The notes under the pieces: model-generated
What the model was told of the DNA's origin: nothing
Seen by the model: the letters and a program-made list of their open reading frames with translations, nothing else
Database searches by the model: none
NCBI GenBank assembly: GCA_902574205.1
Contig: CACGMS010000009.1
Location: forward strand, 1 to 44,459
Length of the DNA: 44,459 bases
Reading direction: 5' to 3'
DNA from: an uncultured Candidatus Hydrogenedens sp.
GTDB taxonomy: Bacteria > Myxococcota > UBA4151
Shown here: in pieces, positions 1 through 44,459 of the stretch
How positions within the stretch are numbered: the first letter of the stretch is position 1
Layout of the letters: each line of letters begins with the position of its first letter
Made by a program: the position numbers and the translations under genes

Positions 1-29
1 ATCGCATCGCTGGCTTGGGAACTCAGTAA
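1..29 (+). CDS. Possible 3' end of the gene upstream of fliO
   Basis: Frame 3 is open from the window edge and ends at a TAA at 27-29, three bases before the fliO ATG. The tail reads RIAGLGTQ. The tight spacing matches the rest of the operon, so this is probably the end of the preceding flagellar gene. Eight residues are too few to identify it; fliN or another switch/export gene would be usual at this position. Confidence 0.25.
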
Positions 30-31
30 CC

Positions 32-1141
32 ATGCTGGCGCTATTTGTTGCTGCTTCGTTGGCACAGCCTCAGCCGGGACAACGCTTGTTGCGAGCAGAC
101 CTAGTACGTAGCCCGCGCGGGTCGCATCTGGTCCTGGAATTCGCAAAGGTGATCCGACGAGATAGTGTGCCTATTGTGCCTGCAGGACGTCGTCTTGTGT
201 TGCACCTTCCTGGTCCGGTTCGCGCGCAATTGGCCGGACAGCGTAAGGGGATGGGCGCTGTTCGGTCAGTTCGCCCTCGACGAGACCGCTTGGTGCTGAC
301 GCTTGATCGTTTGGCACGTCCCTTTGCCGATCGTGCAGTGGTTCGCGCGAAAGGTAAGATCTGGCGTTTAAAAATGTCTGATCCCACTGTTGAGCGCGAT
401 TTGGCGGACATGCTTTTGGGGACGCCGAAAGCTAAACCCAGTAAACCGTTCGATGCTTTTTCTGAATCAGACAAGCTGTCAGAAAAGACAAAGGTGGAGG
501 TCGAGCCAGAAAAGGTTATCAAAGAAGAGCCTGCAAAGGCAGCCGCTGGATTAGCGGCTGTCGCAGCCGCTGCACGAGGAGACCAGCCGAAACCTGGGGC
601 GAACGGGAACCTAACGAGCGCGGCTGATGCCCCCGAACCCATCGAGCCCGCCGGTGATCTTGGATCATCAGTGCGAGTGGTGGCAGGTGTCGGGTTGGTG
701 ATGATCGGATTGTTAGGTTTTATTGCTTGGCGTCGCCGACAAACGCCCATGGAAGAGGCATTTGGGCTCAAAGTGGTATCGAGAGCAAAGCTCGATACTA
801 AAAGTTCAGTCGCTGTTCTTGAAGTGGGTGGAGCCGTCCTGATCATTGGACTCAGTGATCATGGACCGCGCCTATTAGCTCGTTTAGACGATGGCAGAAC
901 CATGGACGAGGATGACTCGAGTGGCGCCGAAGTTGAGCGATTGCGCGCCTTGGTTGGAAACAACCCGGGTGATCGGTTAGGTGCTTGGGTGACTGCAGCA
1001 CAAGGTCATCGCGAGCAAGAGGCAAGTGCACCAGTCACCGTTGCGTCTGCAGCGACAGCTACGCCGGTATCACCTGGTCATAACGAGCGTGCTGACCTTC
1101 AGCGCCGCTTAGCTGAGATCCGACGGGTATGTTCGGACTAG
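32..1141 (+). CDS. fliO: FliO-like flagellar export protein with AMIN-like N-terminal region
   Basis: FliO helps assemble the FliP-FliQ-FliR export gate in the inner membrane. The 369-residue protein has a short signal-like start, then a beta-rich region (about residues 18-115) with an AMIN-like pattern of alternating hydrophobics. An Ala/Glu/Pro/Lys linker follows, then one membrane segment near 214-233, a basic WRRR stop-transfer, and the typical FliO C-terminal domain (LKVVSRAKLDTKSSVAVLEV). Ordinary FliO proteins are about 100-150 residues with a single membrane segment, so the large N-terminal addition is the odd part. It overlaps fliP by 13 bases, which supports the assignment. The C-terminal domain and the position are clear; the AMIN call is by pattern only. 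Confidence 0.85.
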   Translation: MLALFVAASLAQPQPGQRLLRADLVRSPRGSHLVLEFAKVIRRDSVPIVPAGRRLVLHLPGPVRAQLAGQRKGMGAVRSVRPRRDRLVLTLDRLARPFADRAVVRAKGKIWRLKMSDPTVERDLADMLLGTPKAKPSKPFDAFSESDKLSEKTKVEVEPEKVIKEEPAKAAAGLAAVAAAARGDQPKPGANGNLTSAADAPEPIEPAGDLGSSVRVVAGVGLVMIGLLGFIAWRRRQTPMEEAFGLKVVSRAKLDTKSSVAVLEVGGAVLIIGLSDHGPRLLARLDDGRTMDEDDSSGAEVERLRALVGNNPGDRLGAWVTAAQGHREQEASAPVTVASAATATPVSPGHNERADLQRRLAEIRRVCSD

Positions 1142-1902
1142 TTAGCGGCTTAGCTCGGTGGGCGTTATTGGTCATTTTGGTGTCGCCGACGCTTGCGTTC
1201 GCCCAGGTTGATGCGCCCACCATTGCTCTGCCTGAAATGAGCATTAAGGTTGGTGGAGGTGACGGTAATCTAGTCGAGAGTCTCAAGGTGATGGGCCTTT
1301 TGACTGTGCTGACATTAGCACCAGCCATTATCATATCGGTCACCAGTTTTACACGGATCATCATCGTCTTTGGTTTCTTGCGGACGGCTTTGGGAACTCA
1401 GAGCTCGCCGCCTAACCAAGTTTTGGTGAGCTTGGCTTTGTTCTTAACGGCTGCGGTGATGACGCCAGTAGCCTCAAATATATGGAATAACGGTGTTCTT
1501 CCTCATCAGGAGGGGAAGATTTCGGACGTGGCTTTATTAGGGGTAGCGACGCGAAATATTCGTGGATTCTTAATGATCCACACACGCGATCAAGAATTGA
1601 TGACGGTTCATCGTCTGGCTTCTCAACCGCGCCCTAAAGATCGTCAGGATATAGCCTTTCATCTGTTGGTGCCGGCGTTTATGCTCAGCGAACTCAAAGC
1701 CGCGTTTCAAATCGGGTTTTTGGTGGCGTTACCCTTTTTGGTCGTCGACTTAGCCGTCGCCACACTGTTGATGAGTATGGGGATGATGATGCTTCCCCCA
1801 GTGATGATTTCATTGCCCTTTAAGGTATTAATTTTCTTGCTGGCTGATGGGTGGAATTTGGTGGTGGTTAACTTGGCTCGAAGCTTTGGGATGGAGGTCT
1901 GA
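1129..1902 (+). CDS. fliP: Flagellar export gate protein FliP
   Basis: FliP forms the core of the type III export gate as a pentamer with FliR and FliQ. The 257-residue product begins with a cleavable signal peptide (WALLVILVSPTLAFAQ), as FliP does. It has the family block VLTLAPAIIISVTSFTRIIIVFGFLR and the conserved C-terminal helices with VPAFMLSELKAAFQIGF and MGMMMLPPVMISLPFK. Length matches the family (about 245-260). The ATG lies inside the end of fliO and the stop overlaps the fliQ start, so the three are translationally coupled. Confidence 0.97.
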   Translation: MFGLVSGLARWALLVILVSPTLAFAQVDAPTIALPEMSIKVGGGDGNLVESLKVMGLLTVLTLAPAIIISVTSFTRIIIVFGFLRTALGTQSSPPNQVLVSLALFLTAAVMTPVASNIWNNGVLPHQEGKISDVALLGVATRNIRGFLMIHTRDQELMTVHRLASQPRPKDRQDIAFHLLVPAFMLSELKAAFQIGFLVALPFLVVDLAVATLLMSMGMMMLPPVMISLPFKVLIFLLADGWNLVVVNLARSFGMEV

Positions 1903-2174
1903 TGGATGGTGCTGTTGTCTCCACTGCATTGAGTCAAATGGTTGACGTCGCGATGCAGGTTGCTGGTCCTTATCTGCTGATCGGTTTGGTCGTCGGTTTG
2001 GTCATGAGTTTGTTTCAAGCGTTGACCCAGTTGCAAGAGCCATCTCTTGTGTTTGTACCTAAGGTGCTCGCCATCGTTGTGTTGATGGGGATGATCGGTG
2101 CGTGGACCAGTGAAGTCATGGTTCGTTATACCGTGAGTATGTTTGATATGTTTGGAACAACGGTAGCGCCCTGA
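1902..2174 (+). CDS. fliQ: Flagellar export gate protein FliQ
   Basis: FliQ is the small two-helix subunit that wraps the FliP-FliR core of the export gate. The product is 90 residues, the usual size. It has two hydrophobic hairpin segments (about residues 20-40 and 52-75) around the conserved SLFQALTQLQEPSLVFVPK loop, which is diagnostic for FliQ. Its ATG shares a base with the fliP stop and its stop overlaps the fliR start (TGATG). Confidence 0.97.
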   Translation: MDGAVVSTALSQMVDVAMQVAGPYLLIGLVVGLVMSLFQALTQLQEPSLVFVPKVLAIVVLMGMIGAWTSEVMVRYTVSMFDMFGTTVAP

Positions 2175-2920
2175 TGGAATTGCCCTGGTTGCAGCCCGAA
2201 TGGTTGTTGGGCTTTGGTACCATTATGGTACGTTTGATTGCTTTCTTGGCTGTTTTGCCTGTTTTTCCAGGGAGCGCCTTTGGTCTTCGTATGCGCGGAA
2301 TTATCGCCCTGTGGTTGAGTTGGTTGTTTCAGCTCGCGTCGCCAATTCCTGTGGTCGATATTAGTCTCGCTTGGAGCGTCTACGAGTTGACTGCTTCGGC
2401 ATGTATTGGCGTTGTGCTCGGTTTTACTGTTCGTTTAGCGCTTGATGCACTGCACTTTGGTGGCGAAATTTTAGGGATTAATATTGGCTTGGGTTTAGCG
2501 GGTGTAGTTGATCCGAATACGGGCACGCGTGAAAATCCGGTGAGTCGATTCCTAGTGATGGCTGGCGCCGTCGTATTGCTCAGCCTTGATCTGCATCTCG
2601 GGATTCTTGAATTGTTGCGTCAAAGCTTCTCATGGCAGCCGCATGTCGATTTGTGGATGTATGGACCACGTGCCGGGTCGCGCATGTTTCAAGAAGGTGT
2701 TCGTTTTGGTTTGCCAGTAGTCGGTGGTGCGACCTTATTGTATCTGCTTTTCGGTGTTTTAGCGCGCGTGGCACCCCAGGTTCAGATTTTTCAGATCGCT
2801 TACAGCGTCACGATCTTAGGTGGATTATTTATCCTGTTTTATGAGGTCGGTCATTTACCTCCCTTAGTGGAGAGCTTCTTGCAGTCTCACCTAGACGCCC
2901 TAGCGCTGTTGGTTCGGTAA
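2174..2920 (+). CDS. fliR: Flagellar export gate protein FliR
   Basis: FliR completes the FliP5-FliR1 gate. The 248-residue protein is almost entirely membrane helices. It carries the family region ALDALHFGGEILGINIGLGLAGVVDP and a C-terminal helix pair ending in PPLVESFLQ. Length is slightly below the common 255-265. It starts on the fliQ stop and is followed by a 39-base gap before flhB, one of the few breaks in this operon. Confidence 0.95.
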   Translation: MELPWLQPEWLLGFGTIMVRLIAFLAVLPVFPGSAFGLRMRGIIALWLSWLFQLASPIPVVDISLAWSVYELTASACIGVVLGFTVRLALDALHFGGEILGINIGLGLAGVVDPNTGTRENPVSRFLVMAGAVVLLSLDLHLGILELLRQSFSWQPHVDLWMYGPRAGSRMFQEGVRFGLPVVGGATLLYLLFGVLARVAPQVQIFQIAYSVTILGGLFILFYEVGHLPPLVESFLQSHLDALALLVR

Positions 2921-2959
2921 CCACAACGACCTCATGCTCGGGCTTCGAAAGGGGCTTTG

Positions 2960-4045
2960 GTGGCTGAAGAGGATAAAGACTCTAAAACCGAGATGCCGAC
3001 CCCTCAAAAGATTGAGGATGCGCGCAAAAAAGGTCAGGTGGCATTTAGTCGCGAAGTGGGTTCGGTGGTTATCGTTTTTGGCGGTGCACTCGCGTTTTTA
3101 GCTTTCGGACGATCGTTAGCTAGTGGGGTCATTGAGTTGACCGAGATCGCCTACAACCGAATTGCTCAACCCAATGCGCCACTGGGTGATCTGGTGATGG
3201 ATTTAGCCTTGCTTGTGGGTATCCCTCTTGCAGGGTTGATGGTCTTCCTTGGTTTGCTTTTGTTTGCCGCAAGTTTCGCTCAGGTGGGTGCTTTGGTCGC
3301 CTGGGAAGCGATAAAGCCTGATCTGAACAAGCTCAATCCCATCAAAAAAGCCAAACAGATGTACTTTAGTGTGCAGGGTTTTGCGGACTTCGTTAAGGCG
3401 ATCCTGAAGATAGCCGGCCTTGGTTTTGTTGGTTATTTGGTGCTGAAAAGTCGGTTTATGGATTTGCCTGGTCTGATCTGGATGCATCCCGCTGAGGGGC
3501 TTGCGGAGCTCGGCTCGATTGCGTTGTTGTTGGTGTTCTCAGTGGCGGCATTACTTGCGATCATCGCCATCATTGATGTCTTTTACGTGCGCTGGAAATA
3601 CACGCGCGATTTGATGATGAGTTTGCGCGATATTCGAGATGAATCCAAAGGCCGAGAAGGCTCGCCAGAGATTCGCAGCAAACGGCGCCAAAAGCAGATG
3701 GAGATGTCGCAGCAGCGTTTAGGAACCACCGTGCCTACAGCGGATGTGGTCGTGACCAACCCGACGCATTTTGCCGTCGCGATCAAATACGACATGAGTG
3801 CTGACGGAGCCCCGATGGTTGTCGCTAAAGGAAGTGATAAAGTTGCGTTTAAAATTCGGTCTATTGCGCGAGAAAACGGAGTAGCGGTTGTCGAAAACCG
3901 TTATTTGGCAAGAATCTTGTACGCAAAAGTCAAAGTTGGCGCTGAAATCCCTGAGACGCTGTGGAAGGCTGTCGCAGAGGTGCTCAAGCAGGTCGATCAT
4001 ATTCGTCGTCGTGTCTTACGACGAACTGCTCGACCGGGAGGATAA
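2960..4045 (+). CDS. flhB: Flagellar export switch protein FlhB
   Basis: FlhB is the export-gate protein that switches substrate class from rod/hook to filament by self-cleavage. The product has four membrane segments in the N-terminal half and a cytoplasmic domain containing the autocleavage motif NPTH at residues 267-270. The ORF track begins at TTG 2957, but GTG 2960 gives the family-typical start MAEEDKDSKTEMPTPQK and lies 5 bases after an AAGGGG ribosome-binding stretch, so I use it. The product is 361 residues, normal for FlhB. It is followed by flhA after 6 bases. Confidence 0.96.
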   Translation: MAEEDKDSKTEMPTPQKIEDARKKGQVAFSREVGSVVIVFGGALAFLAFGRSLASGVIELTEIAYNRIAQPNAPLGDLVMDLALLVGIPLAGLMVFLGLLLFAASFAQVGALVAWEAIKPDLNKLNPIKKAKQMYFSVQGFADFVKAILKIAGLGFVGYLVLKSRFMDLPGLIWMHPAEGLAELGSIALLLVFSVAALLAIIAIIDVFYVRWKYTRDLMMSLRDIRDESKGREGSPEIRSKRRQKQMEMSQQRLGTTVPTADVVVTNPTHFAVAIKYDMSADGAPMVVAKGSDKVAFKIRSIARENGVAVVENRYLARILYAKVKVGAEIPETLWKAVAEVLKQVDHIRRRVLRRTARPGG

Positions 4046-4051
4046 AAGTTA

Positions 4052-6124
4052 ATGGAGACGACCAACCGAGATCGAGGAAATGCTCTTGCCGCTTTTGGCA
4101 TGATGGGCGTGATCCTTCTTTTGATTTTACCTCTGCCTCCAGCTGTTTTGGATGTGATGCTGGCATTAAGCATAGCGATTGCTTTAGTAGTTTTGGTGGC
4201 GTCTTTATATGTTGAGCGCCCCGCAGATTTCACCGTTTTCCCAGCACTCTTACTCGCCACGACTTTGTTTCGCTTGGCGCTCAATGTCGGCTCAACACGG
4301 TTAATTTTGTTGCGTGGTAATGAGGGGCCCGAAGCTGCTGGTGATGTGATTGCTACTTTTGGTACTTTTGTCGTTGGTGGTAACTATGTCGTTGGTATGA
4401 TCGTCTTTCTGATTTTGGTGATTATCAATTTTATGGTGGTCACCAAAGGTGCTGGACGTATTGCTGAGGTGGCTGCTCGATTCACCTTGGATGCGATGCC
4501 TGGGAAGCAAATGGCGATCGATGCCGACCTTGGTGCAGGCATGATCGATGAAACTGAGGCGCGCAAAAGGCGTGATGCCGTGGCTCAAGAAGCCGACTTT
4601 TACGGTGCCATGGACGGGGCATCGAAATTTGTACGCGGCGATGCGATTGCTGGTCTTTTAATTACGGCGATCAACATCGTTGCAGGGCTAATTATCGGTG
4701 TTGGTCAACAAGGAATGGAACTGAGTGCTGCCGCCTCGAACTACACCATTTTGACTATTGGGGATGGTTTGGTCTCACAGATGCCAGCGCTGCTGATTTC
4801 GGTTGCTGCCGGTATTGTTGTCTCCCGAGCGGGTTCTAAAAAGGTCATCAGCGCTGAAGTTCAAGATCAATTGTTCAACCATGCGGGTAAGCTCAATGTG
4901 GTTGCAGTCGTCATTGTGCTTCTTGCGTTGATCCCCGGAATGCCGACCTTTAGTTTCCTCGTGTTGGCTGGAATGGTGGCGTTTGCAGCCAATCAAATCC
5001 GAACGAAAAGAATGAAGGATGAGGAAGAAGGGACGACGCTCGAGCGACTCGAAGACAAGGGGTTGTCTGAACGGCAACGACTCGAAAAATTGTTACCCCT
5101 TGACTCGATCGCCCTTGAGGTAAGCTTTCCACTGGTACCACTCGTTGATGCCCAGCGTGACGGCGATCTTCTTGATCGCATACAAGCGGTACGTAAGCAG
5201 GTTGCTCTGCAATACGGAATTATTCTCCCGCAGGTTCATATACGCGACAATATCGAGCTCGATGGAGGAATCTACAGGGTTTTAGTCAAAGGGGTCGCTG
5301 TTGCCGAAGGGTTAGTACGCTACGGTCAATTTTTAGGTATGGATCCAGGCACTGTTTTTGATCCGATCGATGGTGAAAAGACAACAGAACCGGCTTTTGG
5401 TTTAGATGCCATTTGGGTGACTGCGGAGGATCGAGATGATGCTGAGTTACGTGGTTACACCGTTGTTGACTGCTCAACGGTCATAGCGACCCACCTCACC
5501 GAGGTGGTTAAAGCGCATATCGATGAATTGTTTGGCGATACGGAGATCGATGATATTCTTCGTATTACAGCGGACCATAGCCCCAAATTAGTTGAAGACT
5601 TGATTCCTGCAAAACTTAGCCGAGGCGAGCTCCTGCGTGTCATGCGCAACCTTTTGCGCGAAGGGGTCTCTGTGCGCGATATGCGCACTGTTCTTGAGAC
5701 CTTAGCCGACCGTATTCACGAGACTAAAAATACCGATATCCTAGCAGAATATGTGCGTTACCGCCTAGGGTCAGCGATTTGTTCAGACCTCGCAGATGAG
5801 GGGTTACAAATCCATGGTCTGGTGCTTGATGGTGTTGCTAGTCAGGCTATTCGTGAGAGTTTAACCGCCATTGATTCTGAGGTTCATGTTGGCCTTCAGC
5901 CCAATGCGGCACGCGGTTTGCTTTCTAATCTATCGGATCAAATGGAGCAGTTTGCAGTGAGCGGTCGTCAGCCTGTATTGGTAGTTCCAGCCGAGATTCG
6001 TCGCCCTGTACGCGATTTTCTCGCCCGCCATCTCGGCATGTTGACCGTGCTTTCCCATCGTGAGATTCCCGCTCGTTACCGCTTAGAGGCGGTTGGCGAA
6101 GTCGGGCTCAAGGCTGCAGCCTGA
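4052..6124 (+). CDS. flhA: Flagellar export gate protein FlhA
   Basis: FlhA is the nonameric export-gate subunit that binds chaperone-substrate complexes and couples export to proton flow. The 690-residue protein has about eight N-terminal membrane helices. The conserved cytoplasmic FHIPEP region includes ALLLATTLFRLALNVGSTR and AEVAARFTLDAMPGKQMAIDADL. The C-terminal half is the soluble substrate-docking domain. Length is standard. The ribosome-binding site GGGAGG sits inside the end of flhB, implying coupled translation. Confidence 0.97.
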   Translation: METTNRDRGNALAAFGMMGVILLLILPLPPAVLDVMLALSIAIALVVLVASLYVERPADFTVFPALLLATTLFRLALNVGSTRLILLRGNEGPEAAGDVIATFGTFVVGGNYVVGMIVFLILVIINFMVVTKGAGRIAEVAARFTLDAMPGKQMAIDADLGAGMIDETEARKRRDAVAQEADFYGAMDGASKFVRGDAIAGLLITAINIVAGLIIGVGQQGMELSAAASNYTILTIGDGLVSQMPALLISVAAGIVVSRAGSKKVISAEVQDQLFNHAGKLNVVAVVIVLLALIPGMPTFSFLVLAGMVAFAANQIRTKRMKDEEEGTTLERLEDKGLSERQRLEKLLPLDSIALEVSFPLVPLVDAQRDGDLLDRIQAVRKQVALQYGIILPQVHIRDNIELDGGIYRVLVKGVAVAEGLVRYGQFLGMDPGTVFDPIDGEKTTEPAFGLDAIWVTAEDRDDAELRGYTVVDCSTVIATHLTEVVKAHIDELFGDTEIDDILRITADHSPKLVEDLIPAKLSRGELLRVMRNLLREGVSVRDMRTVLETLADRIHETKNTDILAEYVRYRLGSAICSDLADEGLQIHGLVLDGVASQAIRESLTAIDSEVHVGLQPNAARGLLSNLSDQMEQFAVSGRQPVLVVPAEIRRPVRDFLARHLGMLTVLSHREIPARYRLEAVGEVGLKAAA

Positions 6125-6135
6125 TCGGATAAGGG

Positions 6136-7401
6136 ATGAAGGTGCAAACGTATACAGCAACCACCATCAAAGAGGCGTTGCGCCAGGTGCGGGAGAATCA
6201 TGGTCCGGACGCCGTGATCCTTGAGACCCGACAGAAAGGTGACGGTTCGCGCTCGTGGCATGAGGTTTCGGTAGCTCCAAGCGGAACAGATCCAAGCAAA
6301 GTCAAACCCTTGTTCACTGAACCTAAACCGGTTGCGGGTCGTTATGGGGCGAGCGCATATGCCCGTCAGATGGATGACGCACAGCCCCAAAAAGAGGTGA
6401 GGCGCCAGTCCGTTGACTCGCCACCAGCGATTGACGGCGAACTCAAAGCTTTGCGTCACGAAATTCGTCGAGTAGCATCGATGCATCGACCCGAAGTGGA
6501 TCCGGTCGATCAAGCGTTGAGAACTTTTGGTCGAACCTTTGAGCGTGGTTTGGAAGAAACCCGTGATCTTCTTCGTGCGTTGTTGAGTGAAACTCGAGCT
6601 CAGAGCGAGATGGGTTTTGAGCCGGCTCAAGCCAAGCTTTATACGCTTTTGACTCATAACGGGGTCGAGGATTTGTTGGCAGAAGAGTTGGTACGAGGGC
6701 TCGAGCCAACTGAGTCGGAATCGGGTGGTTTGGATCTGCGTCGTCAGTTGGCCGAGCGATTACTGTCTCGAGTACGTACCGCAGCACCATTGGCTACTCG
6801 GCGCGGCCGTCAGGTGGTGGGTTTCTTTGGTCCTACGGGGGTTGGTAAGACCACGACCATTGCTAAAATAGCTGCTGATGCGTCGATACGCTATGGACGA
6901 AAAGTGGGTTTAGTCACTTCGGATACCTACCGAATTGCGGCTGTTGAGCAGCTTGCTGCCTACGCTGAGATTCTTGAGCTGCCGATGGAGGTATCTAAGA
7001 ATCAAGCTGAGTTAAGGTCTCGTCTGCGTTCGATGAAAGCGTGCGACTTAATCTTAGTCGATACCGCAGGAAGGAATCCAAAAGACGATCAAGCTGTTGC
7101 TCAAATGGCAGATGAGTTGAGTCCTGACCTCGTACCCACAAGAATGTTGTGTGTGGCGGCTGGGACGAATCCTCGTACGCTTGCCGAAGTGCTGCGCGCC
7201 TTTAAGCCGGTGGGAGTCAGTGAATTGACGATCACGAAGATGGATGAATGCGTGGGGCATGGATCAATGCTAAATGCTCATTTGAGAACGGGGCATCCTT
7301 TGACTTACTACACGACCGGCCAACGGGTACCTGAAGACATCGAGGCTGCGAGTGCTGAGCGACTGGTTCGACTGGTTTTAGAACAGTGGATGGTAGGATG
7401 A
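6136..7401 (+). CDS. flhF: Signal-recognition-type GTPase FlhF
   Basis: FlhF is an SRP-family GTPase that sets flagellar position, usually polar, and works with FlhG. The N-terminal B domain starts MKVQTYTATTIKEAL. A variable linker and N domain follow, then the G domain with Walker A GPTGVGKTT (residues 232-240), the DTAGR G3 motif near 308 and TKMDE as the G4 motif near 366 (TKLDE is commoner). Length is 421 residues. It is separated from flhA by 11 bases and overlaps flhG by 4. With flhG it suggests a controlled, probably polar, flagellar pattern. Confidence 0.95.
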   Translation: MKVQTYTATTIKEALRQVRENHGPDAVILETRQKGDGSRSWHEVSVAPSGTDPSKVKPLFTEPKPVAGRYGASAYARQMDDAQPQKEVRRQSVDSPPAIDGELKALRHEIRRVASMHRPEVDPVDQALRTFGRTFERGLEETRDLLRALLSETRAQSEMGFEPAQAKLYTLLTHNGVEDLLAEELVRGLEPTESESGGLDLRRQLAERLLSRVRTAAPLATRRGRQVVGFFGPTGVGKTTTIAKIAADASIRYGRKVGLVTSDTYRIAAVEQLAAYAEILELPMEVSKNQAELRSRLRSMKACDLILVDTAGRNPKDDQAVAQMADELSPDLVPTRMLCVAAGTNPRTLAEVLRAFKPVGVSELTITKMDECVGHGSMLNAHLRTGHPLTYYTTGQRVPEDIEAASAERLVRLVLEQWMVG

Positions 7402-8288
7402 GTTCGGATCAAGCCAAAACCTTACGAGATCTGCGCCAGCAAGCTGATGCCCGCCGTCGTACGGATCAAGCCGAGACGCCGAGTACCCGAGTGATCGCAA
7501 TTACCTCTGGTAAGGGTGGTGTCGGCAAAACAAATTGTGTTGCCAATCTTGCCGTGGAATTGAGTCGAAGAGGGCGTAAGGTTCTAATTTTAGACGCAGA
7601 TTTAGGCTTGGCTAACGTCGACATTTTACTTGGCTTAGCGCCGAATGGACATCTCGGTGATGTATTGTCCGGTATTCGTGAAATCGATGAAATCATTCTT
7701 CATGGTCCCGAGGGCGTCGACCTTTTACCGGCCGCTTCAGGGATCGCCGAGGTGACCGCGTTATCTGAGGCACAAAAAGCTCGCTTGAAGATGGCGCTTG
7801 AGCGGTTGCGCGAGGGGTACGATACTCTGCTCGTTGATACGGGTGCCGGAATTAGTTCGAATGTCATCTACTTTGCCGGTGCTGCTCAGGATGTCGTTGT
7901 TGTCGTCACACCGGAACCAACGGCTCTGGCCGATGCCTATGCGGTGATCAAGGTACTGCGAAATCGTCGAAAGGTGAGGCGGTTCCAACTGTTGGTCAAT
8001 CAAGTCCACCAGGTCAGCGCTGCTGAAGCCGTTCACGAGCGTTTGCTTCGTGTCGCCGAACGTTTCTTGGACGTAGAGATCAATTTACTGGGTCACATCT
8101 ATGCGGATTCTGCGGTTCAACGTGCGGTTATGGAGCAAGGACCTTTAGTTCAGTTGTATCCTACTGCTCCGGCAGCCCGTTGCTTTGCGCAGATCGCTCA
8201 GCGGCTCGATATGTTACCCCCACCCCTCCGCGATGGTGCAGTCGATCGTTTCTGGGATCACCTACTGACAGCGGAGGGGTCGTCATGA
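7398..8288 (+). CDS. flhG: MinD-like ATPase FlhG (FleN)
   Basis: FlhG limits flagellar number and stimulates FlhF GTPase activity. The product has a deviant Walker A SGKGGVGKT at residues 37-45 and the MinD/ParA block LILDADLGLANVDILLG. The ORF track starts at GTG 7386, but ATG 7398 overlaps the flhF stop as ATGA and gives MSSDQAKTLRDL. This places the DQAxxLR activator helix, known to stimulate FlhF, at the very N-terminus. The product is then 296 residues, a normal length. Next gene is fliA, also by ATGA overlap. Confidence 0.95.
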   Translation: MSSDQAKTLRDLRQQADARRRTDQAETPSTRVIAITSGKGGVGKTNCVANLAVELSRRGRKVLILDADLGLANVDILLGLAPNGHLGDVLSGIREIDEIILHGPEGVDLLPAASGIAEVTALSEAQKARLKMALERLREGYDTLLVDTGAGISSNVIYFAGAAQDVVVVVTPEPTALADAYAVIKVLRNRRKVRRFQLLVNQVHQVSAAEAVHERLLRVAERFLDVEINLLGHIYADSAVQRAVMEQGPLVQLYPTAPAARCFAQIAQRLDMLPPPLRDGAVDRFWDHLLTAEGSS

Positions 8289-9031
8289 ATCGTGGTTATG
8301 CCTTTGCTCAGACGGACGGTGATCGGGAGCGCCGAATTCGTCAGTATATGAGCCTCGTGCATCGGGTGGCACGTCGAATTGTTCGTCGGCTGCCGTCGAT
8401 GGTTGATCTTCAAGATCTTCAGCAAGTCGGCGTGATTGGTTTGATCGATGCGATTGATCGCTATGATTCAAGCCGGTCCGAGCGATTTGAAGCATATGCA
8501 GAATATCGTATCAAGGGCGCAATCCTCGATCATTTAAGGCAGGTTGATCATTTGAGCAGGCGCCATCGTGGGCGTATTAATGCCTTGCGCGAGGCGTCGG
8601 AACGTCTGCGTTCTGACAGCGGAGAAGAGCCGTCAAGTGCCGAGCTTGCGAAAGAGATGGATTTGACGACTGAGCAAGTCGAAGCGCTTCGAACAGAAGC
8701 GAGCAGCAGTTGGATGTCCTATGACGAAGCCGGCGGTAACTCTGAAGGCGGTGGTGGTGGCTCCGGCGGCGCGATTTTAGCCAGTCTTGAGCGGGGTGAT
8801 AATATTCTCGATCAAGTGGCTCAGCGTGAAGAGCATACCATGCTTGCTGAGGCGATTGGTCAGTTGCCAGAGCGACTACAGCTGCTCTTATCTTTGTATT
8901 ATAAAGAGGCGCTGACGTATCGTGAAATTGCGGATGTATTGTCAGTGACGGTCGGTCGCGTGTCGCAACTGCACACCGAAGCGACGAAGCGTTTGCGTGG
9001 ATTGCTCGGCAACAAAATGGATATGGAATGA
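8285..9031 (+). CDS. fliA: Flagellar sigma factor FliA (sigma-28)
   Basis: FliA directs RNA polymerase to late flagellar promoters and is held inactive by FlgM, which is also in this window. Region 2 carries DLQDLQQVGVIGLIDAIDRYD, followed by YRIKGAILDHLRQ. Region 4 has the helix-turn-helix LTYREIADVLSVTVGRVSQLH. The ORF track start at 8180 lies within flhG; ATG 8285 overlaps the flhG stop (ATGA), follows a GGAGGGG ribosome-binding site, and gives 248 residues, a typical FliA length. A glycine-rich linker (GGGGGSGG) between regions 3 and 4 is unusual. Confidence 0.95.
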   Translation: MNRGYAFAQTDGDRERRIRQYMSLVHRVARRIVRRLPSMVDLQDLQQVGVIGLIDAIDRYDSSRSERFEAYAEYRIKGAILDHLRQVDHLSRRHRGRINALREASERLRSDSGEEPSSAELAKEMDLTTEQVEALRTEASSSWMSYDEAGGNSEGGGGGSGGAILASLERGDNILDQVAQREEHTMLAEAIGQLPERLQLLLSLYYKEALTYREIADVLSVTVGRVSQLHTEATKRLRGLLGNKMDME

Positions 9032-9444
9032 AGCGTTTTGTCTTTGGACTAGAAACGCTTCGCCGTCTCCGTATTCAAAAACGCCGTGAGGCCGAGATTG
9101 AACTGGGTAAGATCTCTGCGCTCTGCCAGCAAATCGTTCAAGCTATGCAAGATACGCAAAATCAAATCGCTGCAGGTCCACAAACCTTGGAACCAGAATG
9201 GATCATTCAGGAGCAGGCATACCTTGCTCGTCTGAAGTCTAATTTGGAGCAAATGGCGTCAGAATTGCTTGACTCGCGCCGAATTGAGGCAAATTGGCGC
9301 CAGGCGCTCTCTTTTGCTCAACAGCAAGAAGAGATCGTTGAGAATTTGCGCGACGCACAGTGGAAGCGTTGGCGAAAGGCGATGCTCAAAGAGGAGCAAA
9401 AGGTCTTGGATGACCTGCCTAAACGTCGCCACAAAAAAATATAA
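9028..9444 (+). CDS. fliJ: FliJ-like export chaperone/stalk protein
   Basis: FliJ is the coiled-coil stalk of the FliI export ATPase and escorts chaperones. The 138-residue product is nearly all helix with many charged residues. It opens MKRFVFGLETLRRLRIQKRREAEIELG, close to the family start pattern (F.L..LL..R...E). No signal peptide or membrane segment is visible. It overlaps fliA by ATGA and is the last gene before a sigma-54 promoter. FliJ is poorly conserved, so the call rests on length, coiled coil, N-terminal pattern and context. Confidence 0.8.
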   Translation: MKRFVFGLETLRRLRIQKRREAEIELGKISALCQQIVQAMQDTQNQIAAGPQTLEPEWIIQEQAYLARLKSNLEQMASELLDSRRIEANWRQALSFAQQQEEIVENLRDAQWKRWRKAMLKEEQKVLDDLPKRRHKKI

Positions 9445-9474
9445 AAAAGGCCTAAACATTCTGGATTTCTGGGG

Positions 9475-9490
9475 TTGGCACGCACTTTGC
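9475..9490 (+). promoter_or_regulatory. Sigma-54 (-24/-12) promoter before flgF
   Basis: TTGGCACGCACTTTGC matches the RpoN consensus TGGCAC-N5-TTGC with the GG and GC dinucleotides exactly 12 bases apart (9477 and 9489). It lies in the 69-base gap between fliJ and flgF. Transcription would start about 12 bases downstream, very close to the GAGGAGG ribosome-binding site at 9503-9509. It should drive the rod/ring block flgF to flgJ and would require an enhancer-binding protein of the FleQ/FlrC type, not present in this window. Confidence 0.9.
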
Positions 9491-9513
9491 CTCTTTGATG
9501 TCGAGGAGGTATT

Positions 9514-10272
9514 ATGGCTGACGGAATTTGGACAGCACTGAGTGGTTTACGCATGCGCCAGCAACGCATGGAAAACCTAGCCAACCGTTTAGCCAATACC
9601 AACACCGTTGGCTTTCGTCGTCAGGTTCATCTGAGCCGTGAACATCGAAGTTCTCCCGAGCATGTCATTGTTGAGCAAGCACCCGCAGACATGACGTTGC
9701 GTCATCTTCCTGGCGATCATGTGATGGTACGTGCCGATGGCACCCAGATTCGCGAGGAAGAAGGTGCGATGAATCGCACGGGCCGACCTCTCGATTTGGC
9801 TCTTCAAGGGGTTAAGGGATATTTTGTGGTTCAAGGCGAAAATGCCGAAGAAATGCTCACTCGAGACGGTCGCTTTCGACTATCCAATGAGGGGCAACTG
9901 CAAACCCTTGATGGAGTACCGGTTCTTGGCGACGCCGGACCCATTAGTTTGCCTCAAGATACTGATCTTCAACAAATTGCAGTCTTAGCCACGGGTGCAA
10001 TTCAAGTGGGTGATACCGTTGTCGGTAAATTGCGACTTGGTTATGCCGAGCCTCATACCCTCGAAGCAGTTGGAAACAATCGCTACAAGACCGGCGAAAT
10101 TACAGCGGTTGAGGACGTTGAAGTGGCGCAAGGATATCAGGAACAGAGCACTGTAAACGCCGTCAAAGCGATGGTTGATTTGATCGATACACACCGTAGT
10201 TTCGACGCCAATATGAAGTTGGTCAGCAGCTACAAAGAACTGGACCAAGAAGCGATTCAGCTTCTCAAGTAA
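9514..10272 (+). CDS. flgF: Flagellar proximal-rod protein FlgF
   Basis: FlgF is a rod protein of the flagellar basal body. The 252-residue product has the rod/hook N-terminal motif (ADGIWTALSGLRMRQQRMENLANRLANTNTVGF) and a C-terminal helix ending in KLVSSYKELDQEAIQLL, both needed for export and assembly. The core includes GYFVVQGENAEEMLTRDGRF. FlgF and FlgG are paralogues; this one is first in the pair and the more divergent, which fits FlgF. The ribosome-binding site GAGGAGG is 4 bases from the ATG. Confidence 0.9.
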   Translation: MADGIWTALSGLRMRQQRMENLANRLANTNTVGFRRQVHLSREHRSSPEHVIVEQAPADMTLRHLPGDHVMVRADGTQIREEEGAMNRTGRPLDLALQGVKGYFVVQGENAEEMLTRDGRFRLSNEGQLQTLDGVPVLGDAGPISLPQDTDLQQIAVLATGAIQVGDTVVGKLRLGYAEPHTLEAVGNNRYKTGEITAVEDVEVAQGYQEQSTVNAVKAMVDLIDTHRSFDANMKLVSSYKELDQEAIQLLK

Positions 10273-10288
10273 TCATAAGGAGTAAGGA

Positions 10289-11074
10289 ATGCTTCGAGCA
10301 CTGCACATCGCAGCCACGGGTATGGATGCCCAAGAAAAGAAGATGGATGTGACATCCAATAACTTGGCGAATGTTAACACCAATGGATACAAAAAGGGGC
10401 GCGCCGAATTTCAGGACCTTTTGTACCAAACGGTCAAAGCGCCTGGAACCTCGACCGGTCAAGGTACTGAGAGCCCAAGCGGGATTCAGGTGGGTTTAGG
10501 AACGCGCCATGTCAGCACACGGCGTGACTTCTCACAGGGTAGCTTCACTCAAACTGGCAATACCTATGATTTAGCTATCGAAGGTGAGGGGTTCTTTCAG
10601 GTCACTCAGCCGAGTGGTGAGGTTGGCTTTACACGAGCGGGTAACTTTACCGTCGATAATCAGGGCCGTATGGTGACGCCGGATGGCTTTCCCATGGAGC
10701 CACAGGTTGTACTTCCGCCTGATACGATCACCATGACGATCGCTGCTAATGGGATCGTATCCGTGCTTCAGGCCGGTCAAACACAGGCAACAGAACTTGG
10801 GCAAATTCAGCTCGCCCGATTTACGAACCCAGGCGGACTTCGAGCGTTGGGGCGTAACCTTTTGCAGCAGACCAATGCATCGGGTCAGGCGGTGGTTGGT
10901 AATCCGGGTGATACCGGTATCGGATCACTGTCTCAGGGCTTTATTGAGACCAGTAACGTGAATGTTGTTGAAGAGATGGTGAGCTTGATTGTCGGCCAGC
11001 GTTCTTATGAAGCGAATTCAAAAGTGATTACTGCCTCTGATGAGATGTTGCGTTCGGCAACGAATTTGCGCTGA
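10289..11074 (+). CDS. flgG: Flagellar distal-rod protein FlgG
   Basis: FlgG forms the distal rod that passes through the P and L rings. The 261-residue product is strongly canonical. It starts MLRALHIAATGMDAQEKKMDVTSNNLANVNTNGYKK, carries EGEGFFQV and GFTRAGNFTVD in the core, and ends with VNVVEEMVSLIVGQRSYEANSKVI. It follows flgF after 16 bases with an AAGGAG ribosome-binding site, and its stop overlaps the flgA start. Confidence 0.97.
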   Translation: MLRALHIAATGMDAQEKKMDVTSNNLANVNTNGYKKGRAEFQDLLYQTVKAPGTSTGQGTESPSGIQVGLGTRHVSTRRDFSQGSFTQTGNTYDLAIEGEGFFQVTQPSGEVGFTRAGNFTVDNQGRMVTPDGFPMEPQVVLPPDTITMTIAANGIVSVLQAGQTQATELGQIQLARFTNPGGLRALGRNLLQQTNASGQAVVGNPGDTGIGSLSQGFIETSNVNVVEEMVSLIVGQRSYEANSKVITASDEMLRSATNLR

Positions 11075-11976
11075 TGATTACTGCATTCACTTTTACAGCT
11101 TTAGTTATTTTACCAACTCAAATTGTAGTTGGAGAAGGCAAGGTAACCGCAGCCGACCTGGTCGGCGAATCAGCAGTTACTCTTGGCGATGTGCGCCGCA
11201 TGCAAGAAATCGGTTTGGGCGCAGCACCTGCAGCCGGGCAGATCCGCCGCATCAACGGTGCCTATCTGAGACGCTTATTGCGCGCCGCCAAGGTCACTGA
11301 TGTGCGCGTCCCAGCGCAATTAGAGCTTATTGGTAAGTCTGAGGTCATCAGTGCTTCTGATCAACTCCAAGCCATTACAGCGTACTTAAAGAAGCGCTTG
11401 GGAAAAGATGGTCAGATCAAGTCCGTTCGAGCCTTCCAGAACGTCACGGATTTTAAGGTTCCACCGGGGGCTCGAATTGCTCTGGTTACACCTGTTGGTC
11501 AGAACCCGTTTCGTGCGCGCTCAAGTTTTAAACTTGAGGTTCGTAGGCGTGGACAATTGGTCCTGAGACGATACCCTCAGGTTCTTATCGAGGGACAGGC
11601 TAACGTGCACGTTGTGCGTCAGAGTATTTCAGCCCGTCAGGAGATCGGCGCTGACGATTTGGGTTCTGAAACCGTCCCTTTAAGTCGGGTTCCTGCTCAG
11701 GCGCTGGGGCGTTTTCGTTGGGTTGGAATGCTGGCGAAGCAAAGGTTGTCGGTTGGGCGTATTTTGTCCCGTAACGACTTGAAGTCTCCCCCAGTTGTTC
11801 ATCGTGGTCAGCGTGTTCGCATTGAATTACGACAAGATAGCGTCTCGGTAACGACGGCTGGAGAAGCTTTAGCTGACGCTGCTGTTGGACAACAAGTCAC
11901 CGTTCGTAATCTGGCGAGCGGTCGACGATTGCAGGCTTGGGTGCGTGGTCCAGGGCTTGTGGAGGTCACCCCATGA
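11074..11976 (+). CDS. flgA: P-ring assembly chaperone FlgA
   Basis: FlgA is a periplasmic chaperone for assembly of FlgI into the P ring. The product has an N-terminal hydrophobic export signal (MITAFTFTALVILPTQIVV). Its C-terminal part has the SAF-type domain with VRQSISARQEIGADDLGSETVPLSRVP and a GRILSRNDLKSPPVVHRGQ block typical of FlgA. At 300 residues it is longer than the E. coli protein (about 219), as in many proteobacteria outside the enterics. It sits between flgG and flgH with 1- to 4-base overlaps. Confidence 0.9.
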   Translation: MITAFTFTALVILPTQIVVGEGKVTAADLVGESAVTLGDVRRMQEIGLGAAPAAGQIRRINGAYLRRLLRAAKVTDVRVPAQLELIGKSEVISASDQLQAITAYLKKRLGKDGQIKSVRAFQNVTDFKVPPGARIALVTPVGQNPFRARSSFKLEVRRRGQLVLRRYPQVLIEGQANVHVVRQSISARQEIGADDLGSETVPLSRVPAQALGRFRWVGMLAKQRLSVGRILSRNDLKSPPVVHRGQRVRIELRQDSVSVTTAGEALADAAVGQQVTVRNLASGRRLQAWVRGPGLVEVTP

Positions 11977-12665
11977 CTCGCCTAATCCCTGTTGTTGCTC
12001 TGTTGCTAACGAGTTGCGTCAAGCATATTGAAAGTTACGCCCCTCGACAGCGTGATTGGTCGAAAGTGGAGACCAGGCGTTTGGATAACGCTCAGGAAGC
12101 GCAGCCGTCGCCGGGAAGTCTTTTTGTCGATGATGGTGACGATCTCTTTGCCTATCGTCGCGCCACTCGCACCGGTGACGTGCTGACTGTTCGCATCGAC
12201 GAGCAGAGCCTAGCAGACGGTGAAGCCAATACGAAACTGGATCGACAAAGCTCGTACCAAGCGGGTGTCTCAGCGATGCTTGGATTAATGAATCAACTCG
12301 CCACTGCTGACGATCGCATCACGCCGGCGACCATGGCGAATGCGACCACAACATCCAAGTTCAAAGGCGCAGGTTCGAGCGATCGAACGACCTCAGTTCA
12401 GGCGACCATTCCCGCGGTAGTCGTGGGCAGAAACCGTTCTGGGCTTTTGCGTATTGAAGGTCATCGTGTGATTCAAGTGAATCAAGAAGAACACCATTTC
12501 TATATTTCGGGATTGGTGCGTCGTGACGATATTAATGACCAAAACGAAATACCGTCGGCGCGCATTGCCGAGGCGGAAATGGAATTTACCGGCCGAGGCA
12601 GCCTAACCAACCAAGCGCGACAGGGTTGGTTTCATGGCGTTCTTGATGTGATCTGGCCCTTTTAG
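11973..12665 (+). CDS. flgH: Flagellar L-ring lipoprotein FlgH
   Basis: FlgH forms the outer-membrane L ring. The ORF track start at 11937 is inside flgA; ATG 11973 overlaps the flgA stop and gives a lipoprotein signal, MTRLIPVVALLLTSC, with lipobox LLTS-C. The mature protein has the family segments SLFVDDGDDLFAYRRATRTGDVLTVRI and NRSGLLRIEGHRVIQVNQEEHHFYISGLVRRDDI. It ends in MEFTGRGSLTNQARQGW, the usual FlgH tail. The product is 230 residues, a normal length. Confidence 0.95.
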   Translation: MTRLIPVVALLLTSCVKHIESYAPRQRDWSKVETRRLDNAQEAQPSPGSLFVDDGDDLFAYRRATRTGDVLTVRIDEQSLADGEANTKLDRQSSYQAGVSAMLGLMNQLATADDRITPATMANATTTSKFKGAGSSDRTTSVQATIPAVVVGRNRSGLLRIEGHRVIQVNQEEHHFYISGLVRRDDINDQNEIPSARIAEAEMEFTGRGSLTNQARQGWFHGVLDVIWPF

Positions 12666-12673
12666 AGGTGGTT

Positions 12674-13768
12674 ATGCGTTTCTTTGTCTTTGTGTTCGCC
12701 ATTGTGATCTCGGTTCCGGCAGAAGGAGCTCGTCTCAAAGAGCTCGCCTCGTTTGAGGGCGTGCGAGCCAACCATCTCACTGGCTACGGTCTGGTCGTGG
12801 GCTTGAACGGGCAGGGTGATAACGACTCGGCACGATTTACCGTCAAGAGTTTGGCAGCACTCATGCAGCGTCAAGGCGTCAACGTCTCTGAACGGGAGAT
12901 TCGTGTTAAAAATGTAGCCGCAGTGATGGTGACCACCAAATTACCCGCCTTTGCCCGTCCCGGGCAAAAGCTCGATGTTTCAGTCTCTTCAACGGGTAAC
13001 GCGAAGAGTCTTCAGGGGGGAACCTTATTGCTGACGCGGCTCAAGGGCGCGGACGGTCGTGTCTATGCTTTGGTTCAGGGGCCCTTAACGATTGGTGGTT
13101 TTTCTCTGGGCGGCGGCGGCGGTGGGGGTAACCAAACGCAAAAGAATCACCCGACCGTAGGATCCATACCGGGCGGTGCCATTGTTGAGCGAGCGGCGCC
13201 ACGGAGCTTGGCGTCAGGACAGCCCTTGCGAATTCAATTGCATCGCCCCGATTTTACCACCGCAGCGCGCGTCGCTAAGGTGATTAATGAAGCATTGGGT
13301 AGTCGCTCTGCTCGAGCGATGGACCCAGGGAGCATTCAGGTTCAGCTGCCTGAGCGTTTTGAGGGGCGACCCGTTGAGTTGATTGCAGGAATTGAAAATC
13401 TTCAGGTTCAAAAAGATGCCGTGGCTCGAGTGATTGTTAATGAACGCACGGGGACGATCGTCATGGGTGAAGGCGTTCGCATCAGCACAGTAGCGATCAG
13501 CCACGGGAATTTAGTGTTGCAGGTGGAAGCCGATCAAAAAGTAGTTCAACCCAATGCGTTTGCCGAGGGCGAAGTGCAGACTCAAACCAACCAGACGGTT
13601 ACGGTCACAGAGCAAAGCAGTGGGCTTGCGGTGGTCAAACAAGGCGCCACGTTGGGACGGGTGGTACGTGCTTTGAATGCGCTCGGTGTGAGCACGCGCG
13701 ATCTGATTGCTATTTTACAGGCGATGCGGACCGCAGGAGCGCTTGAGGCGGAGCTTGAGGTTCTATGA
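12674..13768 (+). CDS. flgI: Flagellar P-ring protein FlgI
   Basis: FlgI forms the periplasmic P ring around the rod. The ORF track starts at GTG 12668; I prefer ATG 12674, which gives the signal peptide MRFFVFVFAIVISVPAEG and has AGAGG a few bases upstream. The mature protein begins with the hallmark GVRANHLTGYGLVVGLNGQGDND and later VSSTGNAKSLQGGTLLLTRLKGADG. It ends with RAGALEAELEVL-type family residues. Length 364 fits. A run of glycines (LGGGGGGGN) sits in a loop that is variable in the family. Confidence 0.95.
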   Translation: MRFFVFVFAIVISVPAEGARLKELASFEGVRANHLTGYGLVVGLNGQGDNDSARFTVKSLAALMQRQGVNVSEREIRVKNVAAVMVTTKLPAFARPGQKLDVSVSSTGNAKSLQGGTLLLTRLKGADGRVYALVQGPLTIGGFSLGGGGGGGNQTQKNHPTVGSIPGGAIVERAAPRSLASGQPLRIQLHRPDFTTAARVAKVINEALGSRSARAMDPGSIQVQLPERFEGRPVELIAGIENLQVQKDAVARVIVNERTGTIVMGEGVRISTVAISHGNLVLQVEADQKVVQPNAFAEGEVQTQTNQTVTVTEQSSGLAVVKQGATLGRVVRALNALGVSTRDLIAILQAMRTAGALEAELEVL

Positions 13769-14496
13769 AGACGTCAATGTCTGATTTAGCGACTTATCAA
13801 CGCGCTTCGGCGACGCAGACGCAGGCTGAAAATCAGTTAAAGGCGGGTGGTGTTGAAGCGGCTGCTAAGGCCTTTGAGGCGATGTTTATTAAGATGCTTC
13901 TCGATGCCATGCCGGAACCCGAGGACAGCGCAGTCTCTGGCGGTTTTGGTGGTGGTGTCTGGCGGGATATGTTGCATCAGGAGTATGCCGACCAGGCCGC
14001 TAAACAACAAGGTTTTGGCATCGCTGAAGCGATTGTTCGGCAAATGGGCGATCGACAACCTGTGACGCCGACGGAGCCTTTGACACCCATCCTCGGTGAC
14101 CTAAGGCGCACCAGCGCGTTCGGTCCGCGTGTTCATCCGATCACCGGTGTTCATCATCATCACACCGGGGTCGATTATGCAGCGCCCACTGGAACACCCG
14201 TTCGCTCGGTACTCGATGCAGAAGTTGTTTTCGCAGGTCCAAAGGGTGGCTATGGTCAGCTGGTTGAATTAAGACATGCCGATGGAACGACCACTCGATA
14301 CGCTCACTTGGATCGAATCGATGTCTCGCTCGGTCAGCGCCTTGCGCGTGGTGACCTCCTTGGAACGGTCGGTTCAACAGGCCAAAGTACGGGGCCGCAC
14401 TTACATTTCGAAGTGCGTCAAGGCGGTCAACCTATTGATCCGGAGCCATTTTTGAGGGCACAAGGTGCTGGGTTGGCCGTGCGCTCAGCCGACTGA
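13765..14496 (+). CDS. flgJ: FlgJ-like rod-capping domain fused to M23 peptidase
   Basis: The N-terminal third (about residues 32-95) is a FlgJ rod-binding domain: AKAFEAMFIKMLLDAMPEP followed by GGGVWRDMLHQEYADQAAKQQGFGIAEAIV. The C-terminal half is an M23 zinc metallopeptidase with HTGVD at residues 133-137 and HLHFE at 212-216, both metal-ligand motifs intact, and the family block AAPTGTPVRSVLDAEVVFAG. In E. coli FlgJ the second domain is a glucosaminidase; here an endopeptidase presumably opens the peptidoglycan for the rod. There is no signal peptide, consistent with export by the flagellar system itself. It overlaps flgI by 4 bases. Confidence 0.9.
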   Translation: MKTSMSDLATYQRASATQTQAENQLKAGGVEAAAKAFEAMFIKMLLDAMPEPEDSAVSGGFGGGVWRDMLHQEYADQAAKQQGFGIAEAIVRQMGDRQPVTPTEPLTPILGDLRRTSAFGPRVHPITGVHHHHTGVDYAAPTGTPVRSVLDAEVVFAGPKGGYGQLVELRHADGTTTRYAHLDRIDVSLGQRLARGDLLGTVGSTGQSTGPHLHFEVRQGGQPIDPEPFLRAQGAGLAVRSAD

Positions 14497-14684
14497 GCGA
14501 CTAATTCGATAAAGATCTTGAGTCTTTGGACCGTTGTTTGGGCTGAGGCAAGACCAGTCGATCCTCTACGACCCTACAGGGTCGTGAATTAAAAACTAAA
14601 GCCGCCCGACAGATGCGTCGTAGAGCGGTGTGAACAGTCTTGCGCGAAGCCATGGAAGGCTAAGCGTAATGGGAGGAGGGGAAG
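14497..14684 (+). other. Intergenic region flgJ-flgM with perfect inverted repeat
   Basis: This 188-base gap has no supported gene. It holds a perfect inverted repeat at 14568-14585 (ACGACCCT-AC-AGGGTCGT) that could form a 7- to 8-bp hairpin. It is followed by an A-rich rather than T-rich stretch, so it is not a convincing intrinsic terminator. A strong ribosome-binding site (GGGAGGAGGGG) precedes flgM. A promoter for flgM is expected here, but I see no good sigma-28 or sigma-54 match. Confidence 0.5.
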
Positions 14685-14996
14685 ATGAGTATCGACTCCT
14701 TAGGAAAAACCACCGGGGTGCCGAAGGCGGCTTCCGCGGTCGAGCGTAAAGAGGGGCTGGCTGCCCCGAAAGCGGTCGAGGGTGCATCAGCTTCGCGTGT
14801 AGATTTAAGCGTGAAGCGATTCGAAGGTGCAATCAAAGCAGCTACCAAAGAGTTGACTGCTTCGGATGAGGCTCGTCTCGACGCGCTTCGCCAACAGATT
14901 GCTTCCGGCGAATATGCCCTAAACCCAGCTGATATTGCGCGCTCGATCATGGAGGACCGTGCCTTTTTCTCATCGCTAAATAGCGATAAGGAGTAG
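14685..14996 (+). CDS. flgM: Anti-sigma-28 factor FlgM
   Basis: FlgM binds and inhibits FliA until the hook is complete and FlgM is exported. The 103-residue product has a disordered, Ala/Lys-rich N-terminal half. The conserved C-terminal sigma-binding part reads LDALRQQIASGEYALNPADIARSIMED. It has the size and composition usual for FlgM, and flgN-flgK-flgL follow immediately, the standard neighbourhood. The purine-rich ribosome-binding site is very strong. Confidence 0.9.
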   Translation: MSIDSLGKTTGVPKAASAVERKEGLAAPKAVEGASASRVDLSVKRFEGAIKAATKELTASDEARLDALRQQIASGEYALNPADIARSIMEDRAFFSSLNSDKE

Positions 14997-14999
14997 GCT

Positions 15000-15293
15000 A
15001 TGTCTGCGGCCGGTCAACTCGCGGCCCTGTTGGTTAAAGAAGAAGCCGCCCTGCGTCGTGGTGACGCAGAGGCGGTCTTTCTTTTGGCGGGTGAAAAAGA
15101 AGCCTTAATCATAGCTTTGCGCGATGATCCTCCGTCTGAGGATGTACTGAGCGAGCTGATCGCGAAGAATCGCACCAATGGCATGCTGGCGCGCAGCGGC
15201 TTAGCGTTACTCAATCAAGTCCTGGGAAATCCCAGTTCCTATGGGCAAGATGGTCAGTCGCGCTCGGGTCAGATTTTAAGTGAGAGCGCTTAG
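15000..15293 (+). CDS. flgN: FlgN-like chaperone for FlgK/FlgL
   Basis: FlgN is the export chaperone for the hook-filament junction proteins, whose genes follow directly. The 97-residue product is predicted helical, with LAALLVKEEAALRRGDAEAVFLLAGEKEALI resembling the family start (L..LL..E...L..gd...l..l...K..L) and RTNGMLARSGLALLNQVLG resembling the C-terminal helix. It is shorter than the usual 130-150 residues. The call depends on context and helical pattern. Ribosome-binding site AAGGAG precedes ATG 15000. Confidence 0.75.
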   Translation: MSAAGQLAALLVKEEAALRRGDAEAVFLLAGEKEALIIALRDDPPSEDVLSELIAKNRTNGMLARSGLALLNQVLGNPSSYGQDGQSRSGQILSESA

Positions 15294-15295
15294 TC

Positions 15296-16723
15296 ATGGC
15301 GATTCGCGGTTCATTTACGACGCTGAGTATTGGGCGAAATAGTCTGCTCGCTCATCGAACAGCGCTGGATTCAGTGGGTCACAATCTCGCGAATGCTGGT
15401 GTCGAAGGATATACTCGCCAGCGCGCTCATTATTCACCTTTACCGGGTAGCTCGAGCGCTATCGGTTCCTTGGGTAGTGGTGTTCGAATCGATACGATTC
15501 AACGCATGGGTCATAGCTTAGTTGAGCGCCGTTTAGATCAAGATGCCTCCGACCAAAATGAGGCGCAGGCTCGGCTCAACTTTCTTAGCCAAATTGAAGT
15601 GGTTTACACCGATGAATCTTGGGGTATTTCCACGGGTATGACCGCATTTTTCAATAGTTTTAGAGATCTGAGTCGCAACCCAGGATCGATGGTTCAGCGC
15701 GCCGAGGTCGTGGCGCGAGCTGGTGATCTATCCCGTCGATTTCAAACGGCGGCTGATCGCATTGAGTCCTTACGTTCGGATCTTGATGCTGAATTATCAG
15801 CTCATGCCTCCGAAATCACTCAGCTGTCTGCAACTGTTGCCGACTTAAATCGCGAGATTCTTGATATCGAATCCGAAGCTGGTGTTGCGAATGATTTGCG
15901 TGATCAGCGTCAGCGCGTTGTTCGTCGTATCGCTGAGTTGGTTCAGATTCGCTCACACACGGACGCTCAGGGTCATGTCATTGTGCAGATGAGCAGTGGT
16001 CATACACTGGTTTCGGGTCGTCGGTCGGGCATCTTAAGTACGCGTTCGAACCCAAACAATAATGGTTTAGCGTCAATTATCTACACCGATGCCGACGGGA
16101 CGAAGCCTGCCGATGTGACCGATGCAGTGATCGGCGGGGAACTCGGTGGTAAGCTCAATGCTCGGGACCAAGTCACCAATCAGATCCTCAATCAACTCGA
16201 CGGACTCGCTTTTTCCTTAGTCGAAGCGGTCAACAATCAGCATCGAGCAGGCTTTGGTTTGGCGGTTGGAGGAAACCCGCCGACCGATCAACAAAACTTC
16301 TTTAGCGCTCTTGCGGGTGTGCCGGGCGCTGCGCAGTCGATAGAAATTGATCCAGCAGTTCTTGCTGATGCGAGTTTGGTTGCCGCATCGTCGACCGCTA
16401 ATGGTTCGCCTGGAAACAATGAAAATGCGCTAGCGCTTGCTGCAATCGAAGAGGCAACGGTGATCAATGGTAGCCGGCCTCACGATTATTGGTCGGATCA
16501 AGTTCGTCGTGTGGGTGATCAAGTGGCTCGGGCGAAACGCGACAGTGATAACTACGATGCACGCATGGAGCAAAGTACGGCACTTCGTGAAGCTTTGTCC
16601 GGTGTAAGTGTCGACGAAGAACTCGCCGAGCTCGTTAAGGTTCAAACCTCGTTTGAAGCATCAGCTAAGGTCATCACAACAGCCGATGAAATGCTTCAAG
16701 CCATTTTGAATATGAAGAGGTAA
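15296..16723 (+). CDS. flgK: Hook-filament junction protein 1 FlgK
   Basis: FlgK is the first junction protein between hook and filament. The product opens with the hook-family helix (TTLSIGRNSLLAHRTALDSVGHNLANAGVEGYTRQR). It has FlgK-typical segments such as FFNSFRDLSRNPGSMVQRAEVVARAGDLSRRF and DLRDQRQRVVRRIAELV, and ends VSVDEELAELVKVQTSFEASAKVITTADEML. Length 475 is within the family range. It starts 2 bases after flgN. Confidence 0.96.
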   Translation: MAIRGSFTTLSIGRNSLLAHRTALDSVGHNLANAGVEGYTRQRAHYSPLPGSSSAIGSLGSGVRIDTIQRMGHSLVERRLDQDASDQNEAQARLNFLSQIEVVYTDESWGISTGMTAFFNSFRDLSRNPGSMVQRAEVVARAGDLSRRFQTAADRIESLRSDLDAELSAHASEITQLSATVADLNREILDIESEAGVANDLRDQRQRVVRRIAELVQIRSHTDAQGHVIVQMSSGHTLVSGRRSGILSTRSNPNNNGLASIIYTDADGTKPADVTDAVIGGELGGKLNARDQVTNQILNQLDGLAFSLVEAVNNQHRAGFGLAVGGNPPTDQQNFFSALAGVPGAAQSIEIDPAVLADASLVAASSTANGSPGNNENALALAAIEEATVINGSRPHDYWSDQVRRVGDQVARAKRDSDNYDARMEQSTALREALSGVSVDEELAELVKVQTSFEASAKVITTADEMLQAILNMKR

Positions 16724-16726
16724 GTC

Positions 16727-17626
16727 ATGGTTTTTAGAGTGACTCATAGCGCTTCGCATATTCGCCGAGTTGCAGCGATGAATCGCACGCTTGGCGCTAT
16801 GGATCGAGTAGAGCGTCAGTTGAGCAGCGGGCGCCGGTTTGAGCGTCCCGGAGAAGATCCAGAAGCTGCAGCTCGAGTTTTGCGAATTGGACGAAAGCAA
16901 GGCGATATTAAGACCTACACCGCTAACGTGGAGGCAGGCCGCGGTATGCTGAGTCGGTCAGAGTCTGCGGTCGTTGCGTTGACAGGTGTGTTAAATTCTG
17001 CGCGTTCACTGGCGCTGAAAATGTCGGATAGCTTTTATGATGGGGAGCGGACGGGGCAGGTCAACCTTGCGAACGGTTTGATTGATTCGGCTTTGGATCT
17101 ACTTAATACAACTTACGACGATATGTATGTCTTTGGTGGTCATCAAAATGGCCAACCGCCATATGAGTTAGACAATACCGGTGCTCCGCAATTCAATGGT
17201 GATGACGGCTTGATGGAGCTTGACGTATCCGATGGTGCACGGTCCGTTGTGACCATCGATGCTACGTTTCATTTCAATGGAAGTGGCGGCGGTGAAAACA
17301 TCATGGAGTTGTTAGGGGAGTTACGAGACCAGATGGCGGCAGATAGTCAAGGCGGCGTCGCCGCGACGCTCGATCGATTTGAGACGGCTGTTGCGCAGTT
17401 GAGTCAGACCACATCGCAAATAGGAACCTTGTACCAACGGCTTGAGGTTCATGAGAACGTCAATGAGGTTCAAGATGTCGAGCTGGAGCGGTTGCGCAGC
17501 ATCGTTGAAGATACCAATTATGCAGACGCAGCAGCGACCATGAGTCTGCGTCAGACCGCTTATCAGGCAAGTCTCGCGGCGACGTCCCGCGTGCAAGGGA
17601 TAAGCCTTCTGAATTACATGCGTTGA
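16727..17626 (+). CDS. flgL: Hook-filament junction protein 3 FlgL
   Basis: FlgL is the flagellin-like second junction protein. The 299-residue product has an N-terminal flagellin-type D0/D1 helix (VERQLSSGRRFERPGEDPEAAARVLRIGR). It also carries DLLNTTYDDMYVFGGHQNGQPPYELD, the characteristic FlgL signature (iFgG), and ends DTNYADAAATMSLRQTAYQASLAATSRVQGISLLNYM. It follows flgK by 3 bases; a 70-base gap separates it from csrA. Confidence 0.95.
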   Translation: MVFRVTHSASHIRRVAAMNRTLGAMDRVERQLSSGRRFERPGEDPEAAARVLRIGRKQGDIKTYTANVEAGRGMLSRSESAVVALTGVLNSARSLALKMSDSFYDGERTGQVNLANGLIDSALDLLNTTYDDMYVFGGHQNGQPPYELDNTGAPQFNGDDGLMELDVSDGARSVVTIDATFHFNGSGGGENIMELLGELRDQMAADSQGGVAATLDRFETAVAQLSQTTSQIGTLYQRLEVHENVNEVQDVELERLRSIVEDTNYADAAATMSLRQTAYQASLAATSRVQGISLLNYMR

Positions 17627-17696
17627 TCGGGTGTAGACCTTTAATCGTTTAACAGGTTAGCCCAGCGTCACACTTGAAGATGATAACGAAAAGACA

Positions 17697-17972
17697 ATGC
17701 TCACTCTTAGTCGCCGAGAAGGCCACGCAATCCGTATCGGTGATTCAATTCGAATCGTCGTTTCCGAGATTCGTGGTAATACGGTGCGCATCGGTATTGA
17801 AGCACCAAGAGAGTTGCAGGTTTTTCGTGAAGAGTTATGGCTGAAGATTCAAGAGGAGAACCGTGCAGCTGCTGAAGGACCTGACCGCGAAGGGCTTGAT
17901 GCCTTCTTGGATACTTTCAGCATAAGCAGCGCAGACGATGATCATGGCAGAAGCGGAACCGAAGATGAGTGA
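17697..17972 (+). CDS. csrA: RNA-binding translational regulator CsrA
   Basis: CsrA dimers bind GGA motifs in mRNA leaders, usually in hairpin loops and at ribosome-binding sites, and block translation. Residues 1-58 are a canonical CsrA core: MLTLSRREGHAIRIGD, VRIGIEAPRELQVFREEL. An extra acidic tail of about 30 residues follows (DTFSISSADDDHGRSG...), making it 91 residues versus 61-75 in most homologues. No GGA-rich Shine-Dalgarno sequence is visible before its ATG, so GGA-type autorepression is not obvious. It sits directly upstream of fliW and overlaps it, between flgL and the first flagellin gene, the classic placement for flagellin control. Confidence 0.96.
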   Translation: MLTLSRREGHAIRIGDSIRIVVSEIRGNTVRIGIEAPRELQVFREELWLKIQEENRAAAEGPDREGLDAFLDTFSISSADDDHGRSGTEDE

Positions 17973-18411
17973 AACTCTTTGCTTTACCAATAATCGGTTG
18001 GGCGAAATTGAGGTTGAGTCCGATGCAATTCTGAATTTTCCTGCCGGGATTTTAGGTTTTTCCGAATGTCGTCGATTCGCTCTTTTGCCTCATCGACCAG
18101 GGACTCCATTCTTTTGGTTGGTACCGGTTGATCGGCAAGATATTGCTTTTGTGGTGGTCAATCCTGAGAACTTCTTCCCTGATTATTGCCCGAACCTGAC
18201 TCAGGACCAGTTGGCACCGTTAGCACTCGAACCGAATCAGGACCACAGCTTAGGTATGCTCGTTGTGGTCAGCTTTCGTGAAGGCAAACCCACAGCCAAT
18301 CTAAGAGCGCCATTAATTTTGGATTTACCCCACAGAAGAGCGGTGCAAGCGGTTCAAATCGGCCGTGAATTCGAGACACAAGCACCGCTTTTTCAGGCAT
18401 CTAGCAAATAA
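17965..18411 (+). CDS. fliW: Flagellin-binding CsrA antagonist FliW
   Basis: FliW binds either flagellin or CsrA; free flagellin titrates FliW away, releasing CsrA to repress flagellin translation. The product has the family features LGEIEVESDAILNFPAGILGFSECRRFALLP, then PFFWLVPVDRQDIAFVVVNP and the C-terminal NLRAPLILDLPHRRAVQAVQ. The ORF track starts at ATG 17938; ATG 17965, which overlaps the csrA stop by 8 bases, gives MSETLCFTNNRLGEIEV and 148 residues, the usual length. ATG 17944 is another option. The overlap implies coupled synthesis of CsrA and its antagonist. Confidence 0.93.
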   Translation: MSETLCFTNNRLGEIEVESDAILNFPAGILGFSECRRFALLPHRPGTPFFWLVPVDRQDIAFVVVNPENFFPDYCPNLTQDQLAPLALEPNQDHSLGMLVVVSFREGKPTANLRAPLILDLPHRRAVQAVQIGREFETQAPLFQASSK

Positions 18412-18460
18412 ATTAATATTTGGCCTAAACAGCGATCACAAGTGGGTCGTTGACTGGGGC

Positions 18461-18498
18461 GGAAGGCAAGGATGCTTTCCAGGCGGACACGGATGTCC
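18461..18498 (+). promoter_or_regulatory. Tandem GGA-loop hairpins in fla1 leader (putative CsrA sites)
   Basis: Two adjacent hairpins precede the fla1 start. The first, 18461-18480, is GGAAGGC / GCTTTCC (7 bp, one G-U) with loop AAGGAT. The second, 18485-18498, is GGACA-CGGA-TGTCC (5 bp). Both present GGA in the loop, and ACA-CGGA-TGT closely matches the published CsrA consensus RUACARGGAUGU. A GGAG ribosome-binding site at 18501-18504 follows. The pairings are seen in the sequence; CsrA binding is inferred. Confidence 0.65.
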
Positions 18499-18512
18499 AT
18501 GGAGCCAACCCA

Positions 18513-19343
18513 ATGTCTTTAGTCGTCCACCATAATGTGGCGGCGCGCTTTGCCCGTTTGCACCTGGATAGAGCCCAGGAAGCGATTCAAAGCAGCACCG
18601 ATCGAATGAGCTCGGGATACCGGCTCAATCGAGCAGCAGACGACACCACTGCCTTTGCTATGTCCATGCGCTTTGGTTCCGATTTGGTCGGGCTTGAAAC
18701 CGTCAATCGCAACGCTCGAAATGGGATGAACTTGATTGGTGCTATGGAAAGCACCAGCGGCGAGATCCTTCGTGTACTCAATCGGATGCGAGAGCTTGCG
18801 ACCAAGAATGCGACGGAGACCATGACGCCTACGGATCGCACTGAGGCGCAGATTGAATTTGTGGCGTTGCAGGATGAAATTCAGCGTTTAGCTCAAACAA
18901 CGCACATGAACCGAGTACAGGGGCTGGCAGTCTCCGACACGATGACCTTCCAGGTTGGTGCGGGCGGCGGCGCCGCTAACCAAGTGGTCTTGTCGTTGCG
19001 CTCGATGACGTTAAACGCTCTTTCTATTGGACCGGGTAACGCAGACATCAATCTCATGAGTCACGCTCAAGACGCCTTGAACAAGATTGACACGGCGTTG
19101 TCTCGTTTGAATACTCGTCGTTCGCAGATGGCCGCAACGTTTACACAACTCAATGCCGCATTTGAAGTGACTGCTGGTGATCGCGAGGCATTGCTCAATA
19201 CATTAAACGTGATTCGTGATACGGATTATGCGGTGGAGTCGACCAACTTGGCGCAAAATCAAATCCGATCTCAGGCTGCCGTGAGCATTTTGAGTCAAGC
19301 CAACACGATTCCGCAGCTCGCGCTGCAGTTGTTGCAGGCATAG
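18513..19343 (+). CDS. Flagellin (divergent copy, fla1)
   Basis: Filament subunit. The ORF track starts at TTG 18450; ATG 18513 gives the flagellin N-terminus MSLVVHHNVAARFARLHLD and follows GGAG by 8 bases. The D0/D1 region has the STDRMSSGYRLNRAADDTTAFAMS pattern and the C-terminus VSILSQANTIPQLALQLL. The product is 276 residues with no D2/D3 outer domain. It is clearly different from the three flagellins downstream: ADDTTAFAMSMRF replaces the usual ADDAAGLA, and the N-terminal residues differ. Its place between fliW and fliD suggests it is a distinct filament segment or a minor subunit. Confidence 0.93.
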   Translation: MSLVVHHNVAARFARLHLDRAQEAIQSSTDRMSSGYRLNRAADDTTAFAMSMRFGSDLVGLETVNRNARNGMNLIGAMESTSGEILRVLNRMRELATKNATETMTPTDRTEAQIEFVALQDEIQRLAQTTHMNRVQGLAVSDTMTFQVGAGGGAANQVVLSLRSMTLNALSIGPGNADINLMSHAQDALNKIDTALSRLNTRRSQMAATFTQLNAAFEVTAGDREALLNTLNVIRDTDYAVESTNLAQNQIRSQAAVSILSQANTIPQLALQLLQA

Positions 19344-19353
19344 GGAGGCGATC

Positions 19354-20694
19354 ATGGCAGGCTTTAGCGTAGGTGGATTGGCAACGGGTCTTGATACCAA
19401 GACGATGATTGCTCAGTTGCTTCAAGTCGAGCGATCAGCGCAGATTGGCCCAAAGCGGCGTAAAGCTGAGGCGGATCGGCGCGGGGCGGCTATGAATGAT
19501 CTGATCAATCTGATGAAGGAAGTCCGTACCGCAGCTGAAGGAGTGGACACGGATACGGAAGCAGCAGCCGTAACAGCGACCAGTTCTGACACTGAAAAGT
19601 TCACGGTAAGCGGTGACGGCAACGCGTTGCCCGGAAATTACCAGTTAGCCATCGGCAGCCTAGCAAAGTCTCAAAAAGATATGGGCACGCTCGGTACGAG
19701 TCTTACCGATTCGGTGCAGGAAGGAACCTACTCCATACAAGTAGAGGGTGAGGATGCGGTCGATTTTGTGGTGGATGGAAACAACAACACGATTTCGGGT
19801 TTGATTACTGCTATTAACTCGTCCGACGCTAAGGTGACCGCCTCGACAATTTTCAATGGGACGAACTATACCCTCGTGCTTACGGCTGAAGAAAGCGGCA
19901 AGAATGTTGTCTACAGCGCTCGAGACGGAGCAGACTGGACTGATCTCGACGGTAATAAAAACGGCATTAGCACTTATCAACTAGCTGAAGATGCAAGTTT
20001 TATGATCGATGGGATCGCAATTACCAGCGATTCGAATGAGATCACTGATGCGGTGACTGGACTGACGATCAATCTGCTTGAAACTACGGAGTTTGATAAA
20101 GACGGGCCCACTGAATTCATAAACCTGGATGTTGCAGCTGACAGTACCAAGACGACAGATAACGTGGAGGCTCTCACTTCAGCAATTGGTAAAGTACTCT
20201 CAAATCTTAAAGATACGATGTCATCCAGTGAAGACAGCGCGGGCGTTCTTGCCTTTGATTCAACGGCGAGAATGCTGCGCGGATCAATTTCGGATGCTTT
20301 GATCAATCGCCAAACAGGCAACGACGGAACCTACAATTCGTTGACCATGATCGGAATCGGTCAGGATCGTTATGGGAACATATCCTTTGATAAGGATGAG
20401 TTTGCTGAAGCGCTTGCTAAAGACAAAGATGGCGTGATGAAGCTCATCACGGGTGAAGATGGGTTAGCCGATCGATTCAAAGATATGGCCGATGATTATA
20501 CCTTTTCGGAAGGTTTCCTCACGATTCGAAAGACGATGTACACCGATCGCTCAAGCGATATTTCAAAGGCGATTGATCGCATGGAGGAGCGTGTTCAAGC
20601 TTATGGCGACCGCCTCAAGCGTCAATTCGCTAAACTTGAGCAGATGGTGTCAGGTCTCAATCAACAAAGCTCTGCTTTGAGTAATCTTCGCTAG
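19354..20694 (+). CDS. fliD: Filament cap protein FliD
   Basis: FliD caps the filament tip and folds incoming flagellin. The 446-residue product begins MAGFSVGGLATGLDTKTMIAQLLQVERS, the standard FliD start (sGlaSGlDt..ii..Lm..E). The middle is the variable cap region, and the C-terminal coiled coil reads RMEERVQAYGDRLKRQFAKLEQMVSGLNQQSSALSNL, ending as FliD proteins do. A GGGAGG ribosome-binding site precedes the ATG. fliS follows after 11 bases. Confidence 0.95.
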   Translation: MAGFSVGGLATGLDTKTMIAQLLQVERSAQIGPKRRKAEADRRGAAMNDLINLMKEVRTAAEGVDTDTEAAAVTATSSDTEKFTVSGDGNALPGNYQLAIGSLAKSQKDMGTLGTSLTDSVQEGTYSIQVEGEDAVDFVVDGNNNTISGLITAINSSDAKVTASTIFNGTNYTLVLTAEESGKNVVYSARDGADWTDLDGNKNGISTYQLAEDASFMIDGIAITSDSNEITDAVTGLTINLLETTEFDKDGPTEFINLDVAADSTKTTDNVEALTSAIGKVLSNLKDTMSSSEDSAGVLAFDSTARMLRGSISDALINRQTGNDGTYNSLTMIGIGQDRYGNISFDKDEFAEALAKDKDGVMKLITGEDGLADRFKDMADDYTFSEGFLTIRKTMYTDRSSDISKAIDRMEERVQAYGDRLKRQFAKLEQMVSGLNQQSSALSNLR

Positions 20695-20705
20695 GAGAGC
20701 ATTCG

Positions 20706-21110
20706 ATGATCCCTGCTAAACGAAATCCATATGCGAGCGCTCAGGTCAACTCGGCAAGTCCAGAACAAATTTTGGTCTTACTTTATGATGCTGCGCTACG
20801 GGACATCAAAGAGGCGATAGCAGCAATCAATGCTGGAGATCGCTCGCGCAAAGCCAAGGCGCTGGACCACGCGGTGAAGGTAGTCACTGAGTTGGCAAAC
20901 AGTCTGCGCCCAGAGAAAGCGCCTGAAATTGCTGAGAACCTATCGAATTTATATGACTTTATGATCGATCGGATGATTCGATCGAATGCACAGAATGAAG
21001 ATTTGGATTTGCAGGTGGTTTACAACCTTTTAGGCGAGCTTCGTGCTGCCTGGGTCGAAGCCATTCGCATTAATAGGACACAACGTAACCACGGGGCAGC
21101 AGGAGCTTAG
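20706..21110 (+). CDS. fliS: Flagellin export chaperone FliS
   Basis: FliS binds the C-terminus of flagellin and prevents premature polymerisation. The product contains NPYASAQVNSASPEQILVLLYDAALRDIKEAIAAI, matching the FliS start (Y....v.tAsp..LilmLYdga...l), and a C-terminal helical region with ELRAAWVEAI. At 134 residues it is normal. It lies between fliD and the triple flagellin set, so it likely serves all four flagellins. Confidence 0.93.
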   Translation: MIPAKRNPYASAQVNSASPEQILVLLYDAALRDIKEAIAAINAGDRSRKAKALDHAVKVVTELANSLRPEKAPEIAENLSNLYDFMIDRMIRSNAQNEDLDLQVVYNLLGELRAAWVEAIRINRTQRNHGAAGA

Positions 21111-21382
21111 CCCGCCCAGAAAACGCCGAGCAAGGATGCGACGCGTAGACCCATCAAGGAGGATAATGGTCATGCACAACAGCACATAGGGACTTACTCA
21201 TCCCAAGCCCAACCCAGGTAGAGGGCTTCTAAACACCGCCTGGACAACCTTTGTTTCGTAATGCCTCAGTGGACCAATCTTGGACCGAACAGGCAGAATT
21301 TACTCTGAGCTCAGGGACGAGCTCTTTCAACTCGGCGGTCTTTGGAAAGAGTCCGCCGGCCATGTCAATCAAGGAGGATACC
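21111..21382 (+). promoter_or_regulatory. fla2 leader with three GGA-loop hairpins
   Basis: This is a 272-base gap in an otherwise packed cluster. At 21148-21171 a 6-bp stem with one bulge (GAC-C-CAT / ATGGTC) encloses loop CAAGGAGGATA. At 21307-21324 a perfect GAGCTC / GAGCTC stem encloses AGGGAC. At 21333-21358 a CGGCGG / CCGCCG stem continues into CTT-TGGA-AAG. The gene's own ribosome-binding site, AAGGAGG at 21371-21377, also contains GGA. The 13-base string ATCAAGGAGGATA occurs twice here (21153-21165 and 21368-21380). These resemble a CsrA-regulated leader. No terminator follows fliS, so the region may be read through or have its own promoter, which I could not identify. Confidence 0.6.
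21166..21189 (+). CDS. Possible 7-codon leader peptide in fla2 leader
   Basis: ATG 21166 follows a perfect AAGGAGG ribosome-binding site identical in context to those of fla2 and fla3, and reads MVMHNST before TAG. Either it is a translated leader peptide, or the Shine-Dalgarno copy serves only as a CsrA-binding loop. The sequence alone does not decide. Confidence 0.25.
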   Translation: MVMHNST

Positions 21383-22210
21383 ATGGCCATCACTGTACGC
21401 AGTAACCCGCAATCGATTTTCTCTCAAACCCGACTGACGCGCACCAGCCGCGCTTTGGAAAAGACGTTCAATCGCCTCTCTAGTGGCAGTCGAATCAACA
21501 CCGCAGCCGATGATGCTGCAGGGTTGGCTATTTCGACCCGCCTTGAGCACCGCATTAAAGGTCAAGGCGCAGCCAAGCAAAATGCTCAAGAGGGTATTAG
21601 TTTCATTCAAACCCTTGAGGGCGGTGTCGAGCAGATTCTCGATATGTTGCACCGTCTACGCGAACTCGGTGTTCGTGCAGCTAATGAAACCTTAACGAAT
21701 ACGGATCGAGATGCTTTGGATCTCGAATTCCAGCAGTTGTTGACCGAGGTCGACCGTGTCGGTTTGGCAACGACTTTCAACGGTGGTCCCGATTTGCAGG
21801 GTTCACTGACCATGACCTTCCAGGTTGGTTTTTCCAATACCACCAATGATCGTGTGTCGTTGACTCAAACTTCGGGTCTTTCGCTAGACGCGTTGAACAT
21901 TATTGGTGCGGATGTCCAATCGATTGGTAACGCAGCAAACGCTTTAGGTAACATTAGTTTGGCGCTGAGCCACTTGAATGCCTACCGCTCCCGACTCGGC
22001 GCAACTCAGAACCGGCTCGAGCGAGCCATTTCAAACCTTGAAGCTGATATCGAAAACGCAACGGCGGCAAACAGTCGAATTCGCGATGTCGACTTTGCCG
22101 AAGAGACCAGTAAGCTGACGAGACTTCAAATTCTAAGTCAAAGCGGAACAGCTGTACTGACACAAGCCAACGCCATGCCGCAGGCAGCGCTCGCCTTACT
22201 GGGCGGATGA
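21383..22210 (+). CDS. Flagellin (fla2)
   Basis: Filament subunit of 275 residues, with D0/D1 domains only. The ORF track start at 21251 is spurious; ATG 21383 follows AAGGAGG and gives MAITVRSNPQSIFSQTRLTR. Conserved elements are LSSGSRINTAADDAAGLAIST near the N-terminus and NRLERAISNLEADIENATAANSRIRDVDFAEETSK followed by LTQANAMPQAALALLG at the C-terminus. It is first of a run of three similar flagellins. The absence of an outer domain predicts a thin filament in which surface loops of D1 would carry any glycans. Confidence 0.95.
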   Translation: MAITVRSNPQSIFSQTRLTRTSRALEKTFNRLSSGSRINTAADDAAGLAISTRLEHRIKGQGAAKQNAQEGISFIQTLEGGVEQILDMLHRLRELGVRAANETLTNTDRDALDLEFQQLLTEVDRVGLATTFNGGPDLQGSLTMTFQVGFSNTTNDRVSLTQTSGLSLDALNIIGADVQSIGNAANALGNISLALSHLNAYRSRLGATQNRLERAISNLEADIENATAANSRIRDVDFAEETSKLTRLQILSQSGTAVLTQANAMPQAALALLGG

Positions 22211-22682
22211 TCGGTGGGCTTATTATGAACAAAATAACGATCGCAAATAATCGAGGATCACCTGGGCGTGCACCACCTGCACGTAGCCGAGGACCAACCA
22301 ACTACACTGAGTTTGTACGCCATTGGTTCTGGCATCTAGGTCGACGAAGCAAACGAACTTGGGGACGCCATCCATCGCGGGCCGGTCCCGTAAGCACCCG
22401 AGTGAGAACGCAACGTCAAAAAGCTCACTACTGGATTCCCCCGGAGCTTGCCGAAGCGGTGAATGCTCCGACCATCAGGAACCGTCATGGGCCGAACGCA
22501 ACCAGGGATGGGCCGACTTCAGGTCGAGCCCCACCCCGATCAACGGGCCCTCCTTAGCTGGAGGGATTCCCTTGGAGGGAAACGGAAGGAAGAAGAGTTA
22601 ATCGCTAAATTTTGGGGACAAGGAAGTCCCTATCGCCGGCTGATGAACCATTCATCAGCCACTAGCCATCAAGGAGGATATT
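22211..22682 (+). promoter_or_regulatory. 472-base fla3 leader with GGA-loop hairpins and a 10-bp stem
   Basis: No supported gene lies here; the listed ORFs (22207-22557, 22323-22601, 22463-22699) lack ribosome-binding sites and look random. Visible structures: CGTGCA-CCACC-TGCACG (22267-22283); CCCTCC-TTAGCT-GGAGGG (22548-22565), mutually exclusive with TTCCC-TTGGA-GGGAA (22567-22581) only if extended; GGGAC-AAGGAA-GTCCC (22615-22630); and a perfect 10-bp stem GGCTGATGAA-CCA-TTCATCAGCC (22638-22660). The AAGGAGG ribosome-binding site is at 22671-22677. Two loops (TTGGA, AAGGAA) present GGA, as in CsrA targets. No T-rich terminator follows fla2. Confidence 0.6.
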
Positions 22683-23519
22683 ATGGCTATTGTAGTTAGA
22701 AGTAATCCGCAGTCGGTCTTTGCTCAAGTTCGATTGAATCGTAACTCAAACGCATTGCAAGATACGTTTCAAAAGCTCTCGACGGGCTCGCGTATCAACA
22801 ACGCAGGCGATGATGCCGCTGGGCTCGCAGTCTCGACACAGCTCGAGCACCGAATCCGTGGCCAGTCTGCTGCGAAGCAAAATGCGCTCGAAGGCATCAG
22901 CATGATCCAAACTGCTGAAGGCGGCGTCGAGCAGGTTCGGTCTATGCTCGATCGAATGCGTGAACTCGCTGTCCGATCCAGTAACGAAACTCTGAGTGCG
23001 TCGGATCGCTCGAATGCTCATCTCGAGTTTGTACAACTCAAGAATGAGATCACTCGAATCGGAAGTACCACATCGTACAACGGAAACAGCTTGTTGAGCA
23101 TCACGTCAGTTTTGACCTTTCAGGTCGGATTTAACGATAATGCCAATGATCGTATCACTGCGACCCTCACGGGTAACTTCAGGGTCAGTGCAGCGAATAG
23201 TATCATCGCTTTGACCAATGCTGAGATTGATACGGCTGCTTCAGCTCAAGGTGCGCTCGATCTGATCGATAATGCCCTGAGTCGGTTGAATGCCTACCGA
23301 TCAAAACTCGGGTCGGTACAGAATCGATTGGAGCGTGCGATCTCGAATCTTGAAGCAGATATTGAGAACGCTACGGCTTCGAATAGTCGAATTCGAGATG
23401 TGGATTTTGCGGAGGAGACATCCAAGATGACTCGTTTGCAGATCCTCATGCAAAGCGGCACGGCTGTGCTCACGCAAGCCAATGCCAGCCCTCAAGCCGC
23501 GTTGTCCCTTCTCGGGTAA
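22683..23519 (+). CDS. Flagellin (fla3)
   Basis: Filament subunit of 278 residues. It starts MAIVVRSNPQSVFAQVRLNR after a perfect AAGGAGG site. It has TGSRINNAGDDAAGLAVSTQLEHRI and the C-terminal NRLERAISNLEADIENATASNSRIRDVDFAEETSK block. From about residue 78 it is nearly identical in protein to fla4 over some 45 residues (GGVEQVRSMLDRMRELAVRSSNET...), while the codons differ at many third positions. That pattern indicates an older duplication held by selection rather than a recent copy. A strong terminator follows. Confidence 0.95.
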   Translation: MAIVVRSNPQSVFAQVRLNRNSNALQDTFQKLSTGSRINNAGDDAAGLAVSTQLEHRIRGQSAAKQNALEGISMIQTAEGGVEQVRSMLDRMRELAVRSSNETLSASDRSNAHLEFVQLKNEITRIGSTTSYNGNSLLSITSVLTFQVGFNDNANDRITATLTGNFRVSAANSIIALTNAEIDTAASAQGALDLIDNALSRLNAYRSKLGSVQNRLERAISNLEADIENATASNSRIRDVDFAEETSKMTRLQILMQSGTAVLTQANASPQAALSLLG

Positions 23520-23541
23520 CGCAGCAAGCGGGATCAGCCAT

Positions 23542-23585
23542 GAGGGTGCCTAGGGCTTCGGCCCTGGGCGCTCTCTTGGTTTTTT
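23542..23585 (+). terminator. Intrinsic terminator after fla3
   Basis: A 15-bp stem with a UUCG tetraloop: inner GCCTAGGGC-TTCG-GCCCTGGGC (23548-23569, one G-U) extended by GAGGGT / GCTCTC with G-U pairs, then TTGG and six T residues (23580-23585). It separates fla3 from fla4, so fla4 needs its own promoter. Confidence 0.9.
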
Positions 23586-23871
23586 AATGTGATGGAATTT
23601 GAATAGGTTCAATGTGTATCGGAGCAATTCGGCCGTCTTTTTAGGACGTTGTCTTGACTTTGCTTGTGATGCCCCTCACACTCTTCCTGAAGATCCAACT
23701 GTCCCCAGGCGACTTAGGAGGTATTTTTCGATCACGATTTAGCGCTGGCGAGCGCTCTTTCAAGCCGGGCATACGCATCTGTTGAGCTTCAGCCCTATGG
23801 ATCCTTGAAGACAACGAAACCATACAGAACGCTCTCAAAGGATATGAGAGCAAGCCATCCAAGGAGGAATC
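23586..23871 (+). promoter_or_regulatory. fla4 leader/promoter region with GGA-loop hairpin
   Basis: This region lies between the fla3 terminator and fla4 and should contain the fla4 promoter, though I find no convincing sigma-28, sigma-54 or sigma-70 match by eye. At 23831-23851 a perfect 7-bp hairpin GCTCTCA-AAGGATA-TGAGAGC carries GGA in its loop (AAGGAT as in the fla1 leader). It lies 9 bases before the AAGGAGG ribosome-binding site (23861-23867). A palindromic stem AGCGCT-GGCG-AGCGCT occurs near 23741-23756. The loop hairpin plus GGA-containing ribosome-binding site resembles the two-site CsrA arrangement described for the Bacillus hag leader. Confidence 0.65.
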
Positions 23872-24708
23872 ATGGCACTTGTAGTACGTAGTAACGTTCA
23901 GTCTGTTTTCGCTCAGAATCGCTTGAACGCAAGCCAGTCTCAGTTTGAAAACTCCCTCGCAAAGTTAGCTTCTGGTAGCCGCATCAATAAGGCTGCGGAT
24001 GACGCTGCTGGTCTAGCCGTTTCGACTACGCTCGAACACCGCATTAAGGCTCAGTCGGCTGCACGCCAGAACGCCCAAGAAGGCATCAGCCTCATCCAAA
24101 CCGCTGAAGGTGGCGTGGAGCAGGTTCGTTCGATGCTCGATCGTATGCGTGAACTCGCCGTTCGCTCGAGTAACGAAACGCTCAGCGCTTCAGATCGCTC
24201 CAACGCACACTTGGAATTTGATCAACTCAAAGATGAGATTGTTCGAATTTCAACGTCGACTTCCTACAACGGAAAGACGTTGTTGAATGCAAGTCTCATT
24301 GCCACATTCCAAGTGGGTCAGGATGATCAAGCGTCTAATCGTATTGAAGTGACGGTAACCGGTGACTTTTCGGTTAGTGGCGCGAACAGCATTATCAAGT
24401 TGACCAAAGCTGAAGTTGATACTGCCGCGTCGGCGCAGGCCGCACTTGATCTGATTGATAACGCGTTGAGTCGAGTCAACACGTATCGCTCGAAGCTGGG
24501 TTCGACTCAGAATCGACTTGAGCGTGCGATCTCGAACCTTGACGCTGATATCGAAAACGCAACCGCTGCAAACAGCCGCATCCGAGACGTCGATTTCGCG
24601 TCCGAAACGGCAGCGTTCACTCGGTCGCAGATCCTTATCCAGTCGGGTACAGCGATTTTGGCTCAGGCGAACAGTTCGCCGCAGGCTGCGCTGTCCTTGC
24701 TCGGTTAA
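23872..24708 (+). CDS. Flagellin (fla4)
   Basis: Filament subunit of 278 residues, starting MALVVRSNVQSVFAQNRLNASQSQFENSLAKLASGSRINKAADDAAGLAV. It ends NRLERAISNLDADIENATAANSRIRDVDFASETAAFTRSQILIQSGTAILAQANSSPQAALSLLG. It is the closest paralogue of fla3 and equally short. It is separately transcribed, judging by the upstream terminator, and may be co-transcribed with flaG 35 bases downstream up to the terminator at 25146. Confidence 0.95.
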   Translation: MALVVRSNVQSVFAQNRLNASQSQFENSLAKLASGSRINKAADDAAGLAVSTTLEHRIKAQSAARQNAQEGISLIQTAEGGVEQVRSMLDRMRELAVRSSNETLSASDRSNAHLEFDQLKDEIVRISTSTSYNGKTLLNASLIATFQVGQDDQASNRIEVTVTGDFSVSGANSIIKLTKAEVDTAASAQAALDLIDNALSRVNTYRSKLGSTQNRLERAISNLDADIENATAANSRIRDVDFASETAAFTRSQILIQSGTAILAQANSSPQAALSLLG

Positions 24709-24743
24709 TTTGGTTGATGCGTAGCATTAGATGGAGGTGAATC

Positions 24744-25121
24744 ATGGCTGATCCCGCAAGCCTCCAAGCTACACTGATGCCAAACCGTACTCCGCGCTTA
24801 GGACAGCCTGGTGCTGCTGAGTCAAAGAGTTCACGGGTAGCGTCACCACAACCCGTCGCATTGGATGCGTCGAGTAGTGGGGCTCTAGGGCCGGTGCAGT
24901 TGGAGCGCCTAAAGGTCGAAGTGGCTGAGGTTCGTGCCCAACTAGATCGTCATGGGGTAGATATCCATATGGAACCTCAAGACGGTTTAGATCCTGCGAT
25001 CATCCGTTTGGTTGATCGCGAGACGGGTGAGACTGTCCGTCAAATCCCTCCCAAGGAGTGGCTCGAAATGAGACGCAACTTGATGGAAGGAAAAGGATTG
25101 GTTGTCTCGACCATAGCCTAA
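24744..25121 (+). CDS. flaG: FlaG family flagellar protein
   Basis: FlaG proteins affect filament length and are found next to flagellin and fliD genes. The 125-residue product has an unstructured N-terminal half rich in Ser/Ala/Pro. The FlaG domain follows in the second half: HGVDIHMEPQDGLDPAIIRLVDRETGETVRQIPPKEWLEM, where vrlvD.eTGEvIRQIPpee is the family signature. GGAGGTGA is 4 bases from the ATG. It is the last gene before a strong terminator. Confidence 0.9.
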   Translation: MADPASLQATLMPNRTPRLGQPGAAESKSSRVASPQPVALDASSSGALGPVQLERLKVEVAEVRAQLDRHGVDIHMEPQDGLDPAIIRLVDRETGETVRQIPPKEWLEMRRNLMEGKGLVVSTIA

Positions 25122-25145
25122 GGCTAAATATGGCGAATGAGGGCT

Positions 25146-25179
25146 CAGGGGCACGGTTCGTGCCCCTGGGTCTTTTTTT
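25146..25179 (+). terminator. Intrinsic terminator after flaG
   Basis: A perfect 10-bp stem CAGGGGCACG-GTT-CGTGCCCCTG is followed by GGTC and seven T residues. It closes the flagellin/flaG transcription unit 25 bases after the flaG stop. Confidence 0.95.
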
Positions 25180-25201
25180 GTTCCTATGTCAAAGAGGTAA
25201 C

Positions 25202-25531
25202 ATGACACAGATAATGCCGAAAAATGACTATTTGTGCCGATTGCTGGAACTTAGTGATGCCATGCTAGCTGCCTTTAAGTCTGATGATGTCGATATGGCG
25301 AGCGCTCTTTATGAGGAGCGCGAACGATTCATGAACTCGGTGACTCCAAGTGACGAGCCAGCCCGTGACGGGTTGCTTGATCGGGTATTAGAACGCGATC
25401 AAGACGTCATAACCGCTGCCAACGTTCATCGCCAAAAGATGCTCGGTTCGGCCTCTCGTTTGAATGCGGTGCGAGGGTATTCGAGTGGTCTGCCGAGAAA
25501 ACTTGATGGTGGCGATTGGGGAAGCGGCTAA
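25202..25531 (+). CDS. FliT-like flagellar chaperone (tentative)
   Basis: The ORF track begins at 25058, inside flaG and before the terminator. ATG 25202, just after AGAGG, gives a 109-residue helical protein. LLELSDAMLAAFKSDDVDMASALYEERERFMNSV and LLDRVLERDQDVITAANVHRQKMLGS resemble the FliT pattern: an early helix with the er..ll region and a late ileRD helix. FliT is the chaperone for FliD and can act on transcriptional regulators. The position next to flagellin genes fits, but FliT is weakly conserved. It ends 43 bases before the preferred maf start. Confidence 0.6.
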   Translation: MTQIMPKNDYLCRLLELSDAMLAAFKSDDVDMASALYEERERFMNSVTPSDEPARDGLLDRVLERDQDVITAANVHRQKMLGSASRLNAVRGYSSGLPRKLDGGDWGSG

Positions 25532-25556
25532 AGGACGCCCTACGGGCGTGTCGATG

Positions 25557-25577
25557 CATGGGGTGGAGGTCCCCATG
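25557..25577 (+). promoter_or_regulatory. Hairpin presenting the maf ribosome-binding site and enclosing its start codon
   Basis: CATGGGG-TGGAGGT-CCCCATG is a perfect 7-bp, GC-rich stem. The loop is the GGAGG Shine-Dalgarno sequence of the glycosyltransferase gene, and the last three bases of the 3' arm are its ATG (25575-25577). GGA in the loop of a hairpin over the ribosome-binding site is the classic CsrA target layout. A second perfect stem, ACGCCC-TAC-GGGCGT, lies just upstream at 25535-25549. CsrA binding is inferred. Confidence 0.65.
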
Positions 25578-27980
25578 GAAGTCTTTTTCGATCAGCGTTC
25601 GATTGGTCAGGCAGTTGACGAAGCGTCGCTCAACCAACTCATCGATGTGCAGCAGCTCGACCTGGTAGTGTGCACTCGAATTGATGATGTCGACATTAAT
25701 CTTGATGAGCTGTTTGCGCTTGACCAGTGGTCCGGTCAACGGCTCGATTTGTATACCTTCGATGGATGGGTTGACGAGGCTGGTCAACGCGTCGCCGCCA
25801 TTTTGGAAGCCTTGCCAAAGCAAGCGGTCGCGGTGGCAACCATGATCAGTCATAAAGGTCCGATCGAGTTGCTCGACGAGTTGATGCTTGTGCCCAAGGA
25901 AATCTTGTCCGAGCTGGTTCAAGTCAAGGAGCATTTAGGCAAAGACCTTGAGCAGGTTATTGATGAACTCTCAGCACTTGCTATCGGCGCAGAAAATGTC
26001 GTGACCTTGGCCATTCGCGATAAGGACTTTATTCGAGTCGCTGATGCCTTACGTTATGAATGGACTCTGCTGCTCAATGGTTTGTTGGGTTTTCTTGTTC
26101 CTGAAACTGAAGCGAACCTAAAAGCCTTTGAAGCTGGACCCGAGTTGTCGGGTAGTGAGCTGTACGAACTCAATCTTGAAGCATTAAATAAACGCTATCC
26201 GATGATTGTATCGCAAATTAAGGCGGCTTGGGAGGGGCGAGACCAGGAGCGCTATCAAATTGATGAGGGACCTGTGGGCCTTCGTGCGCCGCGTGTTAAT
26301 AATCAGCGCATGTGGTCGGTGATTGCACCCTTTGCGGATGCTGAGCGAATCGCGACAGGTCACATTGGTGATTCGAATCATTACCAATGGGATTGTGCTG
26401 GTACATGGGGTCTTTCTGGACCGATAGCCTTCGATATTTTGAACAATGAAATGAAGGACCGACCCCAGATTTTTGTGCGGCCTGATCTCGAAGCTTTTGC
26501 TGCTGAATTACATTGCGCTGACTGGCGAGAGTTACTTGAAGCGGAACATACCGGCGTGTGTTTTTCGGTTGATGAGTTTCGTTGGACGTTACGCAGTTGT
26601 TTTGTCCATAAGGACCGAATTCGACGACTCAGTAGCCCGAATTTATTGGCGGTAGATCCTGCTCTGTACACGGAACTCCACGAACAAAGTGGCCACACAG
26701 AACTATCCCTTAATATGGAAAGTCATACGGGATTGAGTCGAGGGCGTCAGTGGGCTTCGAACTCACTCGAAAATGTAGCGACGCTGCTGCCTGAACCTGA
26801 TGCGCGCAAGCTCCAAGGTATGTGCGAGGGGATGCCTGGGCTTTTAGTTGCGCCAGGTCCGAGCTTGAAAAAGAACATTCATCTGATCCCTGAGTTCGCC
26901 AAGAAAGGTGTTGTAGTTGGAGTCAGCCATGTCCTTGGTAAACTGCAAAAAATGGGTGTCGATCCTGAGTTGATTGTGGCCATTGAAGCGAACGATATTT
27001 CAAGTCATTTCGAGGACACTGTACCCGAGCGTACATCACTCTTTATTCATGAATCAACGCATCCGAATGTTGTCGATCAGCCGGTGGCACAGCGTTGGGT
27101 TGTCCATGACAGTGAAATAGGGCGACGCCTCAAAGGCGACGAGAGCCTCAAGAGTATTGATATGGTGGCATCAAGTTGTACGCATGTGGCAATGTGGGCA
27201 CTCAAGGAGCTTGGCTGTGATCCGATCGTATTTGTGGGTCTTGATCTCGCTTTGGAGGATGGCAAGCAATACTCTGAAGGATGCGAAGGTTGGACGCCGA
27301 CTCAGCAGACTTTAGAGATCGATGGTTATCATGGCGATAAGGTGCAAACACTCTCTCAGTATAATGTTTTTCGTGATCAGTTTGAACTCTGTTTGACGCA
27401 CCATTTGTTTCAGGGGCGCCAATACATCAACGCCACCGAAGGCGGTGCAAAGATTCATGGTACCGATCAGTATTCACTTGCCGAGGTAATCGAGCAATTG
27501 GCGCAACGCCCAAAGAAACAACGGAGCGGGCCCTTTGTTGCAGATTCTGATGATCTTCCAAGTGTTGATTGGTCCAAAGCCGTCGAATCTCTTGAAGCGA
27601 GCGCACAAGATTTAGCAGAGGCTGAATTGAGCGCTCGGCGCGGTTTAGAGTCGGCAAAAAATGCAATAAAGTGCTTTAAAGCTGGCGATGAAGCAGGCGT
27701 TCACCGGCGAGGGCGGGCAGCGTCTAAGCGCGCTCGGCGAGCCAATGAGGTGCTGACCAACGACCATATTCTCAATGGTCGCTGGATGGCCGAGCAAAAT
27801 AAGAGATCACGACGTCTTGAGCGAGAAGCGGCTTATCTTGAAGACGATCCAAATGCTGTCATGAAACATAATTTAAACCATTATCAACAACTTCTGGCTT
27901 CGATCGAGGAAGCGGCACAAAGTTTACGGCCGCTTTATGAAAATGCTGCCAAAAAAATTCGGGAGCGAAAGCATGTTTGA
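25575..27980 (+). CDS. Maf/DUF115-type flagellin glycosyltransferase
   Basis: Maf proteins transfer nonulosonic acids such as pseudaminic acid onto flagellin. The central region (about residues 415-560) is the DUF115/MptE-like domain: GLLVAPGPSLKKNIHLIPEFAKKGVVVGVSH (nucleotide-sugar loop GPSL), then LGKLQKMGVDPELIVAIEAN, and DPIVFVGLDLALEDGKQYSEGC. The N- and C-terminal parts are helical. Several starts are possible: the track uses 25464, and ATG 25506 lies inside the upstream gene. I prefer ATG 25575, preceded by GGAGG at 5 bases, giving 801 residues. It overlaps pseB by 8 bases, so glycosyltransferase and sugar synthesis are coupled. Confidence 0.88.
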   Translation: MEVFFDQRSIGQAVDEASLNQLIDVQQLDLVVCTRIDDVDINLDELFALDQWSGQRLDLYTFDGWVDEAGQRVAAILEALPKQAVAVATMISHKGPIELLDELMLVPKEILSELVQVKEHLGKDLEQVIDELSALAIGAENVVTLAIRDKDFIRVADALRYEWTLLLNGLLGFLVPETEANLKAFEAGPELSGSELYELNLEALNKRYPMIVSQIKAAWEGRDQERYQIDEGPVGLRAPRVNNQRMWSVIAPFADAERIATGHIGDSNHYQWDCAGTWGLSGPIAFDILNNEMKDRPQIFVRPDLEAFAAELHCADWRELLEAEHTGVCFSVDEFRWTLRSCFVHKDRIRRLSSPNLLAVDPALYTELHEQSGHTELSLNMESHTGLSRGRQWASNSLENVATLLPEPDARKLQGMCEGMPGLLVAPGPSLKKNIHLIPEFAKKGVVVGVSHVLGKLQKMGVDPELIVAIEANDISSHFEDTVPERTSLFIHESTHPNVVDQPVAQRWVVHDSEIGRRLKGDESLKSIDMVASSCTHVAMWALKELGCDPIVFVGLDLALEDGKQYSEGCEGWTPTQQTLEIDGYHGDKVQTLSQYNVFRDQFELCLTHHLFQGRQYINATEGGAKIHGTDQYSLAEVIEQLAQRPKKQRSGPFVADSDDLPSVDWSKAVESLEASAQDLAEAELSARRGLESAKNAIKCFKAGDEAGVHRRGRAASKRARRANEVLTNDHILNGRWMAEQNKRSRRLEREAAYLEDDPNAVMKHNLNHYQQLLASIEEAAQSLRPLYENAAKKIRERKHV

Positions 27981-28941
27981 TCAAGCCTCATTGTTAATTA
28001 CTGGAGGTACCGGGAGTTTAGGAAACGCACTGACTCGTTACCTACTCGACCATACGAACCTTCGCCGAGTGATCATCTACAGCCGCGATGAGCTCAAACA
28101 ACACGAGATGCGACAGCGCTTCAATAATGATCCACGCTTGCGCTTCTTTATCGGTAATGTGCGTGATTTGGATCGGCTTCGTCGAGCTTTTACTGGTGTT
28201 GATTACGTGATTCATGCAGCGGCACTCAAACAGGTTCCTGCCGCTGAATACAACCCCTTTGAGTGTATCAAAACGAACGTGCTTGGTGGTCAAAATGTGA
28301 TCGAAGCAGCGCTTGATTGTGGCATCAAGAAGCTGGTTGCTTTGTCGACGGATAAAGCGTGCAACCCAATCAATCTTTATGGTGCGACGAAACTGTGTTC
28401 GGATAAGCTCTTTGTTGCCGGTAATGCCTATGCTGGCGGGTCAGGAACGAAGTTCGCTGTCGTGCGTTATGGCAATGTGTCAGGCTCACGTGGATCAGTT
28501 GTGCCGCTGTTCAAGCGCTTAGCTCAAGAAGGTGGCGAGGTGACCATCACCGATGAGCGAATGACTCGATTTTGGATTACGATCGAAACGGCGGTGCAGT
28601 TGGTCATGGACAGCTTTGAGCATATGGAAGGCGGCGAAATATTTGTTCCCAAGATTCCATCGATGCGCATCACCGATCTGGCTAAGGCATTGTGTCCAGG
28701 CCAGCCCGTTCGAGTGATTGGTATTCGCCCGGGGGAGAAATTGCATGAGGCGATGATCGGTGAAGATGATAGCCGCTCGGTTATTGATATGGGACCTCGT
28801 TATGCCATTGTACCTGAGTTTGAGTGGTACAACTCACGCCGTGATCGCGGCGATTCGGTACCCGACGGATTCTGCTACACATCGGACAAAAATGATCAGT
28901 GGCTAAGTGTTGATGAACTGAAGCGGTTATCGGGACTATGA
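27973..28941 (+). CDS. pseB: UDP-GlcNAc 4,6-dehydratase (inverting) PseB
   Basis: PseB catalyses the first step of CMP-pseudaminic acid synthesis: dehydration and C5 epimerisation of UDP-GlcNAc. The product is an extended short-chain dehydrogenase with the Rossmann motif ITGGTGSLGNAL. It also has HAAALKQVPAAEYNPFECIKTNVLG and STDKACNPINLYGATKLCSDKLF; in PseB-type enzymes the catalytic Tyr is replaced in this region, and YGATK is present here. The track starts at 27937 within maf; ATG 27973 gives MFDQASLLITGGTGS and 322 residues, a usual length. pseC follows with a 4-base overlap. Confidence 0.88.
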   Translation: MFDQASLLITGGTGSLGNALTRYLLDHTNLRRVIIYSRDELKQHEMRQRFNNDPRLRFFIGNVRDLDRLRRAFTGVDYVIHAAALKQVPAAEYNPFECIKTNVLGGQNVIEAALDCGIKKLVALSTDKACNPINLYGATKLCSDKLFVAGNAYAGGSGTKFAVVRYGNVSGSRGSVVPLFKRLAQEGGEVTITDERMTRFWITIETAVQLVMDSFEHMEGGEIFVPKIPSMRITDLAKALCPGQPVRVIGIRPGEKLHEAMIGEDDSRSVIDMGPRYAIVPEFEWYNSRRDRGDSVPDGFCYTSDKNDQWLSVDELKRLSGL

Positions 28942-30068
28942 TTCCCTACGGCCGGCACGATTTACGTCCTGCGGATCATCAAGCGGTTCTTGAGGTTCTT
29001 GAGTCCGGTTGGCTAACCGGCGGTCCCGCTGTGCAAGCGTTTGAGCAGGATTTGGCGTCGGTATGCGCGGCGCCCCGAGTGGTGACTTGCTCAAATGGTA
29101 CCACGGCGTTGCATTTGGTTGCGGAGGCGATCGATGCACCCCCAGGGGCATGGTGGATTTGTACCCCGAGTACGTTTGTTGCAAGTATTCAAGCTGGTAT
29201 TTATTCCGGATATCGGCCGGTCTTTGTTGATGCAGATCCGGAGACAGGCTTAATCTGCTTGGAGTCTCTGGCTGGCCTACTTGAAGCCGCACGAGATCAT
29301 GAGGCGGTGGTCGCCGCTGTCGTTGCGGTTGATCTTAATGGGCACTGTGTTTCGATCAACGATTTGGCCGATTTGCTCGATCTTTATGCCGTGCCGATTG
29401 TGCGTGATGCGGCTCATAGCTTGGGCGCTGTTGACGCAGACGGTTTAGCCGTTGGTGGTAATGATCGTGTTCTGGCCACGGCGCTAAGCTTTCATCCGGT
29501 GAAGCTGATCGCTGCTGGAGAGGGCGGCGCGCTCGTGGGCCATGATGACGAGTTTATGGATCGCGTGAAGCATTTGAGAAGTCATGCTATGACTCGACAG
29601 CCGGGTACACCGAGTGATTATCGAGTCGATGCAGTTGGGTTCAATTATAGACTCTCTGATCTCCATGCTGCACTTGGCCGCAGTCAACTGGCCAGGATTG
29701 AAGACAAACTAGAGAAGCGCCGAGCACTTGCTGCAGTCTATCAAGAGGAGTTCAGTGCTGTCGCTGATCTACGCATGGTCTTACCGAGTGAGGGGACCTT
29801 GTCAGCTTGGCATTTAATGAGCGTATTGGTCGATCCTGAGCGCCGTTGGGACCTTATTGCGGCGCTGCGAGACGCCGGTATTGGTGCTGCTCATCATTAT
29901 CCAGCCGCTCATTTACAGCCCGTTTATTCGGAGTTGCTTCCAGGGTTAGAAGGCACCTGCCCCGGCGCCGAAGCATATTGTGCATCACAAATTACGCTTC
30001 CTTTATTTGAGCAACTGACGCCTCAAGAGGTTAAGCGGGTTACGCAAACCCTAAAAAATCTGTTGTAA
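28938..30068 (+). CDS. pseC: UDP-sugar 4-aminotransferase PseC
   Basis: PseC is a PLP aminotransferase of the DegT/DnrJ/EryC1 family that makes the 4-amino sugar after PseB. It starts IPYGRHDLRPADHQAVLEVLESGWLTGGPAVQAFE, the family opening. It has CSNGTTALHLVAEAI, the PLP-binding region VPIVRDAAHSLGA and the Schiff-base Lys in LSFHPVKLIAAGEGGAL. The product is 376 residues. Direct coupling to pseB supports the pseudaminic acid assignment. The later steps (PseH, PseG, PseI, PseF) are not in this window. Confidence 0.88.
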   Translation: MIPYGRHDLRPADHQAVLEVLESGWLTGGPAVQAFEQDLASVCAAPRVVTCSNGTTALHLVAEAIDAPPGAWWICTPSTFVASIQAGIYSGYRPVFVDADPETGLICLESLAGLLEAARDHEAVVAAVVAVDLNGHCVSINDLADLLDLYAVPIVRDAAHSLGAVDADGLAVGGNDRVLATALSFHPVKLIAAGEGGALVGHDDEFMDRVKHLRSHAMTRQPGTPSDYRVDAVGFNYRLSDLHAALGRSQLARIEDKLEKRRALAAVYQEEFSAVADLRMVLPSEGTLSAWHLMSVLVDPERRWDLIAALRDAGIGAAHHYPAAHLQPVYSELLPGLEGTCPGAEAYCASQITLPLFEQLTPQEVKRVTQTLKNLL

Positions 30069-30154
30069 TCACGAGAGACCCGTAGGGTCGAATCAGCTTT
30101 TCGGGTTGAAAGGGAGTCGTGCATGAGCCATGCACGATCGTGGAGCGATAGCGC
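30069..30154 (+). promoter_or_regulatory. Structured gap between pseC and the PilZ-like gene
   Basis: The 86-base gap holds a short stem GACCC-GTA-GGGTC near 30078-30090, a perfect 9-bp stem TCGTGCATG-AGC-CATGCACGA at 30117-30137, and ATCG-TGGAG-CGAT at 30137-30149 with the GGAG ribosome-binding site in its loop. The first is followed by CGAATCAGCTTTT and could be a weak terminator of the Maf-Pse unit. The others lie directly before the next start codon and may affect its translation. Confidence 0.4.
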
Positions 30155-31036
30155 ATGAGCAACTCAGTTTTGCAAGTTGGTGACCGAGTGGTGGTGGTAC
30201 CTCGCTCTGGAAGCATGGCAAGCGTTCAAATATCTGGGCGCGTTCTCGCTGCTAAAGGGACTGATGCGCTGCGTGTGTCGTGGGACCTTGATGGTCGTAA
30301 CCCTTTTGAAAAGGGCGATGAGTTTCTCGTGATCGGACGAGATATTCGTCGGCGCGGCATGTTCATGAGCGGCGACGCCACGAGCGCCAACTTGGTCTTG
30401 CGTGAAGCCGCAGGTGATGGTCGCTCGAATCGCCGCTTCGCCCGGGTCGAAAGCCTGTTGAAATTCTCTTGGCGCAGCGTTCATCCCGGTGAGGTGGATG
30501 CCCTTGAGTTTAAAGTACGTGATGCCGTGGGTATGCGTCAGCGCGTCAGCGCCGAAAATGTCGCAGCGCCCAAGACCCAGCTGGGTGATTACCTTGAGAA
30601 GCGCCTGGGTGTTTTAGAGGAGTTGATGCGTCAAATTCTGGAACGCCTTGAGGTCAATGACCCTGCAGGGTCAGAGCTGACCGAAGGCCTTTGCGATTTG
30701 AGCGGTTCGGGTATGGTGTTCCCGATTGATCATGGGCACTATCGAATAGCGGTTGCGTTTACAGCGATTAGTCCTGTGGATCAGGAATCGATTGTCCGTT
30801 ACAATTTTCATGTTGAACGCTCCCGGCGTCGCAAAGCCGTTGAGGGTGAAGGTCAGCATATTGAGTTTAGCGGCGAAATGCCTGCTTTGACTCTGTCTGA
30901 GAAGAAGGATTTGGCACGTTGTCCGGTACAGGTGGGTGATTTCGTTGAGATTTCGCTGACACTGCCTCTTGAGGTTCCAGCAGAGATTCGGGTGGTTGCC
31001 CGCGTGGTCCGTTTGGAATCGGGTCATCGTGACTGA
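30155..31036 (+). CDS. PilZ-like (c-di-GMP-binding type) protein with a helical insert
   Basis: The N-terminal region (about 1-85) is beta-rich, as in YcgR-N/PilZN-type domains. A PilZ-like second region follows with RRFAR at residues 93-97 (RxxxR motif) and DLSGSG at 181-186 (DxSxxG motif), the two elements that bind c-di-GMP in PilZ proteins. The two motifs are usually about 20-30 residues apart; here 83 residues separate them, including a helix-prone stretch TQLGDYLEKRLGVLEELMRQILERLE. Atypical PilZ proteins with added helices are known. No membrane segment is visible. Its place after flagellar glycosylation genes would fit a motility brake, but function is inferred. Confidence 0.6.
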   Translation: MSNSVLQVGDRVVVVPRSGSMASVQISGRVLAAKGTDALRVSWDLDGRNPFEKGDEFLVIGRDIRRRGMFMSGDATSANLVLREAAGDGRSNRRFARVESLLKFSWRSVHPGEVDALEFKVRDAVGMRQRVSAENVAAPKTQLGDYLEKRLGVLEELMRQILERLEVNDPAGSELTEGLCDLSGSGMVFPIDHGHYRIAVAFTAISPVDQESIVRYNFHVERSRRRKAVEGEGQHIEFSGEMPALTLSEKKDLARCPVQVGDFVEISLTLPLEVPAEIRVVARVVRLESGHRD

Positions 31037-31058
31037 TCAATCGAGAAGTTAAACGCTT

Positions 31059-31463
31059 ATGAAACTTGATCATTTGGGCATCGCAGTGCCCGACCTTGAT
31101 GCAGCGCTTGAGTTTTGGCGCGACGCGCTAGGGTTAGAACTCGTGGATGTTGAGGTGGTTGAGTCCGAAGGGGTCCGAACCGCCTTTTTGCCGGTGGGTG
31201 ATGCGAGTATTGAACTGCTTGAACCCATCGATGAGACAGGAGTGATCGCTCGTCATATCGAGCGTCGAGGTCCTGGTCTTCACCATATTTGTATGAAGGT
31301 CGATGGTCTGCAATCGCATTTGAATCAGCTTAATGCCGCTGGCGTGCAGTTGGTGGATCATCAACCGCGCCCCGGTGCGCATGGCAAGAGCGTTGCGTTT
31401 ATTCACCCGAAGTCTGCGGGTGGTGTGTTGTTGGAATTGGCCGAGCCTGGAGAGAAGGCATGA
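31059..31463 (+). CDS. mce: Methylmalonyl-CoA epimerase
   Basis: Interconverts (R)- and (S)-methylmalonyl-CoA in propionyl-CoA metabolism. The product is a single VOC-fold protein of 134 residues. It starts MKLDHLGIAVPDLDAALEFWRDALG, has the metal-ligand region GPGLHHICMKVDG and ends with KSAGGVLLELAEP, all typical of the family. Acyl-CoA mutase genes are not in this window. Its stop overlaps the start of the outer-membrane protein gene (ATGA). Confidence 0.9.
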   Translation: MKLDHLGIAVPDLDAALEFWRDALGLELVDVEVVESEGVRTAFLPVGDASIELLEPIDETGVIARHIERRGPGLHHICMKVDGLQSHLNQLNAAGVQLVDHQPRPGAHGKSVAFIHPKSAGGVLLELAEPGEKA

Positions 31464-33451
31464 GTCGTTGGACGAGTTTGTTTGTACTGTTGTTGGCTGT
31501 TCCTGCCTATGCCCAAGAGGTCAAGGCGCCAACTCAACAGCCCCCTGCTAAGCCCGCCGCTGCAACGGACGAGAAATCGGAAGCTGAGCCGAGCGAAGAG
31601 TCACCGAAAGAAGCGGTTGAGTCAGAAACCAAGAACAAGCCCGAGCCGCAACAGGCCGAGGTCGACCTTGAGCGGCTCAAATCACAACTCAAGCTTGAAC
31701 TGCTTGAGGAACTTTCTGCGGGTCGTAGTCAAGGGCTTGGTGTTCCTGCCGATTGGGAAGAAAAGACGCTCAAAGAGGAAATCAAGCCGGCTTTACGAAC
31801 CTTTGAGCTCAAGGGTTATTTTAGAACGCGTATGGACTACATGCGCAACCTTGACTTAGGCACAGCCCAGTTCAACCGAACTCGTGGCGGTTGGGATGGT
31901 TCCTCAAACGTTCCTCCTGCTTTATTTTGGCAAAGTGGCGATACTTCCGAGTTGTCCTCGGCGAATATGCGTTTTCGTTTAGATCCAACACTCAACCTGA
32001 GCGAGACGGTTCAGATTCATAGTCGTATCGATGTTTTTGATAATGTGATGCTCGGCGCAACGCCGGATTCATTTCCTGGCTTGATTGAAAACCCGTCGTC
32101 TCCGTTGTCTTTGTTCTCAGCCTCGTCCAATCCGCCTCAAGCGGGTGTTAATGGACCTTGGAGCAGTTTAGCGATCAAGCGTGTTTACGGTGATGTTTTG
32201 CTTCCTGTCGGTCGTTTGCGCTTTGGTCGTATGGGGTCGAACTTTGGTTTGGGCGTGCTCTCAAATTCGGGCGATGGCGACCAGGATGATGCCGGTGACA
32301 ACGCCGATCGAATCATGTTCTTGACCAAGCTGAGCGGTCATATTGTCGGCCTGGGTTGGGACTTCGCTGCCGAGGGACCATTTGGCGCTGGCGGCGGCAA
32401 CGGCGCTTCTCAGCCCTACCGCACGGGTGAAGGCCGTCAGCTTTATGATCTGGCGCAGCGCGATGATGTAGATCAATACGTAGCAGTGGTTGCCAAGGCG
32501 GATCGCGGCGAAGCCATGAAGCGTCTTCTAGCCGAGGGTAAAACCAGCACCAACTATGGTGCCTACGTTGTCTATCGCAGCCAAGCTTATGATTTCCCGA
32601 CGGAGTGGTACGGTAGCAATTACTCGGGTTCTTTTCCGAGTCAGGACCCCACGGTTGATGGGGGTAACTCACCGCGCGGGGCGTTGCGCCGTGATGCCCA
32701 GGCAACAATTGCTAGTCTTTGGTTTCGGCGCCAAAACAATCGGTATCGCATCGAGGCTGAAGCGGTCACCATTCAGGGTATGGTTGGATCGTTCGCAACG
32801 AAAGCCGAAGATGTCGGAAACCCTGCGGTCGAAGCTATTGAGATCTCACAGTTCGGTGCTGCGCTTGAGACCGATTATAAGTTAGCGAAAGATAAGCTCG
32901 TGGTCGGGCTGAACGCAGGCTACGCCAGCGGCGATGATTACCCGCGCTGGGGGCTCCGCCCGGGAACTGGCCAGGTCGCTGCCGGAGACCGTGAGACGGG
33001 CGACACTCGTCAGTTTGGTTGCCCCGTGGGCAACGAAACCAATACGGCAAACCCTTGTTCGGACGCGCTGGATAAAAACATCACCAATTTTCGCTTTGAC
33101 CCCTCATATCGTGTGGACCAAATCCTCTTTCGTGAGGTGATTGGTGGCATCACCGATGCTTGGTATGTCAAGCCGCACTTGAGTTATGCACTCAATTCGG
33201 CAGCCAAACTCAAAGCCGCTGCGGTTTATGGTCAGGCGATTCACGCTGAAAGTACGCCGGGCGGTGAAACACCCTTAGGTTTAGAGTTTGATCTTGGTTT
33301 TGATATGCAGCTCAAAAATCGCCTAGGCTTTGCTTTGGATTATGCCTTGCTCTTTCCGCTTGGCGGTTTGAACTATGCCGTTCCGCAGGGTGCGACGGTC
33401 AGCGCTGGCACTGCGCAGCGACTGATGGGTACCTTGATGCTGCGCTTTTGA
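31460..33451 (+). CDS. Outer-membrane beta-barrel (porin-like) protein
   Basis: A 663-residue exported protein. The signal peptide MSRWTSLFVLLLAVPAYAQ is followed by a Pro/Glu/Lys-rich linker and a short helical segment (about 65-90). A long region then shows alternating amphipathic strands rich in aromatic and Gly residues (FELKGYFRTRMDYMRNLDLG, IKRVYGDVLLPVGRLRFGRMG) and ends in a beta strand with C-terminal Phe (LMGTLMLRF), a barrel-insertion signal. It resembles the myxobacterial family TIGR04551, from memory only. The cargo is unknown. It overlaps the mce stop; argH follows after 15 bases. Confidence 0.7.
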   Translation: MSRWTSLFVLLLAVPAYAQEVKAPTQQPPAKPAAATDEKSEAEPSEESPKEAVESETKNKPEPQQAEVDLERLKSQLKLELLEELSAGRSQGLGVPADWEEKTLKEEIKPALRTFELKGYFRTRMDYMRNLDLGTAQFNRTRGGWDGSSNVPPALFWQSGDTSELSSANMRFRLDPTLNLSETVQIHSRIDVFDNVMLGATPDSFPGLIENPSSPLSLFSASSNPPQAGVNGPWSSLAIKRVYGDVLLPVGRLRFGRMGSNFGLGVLSNSGDGDQDDAGDNADRIMFLTKLSGHIVGLGWDFAAEGPFGAGGGNGASQPYRTGEGRQLYDLAQRDDVDQYVAVVAKADRGEAMKRLLAEGKTSTNYGAYVVYRSQAYDFPTEWYGSNYSGSFPSQDPTVDGGNSPRGALRRDAQATIASLWFRRQNNRYRIEAEAVTIQGMVGSFATKAEDVGNPAVEAIEISQFGAALETDYKLAKDKLVVGLNAGYASGDDYPRWGLRPGTGQVAAGDRETGDTRQFGCPVGNETNTANPCSDALDKNITNFRFDPSYRVDQILFREVIGGITDAWYVKPHLSYALNSAAKLKAAAVYGQAIHAESTPGGETPLGLEFDLGFDMQLKNRLGFALDYALLFPLGGLNYAVPQGATVSAGTAQRLMGTLMLRF

Positions 33452-33466
33452 TTCGGGGCGTCTAGC

Positions 33467-34852
33467 GTGAGTCAATACAGTTGGGGCGGTCGTTTTGCCG
33501 AAGGTATGGATGCTTTGGTGGCGCGCTTTAATGCCTCGGTTCGCTTCGATCAGCGGCTAGCCAAACATGACATTTTGGGCTCGCTCGCTCACGCTCGCAT
33601 GCTCTGCGCACAAGGCCTCCTTAGCGCAGAAGAACTCCGTTCTATTGAGGTTGGTCTCACACGTATTCAAGAGCGTATTGACGCTGGTGATTTTGCTTGG
33701 AGCGATGCGCTCGAAGATGTGCACATGAACATTGAAGCAGAGCTGGTGGAAACGATCGGCGCAGCGGGTAAAAAATTACACACGGCTCGCTCTCGCAATG
33801 ATCAAGTGGCTACCGATATGCGCTTGTGGATCAATGAGGTAGGCGCTGAGCTGATTGCTTCGTTGGTCGCGCTGCGCTCAGCGTTGATCGAGCAGGCTCA
33901 AGCGCATCAGGATTTTATTTTACCTGGCTATACGCATCTGCAACGGGCTCAACCCGTTCGGCTGAGTCATCATCTGCTCGCCCATGAGGCGCATCTTGCG
34001 CGTGATACACAACGCATTGCTGATGCGATACGTCGTCAGAACTATTCGCCGCTTGGAAGCGGCGCGCTTGCGGGCACGCCGCACGCGATTGATCGTCAGC
34101 ATGTGGCTGAGCAGCTCGGGTTTGATGGTGTCACCACCAACAGCCTCGATGCGGTGGGTGCGCGCGATCATATGCTTGAGTTACTGGCAGCGTGCGCCAT
34201 CGCCCAGATCGGCTTGAGTCGCTTAGCCGAAGAACTCGTGTTGTGGTCGAGTCAGGAGTTTGCGTTTTGTACGTTGTCGGACGCTTATTGTACGGGCTCT
34301 TCGATGATGCCGCAGAAAAAGAACCCCGATATGCCGGAGTTGGTGCGCGGTAAAGCCGGACGAGTACTGGGTGATTTTGTGGCGCTTGCTACCGTCGTTA
34401 AAGGTTTACCGCTCGCGTACAATAAAGATTTACAAGAAGACAAAGAACCTTTGTTCGATGCGGTGGATACGCTTCGTGATTGTGCCACGGTGATGACTGG
34501 AACGGTCGCTACGGCAACCTTTCATCGACAGCGTATGGAAGATGCCTTGCGCGATGGCTATGTCGAAGCGACTGAGCTGGCTGATCTGTTGGTGGAACAG
34601 GGTGTTGCCTTTCGCGAAGCGCATCATCGTGTCGGTGACCTTGTTGGTGAGTTAGCAAAAAATGGTCAGCGTTTGATCGATACCACGGATGACCAGATTC
34701 ATCACCATTTGAAACTCGACGCTGACGTTGTGCGCGCTCGCTTTGATCTCGAAGCGATGATCGATCGCAGACAACAACCGGGCAGCCCAGCCAAGGATTA
34801 CGTTGCACAGGCGTTGGTTGCGGCAAAGAAGCGCTTGGAGCGATCGCTGTGA
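33467..34852 (+). CDS. argH: Argininosuccinate lyase
   Basis: Last step of arginine synthesis: argininosuccinate to arginine plus fumarate. The product is 461 residues with a GTG start after GGGGCG. It starts SQYSWGGRFAEGMDALVARFNASV. It has TARSRNDQVATDMRLW, GYTHLQRAQPVRLSHHLLA and the fumarase/lyase superfamily signature GSSMMPQKKNPD. Cytoplasmic homotetramer in known homologues. Its stop overlaps the GTG of the following small lipoprotein gene. Confidence 0.96.
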   Translation: MSQYSWGGRFAEGMDALVARFNASVRFDQRLAKHDILGSLAHARMLCAQGLLSAEELRSIEVGLTRIQERIDAGDFAWSDALEDVHMNIEAELVETIGAAGKKLHTARSRNDQVATDMRLWINEVGAELIASLVALRSALIEQAQAHQDFILPGYTHLQRAQPVRLSHHLLAHEAHLARDTQRIADAIRRQNYSPLGSGALAGTPHAIDRQHVAEQLGFDGVTTNSLDAVGARDHMLELLAACAIAQIGLSRLAEELVLWSSQEFAFCTLSDAYCTGSSMMPQKKNPDMPELVRGKAGRVLGDFVALATVVKGLPLAYNKDLQEDKEPLFDAVDTLRDCATVMTGTVATATFHRQRMEDALRDGYVEATELADLLVEQGVAFREAHHRVGDLVGELAKNGQRLIDTTDDQIHHHLKLDADVVRARFDLEAMIDRRQQPGSPAKDYVAQALVAAKKRLERSL

Positions 34853-34983
34853 AGTCTGTCGTATTATTGATTTTTATCGTGGTGGGTTGCGGGGTTAAAG
34901 GTCCACCGCTACCACCGGTTGGTGCGTCGCCAGTTTCTAAACAGCCTGGGGAGAGCCGCAGTGTTGAACGCAAACAGCCTTGA
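34849..34983 (+). CDS. Small LptM/YifL-like lipoprotein (missed by ORF track)
   Basis: A 44-residue product from GTG 34849, which overlaps the argH stop (GTGA). It has a minimal lipoprotein signal, MKSVVLLIFIVVGC, followed by CGVKGPPLPPVG. The CGxKGP-P motif right after the lipidated Cys is the hallmark of the LptM (YifL/LPAM_2) family, whose E. coli member stabilises the LptD-LptE translocon. In many proteobacteria this gene sits beside argH, lysA or dapF; here it lies between argH and dapA. Its last 23 bases overlap the dapA start in another frame. At under 60 codons it is absent from the supplied track. Confidence 0.8.
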   Translation: MKSVVLLIFIVVGCGVKGPPLPPVGASPVSKQPGESRSVERKQP

Positions 34984-35860
34984 GGGCACCTACACCGCTT
35001 TAATTACTCCTTTTACCGAGGACGGTCAGATTGATTTCCAAGCGTTTTCATCGCTTGTTGAGCGTCAGATCGAGGCGGGTATTGATGGGCTGGTACCTTG
35101 CGGAACGACCGGCGAAGCAGCCACTATGGAGCCGGCTGAACAAGCGGCATTAATCGCTGTTTGCGTCGAAGTCGCCGCTGGCCGCGTGCCAGTGATCGCT
35201 GGTGTCGGTTCAATGAGCACGCTTGAGAGTGCGACCTTGGCACAAGCAGCTTGTGCAGCGGGCGTTGACGGGCTGTTGTTGGTGACGCCGCCTTATAATA
35301 AGCCGCCTCAAGCGGGCTTGATTGCGCACTTTAAAGCCGTCGCACAAGCAGCTCAGGATCGTCCGATCATTTTCTACAATGTACCCGGTCGCACCGCTTA
35401 TGATGCAGGACTCGATGATTTGATTGCGGTGTCTCAAGCTGTTCCAAGCGTGATCGGGGTCAAAGAAGCGACGGGTGATATCGAGCGAGCGACTCAACTC
35501 AACGAGCATTTTGGTGATCGCTTGGCGCTGCTCAGTGGCGACGATTTTAGCCTTTTGCCCTTTTATTCCGTGGGGGGGCGCGGTGCGGTGTCCGTGGTGA
35601 GCAACATTGTACCGAAAACTACGGGGTCGATTTACCGTCATGCGCAAGCGGGTGATTGGGATCAGGCTCGACGTGCCTTTGCGGCTATCCGTCCATTAAC
35701 TCGTCAGTTGTTTGCAACCACTAATCCGATCCCCGTTAAAATGGCGGCGGCGCTGATGGGTTGGTGTTCGCCGTACTTTCGGTTGCCTTTGGTTCCGCTT
35801 GACGGTTCGCCGCTCGAGCAGCTGCAGCAAGCCCTCCATGCGTGCGAGGAGCTTCGATGA
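34961..35860 (+). CDS. dapA: 4-hydroxy-tetrahydrodipicolinate synthase
   Basis: Condenses pyruvate with aspartate semialdehyde in lysine/diaminopimelate synthesis. The product has CGTTGEAATM (active-site Thr pair), YNVPGRTAY (active-site Tyr), and GVKEATGD (Schiff-base Lys). The track starts at TTG 34919; GTG 34961, after GGGGAGAG, gives MLNANSLEGTYTALITPF and 299 residues, close to the 292 of E. coli. The start lies inside the small lipoprotein gene. dapB follows by ATGA overlap, so the two DAP-pathway steps are coupled. Confidence 0.95.
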   Translation: MLNANSLEGTYTALITPFTEDGQIDFQAFSSLVERQIEAGIDGLVPCGTTGEAATMEPAEQAALIAVCVEVAAGRVPVIAGVGSMSTLESATLAQAACAAGVDGLLLVTPPYNKPPQAGLIAHFKAVAQAAQDRPIIFYNVPGRTAYDAGLDDLIAVSQAVPSVIGVKEATGDIERATQLNEHFGDRLALLSGDDFSLLPFYSVGGRGAVSVVSNIVPKTTGSIYRHAQAGDWDQARRAFAAIRPLTRQLFATTNPIPVKMAAALMGWCSPYFRLPLVPLDGSPLEQLQQALHACEELR

Positions 35861-36576
35861 TCCGTCTTGCTCTTCATGGTGCCTCGGGGCGTATGGGTAA
35901 GGCGGTCGAAGGTCTCTTGGACGGTCGCTTTGCAGTGGTCGCTCGTTTGGACGCAGACAGCTCGGAGGCCGATTACCAAGCGGCGCTGAGCGCTTCTGAT
36001 TTGGTTATCGATTTTAGCACCGCTTCCGCCATGGATAAGTTGTGTTCTGCGCTTGAGTCTGAGCCCCGAGCGCTGGTTTCTGGGACGACGGGAATGACCG
36101 ATGTGCACATGCGACGCTTACGTGCTCTGGCTGAACGGGTGCCGGTGCTCTGGGCGTCGAATATGAGCTTAGGCGTGACGGTACTCAAAACGCTTGTCGC
36201 TCAGGCTTCTAGGCAGCTGGCTGAATGGGACCTCGAATTGGTTGAAACGCATCACCGTCACAAGGTGGATGCCCCTTCTGGAACAGCGCTTACTTTAGCT
36301 GAAGTGGCGGCGAATGAGCGCCCGGGAAGCACAATTGTTTGTGGTCGCGAGGGTGAAGGGCGCAGGCATCCTGGTCAGATTGGGATTCAAGCCATGCGCG
36401 GCGGTTCGGTGGTTGGGCATCATGAGGCGCATTTCTTTGGTCAAGCCGAGCAGATCACCATCGCTCATCGCGCCGAAAGTCGAGATCAGTTCGCAAGCGG
36501 CGCGCTGCGGGCAGCCTATTGGCTTTCTGGTCGGCCTGCGGGCTGGTATGAGCTTGAGCAGGTTTTGGGTTTATGA
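35857..36576 (+). CDS. dapB: 4-hydroxy-tetrahydrodipicolinate reductase
   Basis: NAD(P)H-dependent reduction of the DapA product. The protein starts MIRLALHGASGRMGKAV (GxxGxMG nucleotide motif) and has VIDFSTASAM, SGTTGM and the catalytic/substrate signature ETHHRHKVDAPSGTAL. The track start at 35842 adds five residues; ATG 35857, preceded by GAGGAG and overlapping the dapA stop, is preferred. The product is 239 residues, a little shorter than the 273 of E. coli. Confidence 0.95.
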   Translation: MIRLALHGASGRMGKAVEGLLDGRFAVVARLDADSSEADYQAALSASDLVIDFSTASAMDKLCSALESEPRALVSGTTGMTDVHMRRLRALAERVPVLWASNMSLGVTVLKTLVAQASRQLAEWDLELVETHHRHKVDAPSGTALTLAEVAANERPGSTIVCGREGEGRRHPGQIGIQAMRGGSVVGHHEAHFFGQAEQITIAHRAESRDQFASGALRAAYWLSGRPAGWYELEQVLGL

Positions 36577-37109
36577 GCGGTATCTTTTTGGGGCTTGGTG
36601 GAAATCTCGGGTCGGTAGCTGAAACCTTTGGTGCTGCGCTTGAGCATTTTGAGCAGTCGGGTTGGTTTCGTGTGGTTCGCAGCAGTCGGTTGTGGCGTTC
36701 GCCATCGTGGGGCTTTGAAGGTCCTGACTTTCTCAACGCCGTTGTGGAGATCCAAACGACTCATGCACCGCATGATTTACTCAACGCGCTGCTGGCTTAC
36801 GAAATCCAGTGCGGGCGCGTGCGCGGTGAGAGCATGGGAAGCCGGCCGATTGATTTGGACCTTTTGGCGTGGGCGGATCAAGTGATTGATGAGCCCGGTT
36901 TGACCTTGCCCCACCCGGGAACACCGAGCCGTCGCTTTGTCCTTGAGCCGCTGCATGACTTGGCGCCTGAGCTCAACCTGATGCTCTCGGAGAGTGTAGA
37001 GCGCTTGGTTCTTAAAGCTCGGCTCATCGACCCGAACGTCTCGGTCATACCGGACAGCGACGACTGGCTCAGTTGGTCCACCTTAGACCTTGAGCGAAGA
37101 GCCTCTTAG
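36573..37109 (+). CDS. folK: HPPK, folate synthesis pyrophosphokinase
   Basis: Transfers pyrophosphate to 6-hydroxymethyl-dihydropterin in folate synthesis. The 178-residue product starts IFLGLGGNLGSVAETF (GlGsNlG motif). It contains WGFEGPDFLNAVVEI, GSRPIDLDLLAW (RxIDLDLL signature) and LPHPGTPSRRFVLEPLHDLAPEL. It overlaps the dapB stop by ATGA. Its stop TAG shares bases with the stop of the convergent minus-strand gene. Confidence 0.93.
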   Translation: MSGIFLGLGGNLGSVAETFGAALEHFEQSGWFRVVRSSRLWRSPSWGFEGPDFLNAVVEIQTTHAPHDLLNALLAYEIQCGRVRGESMGSRPIDLDLLAWADQVIDEPGLTLPHPGTPSRRFVLEPLHDLAPELNLMLSESVERLVLKARLIDPNVSVIPDSDDWLSWSTLDLERRAS

Positions 37110-38182
37110 TCGCAGCCTTGCCACGCAGGTTCATTCGCCTGAGCGCTGCAGACTTCGGACATCTCGTCGCAGTTGGCGCTTTGGCACTGACCGTCTTGGT
37201 CGCAGCTTTCTCCGTCTGCTTTCTTGGCGGTGCATTGGCGAGATTCGTAATCGCAGAACGCGGTGGTGACGCAAGCGGTGAGCATGAGGTTTTGCTCTGC
37301 GCCCTCAAAGCAGTTTTCGCCGACCGCTTTGGGAGCGGTGCATTGTGTGGTGGAGCCGTTCGTACTGATCGGACAGACCAGATCGCCCTCACACATCACG
37401 CCGTTGGAACCGCAATCGGCCCCGGCTGAGCTGGTGAAGCTGGCTTCGGTGCAGGTACCCTCGATACACAAGAGATTTGCTGCCATATTGCATCCACCAA
37501 AGACGTCCGTAGGTCCATCGCTTTCGCAGGTTGAACCTACACCTCCAGATTCACTTGCTGCTTGGCAGATGTCGTCATCGTCGCATTCAAGACCCTCTGC
37601 ACAATTGGCCTGGGCGCAGGACTCACCTTGATTGGCATCGGGTATGATCGGGTTGACTTCGCAGACACCACATTGGTTGTTGCTTGCGCTGCAGGATCCT
37701 ACGCCATCGCCGTCGAGGCATTCTTCATCAATGAAGCATCCTCCGCCTTGCTCGACCGTGCCGGTAAAAATTTGATCGCAGGCATCTGCATTCAAATCTC
37801 CACTGCACGAGAGGTTATTAATTTCTTGCAGGCACGCTGAGAAGGTGTCCGAGACAAAGACTACACGGTCGGCTTCAATCGCATCCTTGATGCGATCAAT
37901 GCCACCTCCGGGTGCAAGGATCATCGATTGGCATGCTGTGTCATCCATCGCTTCAGCACCGAGGCTGCGTAGCCACGACCGCATCGCACGTGACGAGTTG
38001 CACCGAGCGAAGTAGCCGCAATAACTGTCGGCAATGGCCTGTGCAATTTCCGACGGGGTGCTTGGCGTCACGCCGTTACCGCCGCCGCCACCTCCGCCGC
38101 CACCGCCACCGCCGCTCGGCGTTGGTGGGCCGCAGGCGATGGATGAGAGACCGAACAAAGCAATAATGAGTAGGCGCGCCAT
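37106..38182 (-). CDS. Cys-rich secreted lipoprotein, unknown function
   Basis: A 358-residue exported protein with signal MARLLIIALFGLSSIAC, where Cys17 is the likely lipidation site. A PPTPSG(12 x Gly) linker follows, then a helical region with a few Cys (DSYCGYFARC). The C-terminal two thirds has more than 20 Cys in EGF- or Dickkopf-like spacing (CFIDEECLDGDG, QCQSANC). Such proteins are frequent in Myxococcota and Bradymonadales surfaces. A GAGGAG ribosome-binding site precedes the ATG. It is downstream of, and maybe co-transcribed with, the ABC-F gene. Many plus-strand ORFs over it are shadows. Confidence 0.75.
   Translation of the reverse strand: MARLLIIALFGLSSIACGPPTPSGGGGGGGGGGGGNGVTPSTPSEIAQAIADSYCGYFARCNSSRAMRSWLRSLGAEAMDDTACQSMILAPGGGIDRIKDAIEADRVVFVSDTFSACLQEINNLSCSGDLNADACDQIFTGTVEQGGGCFIDEECLDGDGVGSCSASNNQCGVCEVNPIIPDANQGESCAQANCAEGLECDDDDICQAASESGGVGSTCESDGPTDVFGGCNMAANLLCIEGTCTEASFTSSAGADCGSNGVMCEGDLVCPISTNGSTTQCTAPKAVGENCFEGAEQNLMLTACVTTAFCDYESRQCTAKKADGESCDQDGQCQSANCDEMSEVCSAQANEPAWQGCD
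38078..38113 (-). repeat. (GGN)12 trinucleotide run encoding polyglycine
   Basis: Twelve consecutive glycine codons in the lipoprotein linker. The codons vary at the third base, so it is an imperfect trinucleotide repeat rather than a pure microsatellite. It probably acts as a flexible spacer that lifts the Cys-rich part from the membrane. Confidence 0.85.
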
Positions 38183-38257
38183 GTGAAGACTCCTCGATGT
38201 GGAGTGTGCATAAGGCGCGCAACGGGCTGGGACAACCCGGCTTCGTTAGTTTCTGTT

Positions 38258-39865
38258 TTAGCGCAGCGTGCCGTGCTTGGCGCGAAACGAATCGTAATCG
38301 CCGGGGTAATCGACCAAGCCTTTCGAGGTCAGCGCCCAGATCCTGGTGGCGAAGGCGCTGATCAGGTCTTGGTTGTGCGTGGCAACCAAACAGGTGCCTT
38401 TGAATGCCGCCAAGCCTTCGCCGAGCGCGCTGATGCTCTCTAGGTCGAGGTGATTGGTGGGTTCATCCAGAAACAGCAGGTTGTGTTGCAGCAGCATCAG
38501 CTCTGAAAAGAGTAAACGCGCACGCTCTCCACCGCTCAGATGGTCTGTCTTTTTAAAGCATTCTTCGCGACCAAAGAGCATCTGACCTAAATAACCGCGC
38601 ACCGCCTCTTGGCTCTCTGCTGGGCGCTTGTTGTGCAGCCATTCAAGCAGGCTCGAGCCTGGCTCAATGGCGCCAAAGTTGTCTTGAGCATAAAAGCCGT
38701 AGTCGACGTTGTGACCATGAGTGATGCTCCCAGAGCCCGGAGCGAGCTGCCCAGCGACCAAGTTCAGCAGCGCGGTTTTGCCGCTACCTGAAGGTCCAAC
38801 TACAGCGATACGTTCATTGCGTCCGATGTGCAGATTCGATTGGTTGAGTACGGTCAAAGCCGGCTCGTGGGGTCCACGTTTTGGAAAGGCGAGGGTTGCG
38901 TCTTCAATGCGCACAACATCTTTGCCCGGTTGCTGCTCGACTTTAAACCGAATGAAAGGTTTTTGGATGTTTGATTTCTTGAGTTCGGTGGGCGTGAGCT
39001 TGGCAACTTGTCGTTCTCGACTCTTGACTTGGCTGGCACGTGACCCGGCACGAAAGCGCTGAATGAAGTCATTGAGCTGGGCAATTTTCTCTAAGCGCTG
39101 CTCTTGGTCGGCTTCGACGCGTCCCCGCACCGCCATCTTGGCTTCGACCATATCGTCATAGTTACCCGGATAAGGAATGATGGTTTCGTAGTCGATATCA
39201 GCGATGTGCGTACACACCTCATTGAGGAAGTGTCGGTCGTGACTGATCAGGATCAAGCTGCCTTGATAGCGGCATAAAAATCGCTTGAGCCAATCGATAC
39301 AATCGAGGTCCAAATGGTTGGTTGGCTCATCGAGAAGAAGGACTTGAGGGTCGCCAAACAACGCCTGGGCGAGCAGCGCGCGCACTTTGATCGATGCGGG
39401 CAGCTCGGACATCATCGAATAATGCAGTTGGTCGCTGATCCCTAAACCGGCAAGCAGTTCACCGGCGTGGACTTCGGCCATGTAGCCATCTTCTTCGGCC
39501 ACCACCATTTCGAGCTCGGCGAGACGCTCACCATCGGCCTCGGTCAGGTTTTCACCTTTGGCATAGAGCATCTCTTTTTCTTGGTTCACCGCCCACAGAC
39601 GAGTATTGCCTTGGATCACCGTATCCATGACCGTGAATTCATCAAATGCGTGTTGGTCCTGACGTAAGATACCGACTTTATCAGGTAAGCCGATACGTCC
39701 CGAATCAGCGGCTTCCTCGCCGGTTAGGATGCGCATAAACGTCGATTTCCCGGCCCCGTTCGGGCCGGTCAGGCCGTAGCGTCGTCCGGGTGAAAAGGTC
39801 ATGTTGACCTTTTCAAATAAAGTGGTGGCACCGAAGCCTTTGCTGACATCGTTTAAGTTGATCAT
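38258..39865 (-). CDS. ABC-F ATPase, YbiT type
   Basis: ABC-F proteins act on the ribosome, not in transport. The 535-residue protein has two nucleotide-binding domains and no membrane segments. First domain: Walker A GPNGAGKST, degenerate signature SELPASIKVRALLAQ, Walker B LLLDEPTNHLD, H-loop SHDRHF. An interdomain linker follows with EKIAQLNDFIQRFRAGSRASQVKSRERQ. Second domain: Walker A GPSGSGKT, signature LSGGERAR, Walker B LFLDEPTNHLD, and ATHNQDL in place of SHDR. Length and many blocks (RQDQHAFDEFTVMDTVI, VCTHIADIDYETIIPYPGNYDD) match E. coli YbiT, including its degenerate first signature. It is the upstream gene of a minus-strand pair. Confidence 0.92.
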   Translation of the reverse strand: MINLNDVSKGFGATTLFEKVNMTFSPGRRYGLTGPNGAGKSTFMRILTGEEAADSGRIGLPDKVGILRQDQHAFDEFTVMDTVIQGNTRLWAVNQEKEMLYAKGENLTEADGERLAELEMVVAEEDGYMAEVHAGELLAGLGISDQLHYSMMSELPASIKVRALLAQALFGDPQVLLLDEPTNHLDLDCIDWLKRFLCRYQGSLILISHDRHFLNEVCTHIADIDYETIIPYPGNYDDMVEAKMAVRGRVEADQEQRLEKIAQLNDFIQRFRAGSRASQVKSRERQVAKLTPTELKKSNIQKPFIRFKVEQQPGKDVVRIEDATLAFPKRGPHEPALTVLNQSNLHIGRNERIAVVGPSGSGKTALLNLVAGQLAPGSGSITHGHNVDYGFYAQDNFGAIEPGSSLLEWLHNKRPAESQEAVRGYLGQMLFGREECFKKTDHLSGGERARLLFSELMLLQHNLLFLDEPTNHLDLESISALGEGLAAFKGTCLVATHNQDLISAFATRIWALTSKGLVDYPGDYDSFRAKHGTLR

Positions 39866-40018
39866 CGAGCAACTCCCAAGAGCGTTTTCGGGAGGCGCCT
39901 AGCAAACCCTAAGCCGGCTTACCATGAACAATTCTTCATTGGATGCGGCCCAATGTTTTCAGTTGCGGCGAAACGGCGTTACGATAGCGCCCGAGCTTAG
40001 CGTACTCGAGGAGGCCTT
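39866..40018. promoter_or_regulatory. Divergent promoter region between ABC-F and ApbE-like genes
   Basis: A 153-base gap separating oppositely transcribed genes, so both promoters should be here. On the plus strand a TACGAT (-10-like) near 39980 follows an upstream TTTTCA at a poor spacing; on the minus strand no better match is seen. GAGGAGG at 40008-40014 is the ribosome-binding site of the ApbE-like gene. Confidence 0.35.
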
Positions 40019-41065
40019 ATGTTGCGCGCCGTGTTGGTTTTGAGTTTGTGTGCGTGCGCCACACCACAGATTAAAAAAGCGGTTCCGGGTTTATCGAGTC
40101 GGACCTTATTGATCAACGGTATGCCTTTATCCATCACGCTCAATGAGCCGACGTTGAGCCAAGATTCGGTGGACCGGCTTTTTGATAAGATTCAAAAAGA
40201 AGCTCGAAAGATTGATAACACGTTCTTTGCGACGGGTTCGCTTGAGTTGATTAATAATCAACTGGCAAAGAGTAAGGGCCCCATCAGTATTCATCCAATG
40301 ACCGGTCGGATGATCGCTGATGCAATGCGAGGCTATGAGCTTACGGGCGGCGTCTTTGATCCGACGGTGGGGCCAATCGTTCGGGCGTGGATCGAAATGC
40401 GCGGCGAGCAACCGGCGCCCGCTGCTATTCGCGAAGCGCTCAACCGAGTAGGGTCAGAGAAACTGATTTTGAGTGCGGACTATAAAACCTTGCGTACTCG
40501 AGTGGCGGGTATGCGCCTTGAGCCGGGGGGCTTACGCGACGGGTGGGTAGTCAAGCACATCGCTGCCGTTCTCGCTTCTCATCGTCTGGTCAACTACCTG
40601 ATCAATTTTCGTGGCGCGTGCTGGTATGGTTCAGGCGTTGGTCCGAACGACCAACCTTGGCGCGTGCTCGTCAATGATCACAACACGCAACGTGCGGGTT
40701 TTGTCTCTTTATCGAATCAAAGCTTGTCGGTCTCGGTCAGTTTGGTTCCGCGACCGGATGGTCGCCCGGGTAGAAAAGGGCATATTGTTGATCCGCGCAA
40801 TGGCTTCTTGGTAAGCGAGAGCCGAAGTGTGGCAGCGCTTGCGCCGAGTCCGTTAGACGCTGAGATTTTATCCACGGCGACGGTGGTTTTGGGGTCGCAG
40901 GCTGAATATGCGGTCAGCCGTATTGATGGCGGCAGTGTGTTGATCTTTTACGGCGAGAGCCGAAAGCCTCTTGTTCTCGGGCGTTCGCCGAGTTTTACGC
41001 AGGTCAAGAGTTTAGACGAAGGCACCTATTTTCAAGCCAAGCGCGCCGCGTACAAACAGGAATAA
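40019..41065 (+). CDS. ApbE-family lipoprotein with altered active-site motifs
   Basis: ApbE proteins attach FMN to secreted flavoproteins. The 348-residue product has a short lipoprotein signal (MLRAVLVLSLCAC) and the ApbE fold pattern: TFFATGSLELINNQ, GYELTGGVFDPTVGPIV, GSGVGPNDQPWRVLV and GHIVDPRNGFLV. Several functional motifs deviate. The usual GGiaKGya region reads LEPGGLRDGWVV without the Lys. The TSG before the HI(V)DP block reads SVS. The usual ADalaTA metal-binding motif reads AEILSTA, with Glu for Asp. Family membership is clear; flavin transfer activity is doubtful. No flavoprotein partner is adjacent. Confidence 0.8.
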   Translation: MLRAVLVLSLCACATPQIKKAVPGLSSRTLLINGMPLSITLNEPTLSQDSVDRLFDKIQKEARKIDNTFFATGSLELINNQLAKSKGPISIHPMTGRMIADAMRGYELTGGVFDPTVGPIVRAWIEMRGEQPAPAAIREALNRVGSEKLILSADYKTLRTRVAGMRLEPGGLRDGWVVKHIAAVLASHRLVNYLINFRGACWYGSGVGPNDQPWRVLVNDHNTQRAGFVSLSNQSLSVSVSLVPRPDGRPGRKGHIVDPRNGFLVSESRSVAALAPSPLDAEILSTATVVLGSQAEYAVSRIDGGSVLIFYGESRKPLVLGRSPSFTQVKSLDEGTYFQAKRAAYKQE

Positions 41066-41114
41066 AATTTCTCCACCCTTGCGCACAAGCCAAGCAGTTG
41101 CGAAGGGGCTCACC

Positions 41115-42479
41115 ATGCGAGCAGCGATCATTTTAGCAGCAGGTCAAGGAACGCGCATGAAGAGTGCGTTGCCCAAGGTCCTTCATCCGATTCTTAATCG
41201 TCCCATGGTCGAGTGGGTGGTTGACGCCGCACGGGCGGCCGGTGCGAGTCCGATCATCGTGGTGGTAGGCTATGGCGCCGGTCAAGTTCGTGAGCATTTT
41301 GCCGATCAAGCCGATGTGCATTTTGCCGTTCAAGAGCAACAACTCGGTACCGGCGACGCTGTGCGCGCCGGACTTGAGGTGCTTCCTGAGTCGATCGATT
41401 CCGTCTTTGTGCTGTGCGGTGATGTGCCTTTGATCCCTATCGACGAGCTTGACGCTTTAGCTAACGAGCAAAATGGTCACGCGCTCTCGGTGCTCAGCTT
41501 TCGAGCGGCGCCGCCTCATGGATACGGGCGAATGCTTCGCCAAGGTGAGCAGTTGCTCGGTATCGTTGAGGCGAAAGACGCATCGGCTAAGCAGCTTGAA
41601 GTTGATGAATGTAATTCGGGTACGTATTGTTTTGATGCCCAGTTTTTGCGGCAACACATTAGGGGTTTGACCACCGATAACGCCCAAGGCGAGTTCTACC
41701 TCACCGATTTGGTGGCGGCGGCTCAAGGCGACGCTCGAGGGGTTCTTGCTGCTGATTCAGCGCGCCTTGCTGGAGCGAATGATCGGGTGGACCTATCCGG
41801 TCTGACCAAACGGGCTCAGGCTTTAGTTAATGAAGCGCTCATGCGCCAAGGGGTGACCTTTGAAGACCCTGGTAATACCTGGGTCGACGCTGGCGTTGAG
41901 GTGGGGCAAGATACCTTTTTGGCAACGGGCGTTCGCTTAGCCGGTGCGACCCGAGTCGGCGCAAACTGTCAGCTGGCTCAAGGCGTTGTGGTCCATGACT
42001 CAATCATCGACGATGGCGCTCAGGTTCACGCCTATTCGGTTTTAGAGTCGGCGCGCGTCGCGAGCGGTTGTTCGGTGGGCCCCTTTGCTCGGCTTCGGCC
42101 AGGGGCTGAACTGGGTAAGGGCGCGCGGGTCGGTAACTATGTTGAGGTGAAGAACGCCAGCTTTGGCGAGGGCGCTAAGGCGAATCACTTGGCTTACATC
42201 GGGGATGCACAGGTGGGTGCAGGCTCAAACATTGGCGCAGGGACGATCACCTGCAATTACGACGGCGCGAACAAGCACCGCACCGACATCGGCGACGGTA
42301 GTTTTGTTGGTTCGAATTCGACCTTGGTGGCGCCGGTAACCATTGAAGACAACGCTTATGTGGGTGCCGGTTCGGTAGTGACGCGCACGGTGCCCGAGGG
42401 TGCTTTGGGTGTGGGTCGCGCCAAACAGCGCAACATCGAAGGGTGGGTAGCACGCGCCGCCCCGAAGAAAGACAAGTAA
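41115..42479 (+). CDS. glmU: Bifunctional UDP-GlcNAc synthase GlmU
   Basis: Makes UDP-GlcNAc by acetylating glucosamine-1-phosphate (C-terminal domain) and uridylylating the product (N-terminal domain). The N-terminal domain starts MRAAIILAAGQGTRMKSALPKVLHP. It has QLGTGDAVRAGL, FVLCGDVPLI and EFYLTDLV. The C-terminal half is a left-handed beta-helix of hexapeptide repeats with VEVKNASFGEGAKANHLAYIGD and NIGAGTITCNYDGANKH. The track starts at TTG 41079; ATG 41115, after GAAGGGG, gives 454 residues (456 in E. coli). glmS follows after 4 bases. The product also feeds PseB upstream. Confidence 0.96.
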   Translation: MRAAIILAAGQGTRMKSALPKVLHPILNRPMVEWVVDAARAAGASPIIVVVGYGAGQVREHFADQADVHFAVQEQQLGTGDAVRAGLEVLPESIDSVFVLCGDVPLIPIDELDALANEQNGHALSVLSFRAAPPHGYGRMLRQGEQLLGIVEAKDASAKQLEVDECNSGTYCFDAQFLRQHIRGLTTDNAQGEFYLTDLVAAAQGDARGVLAADSARLAGANDRVDLSGLTKRAQALVNEALMRQGVTFEDPGNTWVDAGVEVGQDTFLATGVRLAGATRVGANCQLAQGVVVHDSIIDDGAQVHAYSVLESARVASGCSVGPFARLRPGAELGKGARVGNYVEVKNASFGEGAKANHLAYIGDAQVGAGSNIGAGTITCNYDGANKHRTDIGDGSFVGSNSTLVAPVTIEDNAYVGAGSVVTRTVPEGALGVGRAKQRNIEGWVARAAPKKDK

Positions 42480-42483
42480 ACTT

Positions 42484-44310
42484 ATGTGCGGAATTGTTGG
42501 CTACATAGGGTCTGAGTCGGCTGCTGAAGTCTTGGTCGACGGCCTCAAGACACTTGAGTACCGGGGTTACGACTCGGCTGGGGTGGCGGTGATCGGCGCG
42601 CAAGGTCTGGACCGTCGCCGGGCAGAAGGTAAGCTTAAAAACCTCAGCAAACGCCTGCGCGCTGAGCCGCTTTCGGGCTCACTGGGTATTGGTCACACAC
42701 GCTGGGCGACGCACGGTCGACCCAACGAGACCAACGCGCATCCGCACCGCTCAGGGAGCGTGGCGGTGGTGCATAACGGTATCATTGAAAATTATGCTGA
42801 GCTTCGCACGGAGCTGCAAGCCGGCGGCGCGGTGTTTCATTCGGAGACCGACACCGAGGTCGTTGCGCATTTGGTGGCGTCGTTGCGCGATCAGGGGATG
42901 GATCTAAAGACCGCTGTGGAGTCAGCAATTAAGCGCCTTGAAGGGGCTTATGCGATCGCCGTGGTCGATGAAGATTTTCCGGATGAGTTCATCGCTGCCC
43001 GCTTAGCGAGTCCGTTGATTTTAGCGCTCGGTGAGGGCGAAAATCTGGTGGCTAGCGATCTGCCTGCCGTGCTTCCTTACACGCGTGATGTGGTGTTCTT
43101 AGAAGAGGGCGACTTGGCTCATATTCGCCGAGATGGTGTGACCATTTATCACCAAGGCGAGGTGGTTGAGCGCCAAAGCAAGCATATCAAGTGGTCGCCC
43201 GCTGCGGCGCAAAAGGGTGGCTACAAACACTTCATGCTCAAAGAGATTTTCGAGCAACCACGGGCCATTAGCGATACGCTGAGCGGTCGCCTTGGACAAA
43301 ACGGTGAGGTGCACTTAGAGCATTTTGATTTTGGTCGAGTCGAAGGCGTGGAGCACATCTCGCTCGTGGCCTGCGGCACCTCTTGGCACGCGGCGCTTGT
43401 CGGGCGAGATTTGATTGAGAACATCGCCGGGATTCCGGTGAGCGTTGAGTACGCGCATGAGTATCGCTACAGGCGGCATTTGATGGGCGCCGGCGATCTG
43501 GTTTTAGGGATCTCTCAAAGCGGTGAAACGGCGGATACTCTCGCTGCTTTAGGTGAGGTTAAGTCGCAGGGTGTGCGGGTGGGTTGTATCACCAACGTGC
43601 TGGAGTCGGCGGTGGCGCGGCTGTGCTCAGACAGCTTGGGCGTGATCTACACGCATGCTGGGCCGGAGATCGGCGTCGCCTCGACCAAAGCGTTTACCAC
43701 TCAGATGGTGAGTCTGCATTTGCTCGCCTTGGGGCTTGCGCGCCAGCTTGGTCGCATCAGCGCCGAGCGATCCAAGGCGGAGATCGAGGATCTAAGGCAC
43801 CTGCCGCACTGGATGGAGCAGACACTTGAAGCGTCGAAAGATATCGCTGAATTGGCGCCTTTTGCAAGCGAGTTTGATAACTATTTGTTCTTGGGTCGCG
43901 GGACCTTGTTTCCGGTGGCGCTCGAGGGTGCGCTCAAGCTCAAAGAGATCAGTTATTTGCATGCCGAGGGCTACGCTTCGGGTGAGATGAAGCATGGACC
44001 GATTGCCCTAATTACGGAGCAGTTCCCGACGGTGGCGCTGGTGGGTGATGACGCGCTCAAAGCCAAGGCGGTGAGTAATATCGAAGAGATTAAGGCGCGC
44101 GGCGGTCCGGTGATTTTAGTAGCGAGCGAGGGCAGTGAGGAGTTGGCGCGTGTGGCCGATAAGGTTGTGCTCGTACCTAAGGTTCCCGAGCGCTTGCAGC
44201 CGGTGATCTACAGCTTGCCTATGCAGCTGCTCGCTTATCATGTGGCGGACCATTTGGGCACCGACGTGGACCAGCCTAGGAACTTAGCTAAGTCCGTCAC
44301 GGTGGAGTAG
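42484..44310 (+). CDS. glmS: Glutamine-fructose-6-phosphate aminotransferase GlmS
   Basis: First step of the hexosamine pathway. The 608-residue protein starts MCGIVGYIGSESAAEVL, with Cys2 becoming the N-terminal nucleophile after Met removal. It has the glutaminase blocks LEYRGYDSAGVAV, GHTRWATHGRPNETNAHPH and VHNGIIENY. Two SIS domains follow with CGTSWHA, SQSGETADT, GVASTKAFTTQ and the terminal DVDQPRNLAKSVTVE. Length equals the family norm. No glmS ribozyme can precede it because only 4 bases separate it from glmU. Confidence 0.97.
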   Translation: MCGIVGYIGSESAAEVLVDGLKTLEYRGYDSAGVAVIGAQGLDRRRAEGKLKNLSKRLRAEPLSGSLGIGHTRWATHGRPNETNAHPHRSGSVAVVHNGIIENYAELRTELQAGGAVFHSETDTEVVAHLVASLRDQGMDLKTAVESAIKRLEGAYAIAVVDEDFPDEFIAARLASPLILALGEGENLVASDLPAVLPYTRDVVFLEEGDLAHIRRDGVTIYHQGEVVERQSKHIKWSPAAAQKGGYKHFMLKEIFEQPRAISDTLSGRLGQNGEVHLEHFDFGRVEGVEHISLVACGTSWHAALVGRDLIENIAGIPVSVEYAHEYRYRRHLMGAGDLVLGISQSGETADTLAALGEVKSQGVRVGCITNVLESAVARLCSDSLGVIYTHAGPEIGVASTKAFTTQMVSLHLLALGLARQLGRISAERSKAEIEDLRHLPHWMEQTLEASKDIAELAPFASEFDNYLFLGRGTLFPVALEGALKLKEISYLHAEGYASGEMKHGPIALITEQFPTVALVGDDALKAKAVSNIEEIKARGGPVILVASEGSEELARVADKVVLVPKVPERLQPVIYSLPMQLLAYHVADHLGTDVDQPRNLAKSVTVE

Positions 44311-44360
44311 TTTCGCTCGGGGGCAAGTTCCCACACCCTCCCATTGCGGGTCTTTCGGAT

Positions 44361-44374
44361 GCCTAGGTGTAGGC
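44361..44374 (+). terminator. Weak terminator-like hairpin after glmS
   Basis: GCCTA-GGTG-TAGGC is a perfect 5-bp stem 50 bases after the glmS stop, followed by TTCTGGCGCTTCTT rather than a clean T run. It is the only terminator-like structure I see in the last 149 bases, which otherwise hold no supported gene. Confidence 0.3.
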
Positions 44375-44459
44375 TTCTGGCGCTTCTTCCACAGTAAATA
44401 GTTCTGACTTTCGCCAAGAGCCGACAGAAGCCGACATCAGCGATCATCAAGTTTGATTG

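Follow-up and report, generated by a model that had tools for sequence, protein, structure and literature searches.

The leaders of four clustered flagellin genes in a Myxococcota genome very probably constitute the known CsrA-FliW flagellin homeostasis switch, with a two-site CsrA target on fla4. The window analysed, a stretch of 44,459 nucleotides, is contig 9 of a 2.0 Mb MAG (genome G000) that is ~60% complete. Its nearest relative, the Myxococcota MAG ANT-56 (taken to be G001, 3.0 Mb; contig L003), is placed in the same genus by its kinship label and supplied the one close ortholog on which all ortholog comparisons rest. Observed directly were the sequence, its predicted folds, ortholog conservation and the presence of CsrA and FliW with their key residues. 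The cluster runs flgK, flgL, csrA, fliW, fla1, fliD, fliS, an orphan leader, fla2, a small Arg-rich ORF, fla3, fla4, flaG and a long ORF at 25464 (Table 1). The names of flgK, flgL and the long ORF, which is treated as a Maf-like protein, come from inspection and from where their orthologs lie rather than from a family search. The Arg-rich ORF (116 aa, 22207-22557) gave no Pfam or NCBIfam match, and its C-terminal half (PPELA..TIRNR) is partly kept in ANT-56.

Hairpin 1 of the fla4 leader comprises the arm GCTCTCA (23831-23837), the loop AAGGATA (23838-23844) and the arm TGAGAGC (23845-23851), with all seven pairs Watson-Crick. Nine bases, AAGCCATCC, separate it from AAGGAGG (23861-23867), and the ATG lies at 23872. 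The sequence-only reading had described this perfect 7-bp stem, its loop and the AAGGAGG nine bases on, and the description is exact; its AAGGAT core common to the fla4 and first fla1 hairpins, within different surrounding bases, is likewise real, the two stems being unrelated. The predicted second hairpin places the SD AAGGAGG within or at the edge of its loop and takes the start codon into its stem. Hairpin 1 in ANT-56 reads GCTCTCA[AAGGATT]TGAGAGC, identical at 20 of 21 positions, and the single difference, a loop A to T, allows extra within-loop pairing. The 5' arm of hairpin 2 is not conserved there; an equivalent TTCC[AAGGA]GGAA fold forms. The two-site arrangement that had been likened to hag, a GGA-loop hairpin followed by a GGA at the SD, thus holds for fla4, with hairpin and loop kept in the ortholog. 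Interpretation of the fla4 hairpin as an intrinsic terminator was rejected, as no T run follows it on the + strand. Real-looking terminators are found after fla3 (23542) and flaG (25139).

Table 1. Features of the flagellin cluster, with window coordinates, strand and basis of assignment (CsrA sites are putative, folds predicted).
Feature	Position	Strand	Sequence or description	Basis
csrA	17697..17972	+	91 aa, C-terminal extension	Pfam CsrA 9.6e-22; NCBIfam csrA
fliW	17938..18411	+		Pfam FliW 1.9e-28
fla1 leader hairpin 1	18461..18480	+	GGAAGGC[AAGGAT]GCTTTCC	hairpin scan; identical in G001
fla1 leader hairpin 2	18485..18498	+	GGACA[CGGA]TGTCC	energy ranking, fold; identical in G001
fla1	18513..19343	+	flagellin, 276 aa, divergent	Pfam
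Orphan leader hairpin 1	21123..21146	+	ACGC..GC[AAGGAT]GC..GCGT, no flagellin attached	fold; conserved in L003
Orphan SD hairpin and ORF	21148..21189	+	GACC..AAGGAGG..GGTC and 7-codon ORF (MVMHNST, ATG 21166)	L003 comparison
fla2 leader hairpin 1	21333..21358	+	CGGCGGTCTTTGGAAAGAGTCCGCCG, GGA in loop	energy rank 3 of 978 GGA sites
fla2 SD hairpin	21359..21389	+	GGCCATG..AAGGAGG..CATGGCC	fold
fla2	21383..22210	+	flagellin, 275 aa	Pfam, translation
fla3 leader hairpin 1	22613..22632	+	TGGGGAC[AAGGAA]GTCCCTA	hairpin scan
fla3 spacer hairpin	22638..22660	+	GGCTGATGAA[CCA]TTCATCAGCC, without GGA	fold, L003 comparison
fla3 SD hairpin	22666..22688	+	GCCAT..AAGGAGG..ATGGC	fold
fla3	22683..23519	+	flagellin, 278 aa	Pfam
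fla4 hairpin 1	23831..23851	+	GCTCTCA[AAGGATA]TGAGAGC, putative upstream CsrA site (BS1-like)	hairpin scan, fold, ortholog
fla4 hairpin 2	23854..23876	+	GCCA-TCC[AAGGA]GGA..TGGC, putative SD-overlapping CsrA site (BS2-like)	MFE and centroid fold
fla4	23872..24708	+	flagellin, 278 aa	Pfam Flagellin_N/C

An AAGGAGG SD precedes fla2, fla3 and fla4, giving each a second GGA site that overlaps the SD; upstream of fla1 there are two GGA hairpins, and its SD (TGGAG) is weaker. From hairpin 1 to the ATG, two hairpins are predicted for the fla2, fla3, fla4 and orphan leaders and for their orthologs, with fold z-scores of -3.8, -4.5 and -2.5 for fla2, fla3 and fla4, respectively. Hairpin 1 is predicted to expose the GGA and hairpin 2 to carry the SD in or beside its loop. 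In the window copies of fla2-fla4, hairpin 2 would also pair the start codon (GCCAT...ATGGC). Spacer lengths differ among the flagellin leaders. Hairpin 1 of fla1 matched ANT-56 at 22/22 positions and that of fla3 at 16/16 (GGGACAAGGAAGTCCC), and the rest of each non-coding stretch, fla4 included, was 44-66% identical.

The imperfect fla2 hairpin 1 has a 1x1 mismatch interrupting its stem and UUGGA in its loop in the window. In ANT-56 the stem is a different one that folds alike, GGTGAC.GC[AAGGAC]GC.GTCACC, at nearly the same distance; 9 of the 26 bases are identical, yet the fold, GGA loop and position are kept. Compensatory stem changes across relatives, which had been proposed as a check, were found in part. 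Replacement of the fla2 stem with retention of the predicted fold is compensatory evidence, and it comes from fla2, not fla4. The two species have identical fla4 stems, with no compensatory change, so the comparison there is uninformative. The fla3 spacer hairpin, which follows the GGA hairpin and precedes the SD, shows several paired stem changes relative to ANT-56, with one mismatch there.

The frequency of these hairpins was compared with chance. AAGGAT alone occurs in the window at background level (20 found, 19.4 expected), and when ranked purely by folding energy the fla4 hairpin comes 37th of 978 GGA sites. Energy ranking of single GGA hairpins does not discriminate and was rejected as a criterion. 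A strict scan required AAGGA in a 5-8 nt loop closed by 7 or more base pairs and covered both strands, with 60 shuffles for reference. Three such hairpins were found in 44 kb, against a shuffle mean of 0.13 and a maximum of 1 across the 60. All three lie on the coding strand and only before flagellin starts, 45, 63 and 34 nt before the ATG of fla1, fla3 and fla4, respectively. By this count and placement, the fla4 hairpin exceeds chance as one of a set and in its position; its stability taken by itself does not set it apart. In the 3.0 Mb of G001 the pattern AAGGA-N12-40-AAGGAGGA matched only twice, at the leader of fla4 and at the orphan; G000 has one further match, on contig 2. No Rfam family matched the window above its gathering score.

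The proteins of the presumed switch are encoded next to one another, with fliW adjoining csrA and both within the flagellin gene cluster. CsrA of this genome retains the RNA-binding residues L4 and R44. CsrA proteins that bind FliW are recognized by a C-terminal extension, V/I51 and N55; FliW binding in C. jejuni depends on V51 and N55, and isoleucine is the usual replacement at position 51 (PMC7829508). The CsrA of both G000 and G001 is of this type, with 91 aa, the extension, I51 and N55. The product of the window fliW matched the FliW structures 5dmb, 5dmd and 5jak in the PDB. By analogy with the characterized systems, we infer CsrA binding, repression, FliW antagonism and feedback here. 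One side of the CsrA dimer would bind the AAGGAU loop of fla4 hairpin 1 and the other side the GGA in SD hairpin 2, and this bridging would hide the ribosome-binding site and start codon, leaving fla4 untranslated. FliW, from the neighbouring gene, would bind CsrA at I51/N55 and lift the brake during flagellin export, when FliW is free; flagellin not yet exported would take up FliW and bring the brake back on. The same arrangement, built on different stems, would govern fla1, fla2 and fla3. Since these leaders share it, one switch may set all four filament genes.

Flagellin leaders of other genomes were also surveyed. An ANGGA-loop hairpin with a stem of at least 5 bp was present in 30 of 116 leaders from many phyla (~2.6 expected from shuffles), at distances to the ATG that form two groups, 10-20 and 30-50 nt. 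It was commoner where csrA/fliW lay nearby (11/21 vs 19/95; Fisher p = 0.005), in counts that ignore relatedness and are uncorrected for kinship, leaders within a genus not being independent. FliW was not found in 8 of the 50 whole genomes searched, and their 20 leaders gave one hairpin hit, counted by eye. Many FliW-bearing genomes in the survey showed no leader hairpin meeting the strict criteria. These data bear on a rival account in which the hairpins, as part of highly expressed genes, simply stabilise the mRNA or provide ribosome standby structures, acting without CsrA. Flagellin transcripts are abundant, structure is common in them, and the extra fla3 hairpin, lacking GGA and with paired changes in its stem, would suit such a role. 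That account is nevertheless very unlikely, as it leaves unexplained why the ANGGA loop is constant, why the distances fall into two groups across many phyla and why csrA-fliW lies beside the flagellin genes.

The perfect 7-7-7 inverted repeat of fla4 has the typical shape of an operator and is conserved in the ortholog, and it could in principle be a DNA site bound by a dimeric transcription factor within the promoter region of the flagellin gene, with the loop letters incidental. We consider this highly improbable. The arms of fla1-fla4 share no sequence, whereas the AAGGA loop and its position before the SD are constant; an operator would conserve its arms, but those of fla2 are wholly changed between the species with the fold kept; and the fla4 repeat falls where the leader is expected, 21-41 nt upstream of the start codon. 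That a common AAGGAT fell by chance on a random 7-bp stem, or that the hairpins reflect shared ancestry of duplicated flagellin leaders, is scarcely credible: the background frequency of AAGGAT and the energy rank of the fla4 hairpin agree with it, but all three strict hits precede flagellins, the fla4 hairpin is nearly unchanged in the ortholog, and the differing stems indicate that the leaders are not copies of each other.

The CsrA-FliW switch is known from B. subtilis and C. jejuni, where CsrA blocks flagellin translation and FliW frees it with flagellin export (PMC7652899, PMC6529632, PMC4894983). The hag leader of B. subtilis carries two CsrA sites, BS1 (A51-A55) and BS2 (C75-G82) (PMC8523840). 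Similarities to our leaders include the flagellin mRNA target, one site upstream and one over the SD (PMC7652899, PMC8523840, PMC6529632), and the adjoining fliW and csrA. Differences include four clustered flagellin genes in a Myxococcota bacterium rather than one, csrA preceding fliW, the fla2-fla4 SD within a predicted hairpin that also pairs the start codon, and the two upstream GGA hairpins and weak SD of fla1. The flaA leader of C. jejuni has two ANGGA stem-loops, the second over the RBS, with compensatory changes that support the structure and FliW antagonising CsrA (PMC4894983). The predicted layout here is alike, although flaA has a 45-nt leader, one major flagellin and a different csrA/fliW context, and its binding and repression have been demonstrated, whereas those proposed here are predictions from sequence and fold. 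Predicted CsrA sites of C. difficile fliC, TGACAAGGATGT and CTAAGGAGGG (PMC8523840), have nearly the same letters as the window leaders, in a Firmicute with a single flagellin. For flaB1/flaB2 of T. denticola, one paper suggests CsrA sites near the SD, as a proposal and not as the outcome of a binding test, and reports a flgN-flgK-flgL-fliW-csrA cluster (PMC9481697); this organism also has several flagellins but, unlike the window bacterium, is a spirochaete.

No earlier report of FliW with flagellin control in Myxococcota was found in the open-access literature, where the search turned up work on Campylobacterota. On our reading, the known range of the CsrA-FliW brake would come to include a Myxococcota lineage and a cluster of four flagellin genes. 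As the leaders differ in hairpin strength and spacing, one can test whether a single CsrA/FliW pool determines the order of several flagellins or their ratio.

A further leader of the same kind has no flagellin behind it. Directly after fliS and before fla2, positions 21123-21189 hold a hairpin 1, an SD hairpin, ATGGTCATGCAC and a stop after seven codons. The SD part (21148-21177) is identical to ANT-56 at 29 of 30 bases. The ORF there has the same length (MVMHDTS; L003 about 1030-1090), and sequence beyond it is not conserved. Candidate explanations are a decoy, a short ORF or the remnant of a lost flagellin gene. We regard as rather doubtful the specific proposal that this leader is a CsrA decoy or a CsrA-gated 7-codon ORF within the switch, a built-in competitor RNA that would tune how strongly several flagellins are braked. 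In E. coli, CsrA is known to control iraD by way of a short upstream ORF (PMC5574718); that ORF overlaps the target start, whereas ~190 nt separate the orphan ORF from fla2. If true, the decoy reading would add an RNA arm to FliW-controlled CsrA, and the leader offers a way to examine joint action of an RNA decoy and FliW on CsrA.

Several minor observations were made. Consensus scans for sigma-70, sigma-28 and sigma-54 gave no outstanding promoter call at the flagellin genes; TTGACT-N17-CACACT near 23655, kept in ANT-56, is only suggestive of a promoter. The long fla4 leader also contains, at 23710-23760, a GCGCTGGCGAGCGC palindrome and an upstream AGGAGGT, both kept in ANT-56 and with no gene behind them. 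In a genome of the same family (G002, a 69% complete MAG), CsrA and FliW were not found although hairpins are present: a long flagellin of about 700 aa (L107 4575, G002:C75) is preceded by two of this type, CTGCTCC[AAGGAT]GGAGCGG and GATCTC[AAGGAA]GAGGTC. Elsewhere in the genome of the window, a further flagellin near alaS (L104 3275; G000:C3, about 30274) has a hairpin of this type too, CGGTTGC[ATGGAC]GCAACTG, before its start, and just upstream lies GCCGATAA, which resembles a sigma-28 -10 box.
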